Shown here: in pieces, positions 1 to 39,872 of the stretch
Numbering within the stretch: position 1 is the stretch's first letter
Layout: every line of letters starts with the position of its first letter
Source: Alphaproteobacteria bacterium
GTDB taxonomy: Bacteria; Pseudomonadota; Alphaproteobacteria; Caedimonadales; UBA9215
Reading direction: 5' to 3'
Length of the DNA: 39,872 nt
Assembly (NCBI GenBank): GCA_024281375.1
Contig: JAJSAD010000026.1
Span: 1-39,872 of the forward strand
Translations under genes and position numbers: made by a program
The notes under the pieces: generated by a model
Seen by the model: the letters and a program-made list of their open reading frames with translations, nothing else
What the model was told of the DNA's origin: nothing
Database searches by the model: none

Positions 1-142
1 CGTCGTTTTTCCTTCAAGTCACCTTAAAAATGCCAAAAGACATCCTCTTTTTGATGCAATCTACTCTGCAAAGCTCCCTTTTTGAAAAAATTTTCGGAAA
101 ATAAGGTGAGCTCATGGGAAAAGGTATCTTTCTACGGTCCCC
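1..142. repeat. Left arm of 142-bp terminal inverted repeat
   Basis: This segment is the reverse complement of 39731-39872 with a single mismatch (C at 47, equivalent to T in the other copy read in the same sense). Identity stops abruptly at 142/143. Read on the minus strand it holds a short open frame (115 to 14, 33 codons plus stop, beginning MSSPYFPKIF) that is also present in the right copy; the one mismatch is synonymous there (AAG versus AAA, Lys). No transposase or IS-like gene is attached. It is probably a dispersed multicopy repeat at which the assembly ended, though a real inverted pair in the genome is possible. Confidence 0.9.
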
Positions 143-237
143 TAAGAGGATTTTAATAATTTAAAAATTTTATTCATATTAATAATAAATTAATCTTATT
201 AAACAATACTTAAATTGTAAGGTTAATGGAGGTGAAT

Positions 238-723
238 ATGAATAATAATAGATTAATAAAAATAGTCTCTTGTTTTGTTTTTCTCTTCTTTTCAACAAAT
301 ATGAGCTATGCAAAGCCCCAGGGATGTAAGAAATTTTATGAGTATAATATCAAATATTATGATCATATAAAAACAAAGTTCGATATCATTAATCTAGACA
401 CTGTAGATCCGACACTTATTAACTATAAGAAAGATTTAATTCGTCTGATTGAAAAGCGGTTGTTAGCTTTAAAGGCCCTGCTGGATCATTCTTTAGTAAA
501 ATATAATTCTAATAAACCAAAATACCTTCTTTCTAAATGCAAAAAGGAACCTAAGGCTTTTGAATACCAATATAATATTATTAAAGGTAAATTAGAAGAG
601 TTAAAGAAGCTGAAGTCAAAGTTGCAACGTGTTTTATCTCCAAAAGAGCTGAAAATAAAAAAAGAGTTTGAGGCAGGTGGCAGTATTTTGCCACCCTATC
701 AGGCGTTGCCAGTTGCGCCTTAA
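238..723 (+). CDS. Secreted protein of unknown function, AT-rich
   Basis: The predicted protein has 161 residues. I chose the ATG at 238 because a strong GGAGG (228-232) lies 5 nt upstream; an in-frame ATG at 226 would overlap that ribosome site. Residues 1-25 form a Sec-type signal peptide (basic start, then a hydrophobic run, ending SYA before KPQG). The mature part is Lys-rich and probably helical, with two cysteines (in QGCKK and SKCKK) that could pair after export. I do not recognise a family. Sampled lines are roughly 18-32 percent GC, far below nrdJ next door (about 50 percent in a sampled line), which suggests a recent arrival or relaxed composition. It converges on nrdJ. Confidence 0.75.
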   Translation: MNNNRLIKIVSCFVFLFFSTNMSYAKPQGCKKFYEYNIKYYDHIKTKFDIINLDTVDPTLINYKKDLIRLIEKRLLALKALLDHSLVKYNSNKPKYLLSKCKKEPKAFEYQYNIIKGKLEELKKLKSKLQRVLSPKELKIKKEFEAGGSILPPYQALPVAP

Positions 724-730
724 TCGTAAA

Positions 731-767
731 GCCTCCTCTCCCTTCTTTTTTTATAAAATGAGGAGGG
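731..767. terminator. Possible shared terminator between convergent genes
   Basis: CCTCCTC (731-737) pairs with GAGGAGG (761-767) across a T-rich loop, with further imperfect pyrimidine/purine complementarity beyond the stem. It sits between the convergent secreted-protein gene and nrdJ. The loop is long and there is no clean U-tract after the stem, so this is tentative. Confidence 0.35.
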
Positions 768-781
768 GAGGGAGGTCAATT

Positions 782-3700
782 CTACGAGCAGCCGCTGGTA
801 CTCCCACAGGTCACGCACTTCATGCAGGTGCCATTACGCACCAGGGTAAAGTTGCCGCAATCGCCACATGAATCTCCCTCAAAGCCTTTCATTTTAGCTT
901 CTGCCACTTGAGTAGACGGACTTGCTGTTAGGGTTGTGCTTGTTGTGGAGGAGCTTCCCATGGAAATTGTGGTTGCCATACCAGCGCTAGCCGATACGCC
1001 GCTAGCAGAAGCAACAACCTTTGTGGTTTCAATGACTTGCTCGGTCATCTTGTTATTGGCATTTGCCGTTTTATTATGGAGAATATGGAGGTTGCTTCGG
1101 ATAAAACCGCTACTGGCAAAAGGATTCGAAATCGCTTGGATGGCTTGTTGAGAGGTATCGGTTTCTTTGCCTTCTATGCGACCCTCTCCCAAAGTATCAG
1201 ACACCAGTTTCTCGGCATCCACATGGGCCAAGTCTGTGCGACCAAGGTATGAGATAGCTAGCTCGCGGAAGATATAGTCCAAAATAGAGGTGGCCATGCG
1301 AATGGCTTGGTTGCCCTGCACAAGGCCAGCGGGTTCAAATTTCGTGAAGGAGAACGCATCCACATATTCTTCCAAAGGCACCCCATATTGAAGGCCCAAG
1401 GAAATAGCCATGGCAAAGTTGTTCATGAGGCTCCGGAAGGCAGCCCCTTCTTTGTGCATGTCAATAAAGATTTCTCCAATGCGGCCGTCTTTGAATTCAC
1501 CTGTTCGTAAATAGATATTATGTCCTCCTACAACAGCTTTTTGCGTATAGCCCTTGCGACGATTAGGGAGTTTTTTACGCTCAGGCCTGTGAACGATTTT
1601 CTCGATAATTTTTTCAACGATGCGCTCTGTGACTTGAACGGTTTGTGTGGTCTTACTTTGATCAACAAAAGCGTCAACTTGCTCCTCCGTATCCTCATCC
1701 TCGTCAAACAGAACGGATGAGTTCAAGGGTTGAGAGAGCTTTGAGCCATCACGGTAAAGGGCATTACACTTCAATCCTAATTCCCAAGACAGCATGTAGG
1801 CATCTTTGCATTCTTCGACGGTGGCCGTATTCGGCATGTTAATGGTCTTAGAAATTGATCCACTGACAAAAGGCTGAACCGCTGCCATCATACGAATGTG
1901 AGATTCTGCTGACAAAAATCGCTTACCCGTCCGACCACAAGGCGTCGCACAGTCAAAGACGGGGAGGTGCTCTGCCTTAAGATGGGGGGCCCCTTCAAGA
2001 GTCATGCTCCCCGCACAATAAGCGTTAGCTTCGTCAATCTCTTTATTACTAAAGCCCAGGTACGTCAAGATATCCAGGCTATCATTGGCCAGTTGCTCTT
2101 CGGTGAGTTGCAGAGTTTCTTTGCAAAATGTCTCGCCAAGGGACCATTTATTAAACACAAAGCGGATATCAAAAGCGCTTTCAAGATCAAGGCTTTTGAG
2201 GATTTTATCGGTGAATCCTTTTTCTTGAAGGGCTTTAAAGTTAACGCCAGGCGCTTCTTTAAGGGTGCCCATGCCAACGGCATAGTCGGTAATGTCTTGG
2301 ATTTGCTCGTTGCTGTAGCCCATTTTTTTGAGAGAACGCGGGACCATACGGTTAATGATCTTAAAATAGCCTCCTCCCGCCAATTTCTTGAATTTTACCA
2401 GGGCAAAGTCGGGTTCAACCCCTGTTGTATCACAGTCCATCACAAGGCCGATGGTTCCTGTGGGGGCGATAACCGTTGTTTGCGCATTGCGGTACCCATG
2501 CTTTTCACCGAGGTCAATGGCACTATCCCAGGCTTTTTTAGCCTCCTCTGACAAAGATTTAATACTGATGCTTTTGTGGTCCAAAGGCACGGGTAGTTTC
2601 CCAATATTATCATAGCCAGAGGTTTTGCCATAAGCCGCGGTGCGGTGATTTTTCATCACACGCATCATGGGTTCTTTGTTAGCTTCGAACCTGACAAAGG
2701 GTCCTTGCTCCGCCGCTATTTCAGCAGAAGTTGCATAGGAATAGCCTGTCATAATAGAGGCTAAAGCTCCGCCAATGGCACGACCTTCATCACTGTCATA
2801 AGGGATTCCAAGGCCCATCAAAAGGCCGCCGAGATTGGCATAGCCGAGGCCTGTTGTGCGATATTTGTAGGTGCCGTCAGCAATTTCTTTGGAAGGCGCT
2901 TGGCACATTTTAACGGCAATCTCCAAGGTTATCATCCACAAGCGAATGGCATGTTTATAGGCTTGGATATCAAAGTTCTTACCATCGGCTTCGATATCAC
3001 AGAATTCCACGAGGTTGATAGACGCAAGGTTACAAGCGGTATCATCCAAGAACATATATTCAGAACACGGATTTGACGCATTGATTTTGCCATCGGCAGG
3101 GCACGTGTGCCACTCGTTGATGGTGGTATCGAATTGGATGCCAGGGTCCGCACAGGCCCAGGCTGCATAAGCGACTTGGTCCCAGAGGTCTTTGGCGTTG
3201 ATGGTTTTGTGAACGCTCCCATCGGTACGACGTAATAAATCCCAGCTATCGCCCTTTTCAGCCTTTTCCAAAAAGGCATTGGTAATGCGAACAGAGTTGT
3301 TGGAGTTTTGTCCGGAAACGGTAAAGTACGCCTCGGAATCCCAGTCCGTATTGTAGGTATCAAAGGAAATGGAGGTGTACCCTTGCTTAGCGATTTGGAT
3401 AATGCGATTCATATAATTGGCGGGCACATGATCTTTCTTGGCGCCTTTGAGAGCCGCCTTAAGATTCTCGTTCATCTTAGGATCAAAGCGGTCATCGGTA
3501 GAGCCCAGTTGGCAGGCTTGCATGATGGCGTTGAGGTGTTTTTGGGCGACTTGAGAGCCAATCACAAGAGAGAGTACTTTTTGCTCTTCTTTGACTTTCC
3601 AGTTGATATATTCTTCGATATCGGGGTGATCAATATCAACGGTCACCATCTTTGCGGCCCGCCTGGTTGTGCCTCCAGATTTGATAGAGCCAGCAGCCCG

Positions 3701-4468
3701 ATCCCCAATGCGCAAGAAACTCATGATGCCAGAGGATTGACCGCCTCCAGAAAGAGGCTCACCCCGTCCACGTAAATTGGAAAAGTTGCTTCCTGTTCCT
3801 GAACCATATTTAAAAAGGCGAGCTTCGCGAACCCAAAGATCCATGATGCCCCCTTCATTGACAAGGTCATCACTCACGCTTTGAATAAAGCACGCATGGG
3901 GTTGGGGGCGTTCATAAGAGGACGGAGATTTTCTGAGCTCACCGGTTTTATGGTCCGCATAATAGTGCCCTTGGCCGGGTCCATCAATACCGTAAGCCCA
4001 GTTCAGCCCTGTGTTAAACCATTGAGGCGAATTGGGAGCCACCCGTTGAGTTGCCAGCATATAGCGCATCTCGTCGTAATAGGCCTTGGCATCGTTTTCA
4101 GAAGAAAAATAACCACCTTTCCAGCCCCAATACGTCCATGTTCCGGCCAAGCGATCAAAGACTTGCTTTGCAGACATCTCACAGCCTGTTTCTGTTGATT
4201 TTGAGTCATCCATCACATGCCGGCATATCCAATCAGGAATGCCTTTTTCTAGGAGAGGTTTGAGGGCTTTTGGCACACCAGCTTTTCGGAAATATTTTTG
4301 AGCAATGACATCACACGCGACTTGTGTCCATTTTTCCGGTACGTTAAAATTCTTTAAGGAAAAGACAACGGACCCATCTGGATTTTTAATCTCACTTGTT
4401 GCTTTTCTAAAGGAGATCGTGTCATATGGAGAGGAACCAGATTTGGTGAAATGGCGTGTGATTTTCAT
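782..4468 (-). CDS. nrdJ: Adenosylcobalamin-dependent ribonucleotide reductase (class II)
   Basis: This 1228-residue protein reduces ribonucleotides to deoxyribonucleotides using coenzyme B12 and needs no oxygen. The N-terminus ([11 protein letters not shown], then a segment ending NPDGSVVF) is characteristic of the long alphaproteobacterial class II enzymes. The active-site region [16 protein letters not shown] lies near residue 467. The last 30 residues carry paired cysteines ([14 protein letters not shown], final CS), the zinc-ribbon-like tail that re-reduces the active site. The ATG at 4468 has AAGGA upstream. Two NrdR-box-like sites and a candidate promoter lie in the 144-bp gap shared with the divergent ABC exporter. 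No class I nrdAB is in the window. B12 must be made or imported; I saw no cobalamin gene here and no B12 riboswitch in the leader. Confidence 0.97.
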
Positions 4469-4511
4469 TAGGATTTTCCTTAAATTTAGCTTAATTATTT
4501 TTTTCTTTGAA

Positions 4512-4560
4512 AATCAACATGTAGTATCTTCGAGCGGCGATGCGCTACTATATGTAGTGA
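4512..4560 (-). promoter_or_regulatory. Two tandem NrdR-box-like operators
   Basis: CAACATGTAG (4515-4524) and CTATATGTAG (4548-4557) both fit the core C-w-A-n-A-T-n-T-w-G of the NrdR box, the operator of the ATP/dATP-sensing repressor of ribonucleotide reductase genes. The cores start 33 bp apart, about three helical turns, as in known tandem NrdR sites. They lie 44-92 bp upstream of the nrdJ ATG, just downstream of the candidate -10 on the minus strand, a position suited to repression. The nrdR gene itself is not in the window. Confidence 0.7.
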
Positions 4561-4571
4561 TTACATCTCTG

Positions 4572-4600
4572 ATATTGGGCAACTTAGACGGTATCGTCAA
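4572..4600 (-). promoter_or_regulatory. Candidate nrdJ promoter
   Basis: On the minus strand TTGACG (4600-4595) and CAATAT (4577-4572) are separated by 17 bp. The -35 is strong and the -10 weak. The NrdR-like boxes lie immediately downstream, which fits a repressible promoter. The divergent ABC gene must use the same small gap. Confidence 0.45.
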
Positions 4601-4612
4601 TAGAGAAAAATT

Positions 4613-6409
4613 ATGAAAAAGACACATTCTTCCCTTGACAAAAAATCAGACCTTAAAATTCTGAGACTTCTCTTTCCTTACCTCTGGCCAAAGGATCGAC
4701 GGGACCTAAAATTTCGTGTTTTAGTTGCCTTTTTATTTTTGACAATTAGTAAAATAACGAATGTGTACATGCCCGTTCTTTATAAAAGGTCCATCGATAG
4801 CCTTGGCGTTTCCTCCGAGATGTTGACATGGCTCTCTGTTCCCCTGCTTATTATTTTTGCTTATGGCGCCGCAAGGCTCGGCGCACAAATTTTTAATGAA
4901 TTGAAAGATGTGATCACAGCTAAAGTCGAGCATTACGCCATGCGTGAAGTTGCCTTAGATACATTCAAACATCTCCATAAACTCTCGTTACGCTTTCATT
5001 TAGATCGCAAGATGGGAGGGTTGAGTCGCATTATCGAGCGCGGTATTAAAGGGATCGAAACGGTGATGCGCTTTAGTGTTTTTAGCATTATTCCGGCCTT
5101 TGTGGAAATGATTTTTGTGAGTGCTGTCCTGTGGTTTCTTTACGATGTGCGTTATGTTCTTGTCACCATGGCAACGTTGTCTTGCTATGTGTTTGTGACC
5201 TTGAAAATGACAGAGTGGCGTATTGCTTTTGTGCGCCAAATGCACGCCTCAGATAATGAATCCAATAGTAAGGCTATTGATAGTCTGATTAACTATGAGA
5301 CCGTTAAGTATTTCGGCAATGAAGATCATGAAACAAAGCGCTATGACGTGGGGTTGCGCGATTATGCGGTGGCAGCTATTAAGGGAAAGCAAAGTCTCTC
5401 GATTTTGAACATTGCCCAGGGCGCTATTATTACCTTAGGCCTTGTGGCTTTGATGTCCATGGCGGCTTTTGATGTGCGCTCAGGGATTATGAGCTTGGGA
5501 GATTTTGTGTTGGTGAATACTTATCTCATTCAATTGTATCTTCCCCTCAACATCTTAGGGTTTGCCTACCGTGAAATCAAGTTGTCTCTTGCGAGTATGG
5601 AAGAAATGTTTGACCTCCTGGATGAAGAAGAGGACATTAAAGATCCTGAAACCCCTGTGTCTTTTTCTAGTCGAGATGCCTCTGTTTCCTTTGAGAATGT
5701 GCATTTTAGTTACACTCAGGATCGTGAGATTTTAAAGGGAATTTCTCTTGAGGTACCTGCGGGAAAAACCTGTGCCATTGTGGGGTCAAGCGGTGCTGGA
5801 AAATCGACCATTTCACGGCTTCTCTTTCGTTTTTACGAGGTGAGCGCTGGGGCTATCAAGCTAGATGGCGTTGATATTCGCCGCATGAGTCAACAAGACC
5901 TGCGTCATGCCGTTGGCATGGTCCCCCAAGATACCGTTCTTTTTAACGACACTATCTACTATAACATCGCCTATGGGTCTCCCGATGCACCCCGTGAGGC
6001 TGTTATAGAAGCGGCAAAGCTCGCTAAGATTCATGACTTTATTGAAAGCCTTCCCCAAGGCTATGAGACGCCTGTAGGAGAACGGGGTTTGAAACTTTCA
6101 GGGGGAGAAAAACAGCGTGTTGCCATTGCGAGAACTCTTTTAAAGCGCCCCGCAATTTTCTTGTTTGATGAAGCAACCTCAGCCCTTGATACCCAAACAG
6201 AAAAAGAAATCCAAGCCAGTATCCGAGAAGTCTCCCAAGGTCACACGACTCTTATGATTGCTCACCGTTTGTCAACGGTTGTGGAGGCTGATCAGATCAT
6301 TGTCCTTGATCAGGGAGAGGTTGTAGAACGCGGGACCCATAGTGAGCTTTTAAAACATAAAGGTCATTATGCTCGGATGTGGCAAAAGCAATTGAAGAGC
6401 AATTCTTAA
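4613..6409 (+). CDS. Atm1-type ABC exporter (permease fused to ATPase)
   Basis: At 598 residues this is a complete half-transporter that works as a homodimer in the inner membrane. The N-terminal half has about six membrane segments with the Atm1/ABCB7 family pattern; residues near 115-150 (HLHKLSLRFHLDRKMGGLSR) are typical of that family. The ATPase half has Walker A GSSGAGKST, signature LSGGEKQRV, Walker B IFLFDEATSALD and the switch His in LMIAHRLSTV. Bacterial members export glutathione-linked sulfur, iron-sulfur precursors or metal-thiol conjugates; the exact substrate cannot be read here. It diverges from nrdJ, and its stop overlaps by 4 nt the stop of the convergent permease. Confidence 0.9.
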   Translation: MKKTHSSLDKKSDLKILRLLFPYLWPKDRRDLKFRVLVAFLFLTISKITNVYMPVLYKRSIDSLGVSSEMLTWLSVPLLIIFAYGAARLGAQIFNELKDVITAKVEHYAMREVALDTFKHLHKLSLRFHLDRKMGGLSRIIERGIKGIETVMRFSVFSIIPAFVEMIFVSAVLWFLYDVRYVLVTMATLSCYVFVTLKMTEWRIAFVRQMHASDNESNSKAIDSLINYETVKYFGNEDHETKRYDVGLRDYAVAAIKGKQSLSILNIAQGAIITLGLVALMSMAAFDVRSGIMSLGDFVLVNTYLIQLYLPLNILGFAYREIKLSLASMEEMFDLLDEEEDIKDPETPVSFSSRDASVSFENVHFSYTQDREILKGISLEVPAGKTCAIVGSSGAGKSTISRLLFRFYEVSAGAIKLDGVDIRRMSQQDLRHAVGMVPQDTVLFNDTIYYNIAYGSPDAPREAVIEAAKLAKIHDFIESLPQGYETPVGERGLKLSGGEKQRVAIARTLLKRPAIFLFDEATSALDTQTEKEIQASIREVSQGHTTLMIAHRLSTVVEADQIIVLDQGEVVERGTHSELLKHKGHYARMWQKQLKSNS

Positions 6410-8208
6410 GGAACCAAAGGCCACACCAGTAAAATCATAGGAATGGCAACCAACGCAATGATGATATCGAGGGGGAGACCCATACGCCAGTAATCGCTGA
6501 ATTTATAGCCACCAGGACCCAGGACTAAGGCATTGTTTTGATGACCGATGGGTGTAAGGAAGGAGCTAGAGGCTCCGATAGCAACAGCCATGAGAAAGCT
6601 ATCGGGGTTCACCTCAAGGGTCTGAGCAATAGAGACAGCAATGGGAGCCATGATAATAGAGGTGGCGGCGTTGTTCATGATATCCGTTAATAACATGGTG
6701 ATGATGAGAATCAAAGATAGCAGCAGAACCGGTGACATCGTGGGGGACTCTCCCACAAAGAAGGAGACCAACAAGTTGGCAGCTCCTGTGTATTCAAAGG
6801 CCATACTAATGGGGATCATCGAGCCCAAGAGGATGATAATGGGCCAATCAATACTATCGTAAAGATCCTTCAAGGCAAGGGTTCGGCTCAGGACCATGGC
6901 AAGGGCCCCCGCACTCATGGCAACAGGGGCAGGCACAATTTTAAGGGCTGTTAGGGTAACGGCAGCGGCAAAGATCGTGATGGCTTTCATCAGATTTTTG
7001 TGCCCCCCGAACTTAAGACGCCGTTCAGCTAAAGGCATAAGACCCATGGTGCTAATGAGTGTTGAAAGACGCTCTGTTGTGCCCCGTAATAACAACACAT
7101 CTCCGACCATTAAATTAAAGGCATTCAAGCGCCCTTTGTAGGAATGACCTTGTCTGGAAACGCCTAAGAGGTTCACGCCATAACGTCTGCGAAATCCAAT
7201 GTCTTCTATTTGACGGTCTGCAATGCTTGATCCTGGTCCAATAACGACTTCAATGAGTTCAAGCTCCTCTCCCTCAAGCATCTGAATTTCACCATCTTTT
7301 TTGTGAGAATCGTCGGTGCCTTTAATGCGAAAGCCTCGTTTTGCACAAAAGCGGTCCAAGTCCGTCGGGTCAGCATCTACAATAAGGATATCCCCTTTTT
7401 GGTAGACTTGATTTTGGGGGATCACAATAAAGCGTTGCCCATGGCGAATGAGGCCAAGAATGTCAATATCATCTTGCTCTGTTAAATCTTCCATATAAGA
7501 CTGTAAAATACCAATAAGGGCAGAATCATCCTGTAGTTGTATTTCAGTGACATAGCTCTCAATATCAAGAAGATCTTGTAGAGGGCGTTTGCTCACACGT
7601 GTTTTGGGAATAAGGCGCCAGCCAATGATACAAATGAACAAGATCCCACAAAAGGCAACAACCATACCCACAGGAGAAAAGTCAAACATGGAAAAAGGAT
7701 CGCCCAGGCTTTGTTCGCGGAATGTTGAGATAATAATGTTGGGCGGTGTCCCAATCAAGGTGCCAAGACCTCCCAAGACCGATGAAAAGGCAAGGGGCAT
7801 CAAGATAAGCGAGGGAGAACGCCCAATCTTAGTGGCAGTGGCAATGGCAACGGGCATCAAAAGGGCTAGGGCTCCCACGTTGTTCATAAAGGCTGACAAG
7901 ACCATGGCGACAAAACAGAGGCCAAAGAGATAAAGGTAGAAATTTCCCGTGAGGGGCTCGAGGATTCCCGCAATAATATCGGTGACACCACTGTTAGCAA
8001 GACCTCGCGAGAGAATAAGGACCGCTGCAACGGTAATCACGGCAGGGTGGCCAAAGCCCCCAAAGGCCTCTCCTGCGGGAATGACTCCCATAAAAACGCC
8101 GAGCAGCATGGCCCCCAGGGCGACAACATCATAGCGCCATTTTTCCCAGACAAAGAGCACAAGGGCCAGCAGGATAATAAGGAGGATAATGACTTGATCT
8201 TGTTCCAT
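6406..8208 (-). CDS. SLC13/DASS-family permease with central TrkA-C domains
   Basis: From the ATG at 8208 (MEQDQVIILL) the protein has 600 residues; AGGGA lies 7 nt upstream. An ATG at 8235 (MPKTYRES start) is also preceded by AGGAG, at wider spacing, and would add nine residues. Hydrophobic helices occupy roughly the first 195 and last 210 residues. Between them are two soluble stretches with the TrkA-C (RCK_C) look, such as GPGSSIADRQIEDIGF. This layout matches sodium- or proton-coupled anion transporters (sulfate, dicarboxylates) of the SLC13 type. The conserved TPPN turn (GTLIGTPPNIIIS) is present. Substrate is not determinable from sequence alone. Confidence 0.85.
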   Translation of the reverse strand: MEQDQVIILLIILLALVLFVWEKWRYDVVALGAMLLGVFMGVIPAGEAFGGFGHPAVITVAAVLILSRGLANSGVTDIIAGILEPLTGNFYLYLFGLCFVAMVLSAFMNNVGALALLMPVAIATATKIGRSPSLILMPLAFSSVLGGLGTLIGTPPNIIISTFREQSLGDPFSMFDFSPVGMVVAFCGILFICIIGWRLIPKTRVSKRPLQDLLDIESYVTEIQLQDDSALIGILQSYMEDLTEQDDIDILGLIRHGQRFIVIPQNQVYQKGDILIVDADPTDLDRFCAKRGFRIKGTDDSHKKDGEIQMLEGEELELIEVVIGPGSSIADRQIEDIGFRRRYGVNLLGVSRQGHSYKGRLNAFNLMVGDVLLLRGTTERLSTLISTMGLMPLAERRLKFGGHKNLMKAITIFAAAVTLTALKIVPAPVAMSAGALAMVLSRTLALKDLYDSIDWPIIILLGSMIPISMAFEYTGAANLLVSFFVGESPTMSPVLLLSLILIITMLLTDIMNNAATSIIMAPIAVSIAQTLEVNPDSFLMAVAIGASSSFLTPIGHQNNALVLGPGGYKFSDYWRMGLPLDIIIALVAIPMILLVWPLVP

Positions 8209-8451
8209 AATGGATTCCCTGTAAGTTTTAGGCATATAAAAAGCGCTCCTTACATTTTAGGCGGGATCAACGGCGAGAACAACAGGGAAAACGGAAGGAC
8301 TATAGTCAAAGAAAAGCCCTGATTAACGGGGCCTTTCCAAGAGGGGACTCTATGTATGAAATAACCTCAGTGGAAGATATCCGCCTTGGTTAAGAGATAC
8401 ATGGGTATGCTTTTTTTAACGTCAATACTTTTTTTCAAAAATATACTCTTT

Positions 8452-8470
8452 CGTCAAAAATGGTTTGACG
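8452..8470. promoter_or_regulatory. Inverted repeat, candidate operator of the small secreted genes
   Basis: CGTCAAA (8452-8458) and TTTGACG (8464-8470) form a perfect 7-bp inverted repeat with a 5-bp centre. A third half-site, CGTCAA, occurs at 8420-8425. The right arm contains TTGACG, usable as a -35 element for the gene starting at 8510, so a bound regulator would cover the promoter. The rest of the 274-bp gap (8236-8509) shows nothing else I can name. Confidence 0.4.
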
Positions 8471-8509
8471 CTAGGGTTAAAAAATAAACATTAAGAGTAG
8501 AGGTACCTA

Positions 8510-9004
8510 ATGAAAAAAATAGCTTTATTTGGGGTGGTATTGCTTTGTGGGCAATTGGCTTGTGGAGGTGTGAAGGCGTCCCTGTCTGGTGATGAGGAGG
8601 GGGCCGAAGAAACTTTGGCCTGGGCTTTATTGCAAGAAGGGAAGACAGGAAGTGAAGTCTCTCATGATATTTTCCCCATCTCAGAAGAACATCATTCTCT
8701 CAAATATTTTTTAGATACGTTTCAACCTTTTGTTCATAAGGCATTATGGGATGATTTTGAAAAGGGATGGAGCGTTATTTACGGTGGAACGACGCGTCTA
8801 TCCGTTGAAAAAGAAACAGAACATATTCGCTGTTTGTTTTATACTTTAATAGGGATGTGGCAGACGAGAGCAGAAGGTGAGGAATGGCTAGATAACCAGC
8901 AGCTTGCTATTTATTGTATGTTTAGTGTTTCGAAAACTCATATGAACCTTATTCGCGCAACTGATGCTGATTTGGCCGATCGAATTGAAAAATATTTGGA
9001 GTAA
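8510..9004 (+). CDS. Small secreted protein, first of a tandem related pair
   Basis: The protein has 164 residues. The start at 8510 follows an AGAGG element. Residues 1-24 form a signal peptide (MKKIALFGVV then a hydrophobic run, cleavage likely near VKAS); the cysteines in it do not make a proper lipobox. The mature part carries a pattern shared with the next gene: DDFEKGW, then a short loop with RLSVEKETEH, then an LFYTL helix, then LAIYCMF. I do not recognise a family. It is 4 nt from its neighbour, so the two are very likely co-transcribed. A secreted role, perhaps toward a host, is only a guess. Confidence 0.75.
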   Translation: MKKIALFGVVLLCGQLACGGVKASLSGDEEGAEETLAWALLQEGKTGSEVSHDIFPISEEHHSLKYFLDTFQPFVHKALWDDFEKGWSVIYGGTTRLSVEKETEHIRCLFYTLIGMWQTRAEGEEWLDNQQLAIYCMFSVSKTHMNLIRATDADLADRIEKYLE

Positions 9005-9008
9005 TAAC

Positions 9009-9440
9009 ATGATGAGAAAAATTTTAAATTTTATGGTTTTAGGGAGTCTTTTGATCGGACCCTCTTATGGATCAGTTTTGGAGGAGGACCCCTTTCCTTT
9101 TAAAGGGAGGGGTACTCATTATACTTTTGAAGAATTCTCAGAAGGGATAAAGCCTGTTTTAAAAACAGATCCCTTAAAAGATGACTTTCATGAGGGGTTT
9201 AAGGCCATTTTTAAGCATGGTGAACATAGGGTGTCTGCTCAGACAGAAATAGCGATGATGAATATACTTTATCGGAAGTTTAAAACTGCTGACTCTGAGA
9301 AATGTCAGCGGAAAATTTTGTTTGAGTGTCTTGGTGCACCAGACAACTCAGATCTTATAAAAATTTATTGCGTCGCGTTGCATCAACGTATCACGGCATG
9401 GCAGTCTCAGTTGAGTAGTGATGAGGGCTTAATACCATAA
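9009..9440 (+). CDS. Small secreted protein, second of a tandem related pair
   Basis: I chose the ATG at 9009 because GGAG (8998-9001) lies upstream and a signal peptide begins there (MMRKILNFMVLGSLLIGPSYG); the longer open frame upstream overlaps the preceding gene. The protein has 143 residues. The pattern DDFHEGFKAIF, RVSAQTE, ILYRKF and IKIYCVAL lines up in order with DDFEKGW, RLSVEKE, LFYTL and LAIYCMF in the preceding protein, with similar spacing. The pair probably arose by tandem duplication followed by strong divergence. No known domain is recognised. Confidence 0.75.
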   Translation: MMRKILNFMVLGSLLIGPSYGSVLEEDPFPFKGRGTHYTFEEFSEGIKPVLKTDPLKDDFHEGFKAIFKHGEHRVSAQTEIAMMNILYRKFKTADSEKCQRKILFECLGAPDNSDLIKIYCVALHQRITAWQSQLSSDEGLIP

Positions 9441-9521
9441 GAAATTTGCAATAGAGGTCAGTTGTTTTGTTACATCATCCTCATGACCCCATTTGATGCT
9501 GTGGAGATCACCGGTTCTAAA

Positions 9522-11609
9522 TTAAGCATAAACAGGCCCTAAATGCTGTAAGATGAGGGTGCTGTTGATACTTGGATCATACCAATCTTTGTGGCGCCTT
9601 TCCAATTCTTCGAGTTTGGGGCGTTTGCCGAATTCTTCTCCCCGGGAAAAAAAACGCTTTGTATCGGTGATGGTCCGGCTGTAACTGCGCGGGGTCAGGA
9701 TATACATGACGGATTTTCGGTCGCTACTAGATGTTTCTTGGGAAAAGAAATATTGAATAAGGGGTATATTTTGCAATATAGGGAACCCACTTTTTTTTGT
9801 ATTCAGTTCGCGCTGAGTAATACCTGCCAGCATAATACTTTCACCAGCTTTGACCTTGACGGTTGTTTTGACGGTATCTGTATTAATTTCAAAGGTAGAA
9901 TTATTACCCAGTTGTTGAATATCTTTTGAAATGCTGCTTCCCGTTATTTCTACATCTAAAGTGATAAAGCCATCTTTATAAGCCGTTGGCGTGACATTGA
10001 GGGTTGTGCCAATGGGCGTTGAGGTGATATTGCCCCCAAATTGCCCGCCGACAGCAATTTTTCTATCCTGCCCAGAGGTAAATTTAGCTTCTTTGCCAAT
10101 AGTTGCTGTGAGACTAGGACGGCCAATAATTTCAGCATACTGATCCCCAGAGTTGGCAATGTTGAGAGAATAGTTGATGGTTCCAAAGGAAATACCCTGG
10201 GTGATGAGAGAGGTCATCGATCCTTTTAAGGCTTCACCAACGCTAACAGTACCTCCAAGGGCTGTAGAAACAGCAGCACCGCCGGAATTTGTAGATGTAG
10301 AGATATTATTTGTTGGGAAAATGCTCCCACCTGATACAACGGCCCCGGCATTGCGCCCCCGGTAATAAGTCCAAGGCGCCAAAGAGAGCGTAAAGTTCTC
10401 CATGATGTTGTTACCCTTAGACGTTGTTCCCGTTTCGGAAATACGCATGATCACCGCATCGACCACAATCATATCTTCCTGTTTATCTTCGTAGACTTCT
10501 TGATCGAGTGTAGCGGCTTCTTTAATAGGGGCTGCAGCAGCAGCAATGGCTGCATCGACGGCGACAGTTGCAGCGGCCTTTGCAGCCGTGGTTGCGGCAG
10601 TCTTGGCTGCGGCTTCTGCTGCTGTTTTAGCGGCGGCCGTTGCTGCTATTGTTACAGCCTTTGTCGCGGCGGCTGTTACGGCTGCCGTTGCCTTTTTTGT
10701 GACATCGGCTTGTGTTTCTTCTACGGCTTCCCTTGCAGCTTTTTCTGCTTCTTCTATGGCTTCTGCTGTTGCAGCGGCCGTTGCGGCGGCCGTTGCGGCA
10801 ATGGTAGCCGCCTGAGTATCCGTCGCCTGGGCCACAAGGCGCCCGGAATTATGGAGGTCTGCCCAGTCTTCGATCCGTCGTTCCAAATATTTTTTGTGAC
10901 GTTTGTTAACGGGGAGGGTGCTATACTTTGATAAATAGATTTGAGCTTGATCTTGATTGCCAAGAGCTGCATAAATAAGAGCCGCGGCGCTAACGTTGCG
11001 AGGCTCATTGGGTTGGGCAGCTATAACACGGTCAATACTCATGCCTGCTGTTTTAAGGTCTCCTAACTGATAGGAAGCGGAGGCGAGTTCAAATTGCGCG
11101 TCCATATTTCTGGAATCTTGCAACAGGACATTAGAGAAAAATTCCTGAGCCTTTACATAATCTTTTTGGTCGGAGGCAATACGTCCTAGCTGTAGGGAGG
11201 CCAGAGTGTTATTAGGATTAATCTTGAGAGCTTGTTCAAAACCTGCTTTTGCAAGAGAGACCTTAGCTATCTCGCCCTTTTTCGCCATGAGTTGATAGGT
11301 CAGGGCATTCAGGGTGTGAACGGGGGCATTTAAGGGATCATCAATGAGGAGGGTGTTAAAGGTGCGAGAGGCTAACAGCAAGTCCCCCTCGACCATGGCC
11401 TTCATGCCTTTGGCGATTTGGCGATCTTCGTCGGTTTTATGCTCGCTTTTGATCATTTGGGCGAGGGTAAGATCGGGTTGCTCGTGGGCCGCAAGAGAGG
11501 ATGTTTTTGGCCCCTGATCTTGGCAAGCCGCAAGCAATAAGGCTGTTGCAGAGACAATAATTTTTGAGGTAAGAGGGGGTCTAGTAAAGGTGTTTTTTTT
11601 ATTTTTCAC
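9522..11609 (-). CDS. Orphan secretin lipoprotein with TPR N-domain
   Basis: The 695-residue protein starts at GTG 11609 with GGGAG 7 nt upstream. Residues 1-29 are a lipoprotein signal (lipobox LAAC). Residues about 45-255 are tetratricopeptide repeats (for example ALKINPNNTLASLQLGRIA). Residues about 265-355 are an Ala/Thr-rich helical stretch made almost only of Ala, Thr, Lys, Glu and Val. Residues about 375-660 are a secretin C-domain, with TLNVTPTAYKDGFITLDVEI and the late signature GFPILQNIPLIQYFF. Secretins form outer-membrane rings for type II, III or IV-pilus export. The usual N0/N1 domains appear to be replaced by TPRs. No other secretion or pilus genes adjoin it. Similar TPR-secretin fusions may exist in other phyla. 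Confidence 0.85.
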   Translation of the reverse strand: MKNKKNTFTRPPLTSKIIVSATALLLAACQDQGPKTSSLAAHEQPDLTLAQMIKSEHKTDEDRQIAKGMKAMVEGDLLLASRTFNTLLIDDPLNAPVHTLNALTYQLMAKKGEIAKVSLAKAGFEQALKINPNNTLASLQLGRIASDQKDYVKAQEFFSNVLLQDSRNMDAQFELASASYQLGDLKTAGMSIDRVIAAQPNEPRNVSAAALIYAALGNQDQAQIYLSKYSTLPVNKRHKKYLERRIEDWADLHNSGRLVAQATDTQAATIAATAAATAAATAEAIEEAEKAAREAVEETQADVTKKATAAVTAAATKAVTIAATAAAKTAAEAAAKTAATTAAKAAATVAVDAAIAAAAAPIKEAATLDQEVYEDKQEDMIVVDAVIMRISETGTTSKGNNIMENFTLSLAPWTYYRGRNAGAVVSGGSIFPTNNISTSTNSGGAAVSTALGGTVSVGEALKGSMTSLITQGISFGTINYSLNIANSGDQYAEIIGRPSLTATIGKEAKFTSGQDRKIAVGGQFGGNITSTPIGTTLNVTPTAYKDGFITLDVEITGSSISKDIQQLGNNSTFEINTDTVKTTVKVKAGESIMLAGITQRELNTKKSGFPILQNIPLIQYFFSQETSSSDRKSVMYILTPRSYSRTITDTKRFFSRGEEFGKRPKLEELERRHKDWYDPSINSTLILQHLGPVYA

Positions 11610-11788
11610 GCAAGCGCTCCCTGTGACAATTCTTTAAAATTTATCTTAATTTTCTCTAATTTTTAACCATCTGTAAAGGGTTTAAAAAAAGGCTTTGAGA
11701 TTTGAAGATAGAGTTTGCAAATAAGTCACACTTCCGTCAAAATGCCAATGTATATCGTCGAAACCGCTTTAAAAAAAAGAGACTCTAA

Positions 11789-12823
11789 ATGTCTAACGTT
11801 TCCTCTAATCTTCTTGTGGGCCACTTTCCTCAAACACGTCTGCGTCGTAATCGTCAACAGGCTTGGTCTCGCCACCTTATGGCTGAAAACACCCTGAACC
11901 CCGAGGATTTGATTTGGCCTGTTTTCGTACGGGAAGAAAGCGTTGAAGCTGATTTCAAGACCATGCCTGGTGTTAAGCGTTATTTGCTTTCTGAGTTGTT
12001 GGATGACATTTCTAAGGTTGCACCTTTGGGCGTGAAAAGCGTGATGCTCTTTCCCACGATCTCTAGGGACAAGCGTGACGACAACGCGAGTGATGCCTTT
12101 AATGAAGAGGGGCTTTTGTGCAAAACTGTGCAGGCTATTAAAGAACATTTCCCTGATGTGGGGGTGATTACCGATGTGGCTCTCGATCCCTATACCAGTC
12201 ATGGACAAGATGGCTTGATCATTGAGGGGGAGATTGATAATGACGAGACCCTGAAAGCCTTGGAGCGTCATGCGCTGGTTCAAGCACGGGCGGGTGTTGA
12301 CGTCATTGCGCCTTCTGAAATGATGGATGGGCGCATTGGAGCCATTCGCAAAGCCCTTGATGCAGAAGGCTTTCAACGTGTCTCTTTGATGTCTTATGCC
12401 GCGAAATATGCCAGTTGCTTGTACGGCCCGTTTCGCGATGCCTTAGGGTCCAAGAATTGCCTTGGGCTTGCGGATAAAATGACCTATCAAATGGACCCAG
12501 CCAATCTTAATGAGGCGTTGCGAGAAGTGGCCATGGATATTCAAGAAGGCGCTGATAGCATTATTATCAAGCCAGGTATGCCCTATTTAGATGTGGTGCG
12601 TCAGGTCAAAGATATGTTTAAAATCCCGACCCTTTCTTTTCAGGTGAGTGCCGAGTACGCGATGTTGAAATATGCGTCCCAAGCAGGCGCTTTTAATTTC
12701 GATGACGCAATTTTAGAATCTCTTTTGTGTTTTAAAAGAGCAGGGGCCGATGGTATTATTACTTACGCTGCTCCTCATGTGGCTCAATTGCTCGCCGATC
12801 AAAGGAAACAAAAAAGTGCTTAA
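11789..12823 (+). CDS. hemB: Delta-aminolevulinic acid dehydratase (porphobilinogen synthase)
   Basis: This 344-residue enzyme joins two 5-aminolevulinate molecules to porphobilinogen, the second committed step of heme synthesis. Both Schiff-base lysines are present, in SYAAKYAS and SIIIKPGMPYLD. The metal site reads DVALDPYTSHGQDG, with aspartates where zinc enzymes have cysteines, so this is the Mg-dependent type typical of alphaproteobacteria. Length is normal. The ATG at 11789 has only a weak ribosome site. A small lipoprotein gene overlaps its last 8 nt. Ferrochelatase (hemH) lies about 6.4 kb downstream, so the window holds an early and the last step of heme synthesis. Confidence 0.96.
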   Translation: MSNVSSNLLVGHFPQTRLRRNRQQAWSRHLMAENTLNPEDLIWPVFVREESVEADFKTMPGVKRYLLSELLDDISKVAPLGVKSVMLFPTISRDKRDDNASDAFNEEGLLCKTVQAIKEHFPDVGVITDVALDPYTSHGQDGLIIEGEIDNDETLKALERHALVQARAGVDVIAPSEMMDGRIGAIRKALDAEGFQRVSLMSYAAKYASCLYGPFRDALGSKNCLGLADKMTYQMDPANLNEALREVAMDIQEGADSIIIKPGMPYLDVVRQVKDMFKIPTLSFQVSAEYAMLKYASQAGAFNFDDAILESLLCFKRAGADGIITYAAPHVAQLLADQRKQKSA

Positions 12824-13055
12824 AAAAGTCTTTTCTATAGTTTTTTTGCCCCTGTTGCTTTCAGCCTGTGTAGGGTCACAGTTTGTGGTAGATGATACGG
12901 ATAATAGGGCAACATTTCCCGATCTTCATGATGTACCCGAACGTCCTGTTATTTCTGAGCGTCCTCAAGATATGCCAACCAAAGAGGGGCTTTCTAAAAC
13001 ATACGAAGAGAGCCTCAGTGAGAATGAACGATTGCGTAAAGAACATGGTTTGTAG
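12816..13055 (+). CDS. Small lipoprotein overlapping hemB
   Basis: The GTG at 12816 is preferred because AGGA lies about 10 nt upstream and translation from it gives a lipoprotein signal (VLKKVFSIVFLPLLLSAC) with a good lipobox LSAC. The product is 79 residues. After the cysteine comes a short, polar, Pro-rich segment (ERPVISERPQDMPTKEGL) ending in a charged helix. It overlaps hemB by 8 nt in another frame, so it is translationally coupled. The family is not recognised; small envelope lipoproteins at this spot are seen in other alphaproteobacteria, but I cannot name this one. Confidence 0.75.
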   Translation: MLKKVFSIVFLPLLLSACVGSQFVVDDTDNRATFPDLHDVPERPVISERPQDMPTKEGLSKTYEESLSENERLRKEHGL

Positions 13056-13117
13056 GTAATAAGTGTGACATTTTTCAATATATCCCCTTTAAAACATTTA
13101 CATTCGGTTTAAAAAGC

Positions 13118-13147
13118 TTGACAATGTGTCGTAATACCTTCAAGAAT
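13118..13147 (+). promoter_or_regulatory. Candidate promoter of the DEAD-box helicase
   Basis: A perfect -35, TTGACA (13118-13123), is followed 18 bp later by AAGAAT (13142-13147), a 4 of 6 match to the -10. A transcript starting near 13155 would carry the 9-bp hairpin at 13170-13197 in its leader. Confidence 0.4.
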
Positions 13148-13169
13148 GAGTTGTAAAAAGAAATAATAT

Positions 13170-13197
13170 GTTTGTTCTCTCTTTACAAAGAACAAAC
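13170..13197 (+). promoter_or_regulatory. Perfect 9-bp hairpin in the helicase leader
   Basis: GTTTGTTCT (13170-13178) and AGAACAAAC (13189-13197) are exact inverted copies around a 10-nt loop. The stem ends 22 nt before the TTG start of the helicase gene. There is no U-tract, so it is not a typical terminator. It could be an operator or an RNA hairpin that tunes translation; RNA helicase genes are often controlled through structured, cold-sensitive leaders. Confidence 0.5.
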
Positions 13198-13219
13198 TTA
13201 CTAAATAAAAGATTATCAT

Positions 13220-14491
13220 TTGTCAGTAGCCTTTGAGGAGCTTCCGCTCTCACAAACAATTCTTCAAGGAATTGCAGATTTGGGTTTTACCCATGCAACC
13301 CCTATTCAAGCTCAAGTTATTCCCCATGCTCTTATGGGGCGGGATGTCTGTGCCTTAGCACAAACGGGTTCTGGAAAAACAGCGGCCTATACGGTGCCTA
13401 TTCTGGATATCTTGGATGCGCAACGTAAGCGTGCAAAGTTGCCTCGTTGTTTAATTCTTGTTCCCACGCGAGAGCTTGCGCAACAGGTTTCCGAGAGTTT
13501 TGATGCGTTGGGTAAATACTTTGAAGATTTTAAGTATGCTGTTATTATTGGGGGAACGTCTCCTTATATGCAAGAAAAAGAACTCAAGTCCGGGGTTGAT
13601 GTTGTGATCGCAACGCCTGGGCGCTTGCTGGATCATTATGAGCGCGGCAATGTGAGCTTCCTTGATATCTCTATGGTTGTGATCGATGAGGCAGACCGTA
13701 TGCTGGATATGGGCTTTGTGCCTGATATTGAAAAGCTGATGTCTTTTATTCCCAAAATTTCTACCTGCCAAAAAATGTGCCTTTCTGCGACCATGCCAAA
13801 ACCTATTCAAACCTTGGTAGATAATCTTCTTGTGAATCCAAAGCAGATTGAAATTGAAGGCGAGAGTATGCCAGCCGAGAGTGTTGAGCAAGCTTTTATT
13901 TATAATGCCGGGAAAGATCGTGAAAAACGTGCGGCTCTGCGTGAGCTTTTTAAAGTTGAGAAAATCAAGCAAGCTATTATCTTTTGTAACCGTAAAATTG
14001 AGGTTGATGCTTTGGCGAGGTCTCTTAAACGCTACAAGATTAATGCGGGGGCTCTCCATGGAGACATGACCCAAGGGGCACGTGTTGAGATGTTGGATGC
14101 CTTTAAAGATAAGAAAGTTGACTATTTGATTGCCAGTGATGTGGCCGCCCGTGGACTTGATATCGTGAAGTTGCCCTTTGTGATTAACTATGATGTGCCC
14201 GTGAATGCCGATGAGTACGTTCACCGTGTGGGGCGCACAGGAAGAGCCGGAGAAAAAGGGAAGGCCTTCACTTTTGTGGATGATGTAAAGTCCATGCTCT
14301 ATAAGCGCTTAAAGCCTTATATGCCCGAGGATGCTCGCAAAATTGAGGCGTCCGATGAGTTAGAGAATAACCCCTTTAAAGACATTGGGTTTATGAAGCC
14401 AACGGCTATTAAGCATTTCAAGTTTGCTGCTAAAGTGTGTAAGGGCTTTGGCGAGGCAGAACCCGCCTTTATGAGAGTGGGGATTAAATAG
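13220..14491 (+). CDS. DEAD-box ATP-dependent RNA helicase (RhlE-like)
   Basis: This 423-residue helicase unwinds short RNA duplexes in ribosome assembly or RNA decay. Motifs are in order: Q motif ATPIQAQVIP, Walker A AQTGSGKT, PTRELAQQ, DEAD in VVIDEADRMLDMGF, SAT in CLSATMP, and HRVGRTGRAG. The C-terminal tail is short (about 55 residues) and lacks the long basic extension of many RhlE proteins. The start is a TTG; an in-frame stop (13202-13204) rules out an upstream start, and no clear ribosome site is visible, which suggests weak or regulated initiation. It converges with a ProQ/FinO-domain gene across a shared terminator, so two RNA remodelling genes sit side by side. Confidence 0.92.
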   Translation: MSVAFEELPLSQTILQGIADLGFTHATPIQAQVIPHALMGRDVCALAQTGSGKTAAYTVPILDILDAQRKRAKLPRCLILVPTRELAQQVSESFDALGKYFEDFKYAVIIGGTSPYMQEKELKSGVDVVIATPGRLLDHYERGNVSFLDISMVVIDEADRMLDMGFVPDIEKLMSFIPKISTCQKMCLSATMPKPIQTLVDNLLVNPKQIEIEGESMPAESVEQAFIYNAGKDREKRAALRELFKVEKIKQAIIFCNRKIEVDALARSLKRYKINAGALHGDMTQGARVEMLDAFKDKKVDYLIASDVAARGLDIVKLPFVINYDVPVNADEYVHRVGRTGRAGEKGKAFTFVDDVKSMLYKRLKPYMPEDARKIEASDELENNPFKDIGFMKPTAIKHFKFAAKVCKGFGEAEPAFMRVGIK

Positions 14492-14513
14492 AGACTTCTT
14501 TTAAATATTATAA

Positions 14514-14540
14514 AAAAGGCTGCAAAATCTGCAGCCTTTT
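14514..14540. terminator. Bidirectional terminator between helicase and ProQ-like genes
   Basis: AAAAGGCTGCA (14514-14524) and TGCAGCCTTTT (14530-14540) form a perfect 11-bp stem with a 5-nt loop. The outer A/T pairs supply a U-run in either direction. It separates two convergent genes and should serve both. Confidence 0.9.
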
Positions 14541-14561
14541 GTGTTTTGTGCTCTATAAAAA

Positions 14562-15014
14562 TTAATCGTCTTTATTCGCTTCGATTTTAAGCTTAATCTC
14601 TTCAATGCGCGTTGCGGCGAAGTCTTTGTGTTTTTGTTCAATTTCTTCGGCCTCATTGCCGTCAAGGTCAACGCGGTGAGAGTGCGTGAGAAAGCTTTCT
14701 TGATAAGCCAAGCGGCTGGTGTAAAAGCCCAGGGCGTTGCGAATATTAACGTTAGAAAAGTCATCGTTGTCTTTGATAATCTCAAAAATATCGAATTCAA
14801 TGCGTAGTTTTAGCGGTTTGGGATCGGTCTTGCTAAAGCTTTTGGGAAAGGTTTCTTCGAGCCACTCAACGGTTTTGAAAAGTTTCTGGCGCTTTTCACG
14901 TTGTTCCCGCTGTTCTTTGCGTTGTTGATCCGTTGTTGACCCAGCCTTTTTAAGGGCCTCCATGCGTTTAAGGGCTTGGGGGCTGAGGGTTGCACGTAAA
15001 GTTACTTTTGACAT
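14562..15014 (-). CDS. ProQ/FinO-domain RNA chaperone
   Basis: The protein has 150 residues. A basic, Gln/Arg-rich N-terminal helix (about 15-45) leads into the ProQ/FinO fold at about 48-125: WLEETFPKSF, then PLKLRIEFDIFEII, then the helix ALGFYTSRLAY and the family signature RVDLDGNEAEEI. Such proteins bind structured RNA 3' ends and pair small RNAs with targets. The C-terminus is a short charged helix, with no ProQ Tudor domain, so it is nearer the compact FinO/RocC style. It faces the DEAD-box helicase gene across a strong bidirectional terminator. The upstream ribosome site is weak. Confidence 0.85.
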   Translation of the reverse strand: MSKVTLRATLSPQALKRMEALKKAGSTTDQQRKEQREQREKRQKLFKTVEWLEETFPKSFSKTDPKPLKLRIEFDIFEIIKDNDDFSNVNIRNALGFYTSRLAYQESFLTHSHRVDLDGNEAEEIEQKHKDFAATRIEEIKLKIEANKDD

Positions 15015-15109
15015 GTTTCTTTTGACTCACTTGTTACATAAAACATTATGTTCAAGAGGACTATAAACACTTTTTGAGCATATCCCAAGTCCCTTTTTAA
15101 AAGAGGTTT

Positions 15110-16396
15110 TTACTTTCCCAAACGCTTTGCTAATTTTTTCATAAGCTTTTTATTTCCTGTGCGCTCAATATGATAGTGGAGGGCATCCAGAAGGGGTACT
15201 TTTTCTTGGAATACCTCAACACTATTGATAGGAATACGAAAGAGCCTATCTCGTTTTGTTTGTAAGAGGTCGCTTTCCTGGGATAGAAAATTTTTTGTAT
15301 CCTGAGTGATAATATTCATAGTGCGAACCTCCTCCCTATGGAGGTCTACTACGAGCATCAAAAGGAATTGGCGGGTAAAATCATAGAGGACATATCTATT
15401 TTGAAAATACTTTACGGTTTCCTCTGAGTTTATGGCAATGACGGGATAATCCACATCACTTAAAGAGTCGCTTGGTCCCTCACTTGTGCCTTCTGTGGGG
15501 TCGTCAGTAGGGGAGCAATAGCCACGAATATCTAATAAGACAGGGTGAATGGTCTCAGCTGTGTGTGGTGAAACGTGACTTTCTGTCTGATAAGGTAGTA
15601 AAGAATTTTGAAAGGCAGTGAGTTCTGCACGTTCTCCCTCATAGAAAAAATGAAGAAAATCTAGGTAGGAAAAAGAGGAAGCTTCTGAGAGAGGTGCGCT
15701 GATTCTTAAAGAAAGTTCTGAGGAGGCCCCTTTTAAGAAGTCTATTTCTGTTAAAAGTGCCTGGGATTGATTGTAGGATTTGAGAACCTTTGCTGCATAA
15801 ATAGAAAGAAAATGACTTGTAATGCTAAAACGTTCATCCCTTGAAAAAGGATGGAGAACGTACGGAGCAAACTTATCAATTTGTCTTTTGAGAGCTTGTT
15901 GGGAAAGTTTTATGTTATTCCTGAAAGTTGAGTTTTTATCTAAATTTTTTAATCCTTCGTATAAGGGAGATTTTTGTCTGACTTTTTCTATAGACGCGTC
16001 TGCATGACGACGAAAAAAAATTTTAAAAATATCATCAAACAATGAAATTTCTTTGTTTTCTTCTAGAAATTTCGCCAATATTTCATATTTTTTACCATTA
16101 GGAAGATCGTCATCTTTTTTTAATACATCATAAAGTTTAACAAGATGGTCGTATTCCTTTATAACCTCCTGGTCTTGAGGGGATAGGGATGACGTTTTTT
16201 TATGATAGGTAGCGGTGGTAAGGATTTCAGCAAAGGAGGTATTGTCTTTTCCAGAGATTTGATTCACCCCGTAAGACACAAAATTTTTTGATTGCATAGC
16301 GTCAACTGATATGATCTCTTCGCTGCAGGCTTGTGCCGCTGACAATGACATGCTCAGAAAAAAAATAGTAAAAAATAAGTGTTTAAAAGTTTTCAT
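15110..16396 (-). CDS. Secreted protein of unknown function, 428 residues
   Basis: I chose the ATG at 16396 because GGAGGAG precedes it and a signal peptide starts there (MKTFKHLFFTIFF, ending SAAQA before CSEE). The lipobox is poor (AQAC), so cleavage by signal peptidase I is more likely. The mature part is mostly helical and charged, with a central acidic Ser/Thr/Pro-rich loop (TEGTSEGPSDSLSDV) and a basic C-terminal tail (KKLMKKLAKRLGK). I do not recognise any domain. Composition is more AT-rich than the adjacent lipA. It diverges from lipA across about 120 bp. An envelope or host-directed role is possible but unsupported. Confidence 0.75.
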   Translation of the reverse strand: MKTFKHLFFTIFFLSMSLSAAQACSEEIISVDAMQSKNFVSYGVNQISGKDNTSFAEILTTATYHKKTSSLSPQDQEVIKEYDHLVKLYDVLKKDDDLPNGKKYEILAKFLEENKEISLFDDIFKIFFRRHADASIEKVRQKSPLYEGLKNLDKNSTFRNNIKLSQQALKRQIDKFAPYVLHPFSRDERFSITSHFLSIYAAKVLKSYNQSQALLTEIDFLKGASSELSLRISAPLSEASSFSYLDFLHFFYEGERAELTAFQNSLLPYQTESHVSPHTAETIHPVLLDIRGYCSPTDDPTEGTSEGPSDSLSDVDYPVIAINSEETVKYFQNRYVLYDFTRQFLLMLVVDLHREEVRTMNIITQDTKNFLSQESDLLQTKRDRLFRIPINSVEVFQEKVPLLDALHYHIERTGNKKLMKKLAKRLGK

Positions 16397-16517
16397 AGAA
16401 TGAGTCTCCTCCTTAAGGATTATAGGGGTTCTTAGCATAGTTTTTCTTCTTATGTCTAGAAAAAAGTTCTTAGTTCCGGTATATATAAAGAATCTCTTTA
16501 ATAATGAAATGTAAAAA

Positions 16518-17498
16518 ATGACAGCAGTTCCTCACACAACACACAAGAAAAAACCGAGCTGGATTCGGGTGAAAGCGCCTGTGAGTAAAGCGTATAACCA
16601 AACCCGTGATCTTATTAAGTCTAAGAATTTAAATACGGTTTGTGAGGCGGCAGCTTGTCCGAACATTGGAGAGTGTTGGGCAAAGAAGCATGTGACCATC
16701 ATGATTTTAGGTAGCGTGTGCACCAGAGCCTGTCGTTTTTGTAATATTAAAACCGGTCGCCCTGATGTTCTTGATCCTCACGAGCCTGAACGCGCTGCAG
16801 AAGCTCTTGCAGGTCTTGGGCTCTCCCATGTGGTGATCACCTCCGTTGACCGAGATGATCTCGAGGATGGGGGGGCCAACCAATTTGCCAAGACCATTAG
16901 GGCTATTCGTTCGGTAACTCCTGAAACCACCATTGAGGTTCTTACCCCTGATTTTCAACGCAAAGAAGGGGCTTTAGAAATCGTCGTGGAAGCTAACCCC
17001 GATGTGTTTAATCATAATGTTGAGACTGTGCCGCGGCTCTATCCCACCGTTCGCCCCGGGGCTCGGTATTTTCATTCTGTGAACTTGTTGTCCCGTGTGA
17101 AAGAACTAGCGCCTCATATGTTTACAAAATCTGGATTGATGGTGGGCCTTGGAGAAAACAAGGCGGAGATTTATCAAGTGATGGATGATTTTAGAGCAGC
17201 AGACATTGATTTTATGACCATTGGCCAATATCTTCAACCGACGCCAAAGCACCATGAGGTGATGGATTTCATTCATCCCGATGAATTTAACGACTATGAG
17301 ACCATGGCACGCGGTAAAGGATTCTTGATGGTCTCGGCCTCTCCCTTAACACGGTCTTCTTATCTTGCGGGAGATGCTTTTGTGGAACTTAAAGCGGCCC
17401 GTGAAAAGAAGATGGCGGCGCAAGGTGTGTTTAATCCCTCTGGAGCCTCGTCAGATATTGATACCATTGCAGCCCTTGAACCTGCCTTAGACTTTTAG
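16518..17498 (+). CDS. lipA: Lipoyl synthase
   Basis: This 326-residue radical-SAM enzyme inserts two sulfurs into octanoyl groups on the E2 subunits of 2-oxoacid dehydrogenases and on GcvH. The auxiliary 4Fe-4S cluster cysteines are in [13 protein letters not shown] and the SAM cluster motif is CTRACRFC. The C-terminal RSSY, which supplies a cluster ligand, is present in [10 protein letters not shown]. Length is normal. No clear ribosome site precedes the ATG; an AT-rich -10-like TATATATAAAG lies shortly upstream. The COQ10-like gene follows after 6 nt, an order conserved in many alphaproteobacteria. Confidence 0.97.
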
Positions 17499-17504
17499 GA
17501 TAAG

Positions 17505-17942
17505 ATGCCAGAATTTCGCGACAATCGACTTCTTCCTTTTTCTGCCCAGCATATCTACGACATCGTTTTAGATATTGAAAAGTACCCAGAATTTTTACCT
17601 TGGTGCACCCGGTCTGAAATTGTGGAACGATTTCCGGGGGACAATAAACTTTATGCTAGTGTTTCTGCGGGTTACACGCTTTATAGCGAGACCTATTTGT
17701 CTAAAGTTACCTTTGAGGAAAATAAGAGAATTGACGCTCACTATATTGAGGGGCCTTTTAAAAATCTCAATACGATTTGGCAATTTAAAGATCATAAGAA
17801 AGGCTGTGAATTGGACTTCTTTGTGGCCTTTGAGTTTAACAAGGGCATCCTTAACACTGTTGCACAGCATATGATTGACCAGGTGACAGAGAAAATGGTT
17901 GAAGCTTTTGTTATGCGGGCTCAACACTTATCTGGGCTATAA
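17505..17942 (+). CDS. COQ10/RatA-type START-domain protein
   Basis: This 145-residue protein belongs to the polyketide cyclase/START fold family that includes mitochondrial COQ10 and bacterial RatA. The N-terminal signature is intact: PFSAQHIYDIVLDIEKYPEFLPWC, here from about residue 11. The helix at the C-terminus (MVEAFVMRAQHL) completes the fold. COQ10-type proteins bind ubiquinone and support electron transport; the RatA name (ribosome-association toxin) comes from E. coli and is less likely to describe the role here. AGGATAAG lies before the ATG. It is translated with lipA. Confidence 0.88.
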   Translation: MPEFRDNRLLPFSAQHIYDIVLDIEKYPEFLPWCTRSEIVERFPGDNKLYASVSAGYTLYSETYLSKVTFEENKRIDAHYIEGPFKNLNTIWQFKDHKKGCELDFFVAFEFNKGILNTVAQHMIDQVTEKMVEAFVMRAQHLSGL

Positions 17943-17958
17943 AAACAGGTTTTATAGC
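17936..17958. terminator. Hairpin at the end of the COQ10-like gene
   Basis: GCTATAAAA (17936-17944) and TTTTATAGC (17950-17958) form a perfect 9-bp stem with a 5-nt loop. The stem overlaps the stop codon. It lies between convergent genes. No long U-tract follows, so efficiency is uncertain. Confidence 0.6.
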
Positions 17959-17965
17959 TCATAAC

Positions 17966-18343
17966 CTATAAATCAGTCTTACACTCGTTGATTTTTTCTT
18001 CGAATTCTTTAAAGCTTAGGGGTTTAAAAAGAAAACCATCGGCCCCTGCATTTTTAGCCGTTGTGATGCTGTCTTGGTCGCTGTAGGCTGAGATGACAAT
18101 AATTTTTTTGGCTGGATAAAGTTTTTTAACCTTAAGAAGGAGCTCAATGCCATTCATTTCTGGCATATTAAGGTCGGTCACAACCAGGGTAATGTCCTGA
18201 TGTTTTTCAAGTTCGTGGAGGGCGCGCTCCCCATTTCTGGCGAAGGTGAATTTGAGGTGCCCTGTTTTGATATCATGGCGAAAACGCTGTTGAATGAGCA
18301 TGTCCAAATCGGGTTCATCATCAACCATCAAAATATGTAGCAT
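17966..18343 (-). CDS. Single-domain response regulator (CheY-like receiver)
   Basis: The 125-residue protein is a receiver domain only, with no output domain. From the ATG at 18343 (AGGAAG 6 nt upstream) the key residues are Asp8/Asp9 for metal, phospho-acceptor Asp57 in VVTDLNMPEMNG, Ser85 in VISAYS and Lys107 in FKPL. A longer open frame from 18364 has no better site. Such proteins pass phosphate to other proteins or bind a partner; CheY binds FliM, and a FliM with the matching N-terminal motif is encoded at 32325. The gene is divergent from a metallo-beta-lactamase-fold gene, 113 bp away, and no histidine kinase is nearby. Confidence 0.9.
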   Translation of the reverse strand: MLHILMVDDEPDLDMLIQQRFRHDIKTGHLKFTFARNGERALHELEKHQDITLVVTDLNMPEMNGIELLLKVKKLYPAKKIIVISAYSDQDSITTAKNAGADGFLFKPLSFKEFEEKINECKTDL

Positions 18344-18456
18344 CGTAAACTTCCTGCGTGTCATGCATTTTTTATACCCTTTATGAAAAAATTATCCAAC
18401 AAATTTATGTATTTTTAGTAAACTAAAAGGAATAATAAAGAAAAATTGGATTTTAT

Positions 18457-19281
18457 ATGCAGATAAATTTTTGGGGTGTGCGGGGGAGCTACCCGTGTTG
18501 GGGAGCCGGAAAAGATACTATTGGAGGACAAACATCTTGTGTGAGTGTGACCTTGTCAGACCGACACTCTCCGATTATTTTTGATATGGGGAGTGGTATT
18601 GTTGATCTTGGCCGAGATCTTTTAGCAGAGAGCGTTAAGGATATTACCATTGTTGTGTCGCATTTTCACTTAGACCATGTCATGGGATTGCTTTTCTTTA
18701 AGCCCCTTTGGGATAAGTCGACGACGATCACTTTTTATGCTCCAAAAACGCCTGATGTGATGACTCTTGAGACATTATTACGGGAAAAGCTTTTTTGTGC
18801 CCCTTTGTTTCCGGTGCCTTTTGATCAAATTCCAGCGATGTGTCATTTCAAAACTTTTAATTTTGGTGATGAAATTGACTTGGGGGAGGAGGCCGTGCTG
18901 AACAGTCTCGCGTTAAATCACCCAGGGACCGCAACGGGGTATCGTTTAAACCATCAAAACAAATCTTTTTGTTATATAACAGATCATGAACATAGCGTTG
19001 AGTATAATGATACCGATCTTATTGAGTTTGTAAAAGAGACGGACCTGATGCTTTTTGATACCATGTACACTCCCCACGATATGCTATCCCATAAGGGGTG
19101 GGGACATTCTAGTTGGCAGTCTGCCGTTGAGGTTGCAAAGAAAGCGTGTGTTAAAAGGCTTGCTCTTTTTCATACAAGCCCTGATTATGAAGATGAAAAA
19201 TTGTTAGAGATTGAAGCCTTGGCCCATAAAGAATTTAGCGGTGCTTTTTTAGCTCGGGAAGGAAGCGGTATTGAGTTATAA
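18457..19281 (+). CDS. Metallo-beta-lactamase-fold hydrolase
   Basis: This 274-residue protein has the metal-binding motif HFHLDH at residues 69-74, further ligand regions LNHPGTATGY, TDHEHS and LALFHTSPDYED, and the subfamily opening FWGVRGSYPC followed by GGQTSCV. That N-terminus marks a group of soluble hydrolases related to RNase Z and cyclic-nucleotide phosphodiesterases that are often found beside, or fused to, signalling domains. The substrate is unknown; a phosphodiester is the likeliest class. It is divergent from a lone receiver protein, and its last 11 nt overlap the TTG start of hemH. Confidence 0.85.
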   Translation: MQINFWGVRGSYPCWGAGKDTIGGQTSCVSVTLSDRHSPIIFDMGSGIVDLGRDLLAESVKDITIVVSHFHLDHVMGLLFFKPLWDKSTTITFYAPKTPDVMTLETLLREKLFCAPLFPVPFDQIPAMCHFKTFNFGDEIDLGEEAVLNSLALNHPGTATGYRLNHQNKSFCYITDHEHSVEYNDTDLIEFVKETDLMLFDTMYTPHDMLSHKGWGHSSWQSAVEVAKKACVKRLALFHTSPDYEDEKLLEIEALAHKEFSGAFLAREGSGIEL

Positions 19282-20383
19282 AAATTCAGCCCCCCGTAGC
19301 CGTTCTCAATCGAGCTCTCAGGTCACTTTCTTAGAGGGGGACGATACGATAACAGCACCTATCAGTTCTCATTCCCAGAGCAATAAAATTGGGGTGGTTC
19401 TTGTGAATTTAGGGACACCTGATGGTGCAGATTTCTGGTCCGTTCGCCGTTATTTGAAAGAGTTTCTTTCTGATGGGCGTGTCATTGATGTGAACCCCCT
19501 TTTATGGAAGCTTATTTTGCATCTTTTTATTCTCCCCTTTCGGACATCAAAAACCGTAGAAATTTATAAAAATGTTTGGCGTCAAGACACCAATGACTCT
19601 CCCTTGCGGTATTACACACAACAGCAAGCCGAAAAATTGGCTCAGAAATTTTCGGGTAAGGGCATCGAGGTTGCTTATGCCATGCGCTACGGCAATCCGA
19701 GCCTTAAGGATGTCTTGAAACATCTTCAAGAGAAAGGATGTGGCCGTCTTATTGTGCTCCCATTGTATCCTCAATATTCCAACACAACCACGGCCTCGGT
19801 CCAGGATGAAGTCTCTCGTTGCTTGAGGGAGATGTGTTGGGAGCCTACCTTACGTATTGCGCCCCCCTATGAAGGTCATCATTCGTATATTACGGCCTTA
19901 AAAAAGAGCATGGAGACTCATCTCGAAACCCTTGGATGGGTTCCTGAAAAAATCCTCGTTTCTTTTCATGGTATTCCGTTAGATTATGTTGACAAAGGAG
20001 ACCCTTACAGAGACTTTTGTGAGAGGACCTTTCAGCTCTTAAGGGATGCAATGCCCCCGGGGATGCCTCCTCTTGAGCTAACCTATCAATCTCGTTTTGG
20101 TCCTCGGGAGTGGTTGCAGCCTTATACCCATCAAACCCTTGAAAGAAGAGGACGAGAAGGGATTCAGAAATTGGCTCTTATTGCCCCAGGCTTTGCAGTT
20201 GATTGTATCGAAACCCTCGAAGAGCTTCAAATTAAAGGCAAGAAAATCTTTGAAGATAACGGCGGGACGCACTTCACGCAAATTCCTTGCCTCAATGATT
20301 CTGACGATGCCATTGATTTATTGGAGACCCTCACAAAAGAATCAATGGCGGGGTGGGACTATAGTCGCTCAAAATCCATATAG
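19271..20383 (+). CDS. hemH: Ferrochelatase
   Basis: This 370-residue enzyme inserts Fe(II) into protoporphyrin IX, the last step of heme synthesis, at the inner face of the membrane. The core starts near residue 38 with KIGVVLVNLGTPDG. The catalytic His is in SFHGIPLDYVDKGDPY and the distal conserved segment TYQSRFGPREWLQPYT is intact. About 35 polar residues precede the core, longer than usual, so the true start might be internal. The TTG at 19271 has AAGGAAG upstream and overlaps the preceding gene, indicating translational coupling. The C-terminus is normal. It converges on trmB. Confidence 0.95.
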   Translation: MSYKNSAPRSRSQSSSQVTFLEGDDTITAPISSHSQSNKIGVVLVNLGTPDGADFWSVRRYLKEFLSDGRVIDVNPLLWKLILHLFILPFRTSKTVEIYKNVWRQDTNDSPLRYYTQQQAEKLAQKFSGKGIEVAYAMRYGNPSLKDVLKHLQEKGCGRLIVLPLYPQYSNTTTASVQDEVSRCLREMCWEPTLRIAPPYEGHHSYITALKKSMETHLETLGWVPEKILVSFHGIPLDYVDKGDPYRDFCERTFQLLRDAMPPGMPPLELTYQSRFGPREWLQPYTHQTLERRGREGIQKLALIAPGFAVDCIETLEELQIKGKKIFEDNGGTHFTQIPCLNDSDDAIDLLETLTKESMAGWDYSRSKSI

Positions 20384-20415
20384 GTACACAAAATACCCTG
20401 AGCTCGTGCTTTGGT

Positions 20416-21084
20416 TTAATAGCGGGTGGGCACCCAGTCATCGGGGCGTTCCGTTGGGAGGGTGTTCCAGTCAAATTGAGCTTTAAAGTCTTTATTGGTT
20501 TTCATATGGTCAACGATCCATTCGCGGTAATTGGCATGATCTGTTGCAATGCGTAAGTGTCCTCCTGGTTTGATAAGACGCGCAACACGCTCAAGATTCT
20601 TGGGACTTACAAAGCGGCGCTTGTGATGGCGTGCTTTGGGCCAGGGGTCTGGGAATAGAAGAAAAATCCGAGAGACACTTGCTTTTGGGAGGCTATCTAA
20701 TAAAGGACGCACATCTTCGGGCCAAAGGCGAATATTCTCGATATGTGTTTCAAGGAGCTCCCGTAGCATGAGGGCGATGCCATTTATAAAGGCTTCAGCG
20801 CCGATGAAATTCACGTGAGGATTGGCCTTGGCTTGACCACATAAATGTTCGCCGCCTCCAAAACCGATTTCAAGCCAGAGCTCTTTTGCGTCCTGATCAA
20901 AATCAGCATGGGGGTCGTGGGCAAGGGTTTTGTCGAAGGTTAACGTCGGCAAGAGTTTATCCATGAGTTCTTGGCTCACTTTGCGTAACGGGCGTCCCAT
21001 ACGACGTCCATAGAATTTTTCACTGTCCACATCTTTGTGATCAGGGGTGTTATTCTGAGTGTCTTTTTCAGTGTTTTCGGACAT
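20416..21084 (-). CDS. trmB: tRNA (guanine-N7)-methyltransferase
   Basis: This 222-residue SAM-dependent enzyme makes m7G46 in the tRNA variable loop. The SAM-binding motif is LEIGFGGGEHL, followed by FIGAEAFINGI; the family signature FLLFPDPWPKARHHKRR is complete, and the C-terminal TERPDDWVPTRY matches the usual end. The first 25 or so residues (acidic, polar) are an ordinary low-complexity lead. The ATG at 21084 has only a weak ribosome site. It lies 55 nt downstream of clpB on the same strand and may be read from it. Confidence 0.95.
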   Translation of the reverse strand: MSENTEKDTQNNTPDHKDVDSEKFYGRRMGRPLRKVSQELMDKLLPTLTFDKTLAHDPHADFDQDAKELWLEIGFGGGEHLCGQAKANPHVNFIGAEAFINGIALMLRELLETHIENIRLWPEDVRPLLDSLPKASVSRIFLLFPDPWPKARHHKRRFVSPKNLERVARLIKPGGHLRIATDHANYREWIVDHMKTNKDFKAQFDWNTLPTERPDDWVPTRY

Positions 21085-21121
21085 ATTATCAATAGAACCT
21101 TAAAAATAAACTGGATTCTAA

Positions 21122-21143
21122 ATAACATGAATCTATATGTTAT
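21122..21143 (-). terminator. Weak hairpin at the end of clpB
   Basis: ATAACAT (21122-21128) and ATGTTAT (21137-21143) form a perfect but A/T-rich 7-bp stem with an 8-nt loop, overlapping the clpB stop codon. A U-tract is lacking, so it may only attenuate read-through into trmB. Confidence 0.3.
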
Positions 21144-23722
21144 CCAACCTTAATCTCTAAGCCATTATCATTTGCAGAAATATCAGCTTTTTCAACAAGG
21201 GTGCCTTCCAAGATTTTTGACGCGAGCTCATTTTGAAGGCTGCGTTGGATAACACGTTTTAAGGGACGGGCACCATAGGCGGGATCATAGCCTTCTTTGG
21301 CGAGCCACTCTTTGGCTTTGTCATCGATGGTGACGGCAATGTCTTTTTCTTTTAAAAGGCGCTCAAGATAACGCAATTGAATCTCAACAATATCTTTCAT
21401 ATGCTCAGGAGCCAGACGGTTAAAGAGTATGATTTCATCAAGGCGATTGAGGAATTCCGGCCGAAAGGCTTCTTTGACAATTTCCATCACAAGGTCTTGA
21501 ACTTTCTCAGGGGACTCACCGGCTGGTTGTTCTGCCAGAATAGAGCTTCCGAGGTTTGAGGTCAGAATAATGAGAGTATTGGTGAAATTTACCGTGCGAC
21601 CCTGGCCATCTGTTAAGCGTCCATCATCTAAGACTTGAAGGAGGATATTAAAGACATCAGGATGAGCCTTTTCCACCTCATCAAAAAGAATGACTTGGTA
21701 GGGGCGGCGGCGCACAGCTTCCGTAATAGTTCCCCCTTCTTCATAGCCCACATATCCTGGAGGTGCCCCAATTAATCGAGCAACGGCATGTTTTTCCATA
21801 TATTCGGACATATCCACCCGTAAGAGAGCAGTCTCATCATCAAAGATAAATTCTGCCAGGGCTTTTGTGAGTTCGGTCTTCCCAACGCCGGTGGGTCCCA
21901 AAAAGAGGAAGGAGCCAATAGGGCGGTTTTGATCTTGGAGACCAGCCCGGGAGCGTCTTACAGCTTGACTAATGGCCGTGATGGCGGTGTTTTGCCCCAC
22001 AACGCGTCTTTGGATATTCTCCTCCATATGGAGAAGTTTCTCCCGTTCCCCCTCTAGCATTTTATCAACGGGCACACCGGTCCATCTGGAAACAATCGCT
22101 GCAATGTCATTGTCGGAGACCTCTTCCTTTACCATTGTGTTCTCGTTTGTGTCCCCTGTATGTTCTTCAGAGAGAGCGAGCTTCTTTTCGAGAGTCGGAA
22201 TGGTGCCATAAGCAAGCTCACCAGCCTTTGCCAAGTTACCTTCCCGCTGAACGATATCCAAGTCGATGCGCGCTTGGTCTAGCTCTTCTTTTATTTTTTG
22301 AGAGGAGGAGAGTTTATCTTTTTCCGCTTGCCATTGTGACGTAAGGACTGCAGATTGTTCTTCGAGTTTTGACAACTCTTCTTCAAGGTCGTTTAGGCGT
22401 TTTTTAGAACCGGCATCGGTTTCTTTTTTCAGGGCCTCGCGTTCGATTTTAAGTTGGATGATTTTGCGATCAAGTTCGTCAATTTCCTCGGGCTTTGAAT
22501 CAACTTCCATACGCAGACGACTGGCGGCTTCATCCATAAGATCGATGGCTTTGTCTGGCAAGAAACGATCTGTGATATAGCGGTTAGAAAGAGTCGTTGC
22601 GGCGACAATAGCACTATCGGTAATACGAACACCGTGGTGCAGTTCGTACTTTTCTTTCAAGCCCCGCAGAATGGAAATGGTATCCGCGATGGTGGGCTCT
22701 TCCACCAAGACCGGTTGAAAGCGCCGGGCAAGGGCCGCATCCTTCTCGATATATTTCTTGTATTCATCAAGGGTTGTGGCACCGACACAGTGAAGTTCAC
22801 CGCGTGCAAGGGCTGGCTTAAGCATGTTGGAGGCATCCATAGCGCCATCGCCTTTCCCAGCCCCCACGAGTGTGTGGAGCTCATCAATAAAGAGGATGAC
22901 ATTGTTGGGCGTGTTAGCGATCTCCTTTAAGACAGCTTTAAGGCGTTCTTCGAATTCTCCGCGGAATTTAGCCCCGGCAATGAGAGCCCCTAAATCGAGG
23001 GAAAGCAATTGAGCATCTTGAAGGGATTCGGGTACATCGCCATTGATGATACGCTGGGCAAGGCCCTCAACAAGGGCTGTTTTGCCAACGCCGGGCTCTC
23101 CAATTAAAACGGGATTATTCTTTGTACGCCTTGAGAGCACTTGGATGGTGCGTCTGATTTCCTCGTCCCGTCCAATAACAGGGTCAAGCTTGCCATCCTG
23201 AGCCGTTTCTGTGACATTAATGCAGTATTTATTAAGAGCATCATAGCCTTCTTCTGCGTTGGTAGAATCAGCGGTTGCGCCTTTGCGGAGTTGCTCGATG
23301 GCGGTGCCTAGGGTTGAGGCTTGAAGTCCCACTTCTGTGAAAATCTTTTGGAGACTTGTATCTTTGCACTCAAACAGAGCCTGAAAGAGGCGCTCCAGGG
23401 AGATAAATTGATCCTTATGTTTCTTTGCAACTTTAAGGGCTGCTTCAAAGAGTCTGGCGGTTTCTGGAGCCATGTGAAGTTGCCCGGCTCCTTGTCCTTC
23501 AACGCTCGGGATTTTCTTAAGCTCATTTTGAGCGGCATTTTTTAGGCGCGTTATATCCGTTTTTGTTAGCTCTAAAAGGCGTTTGATCGTGCCTGTGGTT
23601 TCATCCAATAAAGACAACAGAATATGCAAAGGCGTAAAACGCTGATGGCCTTTGGCAAGGGCCAGGGTTTGGGCGCTTTGAATGAGTTCCCGTGACTTAT
23701 CTGTAAATGTTGAAAAATCCAT
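21140..23722 (-). CDS. clpB: ATP-dependent disaggregase ClpB
   Basis: This 860-residue Hsp100 hexamer pulls proteins out of aggregates with DnaK. In order: N-domain repeats (1-145), NBD1 with Walker A GEPGVGKT and ILFIDELHT, the coiled-coil middle domain (about 400-520, rich in Glu/Lys/Leu), and NBD2 with Walker [20 protein letters not shown] and the sensor region [10 protein letters not shown]. No ClpP-binding loop is expected or seen. AAAGGAG lies 8 nt before the ATG. The promoter at 23751-23779 looks like a vegetative sigma-70 site; its TTGAAA -35 also resembles a heat-shock -35, but no matching CCCAT-type -10 is visible. Confidence 0.98.
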
Positions 23723-23750
23723 AACACGACTCCTTTATTTTTCTGCCTTT

Positions 23751-23779
23751 ATTATATCAATAAAAATGCTACCTTTCAA
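23751..23779 (-). promoter_or_regulatory. clpB promoter
   Basis: On the minus strand TTGAAA (23779-23774) and TATAAT (23756-23751) are separated by exactly 17 bp, a near-consensus sigma-70 promoter. Transcription would start about 20 nt before the clpB ATG. The site lies within the 83-bp gap to the divergent SIMPL-domain gene. Confidence 0.8.
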
Positions 23780-23805
23780 TGAATGCAATCCTTAAAGGAG
23801 TAAAA

Positions 23806-24549
23806 ATGATGAGCGATATGAAACAAACCATGGGATCAGCCTTTGCGGGTCTTTTTATTGGCATTGGTATTTTGGGGGGTGGCTATTTTGCGGCCAGTGC
23901 TTTTAAAGATGTTAAGCTTGCGAACCAAATGCTAACGGTTAAAGGGTTTGCCGAAAAAGATGTCATATCTGATTACGCAAAATGGACGGGCTCTTTTCGG
24001 GAGACAGCCCTCACAAAGCAAGATGTTTATAAAAATTTGTTATTAACAAAAGATATTGTTACAGCTTCTCTTCAATCAAAAGGCTTAAAAGGAAAGGATA
24101 TTTCTTACGGACAGGTTTTTATTTATTCTGTTTATAAAAGAGATGACAAAGGGATCAATACGAATGAGATTGAGAAGTATGACGGAACACTTCAGGTGAA
24201 TTTTGAATCTGCTGATATTGCGCTTGTGGCTCGGATTGCAAAAGAGTCCGAAAGTCTTATCCAAGAGGGGGTAAATTTTGAGTCACAGCCGCCTCAGTAT
24301 CTTTTTAGTAAACTGGATGATCTCAAGATTCAGCTTTTAGGAGAGGCCGCTAAAGACGCAAAAGAGCGTGCCAGTGAATTATCGAGCAAGGTGGGTGGTA
24401 AAATTGGCGCGTTACGGAATGCAAAGCAGGGTGTGTTTCAGATTACGTCCCGTAATGATACGTCGGTTTCTGGTTATGGTATGTATGATACGAGTTCTGT
24501 GAACAAGACTGTAAAAGCCGTTGTCACGATGTCCTTTGCAGCGTCTTAA
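23806..24549 (+). CDS. SIMPL-domain (DUF541) envelope protein
   Basis: From the ATG at 23806 (AAAGGAG just upstream) the protein has 247 residues; an earlier in-frame ATG at 23779 lacks a site and would put the ribosome site inside the gene. Residues about 9-33 form an uncleaved anchor or signal (AFAGLFIGIGILGGGYFAAS). The rest matches the SIMPL/DUF541 family: LTVKGFAEKDVISDYAKW at the front and a C-terminal DAKERASELSSKVGGKIG helix followed by a beta strand ending AVVTMSFA. E. coli members (YggE) are periplasmic and linked to oxidative-stress tolerance. Function here is unproven. It diverges from clpB. Confidence 0.85.
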   Translation: MMSDMKQTMGSAFAGLFIGIGILGGGYFAASAFKDVKLANQMLTVKGFAEKDVISDYAKWTGSFRETALTKQDVYKNLLLTKDIVTASLQSKGLKGKDISYGQVFIYSVYKRDDKGINTNEIEKYDGTLQVNFESADIALVARIAKESESLIQEGVNFESQPPQYLFSKLDDLKIQLLGEAAKDAKERASELSSKVGGKIGALRNAKQGVFQITSRNDTSVSGYGMYDTSSVNKTVKAVVTMSFAAS

Positions 24550-24623
24550 AAGAGGAAGAAATTACCTTACTTCTAGAACTCTCTGCATAATAGCTAAGCG
24601 CAGCGATAATATTACCTGTGCGT

Positions 24624-24642
24624 TCTTTTATAACATAAAAGA
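24624..24642. terminator. Palindromic hairpin between convergent genes
   Basis: TCTTTTAT (24624-24631) and ATAAAAGA (24635-24642) form a perfect 8-bp stem with a 3-nt loop in the gap between the SIMPL-domain gene and prfB, which converge. The stem is A/T-rich and lacks a separate U-tract. The gap 24550-24669 holds nothing else recognisable. Confidence 0.45.
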
Positions 24643-24669
24643 GTATACTTAAGAGCCTCCTGTAGGAAG

Positions 24670-25771
24670 CTACCCTGCCAACTTAGCTGCTAAAGCCGCC
24701 TCAAGAAAATCATCGATCTCACCGTCCAACACGGCAGTTGGATTGCCTTTTTCAACGTTCGTGCGAAGGTCTTTTACCATTTGATAGGGGTGCAACACAT
24801 AAGATCGAATCTGATGCCCCCAACCGATTTCGCTTTTGCTGGCATTGGCGGCTTGCGCCTCATTTTCACGCTTTTGAAGTTCGAGCTCAAACAATCTGGC
24901 TTTTAACATCGACAAAGCTTCGGCTTTGTTTTTATGTTGAGAACGCTGATTCTGACACTGCACCACAACACCCGTTGGAATATGGGTAATACGAACAGCA
25001 CTGTCGGTCGTATTCACGTGTTGTCCTCCCGCACCGGATGCCCGATACGTATCAATGCGCATGTCTTTTTCTTCAACGATGATATCGATATTATCGTCAA
25101 TAACAGGGTAAACAGACACAGAGGCAAAACTTGTATGACGTTTAGAGTTAGAATCAAAGGGAGAAATACGCACCAAACGATGAATACCATTTTCCGTCTT
25201 TAACCAGCCATAGGCTTGATGCCCGAGGACTTTAAAGGTCGAGGATTTAATACCAGCTTCTTCACCGGACACCTCCGACATCCACTCAATTTTGTAGTCA
25301 TGACGCTCGGCCCATCGCAAATACATTCGCTGAATCATCAGTGCCCAATCCTGAGCCTCAGTCCCTCCAGCACCCGCATGAATTTCTAAAAAGCAATCAT
25401 TGTTGTCGGCTTCACCAGAGAGCAAACTCTCAAGACGCAACCGCTCACAACGTTTTGCAAGAGTCTCTAAAGCCTTTTCTCCTTCTTGGGTAGTACTGGC
25501 ATCCTCTTCCATTTCCCCGAGCTCGATAAGAGTCACCGCCTCATCAAGTTCTTCTTGAACATGTGCAATGCGTTCAAAAGATGTCTTTAAGACATCACGC
25601 TCCTGCATGACTTTTTGAGCGGCTTGGGGATCGGACCAAAGACCTGGGTCTTCAGCCATCGCATCTAGATCGTTTAGGCGTTTTGTAGCGACATCAACGT
25701 CAAAGATGCCTCCTTAGGACGTCAATGACTTGTGTCACTTCATCCTGGAATTTTAACATTTCTGCACGCAT
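24670..25771 (-). CDS. prfB: Peptide chain release factor 2 (programmed +1 frameshift)
   Basis: The full product is 366 residues: 23 codons from the ATG at 25771 in frame 0, then +1 from the in-frame TGA at 25702-25700, then 343 codons to 24670. The SPF tripeptide (RISPFDSNS), which reads UGA and UAA stops, and the GGQ loop (GAGGQHVNT), which triggers peptide release, are both intact. Without the shift only a 23-residue peptide would be made. Length matches E. coli RF2 (365). The recoding lets low RF2 levels raise RF2 synthesis. AAGGA lies 10 nt before the ATG. It is divergent from trkA, with an unusual inverted repeat abutting both starts. Confidence 0.97.
25700..25714 (-). other. RF2 autoregulatory frameshift site
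   Basis: On the minus strand AGGAGG (25714-25709), a 3-nt spacer, CTT (slip codon, Leu) and TGA then C reproduce the classic prfB recoding site (E. coli AGGGGGTATCTTTGAC). The Shine-Dalgarno-like hexamer is closer to consensus than in E. coli, so shifting should be efficient. Confidence 0.97.
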
Positions 25772-25862
25772 GGTATCGTTATCCTTTCTAAGAGAATCAT
25801 CAGGTACTCTTTTCGCACTTATGATATACTAAAATAAGATTTCAAGAAAGAAGAACGATACC
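25772..25862. promoter_or_regulatory. Inverted repeat abutting both prfB and trkA starts
   Basis: GGTATCGTT (25772-25780) and AACGATACC (25854-25862) are exact inverted copies. Each gene therefore reads AACGATACC directly before its start (prfB with no gap, trkA with one A). The similarity extends outward: the 18 nt before each start agree at 16 positions. It could be a paired operator, a shared translation element, or the trace of a local inverted duplication. Confidence 0.55.
25822..25830 (+). promoter_or_regulatory. Extended -10 element for trkA
   Basis: TGATATACT (25822-25830) is a TG-extended -10 with core TATACT, about 34 bp before the trkA ATG. No clear -35 is seen 17 bp upstream, which an extended -10 can tolerate. 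Confidence 0.4.
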
Positions 25863-25863
25863 A

Positions 25864-27228
25864 ATGAACATCATTATTTGTGGCGCTGGACAGGTTGGCT
25901 TTAATCTCGCTAAATATTTAGCGGGGAGAAATCACAACATCACCGTTATCGATATCAACCAAATTCTCATTAATCAAATTAATGACCGCTTAGATGTCAA
26001 AGCCATTTGTGGTCACGCGTCCCACCCCGATATCCTGAAACGAGCAGGCGTTGAAAACACAGATATGATCATTGCCCTCACCCATGCTGATGAAGTCAAT
26101 ATGGTGGCCTGTCAAATCGCCCATAGCATTTATGGTGTGCCTAAAAAGATCGCCCGGATTCGCAGTCAGGCGTATCTCAGTGCCGCTGGAAAAGGCCTTT
26201 TTACCGATGACAATATGCCCATCGATTATATTATTTCTCCAGAAAGTGAGGTGGCTCATACCTTATCCCGAGGACTTGCTGTCCCCGGAGCCTTTGAGGT
26301 CACCCCCCTCGCCAATCGGAGGGGCTGTCTTTTGGGGGTACGTTGTACCGTTGAAACACCCATTGTGAATACGCCCATCACCCATATTCCCAGCCTTTTT
26401 CCCGAAGTTGATTTCACTATTGTTGGGATTTCCCGAGGAGGCATTAAAATCGTCCCAGCTCCGACAGAAGTTCTCATGCCCGGAGACGAAGTGTATTACG
26501 TTGTTGATCATGAAAAGATTGAAGACTCTTTGAATGCCTTTGGCCACCATGATGAGCCTACAAAACGTCTTGTTATCTTAGGAGGCGGGAATATCGGTCT
26601 CTTCCTGGCCCAAGAAGTGGAGGCCCATTATCCCCATATTCGTGTCCACATTATCGAGCAAAATCCTGAACGAGCTGCCTATATTGCTCAAAAACTCAGT
26701 CGAACGATTGTCTTAAAGGGAGATGCTCTTGAAGGGGATATGCTTTTAGAAGCTGGTGTTCAAAATGCGGATACCGTTGTCGCTGTTACCGAGGATGATC
26801 GTGTGAACACTCTTGCAACGGTTCTCTCAAAACGCCTTGGGTCTAAGAAATCGATGTGTTTAACCAACAAGTCTTCCTTTGGGAACCTTGTGATTTCTTT
26901 GGGGGCCAATGCTGTTATCAATCCGCGGGTTGTGACTGTTTCTAAAATCATGCAATATATCCGGCAAGGCAATATCCACTCTGTGCATTCCCTTGGCGAG
27001 AGCTTTGGCGAAGTCATTGATGTTGATGCCTCTAATGCCCCAATCCTTGTGGGGAAAACCGTTCAAGAGCTCTCTGAAAACCACAAGATTTTGGTGGCGG
27101 CCCTCATCCGAGATGACCAATTCATCATCCCCCGCCAAAGCAATACCATCCGCCCCGAAGACCGAGCCATTCTAATGCTCGCAACGGAACAAGCCAAGCG
27201 TTCTGAGGCTCTTTTAGGCATGGATTGA
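25864..27228 (+). CDS. trkA: Trk potassium uptake regulatory subunit TrkA
   Basis: This 454-residue peripheral membrane protein gates the TrkH/TrkG potassium channel in response to nucleotides. It has two Rossmann-type RCK_N domains, opening with IIICGAGQVGFNLA (residue 2) and VILGGGNIGLFLA (near 237), each followed by an RCK_C domain (about 143-225 and 370-450). Length and layout are those of canonical TrkA. The TrkH or TrkG pore is not in the window. An extended -10 element precedes it. Its stop converges on ruvX with 61 nt between, in which I see no terminator. Confidence 0.95.
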   Translation: MNIIICGAGQVGFNLAKYLAGRNHNITVIDINQILINQINDRLDVKAICGHASHPDILKRAGVENTDMIIALTHADEVNMVACQIAHSIYGVPKKIARIRSQAYLSAAGKGLFTDDNMPIDYIISPESEVAHTLSRGLAVPGAFEVTPLANRRGCLLGVRCTVETPIVNTPITHIPSLFPEVDFTIVGISRGGIKIVPAPTEVLMPGDEVYYVVDHEKIEDSLNAFGHHDEPTKRLVILGGGNIGLFLAQEVEAHYPHIRVHIIEQNPERAAYIAQKLSRTIVLKGDALEGDMLLEAGVQNADTVVAVTEDDRVNTLATVLSKRLGSKKSMCLTNKSSFGNLVISLGANAVINPRVVTVSKIMQYIRQGNIHSVHSLGESFGEVIDVDASNAPILVGKTVQELSENHKILVAALIRDDQFIIPRQSNTIRPEDRAILMLATEQAKRSEALLGMD

Positions 27229-27289
27229 TATGATTTACTTATAATACTATTCAGTTTCAAAAAGGCCTCAGACATCGTTATTGGCATGA

Positions 27290-27753
27290 CTATATATATC
27301 CCATACGGTCTAAAAAGCCTTGAAGAATATAGTTTGCAGCAACTTTATCGATGACTTTTTTGCGGCGTTTTCTAGAAAGGTCTGCTTTCACAAGAAGGGT
27401 TTCAGCGGCAACCGTTGAGAGACGCTCATCCCAAAAAGTCATCGGAATATCAGGATAGAGCTCGTTGAAATTACGCACAAAGTCTCTAATGGACTGCGTT
27501 CTGGGCCTTCGCTCCCATCCATATTTAAGGGAAGACCTATAACAATGGCACAGGCCTTATGATCTGCATAAAGATTGGCGATGCGTTTTGCGGTGATTGT
27601 GAATTTTTCGTGTTGGATAACTTCTAAAGAACTGGCGATCATCCAGGTGCGATCACTGATACCAACGCCGATACGTTTAGCTCCGAGATCCAAAGAGAGG
27701 AGAGGCTTATTCTGTCCCTTGAGTTTTGCAATATCTTCAATAGAAACGGGCAT
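27290..27753 (-). pseudogene. ruvX: RuvX/YqgF resolvase-fold gene broken by a one-base frameshift
   Basis: The gene is split into two frames. From 27753 the first frame gives [17 protein letters not shown] (RNase H-like fold with its catalytic Asp) through IVIGLPLNMDGSEGP. The second frame resumes with TQSIRDFVRNFNELYPDIPM, then FWDERLSTVAAE with the second acidic site, and the end VIDKVAANYILQG. Adding one base in the GGCCC run (27503-27507 on plus) restores one continuous protein of ordinary length (about 154 residues). YqgF acts in rRNA processing and is essential in several bacteria. Both catalytic regions are conserved, so a sequencing error or very recent mutation is likelier than old decay. 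It starts 3 nt after lpxB. Confidence 0.85.
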
Positions 27754-27756
27754 AGG

Positions 27757-28971
27757 CTATTTTTTTAGGGTTTCAAGAATAATGGCCGCTGCCATCTCGC
27801 TGGGGGTTTTGCCGGAATCTGACTGGACTAATTTTTGGAGTTTAAACAGCTCTTTCTTTTGAATAGCATGGGAGTTTGATTTGTCCTTTAAAAGGCGATT
27901 GAGCTCCAAAGAAAGGTCTTGGGCTTTACAATTTTCTTGAAGAAGCTCAGGAACCACTTGTTTTTCCAGAAGGATATTCGTCAGGGAAACATGCTTGGTA
28001 AGAAGCATTCGTTTCACAATAGCCGCTGAAATAGGATTTCCTTTATAGGCCACAACCATGGGTGTATCGCATAATCCAAGTTCAAGGGTAACGGTGCCCG
28101 AGGCTGCAAGAGCCGCCGTTGATGCCCGCATGGCTTGGTATTTTTCTTCTTCATCCGTTGTGATATGAACGGCAATACCTCGTTGTTTAAGGGCAGTTTC
28201 AATTTGATCTTTAAAACGGGGAAGGGTAGGGACTACAACCTCAAGGTCTGGATGATTTGCCTTCAACATTTCAACAGTATCTAGGAAAATCGGCAGATGG
28301 TTTTTGATCTCGCCAGCACGACTGCCGGGTAAAAGACAGAGCAAGGGTTGCTTCTTTTTGATCTGATGATTCTTGCGATAGAGTTCTGGGGACACATCCC
28401 AGAGTTTTTTCTCAACCAGAGGATGACCCATGAAAGTTGTTTTGAGACCATGCTTAGTGAAGTAGGGGGGCTCGAAATGAAAGAGGGTTAGCAGATGTGT
28501 CAAATACCCCGCAACGCGCTCTGCACGCCTGGGACGCCAAGCCCAAACCGTTGGGGCTGTAATATGAACAACGGGAATATTGAGGGATTTTAACCGTTTG
28601 GCGAGTCTAAAATTAAAACCAGGCGCATCAATGGTCACCACAAGGTCAGGACGTAGACGCTTGATATCTTCAACGGTCTGGTTAAGGCGCGCAAGAACAT
28701 TTACAATATGGGGAATGATTTCTAAGAGTCCCATAATAGATAGCTCCGTCATGGGAAAGAGGCTTCGCAATCCTTGAGAGGACATGTGGTTCCCGCCAAT
28801 ACCTTCAAAAGAAAGGTCGAAATCCGTTGCCTTTTTATTTAAGGCTTCCATAAGAGACCCACCGATCTGGTCGCCACTTTCCTCGCCGGCAATCATATAA
28901 ATACTCTTGCAAGTTTTTATTTTGGGAGAGGTTTTTGGTGTCTTAGCTTTTTTGTTTGTCTTAGTCGTCAT
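27757..28971 (-). CDS. lpxB: Lipid-A-disaccharide synthase
   Basis: From the ATG at 28971 (GGAG 6 nt upstream) the protein has 404 residues; an in-frame start at 29004 lies inside lpxI and has no better site. It condenses UDP-2,3-diacylglucosamine with lipid X to make the lipid A disaccharide at the inner membrane. GT19 features are present: IYMIAGEESGDQIGGSLM at the front, LLPGSRAGEIKNHLP in the middle and ASGTVTLELGLCDTPMVVAYK in the nucleotide-binding half. The first 20 residues are Lys/Thr-rich and unusual, without a clear role. It overlaps lpxI by 11 nt and is followed by ruvX. Confidence 0.95.
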   Translation of the reverse strand: MTTKTNKKAKTPKTSPKIKTCKSIYMIAGEESGDQIGGSLMEALNKKATDFDLSFEGIGGNHMSSQGLRSLFPMTELSIMGLLEIIPHIVNVLARLNQTVEDIKRLRPDLVVTIDAPGFNFRLAKRLKSLNIPVVHITAPTVWAWRPRRAERVAGYLTHLLTLFHFEPPYFTKHGLKTTFMGHPLVEKKLWDVSPELYRKNHQIKKKQPLLCLLPGSRAGEIKNHLPIFLDTVEMLKANHPDLEVVVPTLPRFKDQIETALKQRGIAVHITTDEEEKYQAMRASTAALAASGTVTLELGLCDTPMVVAYKGNPISAAIVKRMLLTKHVSLTNILLEKQVVPELLQENCKAQDLSLELNRLLKDKSNSHAIQKKELFKLQKLVQSDSGKTPSEMAAAIILETLKK

Positions 28972-29800
28972 AGGACACTCCAGTAATAAAGAGACCGTTA
29001 GCATCCGCTAAAGCGATTGTCTCTTCTTTGTTCAGGAGGATAACATTTTTTGCTTCTCCTGCAACCCCCCGAAGTCCTGCTTTGATGGCTTCTTCAACAG
29101 TGTGTGGTCCAATCACGGAACGATCCACCCGGGTTTCTTGGCCAGGTTTGATGACTTTCACAAACACCCCACCAGGGCCTTCCTGTTTTAAAGAGGCGGT
29201 TCGCCTGATGAGCTCATCGGACCCTTCAAGGGCTTCAACTCCCAGAACCAAGCCTTGTTGTACAATAACACTCTGTCCAATATCTTGCGCCCCGAGAGCT
29301 TTTGCGGCCTTGTATCCTCGCTTAATATCACTTAAAGCTTGATCATCAGGTTGGGCTTTTGTGAGAGTTTCTAGGGGGAGCATCGCTTCTTGCCCTAATA
29401 AATCATCGGGGCTAATAACGTGAAAGCCCTCTCCTTCAAAGAACTCAATGATCATTCGAAAAAGCCCATCGTCTCCCATGGGTTTACCCACAAGCTTTGC
29501 CATGAGGGCAATGCCTTTCAAATCAGGTTTAAGGCTACTCCAAGCCGGGCGATTAAAGTACCCCGCCATCACAATGTGATCGACCTTGTGGTCTCGAAAA
29601 AGTTTCACGGATTTACCCGCTTGACCCAATCCAACCAAATCATGGGGAAAATCTTTCACAAAAGCAGGGTCTGTTTGTCCTTCGTAGGCAAGAATATAAA
29701 AGGGAATTTTTTTATACTGGCAGGCTTTAATGAGGTCTCGGGGAAGGTCGCCCTGTCCAGCGATAATACCAAGACAGCCAATAGTACTTAGATTACTCAC
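28961..29800 (-). CDS. lpxI: UDP-2,3-diacylglucosamine pyrophosphatase LpxI
   Basis: LpxI makes lipid X from UDP-2,3-diacylglucosamine and replaces LpxH in most alphaproteobacteria. The start is uncertain: the GTG at 29800 (VSNLSTIGCLGIIAGQGDLP) puts the conserved GIIAGQG close to the N-terminus as in the family and has AAGGA upstream, giving 279 residues; a TTG at 29836 would give 291. The C-terminal DUF1009 part is intact: DRSVIGPHTVEEA, GLRGVAGEA and ANGLFITGV. It overlaps lpxB, whose product uses lipid X. It is downstream of the MFS exporter on the same strand, so it may share that transcript. Confidence 0.93.
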   Translation of the reverse strand: MSNLSTIGCLGIIAGQGDLPRDLIKACQYKKIPFYILAYEGQTDPAFVKDFPHDLVGLGQAGKSVKLFRDHKVDHIVMAGYFNRPAWSSLKPDLKGIALMAKLVGKPMGDDGLFRMIIEFFEGEGFHVISPDDLLGQEAMLPLETLTKAQPDDQALSDIKRGYKAAKALGAQDIGQSVIVQQGLVLGVEALEGSDELIRRTASLKQEGPGGVFVKVIKPGQETRVDRSVIGPHTVEEAIKAGLRGVAGEAKNVILLNKEETIALADANGLFITGVSYDD

Positions 29801-29880
29801 AGGAGGAGGATCCTTCACTCTTAACGTAAAATACAATAAAAGCAGTATAACAGAAGAGAGAGAAAAGAGTAGGGGGCTTG

Positions 29881-31428
29881 TCAGGCCCCACAGATGTTTT
29901 TAGGCATTTCACTCAACTTAACAGTGCGGTAACAATACAAAGTTGCTGCAAAGGACATCATGGCAACAAGGCCCATAACCCATGACATGGCATCCACAAG
30001 AGAGGTATTAATCATGTGAGTATACTGTTCAATTTCTGGAGCACTAAAATCAGCAAGGACTTTTAGATCACGGTAAGCACTTTCTAGGAACTCTGCTAAG
30101 GCCTGGTGTTTTTCTGCGCTTAAATCAATATGTTGCGTTGTGAGCCTCTCTTGGAAGTACACCAGACCAAGCCCTGTAAAGAGGCTCGTTGAGATCACGA
30201 CTCCCAGGCTATTTGCCGTACCAGCACACATAATAAAAGTGCCTGAGGCGGTGCTCAATTTCTTGGGGTCGACAACTTTCATCATCATGGCATTGAGGGC
30301 CGGAAAGGAAATCCCCATTCCAAGGCCCATTAAAAAGAGCGTGATCAGAATGGTCATTTTTGAGGTCTCTAAACCAAAAGTTGCGATAAAAAGAAGGGAG
30401 GCACCCAATAAAAATAGTCCGCCACAAATGGGATATCGGGCATCCATCTTATCAACTAGGCTTCCTCCATAGGGAGAAAGAGCCCCCAGAGCAACAGTCA
30501 TAGCAAGAAAGATTAGTCCCGCTTCATAAGGGCTGTAGCCTTGAAGGTTTTGCAAATAGAGTCCGATGATCACCAGAATGGTTGAAAAGGCAAAACAATA
30601 GACACCAAAGCCAACCATACACCCCACAAAGGGTTTATTCTTAAAGAGCCCTTCAGGAATGAGGCGGTTTTCTTTATGTTGTGATGTTTTGATAAAGAGC
30701 ATCACAAGGAGAGCCGCAAGAGCCAAAATGCCCCATAAGAGAGGATCTGAGAGTCCCCAAACCTCACTTTGGTTGACGGCATACATAAAGGCAACAAGGG
30801 CAGCTCCTAAAAGGAGTCCACCTTGAACATCAACTTTTCCGTCAGCAACGCGTTTGGGTTCTTTTTTCACAAAAAGGATAATGAGAAGCATTGTTATGAG
30901 GCACAAAGGAACATTAATGAAAAATATCCAACGCCAGCCAAAATTAGTTAAAATATACCCCCCAAAACTAGGACCAATGGCAAGACCAATGCCGGCGCCA
31001 ACCCCTAACATGCCAATGGCAAAACCACGGCGTTTTGGAGGGAAACACTCAAAGACAAGGGCATAAAGAGGTGGAACAAATAGGGCTCCGCCAAATCCTT
31101 GGAGCACACGCGCGAGAATAAGGAGCGGAGCGGAACTCACAATGCCACATAGAACAGAGGCAATCAAAAAAACAGAAACACCCCCCAATAAAAGCCGTCG
31201 TTTTCCAAAAAGATCAGCCATTTGTCCTGCAGGAATCACAAGGGAAGCCCAGGCCAAAACATAGCCACTTAACAACCATTGAAGGGTATTAAGGTCCGCA
31301 CCCGTTTCTTTGGAAATTGGGAGTAGGGCGATATTAACAGCAGTGTAGTCCACATTGATCAATAAAACGAGGATCATCATGGAAAAAAGAACAAAGGCAG
31401 CGCGTACCGTTTGGGATACATCTAACAT
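29881..31428 (-). CDS. DHA2-type MFS drug exporter (EmrB/QacA-like)
   Basis: From the ATG at 31428 (AAGGA 10 nt upstream) the protein has 515 residues; a GTG at 31452 would add eight but has no ribosome site. About 14 membrane helices are visible. Motif A reads GQMADLFGKRRLL and the antiporter motif C GVGAGIGLAIGPSFGG. These mark the 14-helix proton antiporters that expel lipophilic drugs, dyes or bile salts. No EmrA-like adaptor or outer-membrane channel is adjacent, so it may act alone in the inner membrane. A 6-bp inverted repeat just upstream is a candidate operator. lpxI follows on the same strand. Confidence 0.9.
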   Translation of the reverse strand: MLDVSQTVRAAFVLFSMMILVLLINVDYTAVNIALLPISKETGADLNTLQWLLSGYVLAWASLVIPAGQMADLFGKRRLLLGGVSVFLIASVLCGIVSSAPLLILARVLQGFGGALFVPPLYALVFECFPPKRRGFAIGMLGVGAGIGLAIGPSFGGYILTNFGWRWIFFINVPLCLITMLLIILFVKKEPKRVADGKVDVQGGLLLGAALVAFMYAVNQSEVWGLSDPLLWGILALAALLVMLFIKTSQHKENRLIPEGLFKNKPFVGCMVGFGVYCFAFSTILVIIGLYLQNLQGYSPYEAGLIFLAMTVALGALSPYGGSLVDKMDARYPICGGLFLLGASLLFIATFGLETSKMTILITLFLMGLGMGISFPALNAMMMKVVDPKKLSTASGTFIMCAGTANSLGVVISTSLFTGLGLVYFQERLTTQHIDLSAEKHQALAEFLESAYRDLKVLADFSAPEIEQYTHMINTSLVDAMSWVMGLVAMMSFAATLYCYRTVKLSEMPKNICGA

Positions 31429-31450
31429 TTTTGAAAAATCCTTATGAGAC

Positions 31451-31469
31451 ACTCAACATAAAATTGAGT
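31451..31469. promoter_or_regulatory. Inverted repeat upstream of the MFS exporter
   Basis: ACTCAA (31451-31456) and TTGAGT (31464-31469) are perfect inverted copies around a 7-bp centre, beginning 22 bp upstream of the exporter ATG. Size and place suit a TetR- or MarR-type repressor site. The remaining gap to fliL (31470-31653) has only a possible four-codon frame after AAGGAG near 31527, which I do not call. Confidence 0.4.
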
Positions 31470-31653
31470 ATGATTTTGTTTTTGTTGAAAATAAGGGGTA
31501 AAATCGATTCAATCTATCTTTTTTCAAGGAGAATGACAATGGGGTAACTTTGTTTTTCTTATTTTAAGGGGGATGTGCTCTTGCCAGGGGGCTGAAAATA
31601 GGTCAAAATTATTATAAAATATAGCTATTTTATTTGTGGAGGCATGTCCAATT

Positions 31654-32283
31654 ATGGCAGAAGACGAAAAAAAAGATATTGATAACGCCGAAGAAGTCAA
31701 AAAAGAAGATGCTAAAGGTGATGACGCCGAGGAAAAAAAAGAAGGCGGCGACGCTGAAAATGGCAAAGACGCTGAAGGAGGTGAAGAGGGAGATAAGAAA
31801 AAATCCGGTGGGATGATGAAAATCATTCTCTTTGCGGGTGTTCCGGTTCTTCTTATCATTATTATTGCAGTAGTCCTATTCTTTACATCTTTTGGACGGG
31901 GGCTGATTGGTCTTGAGACCGATGAAAATCTTGAAGAAGAAGTCGTTGAGGAAGCTGTGATGGAGCTTCCGGAACACATTAGTTATTATGATATGCCAGA
32001 GCTTTTGGTGAACATTCAATCGAGTACATCAAAGCGTAAGCCTTACTTGCGTTTGGCGGTGAAATTTGAACTTCATGATCCTGAAGCTATGAAAACTCTT
32101 GATATTATTAAGCCTCGCATTATTGATTCTTTTCAAATCTATTTGCGTGAATTGCGGGTGGATGACTTAGAGGGGTCGGCTGGTTCCCAGCGTTTGAAAG
32201 AAGAGCTCTTAAAACGGGTTAATGCTGTTGCGGCTCCCCTTAAGATCGTTGATGTTTTGTTTCAAGTTTTTGTGATCCAATAG
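31654..32283 (+). CDS. fliL: Flagellar basal-body protein FliL
   Basis: The ATG at 31654 gives 209 residues; GGAGG lies 11 nt upstream, slightly far, and a GTG at 31636 is an alternative. FliL surrounds the stator units and supports motor torque. Residues 1-50 are an extremely acidic, Lys/Glu-rich cytoplasmic stretch, residues about 53-77 a single membrane helix (MMKIILFAGVPVLLIIIIAV), and the C-terminal part the periplasmic FliL domain (YYDMPELLVNI, then PYLRLAVKFEL). The acidic tail is longer than in most FliL proteins. It heads the run fliL-fliM-DUF6468-motE-nirK. Confidence 0.92.
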   Translation: MAEDEKKDIDNAEEVKKEDAKGDDAEEKKEGGDAENGKDAEGGEEGDKKKSGGMMKIILFAGVPVLLIIIIAVVLFFTSFGRGLIGLETDENLEEEVVEEAVMELPEHISYYDMPELLVNIQSSTSKRKPYLRLAVKFELHDPEAMKTLDIIKPRIIDSFQIYLRELRVDDLEGSAGSQRLKEELLKRVNAVAAPLKIVDVLFQVFVIQ

Positions 32284-32324
32284 TTTTGTAAAATTTTAAG
32301 AGCGTTAGACAGGGAAAGTAAAAA

Positions 32325-33407
32325 ATGAGTGACGCAGCAGAAGAGGAATTAACAGACGAAGAGCTTGCTGCTCAATGGGCTGACGGTATTGATGATGAAG
32401 ACGATACTGAACCAGAGCGGGTTTTAAGTCAGGATGAAATTGACAACCTCTTAGGGGGTGCTGGTGGGGACGATAAAGAAACCAGCGGCATTAATTTTCT
32501 GATTAATAATAGCAAGCTTTCCCATGAACGTCTTCCGATGCTCGAGGTTGTTTTTGATCGTCTTGTAAAAAATCTGACGACCTCTTTGCGCAACTTCACT
32601 TCTTCTCCTGTTGATCTTAACGTTGACGAGATGACGTCTGTGCGTTTTGGAGATTATCTAGATACGGTCTCTTTGCCGGCTCTTTTAACGGTTTTTAAAG
32701 CCGAAGAATGGGAGACCCTTTCTCTTCTTTATGTAGAAACGGGTCTTGTTTATGCTCTTGTTGATACTCTCTTGGGAGGAAAAAATGGGGGGGAAATTAA
32801 AGTTGAAGGGCGTCCTTTTACCTCCATTGAACGTGGTCTTGTTAAAGAACTTGTTGATATTATCCTGAAAGACTTCACCGAAGCTTTTTCTGCTATTTCT
32901 CCTGTGACTTTCAGTTATGATCGTATGGAAACAACGCCCCGTTTTGCATCGATCGTGCGCCCCGTTGACGCAGCCATTTTGGTTAATGTTGGTATTTTAA
33001 TGGGAGGACGAGGCGGTAATGTCCAATTCTGTATTCCTTATGCCTCCATTGAACCTGTACGTGATCAAATTGTTCAAATGTTTATGGGAGAAAAATCCGG
33101 TGGCGATAATATGTGGTCTGGTCACTTGCGCCATGAGGTTTGGGATGCTCAGGTTGATGTGGATACCATTCTTGGAGAAGTCGAAGTAACGTTAGACGAC
33201 ATTTTAAGTTGGGAAGTTGGATCACAGCTTGTGCTCCGTACGAAGCCACAATCTGTTGTTAAAGCGTGTGTCGGCGGGTTTAAAATTTTGGAAGGAAAAG
33301 TGGGGCGCCGTGAAGGGTTCGTCTCTTTGAGAATTGAACACAATCTTATCAGTGAAAAGCTGAAACAAATATATGACACCCAACAAGAAAAGAAAACAGC
33401 AGAATAA
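32325..33407 (+). CDS. fliM: Flagellar switch protein FliM
   Basis: This 360-residue C-ring protein receives phospho-CheY and sets rotation direction. An acidic N-terminal lead (1-35) comes before the CheY-binding helix LSQDEIDNLLGG. The middle domain is CheC-like (about 60-250) and the C-terminus is a SpoA/FliN-type domain (about 270-345, VEVTLDDILSWEVGSQLVL). The presence of the CheY-binding motif means that a CheY should exist; the lone receiver at 17966 is one candidate. FliN, usually nearby, is not in the window. A GGGAAAG element precedes the ATG. Confidence 0.96.
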   Translation: MSDAAEEELTDEELAAQWADGIDDEDDTEPERVLSQDEIDNLLGGAGGDDKETSGINFLINNSKLSHERLPMLEVVFDRLVKNLTTSLRNFTSSPVDLNVDEMTSVRFGDYLDTVSLPALLTVFKAEEWETLSLLYVETGLVYALVDTLLGGKNGGEIKVEGRPFTSIERGLVKELVDIILKDFTEAFSAISPVTFSYDRMETTPRFASIVRPVDAAILVNVGILMGGRGGNVQFCIPYASIEPVRDQIVQMFMGEKSGGDNMWSGHLRHEVWDAQVDVDTILGEVEVTLDDILSWEVGSQLVLRTKPQSVVKACVGGFKILEGKVGRREGFVSLRIEHNLISEKLKQIYDTQQEKKTAE

Positions 33408-33416
33408 GGAGCCTCT

Positions 33417-33869
33417 ATGAGTTTTGATATTATTTTAGATATGGTTGTTATTACGTGCTTGGCGGCGACTATTGCTTTTGCGGTGCGGCTTAATAAAAAG
33501 CTATCAACAATTTATAAAAGTCGTGAAGACCTTCAAGAGTTTCTTAATCAGTTTACAGCTTCCATGGAAAAAGCGGATGCCGGTGTCAAAGACCTCAAAG
33601 GAATTGGAGAGTCTGTCTTTAAAGCCGCTCAAGATCAAATGAAAATTGCACAAGTTCTTAAAGATGACCTTGCCTTTTTAAATGAGCGAGGGGAAGATTT
33701 AGCAGGACGTCTTGACAGCAGTATTAGTATTGCAAGGCAGCTTCATAAAGACTTGGGAGACAATGCTGGGGGGGGTGGTAGCAGTAGAACTGCCGCTCTT
33801 TCTTCAGTACAAACGCGCAATGAGGATGGAGAGCCCGATCTCGTACGGCATCTTCAAAATGTACGGTAA
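33417..33869 (+). CDS. DUF6468-type flagellar-locus protein
   Basis: The protein has 150 residues and AAGGAG upstream of its ATG, 9 nt after fliM. One N-terminal membrane helix (about 3-22, IILDMVVITCLAATIAFAVR) is followed by a charged, heptad-like helical region, and the C-terminus is Ser/Gly-rich and disordered. In alphaproteobacteria a small protein of this shape (DUF6468) sits between fliM and motE, and this gene has the same place. A role in motor or stator assembly is inferred from position only. Confidence 0.7.
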   Translation: MSFDIILDMVVITCLAATIAFAVRLNKKLSTIYKSREDLQEFLNQFTASMEKADAGVKDLKGIGESVFKAAQDQMKIAQVLKDDLAFLNERGEDLAGRLDSSISIARQLHKDLGDNAGGGGSSRTAALSSVQTRNEDGEPDLVRHLQNVR

Positions 33870-33881
33870 AGGATTAAGGCG

Positions 33882-34685
33882 ATGAACTCTCTTTTAAAGG
33901 CTTACCAAATGAATGTGGCACTTACAGCGGGTGTTCCTTCAGGGAAAGCAGACATTTTATCATCCAAGGATATGTTGACGACCCTAAAAGAAAAACTGAG
34001 CATCCTTTTTATGTTTAAGCTCCGACTTGTGCCTCTTGTTATCTTTTTTGCAGTCCTCGTTCTGGGGGCGCGCGTGACAACACTCTTTACCCATATGGGA
34101 GAAAAAGATCTTTTTAAAAAAGCCCATGCATCTGAGATTAAAAATAATAAAAACAAAATGATAGGTGAGTTAGATGCTCTTCCAGTTAAAGAAGAAAAAG
34201 GAAAGAAAAGCTTAGAAGCTCTTGATGAATTTGACCCTTTTAATATGACCGCCGACCAATACCGAGCTCTTAATGGTATTCTTCAGAAAAAGGACCAGCT
34301 TTCTGATCGTGAACGGTCTATTTCTGAAAAAGAACAGGTACTCCAAGCACTTATCAAGAAAATGGATGAAAAAATTGTTGAGCTTAATCAGACAAAAGTT
34401 GAGCTTCAAAAGCTTATTGGTAAAATTGATGAGGAAGAAAATGCAAACACCAAACGTCTCGTAAAAATGACGGAAGCGATGAAAGCCCCCCAGGCTGCCA
34501 AAGTTCTTGAAGGTATAGAATTTCCCATTTTATTAGAGATCATGGAAACCATGAGAGAGAAGAAGGCCTCCGCTATTTTAGCGGCCATGGAGGTTGAAAA
34601 GGCGGGTTATCTTATGACCGCTATGTCAAAACGTCGCAAGATTTTCAAAAAGAATAACCCTAGCAAATCCATTATGAAGGGGTAG
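33882..34685 (+). CDS. motE: MotE-like flagellar chaperone protein
   Basis: The 267-residue protein has a membrane helix at about 48-68 (LVPLVIFFAVLVLGARV), a long charged coiled coil (about 130-190) and a C-terminal MgtE_N-like bundle (TKRLVKMTEAMKAPQAAKVL to the end). That layout matches MotE, which in rhizobia helps the periplasmic stator protein MotC fold and keeps motors running. No signal peptide is needed because the helix anchors it. AGGATTAAGG precedes the ATG, 12 nt after the previous stop. A longer N-terminal cytoplasmic lead (about 45 residues) than usual is present. Confidence 0.8.
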   Translation: MNSLLKAYQMNVALTAGVPSGKADILSSKDMLTTLKEKLSILFMFKLRLVPLVIFFAVLVLGARVTTLFTHMGEKDLFKKAHASEIKNNKNKMIGELDALPVKEEKGKKSLEALDEFDPFNMTADQYRALNGILQKKDQLSDRERSISEKEQVLQALIKKMDEKIVELNQTKVELQKLIGKIDEEENANTKRLVKMTEAMKAPQAAKVLEGIEFPILLEIMETMREKKASAILAAMEVEKAGYLMTAMSKRRKIFKKNNPSKSIMKG

Positions 34686-34693
34686 GAAAAGTT

Positions 34694-35704
34694 ATGAAAT
34701 TAAATCTCAAAAAAACACTCGCTCTCTTTTTGCTCATCTCTGTGTTCATTGGTTTTTCTGTAGCACAAAGTCTTGCGAAGCCAGTGAATATTAGTCGATC
34801 TGCTACGGATGTCGGAAAGCCTCTTCAATGCACCGGTGTTCCCGTAAAGAGAGAGATTTTTCTAGAGGTTAAGGAAGTAGACGGCTATGTTGATGGTAAA
34901 ACAGTTTATAAATATTGGACATTTAATGGGAAAATCCCTGGACCGTTTCTACGCGTTTGCGAAGGAGATAATGTTGAGGTTCGCCTAAAAAGTCATAAAG
35001 ACAATGAAATACTGCACTCTGTGGATTTTCATGCCGTAACGGGGCCGGGGGGCGGTGCTTCTTTTACGAAAGATCTTGAACCCGGTCAGGAGAAGTCTTT
35101 TACATTTAAAGCGTTGAAGCCAGGTGTGTTTGTGTACCATTGTGCAACACCTCCTGTTGCTCAGCATATTTCAAAGGGGCAGTATGGACTCATTCTTGTG
35201 CAACCAACAGAAGGCTTGCCTCCCGTTGATAGAGAATTTTATGTGATGCAAGGAGAGCTCTTTACAAAGGAAGCTGCCCCTGAAAAAGTTGACTTTGACT
35301 ATGATCGTCTCGTGAATGAGCATCCAACTTATATTGTTTTTAATGGGGCAGCTAAAGCTCTAACAGGTAAGAATGCTCTGAAAGCGAAAGTAGGGGAGAC
35401 CATTAGAATTTATTTTGGCGTTGGGGGCCCGAATATGATTTCTTCATTTCATGTGATTGGTGAGATTTTCGATCGTGTTTATACTTTAGGGTCTCTTTCT
35501 TCTCCCCCAGTAAAAGATGTTCAAACGATTCTTGTTCCAGCAGGGGGAAGTGCTGTTGTTGACTTTAAATTAGAAGTCCCCGGAACCTTTATCCTTGTTG
35601 ATCATGCTTTATCTCGATTGGAAAAAGGGCTCCTTGGACACCTTATTGTTGAAGGACCCGAGAATCCTAAAATCTACAAGAAAGGTATTGGGGGAAATAC
35701 CTAG
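34694..35704 (+). CDS. Copper nitrite reductase, AniA/NirK class, axial Met replaced by Gln
   Basis: This 336-residue exported two-cupredoxin protein resembles Neisseria AniA closely (GGPNMISSFHVIGEIFD, LVPAGGSAVVDF). Such enzymes reduce nitrite to nitric oxide in the periplasm. A Sec signal ends near residue 29 (SLA before KP). Type-2 copper ligands His113, His149 and His304 and catalytic Asp111 and His253 are all present. Type-1 ligands His108, Cys150 and His158 are present, but the axial Met position is Gln163 (codon CAG, in HISKGQYGL; AniA has HIANGMYGL). Gln at that place occurs in stellacyanin and lowers redox potential. It starts 8 nt after motE, on the same strand, so it appears to end the flagellar operon. 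No nor, nap or nirV gene is near. Confidence 0.9.
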   Translation: MKLNLKKTLALFLLISVFIGFSVAQSLAKPVNISRSATDVGKPLQCTGVPVKREIFLEVKEVDGYVDGKTVYKYWTFNGKIPGPFLRVCEGDNVEVRLKSHKDNEILHSVDFHAVTGPGGGASFTKDLEPGQEKSFTFKALKPGVFVYHCATPPVAQHISKGQYGLILVQPTEGLPPVDREFYVMQGELFTKEAAPEKVDFDYDRLVNEHPTYIVFNGAAKALTGKNALKAKVGETIRIYFGVGGPNMISSFHVIGEIFDRVYTLGSLSSPPVKDVQTILVPAGGSAVVDFKLEVPGTFILVDHALSRLEKGLLGHLIVEGPENPKIYKKGIGGNT

Positions 35705-35852
35705 GAAAGGATAAAGTAGGAACAAAATGGATCCGACCCACACATCATCCCTCCTATAGAACTATCGTTTACAATTTTAGGAACTTTTCACCGTGTGTTA
35801 ATGTTTTTTAGTCATCATAAAATAAGATCAGCAAGATAATAGGAAGATGATT

Positions 35853-35975
35853 ATGACAAACTATCCCCACACGACAGCAGCATTATCTAATACCGCTAAA
35901 ACACGCGATATAAGCCTCTACCTGCTTGCTAATTTCTCTATGGGGCTTTCAACAGCCCTTATGATGCTTTTATAG
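35853..35975 (+). CDS. Short 40-residue frame, possible gene remnant
   Basis: The frame has a well-placed AGGAAG (35841-35846) 6 nt before its ATG. The peptide is a polar lead followed by a hydrophobic helix (LYLLANFSMGLSTALMMLL), as in the first membrane segment of a transporter. It stops at 35975, overlapping the stop of the convergent gene by 6 nt. It may be a real small membrane peptide or the front end of a truncated transporter. The gap 35705-35852 before it shows nothing else convincing. Confidence 0.35.
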   Translation: MTNYPHTTAALSNTAKTRDISLYLLANFSMGLSTALMMLL

Positions 35976-36509
35976 GAAATCCTTGGGATTGAAACCTCGT
36001 TTTGTGTGGCGAAAGGAACGGGGCTTGCCTGTGTGTTCCTTTGTTCTTTCCCCTCTGTATATTATCCCTTTTTCTTTAAGAGATTTAAAGCGGTAATAAG
36101 GAGAACTCTCAAGGGATGAAACATGAACACAGTTCTCTGCATTAAAAATACGTGTATGGAGTCTTGTTTTGTTCAATATTTTATAAATAAGTCTATCTGT
36201 ATCCCCCCTAAAAACAATGCCCACAAGGCGCGTGTATTTTCCACCGGTAAAGCGAAACAAAGGTGTAATGGCAAAAGGGGCCGTCTCATCGGCCTCTTCC
36301 AAAAAATTGTCGATCATTGTAAAAATCCCCTCTAAACGCGATGCGATGGTGCTTTTAGGTTCTGTATCAGCTCTCACAAGCTCTTTTAAAAGGCGGTTAA
36401 CCGTTTGTCGCGGTTCGAATTCCTCTTGCTTTCTTAAGGCCGATGCGGATGAAAATGCCGAGGGGATATAAAGGAGCAAAAGAAAGAAAGAAATTAAGAA
36501 ACGGTGCAT
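35970..36509 (-). CDS. Secreted protein of unknown function, 179 residues
   Basis: AGGAG lies 8 nt before the ATG at 36509 and a near-consensus promoter stands just upstream. Residues 1-21 are a signal peptide (MHRFLISFFLLLLYIPSAFSS). The mature part begins with helical charged sequence, has a central strand-rich block (FRFTGGKYTRLVGIVFRGDT) and ends in a basic, disordered tail (RGERTKEHTGKPRSF). It has a single cysteine. No family is recognised. It sits between two flagellar groups but has its own promoter, so a flagellar role should not be assumed. Confidence 0.75.
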   Translation of the reverse strand: MHRFLISFFLLLLYIPSAFSSASALRKQEEFEPRQTVNRLLKELVRADTEPKSTIASRLEGIFTMIDNFLEEADETAPFAITPLFRFTGGKYTRLVGIVFRGDTDRLIYKILNKTRLHTRIFNAENCVHVSSLESSPYYRFKSLKEKGIIYRGERTKEHTGKPRSFRHTKRGFNPKDFL

Positions 36510-36533
36510 GAAAATGACTCCTGTTTCTTTTCG

Positions 36534-36562
36534 ATTATGACAGCGTTTTAAAGGCTTGAAAA
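36534..36562 (-). promoter_or_regulatory. Promoter of the 179-residue secreted protein
   Basis: On the minus strand TTTTCA (36562-36557) and CATAAT (36539-36534) are 17 bp apart, matching sigma-70 at 4 and 5 of 6 positions. The -10 ends about 24 nt before the ATG at 36509, so the leader is short. Confidence 0.55.
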
Positions 36563-36621
36563 CTCTGTAAACTCGCTAAAAGCTTAGAGTGTTGTTTTTG
36601 AAGCTCTTTTTTTTAGGGGAG

Positions 36622-37452
36622 CTAACTAAAGCCCCGCATAAGGCTCTGGACGATCAAATACCAACCATCGACGAGAACAAAGAAAATGATCTTGAAGGGG
36701 AGGGAAATCATCATAGGCGGCAGCATCATCATGCCCATGGACATCAAAACAGAAGCGACCACCATGTCAATAATCACAAAAGGCAAAAAGAGGAGAAAGC
36801 CAATTTCAAAAGCACGACGCAATTCACTAATCATAAAGGCTGGTACCAGGACTTTAAGGGGAATTTCCTCTATTTTTTCGAGGGCGGGTAACTTGGCAAT
36901 ACCCGCAAAAAGCTCGATCTCTTTTTCTCGGGTGTTCTGGCGCATAAAAGCGTGAAAAGGCTCTGAAACACGTTCAAAAGCTTGCTCTTCTGTAATTTTC
37001 TCATCCATGAGAGGTTTAAAACCTGTCTCATAAGCCTTTTCAAAAGTGGGGGCCATAATGAACAAGGTGAGAAAAAGGGCAAGGCTCACCAAGACTGTAT
37101 TAGGAGGAGATTGCTGCATCCCCATGGCACTCCGCAAGAAGGAGAAAACAACGATGAGTCTTGTAAAGGAGGTCACCATTAACAAAATAGAAGGCGCTAA
37201 GGAAACAATGGTGATGAGGAGGATAAACTGAACCAAGCGTCCCGTAAGGCCTGAGCTCCCTTCCCCCATATCAAGGGAGATGCTTTGAGCTGTGGCCTCG
37301 GGAATAAAGAGTCCCAGACACGATATGAGAAAGAAAAGCGCAAGGCCCATTTTTCCAAGTGTTGAGTTTGGAAAGAGAGCTGTTTTGAGGGCTTTGGCAA
37401 AAGAGCGTGTCAAGGTGAAGGGGAGGTTATTTTGTCTGTCTTTTCTAAGCAT
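36622..37452 (-). CDS. fliP: Flagellar export gate protein FliP
   Basis: FliP forms the core of the flagellar type III export gate with FliQ and FliR. The 276-residue product begins with a basic lead and a cleavable signal (MGLALFFLISCLGLFIPEATA, about residues 34-54), as is usual for FliP. The signature LIVVFSFLRSAMGMQQSPPN is intact, followed by the periplasmic loop (about 130-185) and two C-terminal helices. The N-terminal lead of about 33 residues before the signal is long, and an internal ATG at residue 34 is a possible start. It overlaps the fliO end by 8 nt. fliQ and fliR are not in the window. Confidence 0.95.
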   Translation of the reverse strand: MLRKDRQNNLPFTLTRSFAKALKTALFPNSTLGKMGLALFFLISCLGLFIPEATAQSISLDMGEGSSGLTGRLVQFILLITIVSLAPSILLMVTSFTRLIVVFSFLRSAMGMQQSPPNTVLVSLALFLTLFIMAPTFEKAYETGFKPLMDEKITEEQAFERVSEPFHAFMRQNTREKEIELFAGIAKLPALEKIEEIPLKVLVPAFMISELRRAFEIGFLLFLPFVIIDMVVASVLMSMGMMMLPPMMISLPFKIIFFVLVDGWYLIVQSLMRGFS

Positions 37453-37765
37453 CTTTACCTGTCATTTTTTTGTATAAGTCACTTTTTTCAAGGGGTTTTT
37501 TATCAATGAGGAAGCCACCGGAGGGGGATAAGGCAATCAGATATTGAGTTTCTCCCCAGGCTACAACAGCCAGTTTCTGCTTACTCCCTAAGGGGCTGGT
37601 TTGTAGTATTTTCAAATTACCTTTCCGACCAGTAAGAGAGAGGTTTTTCTTTTGCAAAAATTTCATCAACAAGATCAAAAGCCCCATAATACCAAGCACA
37701 AGAAGCAAACCAAAAAGCATTTTACCAAGAACCGCAATGCTCATAAGAGATTCTGTTGATTGCAT
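37445..37765 (-). CDS. fliO: Flagellar biosynthesis protein FliO
   Basis: The 106-residue protein is a small membrane protein that helps FliP assemble into the export gate. A short periplasmic lead precedes one strong membrane helix (about 12-35, LGKMLFGLLLVLGIMGLLIL), followed by a basic stretch and the conserved cytoplasmic fold (LKILQTSPLGSKQKLAVV, then YLIALSPSGGFLI). Its ATG directly follows the stop of the upstream gene and its end overlaps fliP, so the three are tightly coupled. Confidence 0.85.
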   Translation of the reverse strand: MQSTESLMSIAVLGKMLFGLLLVLGIMGLLILLMKFLQKKNLSLTGRKGNLKILQTSPLGSKQKLAVVAWGETQYLIALSPSGGFLIDKKPLEKSDLYKKMTGKDA

Positions 37766-38143
37766 TTAAATCCCGGCTCCGTTATCTGCTTTGATATAGG
37801 CGGCTGCACTTTTATGATGGGTTTTTAGCTTTTGGCTTTCGGCAATGCTTTCTTCTTTTATCTGAATCGTCGCTTTTAAAAGCTCATCCAAGGCAACACG
37901 AAAAGCGGTAATAGAATGTTGAAATTTATCCTTCGTTTTCATATCCATGGTGGCAATGTCTGGCGCGATACGACTCATAGACTCGATATAGGGCTCTAGA
38001 TTGCCAAGGGTTTGATCTACCAAGCCCTTTTCTATAATGGATTTAATATCTTTTTGATAAGTCATCACAAGGCTTGTGGCTTCGTCAATTTTTTCGATTT
38101 TTTTCAGGGGAGATAAGGCTGTCATGATGATTTTCTCACTCAA
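37766..38143 (-). CDS. Helical protein between csrA and fliO, probably flagellar
   Basis: The 125-residue protein is soluble, charged and predicted almost wholly helical, with no signal or membrane segment. It overlaps csrA by 8 nt at its start and its TAA is followed at once by the fliO ATG, so it belongs to the operon. The size and helical make-up recall small flagellar chaperones such as FlgN or FliT, but I see no sequence signature that assigns it to either. Guilt by position suggests an export chaperone or assembly factor; this is inference. Confidence 0.75.
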   Translation of the reverse strand: MSEKIIMTALSPLKKIEKIDEATSLVMTYQKDIKSIIEKGLVDQTLGNLEPYIESMSRIAPDIATMDMKTKDKFQHSITAFRVALDELLKATIQIKEESIAESQKLKTHHKSAAAYIKADNGAGI

Positions 38144-38351
38144 CGTCCAGGGTGTCTAAGAGGCGGATGCTTTGAGAAGCGGCTAAGTTTTCTTCTTGAA
38201 TGCGTTTATAAACTTCTTCGCGATGCACTTGCATGTCCGCTGGGAACTCAAAGCCGAGTTTAGCCGTTTTGCCAGACACTTCAAGGACCGTCACCTTAAT
38301 ACGGTCTGCAATAATAATACTTTCTCCCTGTTTTCGTCCAATATGGAGCAT
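38136..38351 (-). CDS. csrA: Carbon storage regulator CsrA
   Basis: This 71-residue RNA-binding dimer blocks or stabilises mRNAs by binding GGA in hairpin leaders. The family sequence is complete: MLHIGRKQGESIII at the front, where Arg6 and neighbours contact RNA, and VHREEVYKRIQEE in the second RNA-binding edge. The C-terminal tail is slightly longer than in E. coli (61). It heads an operon with fliO and fliP and is divergent from flgB across 132 AT-rich bases. Post-transcriptional control of flagellar genes by CsrA is well known, and here the gene is embedded in them. No fliW is seen nearby. Confidence 0.95.
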   Translation of the reverse strand: MLHIGRKQGESIIIADRIKVTVLEVSGKTAKLGFEFPADMQVHREEVYKRIQEENLAASQSIRLLDTLDVE

Positions 38352-38440
38352 GTCTTTTATACTCGAAAAAAATTACTATACCATCAATTATTTTAAATAT
38401 ATCATAAAATTATATAAAATTTACTCTTTATTAATATTTT

Positions 38441-38469
38441 TTTGTGCATGCTGATTAACGGCATATAAA
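38441..38469 (+). promoter_or_regulatory. Candidate promoter of flgB-flgC-fliE
   Basis: TTTGTG (38441-38446) and TATAAA (38464-38469) are 17 bp apart, ending 14 nt before the flgB ATG. The -10 is good and the -35 weak, as for an activated promoter. The rest of the 38352-38483 gap is very A/T-rich. Confidence 0.35.
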
Positions 38470-38483
38470 AAGGTTTAGTTATC

Positions 38484-38888
38484 ATGAGTTTAACCAATAC
38501 CCCTCAGGCAAAGTTGCTTTTTGAAAAAATGCGCCATACTCAGGCACGCCAAGAAGTAGCTTCTGATAACATAGCTAGATCAGGTGTTGCAGGGGCAAAA
38601 TCTAAGGAAATTGAAAAATTTGAAAAGGCGGTTAAGCGCAACACAAATCCCTCTTCTGTTAAGACAACCCATAAGGGTCACATGAGTGGGAGCACCAAGC
38701 AAACAGGTTTTCAGGTCAAGAAAAGTAAGTCTGATGGAGAAACAACTCTTTCTGGGAACAATATTAGTCCTGAGGAGCAATTGCTTGCTTTAAATGAAGC
38801 GAGCACAGACTTTTACCGTTTGGAACAAATTAATAAAAATGAAAAAGCGCGCATTCGTATTATTGCTGGTTTGGGGAATGGTAAGTAG
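38484..38888 (+). CDS. flgB: Flagellar proximal rod protein FlgB
   Basis: The 134-residue protein is part of the proximal rod that passes through the periplasm. The conserved rod N-terminal helix is recognisable but divergent (RQEVASDNIARSGVAGAKSKEI; most FlgB read NIANADTPGYKA). The middle is basic and likely disordered (about 45-90), and the C-terminal helix (NNISPEEQLLALNEASTDFYRL) is typical of FlgB. No signal peptide is present, as expected for type III export. flgC follows after 2 nt. Confidence 0.85.
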   Translation: MSLTNTPQAKLLFEKMRHTQARQEVASDNIARSGVAGAKSKEIEKFEKAVKRNTNPSSVKTTHKGHMSGSTKQTGFQVKKSKSDGETTLSGNNISPEEQLLALNEASTDFYRLEQINKNEKARIRIIAGLGNGK

Positions 38889-38890
38889 GG

Positions 38891-39349
38891 ATGGTGAGGT
38901 TTTTTCTTTTGTTTGTTCTTGTTATTTTAAGTGCTGTTGAAAGTAGGGCTGGGACTAAAAATGATGCTTTGGCGAGGTCTCAGAGGATTCTTACCGATGC
39001 CATGAAGGCAAATAATGTCAGGATGCGTGTGGCTGCAGAAAACATGGCTAATAGTAAAACAGCAGATTACGTACCAAAATCCGTTGAGATGCGGGCACAA
39101 CGTGATCGCCGTACCAATACAACAAGTGTTAAAGTTCGGAATATTGTTCGCGATAAAAACAAGATGATAAAAGTTCATGATCCCTCACATCCTAAGGCCG
39201 ATGCCCAAGGGATGCTCAATATGCCAAAAATTAATCCCCTTATGACGATGATGGATATGCAGCGCGCAAAGGGAGACAGCGAGCGAGCCATGAAAAGTTA
39301 TCAAATGACAACGGATATGAGGCATCGGACCATAAAACTGATGAACTAG
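38891..39349 (+). CDS. flgC: Flagellar rod protein FlgC with an apparent signal peptide
   Basis: The 152-residue protein carries the FlgC rod core: RMRVAAENMANSKTADYVPK (about 44-63) and a C-terminal helix (MDMQRAKGDSERAMKSYQMT). Before the core are some 20 residues that look like a Sec signal (MVRFFLLFVLVILSAVESRA, cleavage expected before GTKND). Rod proteins normally leave through the flagellar export gate without any cleaved leader, so this is unusual. No later in-frame ATG precedes the core, and the alternative TTG at residue 27 lacks a ribosome site. It is 2 nt after flgB. Confidence 0.85.
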   Translation: MVRFFLLFVLVILSAVESRAGTKNDALARSQRILTDAMKANNVRMRVAAENMANSKTADYVPKSVEMRAQRDRRTNTTSVKVRNIVRDKNKMIKVHDPSHPKADAQGMLNMPKINPLMTMMDMQRAKGDSERAMKSYQMTTDMRHRTIKLMN

Positions 39350-39424
39350 TTTTTTTAGCTAAAAATAGAATAAGGATAAAGGGCGCTAGGGTATTTTTAA
39401 AAATCAAGAAAGAAGAGAAAAAAG

Positions 39425-39730
39425 ATGGCATTAACGATTACAGGCATAACACCAAGCTCAATTTCAGGAACAACCTCGGGTGTGGATGGCGCTGCTAAAG
39501 CTGGTGGTACATCAGGGAGTTTCACAGACCTTGTCAAAGGCGTTGGTAAAGAAGCTCTTGAAACCTCAAAAGCAGCAGACACGGCCTCTATTGCGGCGGT
39601 AAATGGGAATATCTCTGATCTTGAATTAGTTCAAGTTATGACGGAAGCTGAAATTAGTCTCCAGCGCTTTAAAACTGTTTACGAAACCACCAAACAGAGC
39701 CTCGATAAAATCTTGAACATGGGAATTTAG
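39425..39730 (+). CDS. fliE: Flagellar hook-basal body protein FliE
   Basis: The 101-residue protein joins the MS ring and export gate to the rod. The N-terminal half is low-complexity, Gly/Ser/Thr-rich (1-33); the C-terminal half has the FliE helices (SFTDLVKGVGKEALETSKAA, then LVQVMTEAEISLQRFKTVYE). AAGAAGAGAAA precedes the ATG. A 14-bp palindrome (TTTTTAGCTAAAAA, 39352-39365) lies in the gap after flgC. In many alphaproteobacteria fliQ and flhB or fliR follow fliE; here the terminal repeat starts directly after its stop. Confidence 0.92.
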   Translation: MALTITGITPSSISGTTSGVDGAAKAGGTSGSFTDLVKGVGKEALETSKAADTASIAAVNGNISDLELVQVMTEAEISLQRFKTVYETTKQSLDKILNMGI

Positions 39731-39872
39731 GGGGACCGTAGAAAGATACCTTTTCCCATGAGCTCACCTTATTTTCCGAAAATTTTTTCAAAAAGGGAGC
39801 TTTGCAGAGTAGATTGCATCAAAAAAAGGATGTCTTTTGGCATTTTTAAGGTGACTTGAAGGAAAAACGACG
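39731..39872. repeat. Right arm of 142-bp terminal inverted repeat
   Basis: This copy is the reverse complement of 1-142 apart from one base. It begins at the base after the fliE stop codon. On the plus strand it holds a short frame at 39758-39859 (33 codons plus stop, MSSPYFPKIF then SKRELCRVDC and FGIFKVT). That frame is in phase with fliE, separated only by the fliE stop. No ribosome site precedes its ATG, so translation is doubtful. Internal complementary A/T runs (ATTTTCCGAAAAT) may form a small hairpin. Confidence 0.9.

What the first reader, a model, noticed from the sequence alone, without database searches (positions are those of the whole stretch)
34694..35704. NirK-class nitrite reductase with Gln in place of the type-1 copper axial Met
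Seen: every catalytic and copper residue of an AniA-like NirK is present except that Gln163 stands where Met binds type-1 copper (HISKGQYGL versus HIANGMYGL in AniA). Known: axial Gln gives stellacyanin a low redox potential, and axial-ligand changes in NirK alter electron acceptance. Inferred: this is a redox-tuned natural variant that may take electrons from an unusual donor, act as a nitric-oxide source or detoxifier, or do a different reaction.
Basis: partly seen in the sequence, partly recalled or inferred. Interest (0 to 1): 0.75.

Follow-up and report, generated by a model that had tools for sequence, protein, structure and literature searches.

The report
Copper nitrite reductase with axial glutamine
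The gene encodes an intact copper nitrite reductase in which one electron-transfer copper ligand, nearly always methionine, is glutamine; this looks like a one-off, probably redox-shifted variant of an ordinary enzyme, and a glutamine-ligated nitrite reductase has already been solved from Thermus.

Summary
Window 34694-35704 (+) encodes a 336-residue secreted NirK (TIGR02376 above cut-off). All copper ligands and catalytic residues are present except the axial type-1 ligand, which is Gln163 (CAG, two base changes from ATG) instead of Met. All 83 NirK homologues collected (about 51-63% identical) carry Met, including the only other NirK in its order. In 398 Pseudomonadota genomes no second Gln was seen. 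So Gln163 marks no clade here: it is a singleton on the longest branch of the tree.

"Natural Gln-ligated NirK" is not new. TsNirK of Thermus scotoductus has His2-Cys-Gln and reduces nitrite. Engineered Met-to-Gln NirKs also exist (AxNiR M144Q, PDB 2bp8; AcNiR M150Q). What is new is Gln in a two-domain AniA/HdNIR-type NirK that keeps the catalytic Asp.

The same genome bin carries narGHJI but shows no NorB and no azurin- or pseudoazurin-type cupredoxin; it has small c-type cytochromes. Most likely the protein is a working nitrite-to-NO reductase at the end of a nitrate-to-NO chain, fed by a cytochrome c, with a type-1 copper potential lowered by roughly 0.1 V. Neutral drift of a tolerant ligand is a strong rival. 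A changed reaction is not supported.

The parts
34694..35704 (+). nirK: two-domain copper nitrite reductase, 336 aa, with N-terminal signal-like hydrophobic segment (about residues 1-28)
   Evidence: TIGR02376 310.9 bits, cut-off 296.3; best PDB matches 2dv6/6tfd/6the; AF2 pLDDT 88.8, TMt 0.98 to 6the
35180..35182 (+). codon CAG = Gln163 at the type-1 copper axial-ligand position
   Evidence: get_sequence; alignment, 83 of 83 NirK homologues Met
35015..35032 (+). HSVDFH: type-1 ligand His108, catalytic Asp111, type-2 ligand His113
   Evidence: sequence and alignment
35138..35167 (+). HCATPPVAQH: type-2 ligand His149, type-1 ligands Cys150 and His158
   Evidence: sequence and alignment
35450..35458 (+). 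HVI: catalytic His253 and Ile255
   Evidence: sequence and alignment
35603..35605 (+). His304, third type-2 copper ligand
   Evidence: sequence and alignment
31636..34685 (+). fliL, fliM, DUF6468 gene and motE-like gene directly upstream; only 8 bases between the motE-like stop and the nirK start, so probably one transcript
   Evidence: Pfam, coordinates; the congener G001 has this four-gene run without nirK after it

Best explanation
A secreted, probably trimeric two-domain NirK of the HdNIR-core/AniA branch that reduces nitrite to NO at an intact type-2 copper. Gln163 replaces Met as axial ligand of the type-1 copper, giving a stellacyanin-like His2-Cys-Gln site whose potential is probably about 0.1 V lower than with Met. 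Electrons probably come from a small periplasmic cytochrome c rather than a cupredoxin, and nitrite from the cell's own NarGHJI. Shown: sequence, ligand set, fold by prediction, gene setting, nar genes in the bin, no NorB or PF00127 cupredoxin found. Inferred: copper binding through Gln, lowered potential, donor, activity.
For: TIGR02376 over cut-off. All other ligand and catalytic residues kept. AF2 model confident through residues 131-170 and superposable on 6the and 2dv6. TsNirK with Gln-ligated type-1 copper is active. Rusticyanin M148Q is lowered by about 104 mV. narGHJI with molybdenum-cofactor genes in the same bin. One COX1-family hit only, of the kind found in every genome of the order; no PF00127 hit; c-type cytochromes present.
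Against: No measurement. The model has no copper, and side-chain geometry could not be inspected. Gln163 is unique, so there is no conservation to show selection. The sequence deviates at 11 of 107 near-invariant columns, the most of 84 rows. The bin is 97.6% complete with 2.5% contamination, so absences and the linkage of contigs C57 and C26 are not certain (tetranucleotide profiles correlate 0.87 and 0.93 with the window).
Confidence: 0.6

Rival explanations
1. Neutral or relaxed substitution: the axial ligand is the most dispensable type-1 ligand, and in this fast-evolving lineage Gln was fixed without selection for a new potential; the enzyme is an ordinary, perhaps slower NirK.
For: Longest end branch of the tree, 0.9 against a median of 0.1. 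11 of 107 near-invariant columns changed; at that rate about one of ten active-site positions is expected to change and one did. Only a moderate activity loss in RpNiR Met148Leu, about 40% at pH 5.5.
Against: Two base changes are needed (ATG to CAG), through Leu or Lys as intermediate; Gln is a known alternative ligand, and nine of nine other active-site residues are kept.
Confidence: 0.3
2. The gene is on its way to loss or has another role (copper handling, NO signalling), with nitrite reduction impaired.
For: High deviation count; no NorB found to remove NO; flagellar operon setting instead of a denitrification cluster.
Against: Intact reading frame, complete type-2 site, confident fold; narGHJI in the bin.
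Confidence: 0.08
3. Sequencing or assembly error.
For: Single fragmented assembly (104 contigs); no reads available.
Against: Two base changes in one codon are needed, with no frame damage; the neighbouring Lys161 is also unusual, as expected of a divergent gene.
Confidence: 0.02

Closest known systems
HdNIR core (Hyphomicrobium denitrificans, 2dv6/6tfd) and Bradyrhizobium NirK core (6the)
   Same: Closest by sequence and fold (about 55% identity); same ligand spacing, catalytic Asp, His and Ile
   Different: They carry axial Met and belong to, or are excised from, three- or four-domain proteins; this protein has no extra domain
AniA (Neisseria gonorrhoeae, 1kbv/5ue6)
   Same: Two-domain core, Cys-x7-His-x4-axial loop
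   Different: [quoted passage not shown] about 48-50% identity
TsNirK (Thermus scotoductus, 6hbe; PMC6400189)
   Same: Natural His2-Cys-Gln type-1 copper in a NirK core
   Different: TsNirK has a third cupredoxin domain, Ser instead of the catalytic Asp, Val instead of Ile, and a longer ligand loop (Cys115, His125, Gln130 against Cys150, His158, Gln163 here)
Engineered AxNiR M144Q (2bp8) and AcNiR Met150Gln (Kataoka 2003, cited in PMC4059628)
   Same: The same substitution made by mutagenesis
   Different: Laboratory mutants of class-I NirK; here it is natural and in the AniA/HdNIR branch

Membership tests
Copper nitrite reductase NirK (TIGR02376) | Score above the curated cut-off | tested here: met
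   310.9 against 296.3 bits
Copper nitrite reductase NirK (TIGR02376) | Type-2 copper ligands (three His), catalytic Asp and His | tested here: met
   His113, His149, His304, Asp111, His253
Copper nitrite reductase NirK (TIGR02376) | Type-1 ligands His, Cys, His plus an axial ligand (Met in nearly all, Gln in TsNirK) | tested here: met
   His108, Cys150, His158 kept; Met replaced by Gln163. The strict Met form is not met, but TsNirK shows that Met is not obligatory for NirK
Copper nitrite reductase NirK (TIGR02376) | Two-cupredoxin fold | tested here: met
   AF2 and Foldseek, TMt 0.98 to 6the
Copper nitrite reductase NirK (TIGR02376) | Reduces nitrite to NO, homotrimer | not testable with these tools
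   needs purified protein
TsNirK-type Gln-ligated three-domain NirK | Axial Gln on the core type-1 copper | tested here: met
   Gln163 by alignment; copper binding not shown
TsNirK-type Gln-ligated three-domain NirK | C-terminal cupredoxin domain, Ser in the sensing loop | tested here: not met
   336 aa with no extra domain, Asp111 present

The most novel reading that the evidence does not exclude
Gln163 is an adaptive retuning of a two-domain AniA/HdNIR-type NirK to a low-potential cytochrome c donor in a nitrate-to-NO chain without NO reductase, an independent second natural origin of the stellacyanin-like site in NirK.
Probability: 0.25. Interest if true: 0.5.

Novelty: new variant of a known kind. 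Interest (0 to 1): 0.33.

Why it matters
If Gln ligation is confirmed, it would be a second, apparently independent natural case of a Gln-ligated type-1 copper in NirK, this time with the catalytic Asp and without a fused domain. That makes it a cleaner natural test of how the axial ligand sets donor choice and electron gating than TsNirK, where several features differ at once. It would also warn that the axial residue cannot be assumed to be Met when NirK sequences are filtered.

Tried and rejected
A clade carrying Gln163: not found in relatives, the order, the 80 best genome loci, or motif scans of 385 class and 398 phylum genomes. Thermus oshimai plasmid pTHEOS01 as a source of a TsNirK relative for direct alignment: no match, so the Thermus comparison rests on the paper. 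Sister placement with the only other NirK of the order (G003): not resolved by the tree, though both share Cys at position 89, where nearly all others have Arg. A different reaction: rejected as unsupported, because the type-2 site is intact. Promoter and terminator scan around nirK: uninformative, close to shuffles.

Full report
Observation. The ORF at 34694-35704 (+) is intact and encodes 336 residues. It is a NirK by TIGR02376 (310.9 bits, cut-off 296.3), closest among solved structures to HdNIR 2dv6/6tfd, the Bradyrhizobium core 6the and AniA. Aligned to these, every copper ligand and catalytic residue is in place, except that residue 163 is Gln (CAG) where the others have Met. CAG differs from ATG at two bases.

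Is Gln163 shared? No. All 83 NirK homologues collected from relatives and from the 84,980-species genome collection have Met, including G003, the only other NirK in the window's order (54% identity). The two same-genus genomes have no NirK match at all (they are 85-89% complete). A codon-level scan for a Gln motif in 385 genomes of the class found only the window. A scan of 398 genomes of the phylum, open at the axial position, gave 59 Met, one Leu in an HCH-type protein, the window's Gln, and four unrelated matches. These scans sample the family and miss metagenomes, so a rare Gln clade is not excluded.

How divergent is the protein? It has the longest end branch in a tree with 83 homologues (0.9 against a median of 0.1) and no supported placement, and it departs from 11 of 107 near-invariant columns, more than any other row. 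About one of ten active-site positions would be expected to change at that rate, and one did. This keeps neutral drift alive as a rival. On the other hand nine of nine other active-site residues are kept and the frame is intact.

Structure. AlphaFold2 with 45 aligned sequences gives mean pLDDT 88.8, and 95-98 through residues 131-170; Foldseek finds 6the with TMt 0.98 and rmsd 0.9.

Setting. nirK follows fliL, fliM, a DUF6468 gene and a motE-like gene with an 8-base gap. The congener G001 has the same four genes without nirK after them, so the gene was gained or moved there, or lost in G001. GC and third-position GC of nirK match its neighbours (0.42 and 0.32), so any gain does not look recent by composition. 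The genome bin holds narGHJI and molybdenum-cofactor genes on C57, with a Molydop_binding hit found in no other genome of the order. It holds one COX1-family protein, the same kind found in every genome of the order, and so no separate NorB was seen. No PF00127 cupredoxin was found. It has a membrane-anchored c-type cytochrome on C102 and a porin followed by two small c-type cytochromes on C26, the second of which is unique to this genome in the order. C57 and C26 resemble the window in tetranucleotide profile (0.87 and 0.93, against 0.95 between halves of the window), which supports but does not prove common origin.

Mechanism. The most economical reading is a truncated nitrate-to-nitrite-to-NO chain in which this NirK receives electrons from a cytochrome c. 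Axial Gln lowers type-1 potentials elsewhere: rusticyanin goes from 667 to 563 mV on M148Q, and stellacyanin sits at about 265 mV. In the NirK family TsNirK is active with Gln, and M144Q and Met150Gln mutants of class-I enzymes have been made; their kinetic details were not readable here. A lower potential would make acceptance from high-potential donors harder and transfer to type-2 copper more favourable; that step is inference.

Known or new. Natural Gln ligation in NirK is known from TsNirK (2019). The differences are real: no third domain, catalytic Asp retained, shorter ligand loop. I therefore call it a new variant of a known kind, probably an isolated one, of moderate to low interest until measured.

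Noticed in passing
L144 (G000:C57) 235-6813: narGHJI followed by molybdenum-cofactor genes; the only Molydop_binding hit among ten genomes of the order, suggesting a lineage-specific gain of nitrate respiration.
   Followed up: partly
L140 (G000:C26) 6282-8342: Porin gene followed by two small single-haem c-type cytochromes; the 121-aa cytochrome has no match in the other nine genomes of the order and is a candidate NirK donor.
   Followed up: partly
L126 (G003:C1) 2495-12641: The other nirK of the order (axial Met) lies between flagellin, FliD-like and FliS-like genes and a CusA-like metal efflux gene; both nirK copies of the order sit beside flagellar genes.
   Followed up: no
window 34829-34831 and 34958-34960: Cys46 and Cys89: Cys89 replaces a near-invariant Arg and is shared only with the G003 NirK, which also has a Cys near position 46; possibly a disulfide peculiar to this order.
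   Followed up: partly
window 35174-35176: Lys161, two residues before Gln163, is also unique among the 84 aligned NirKs, where Asn, Ser or Ala is found.
   Followed up: partly
L112 (G003:C1:172847-173776): The FliM match in G003 contains one in-frame TAA, possibly a decaying flagellar gene.
   Followed up: no
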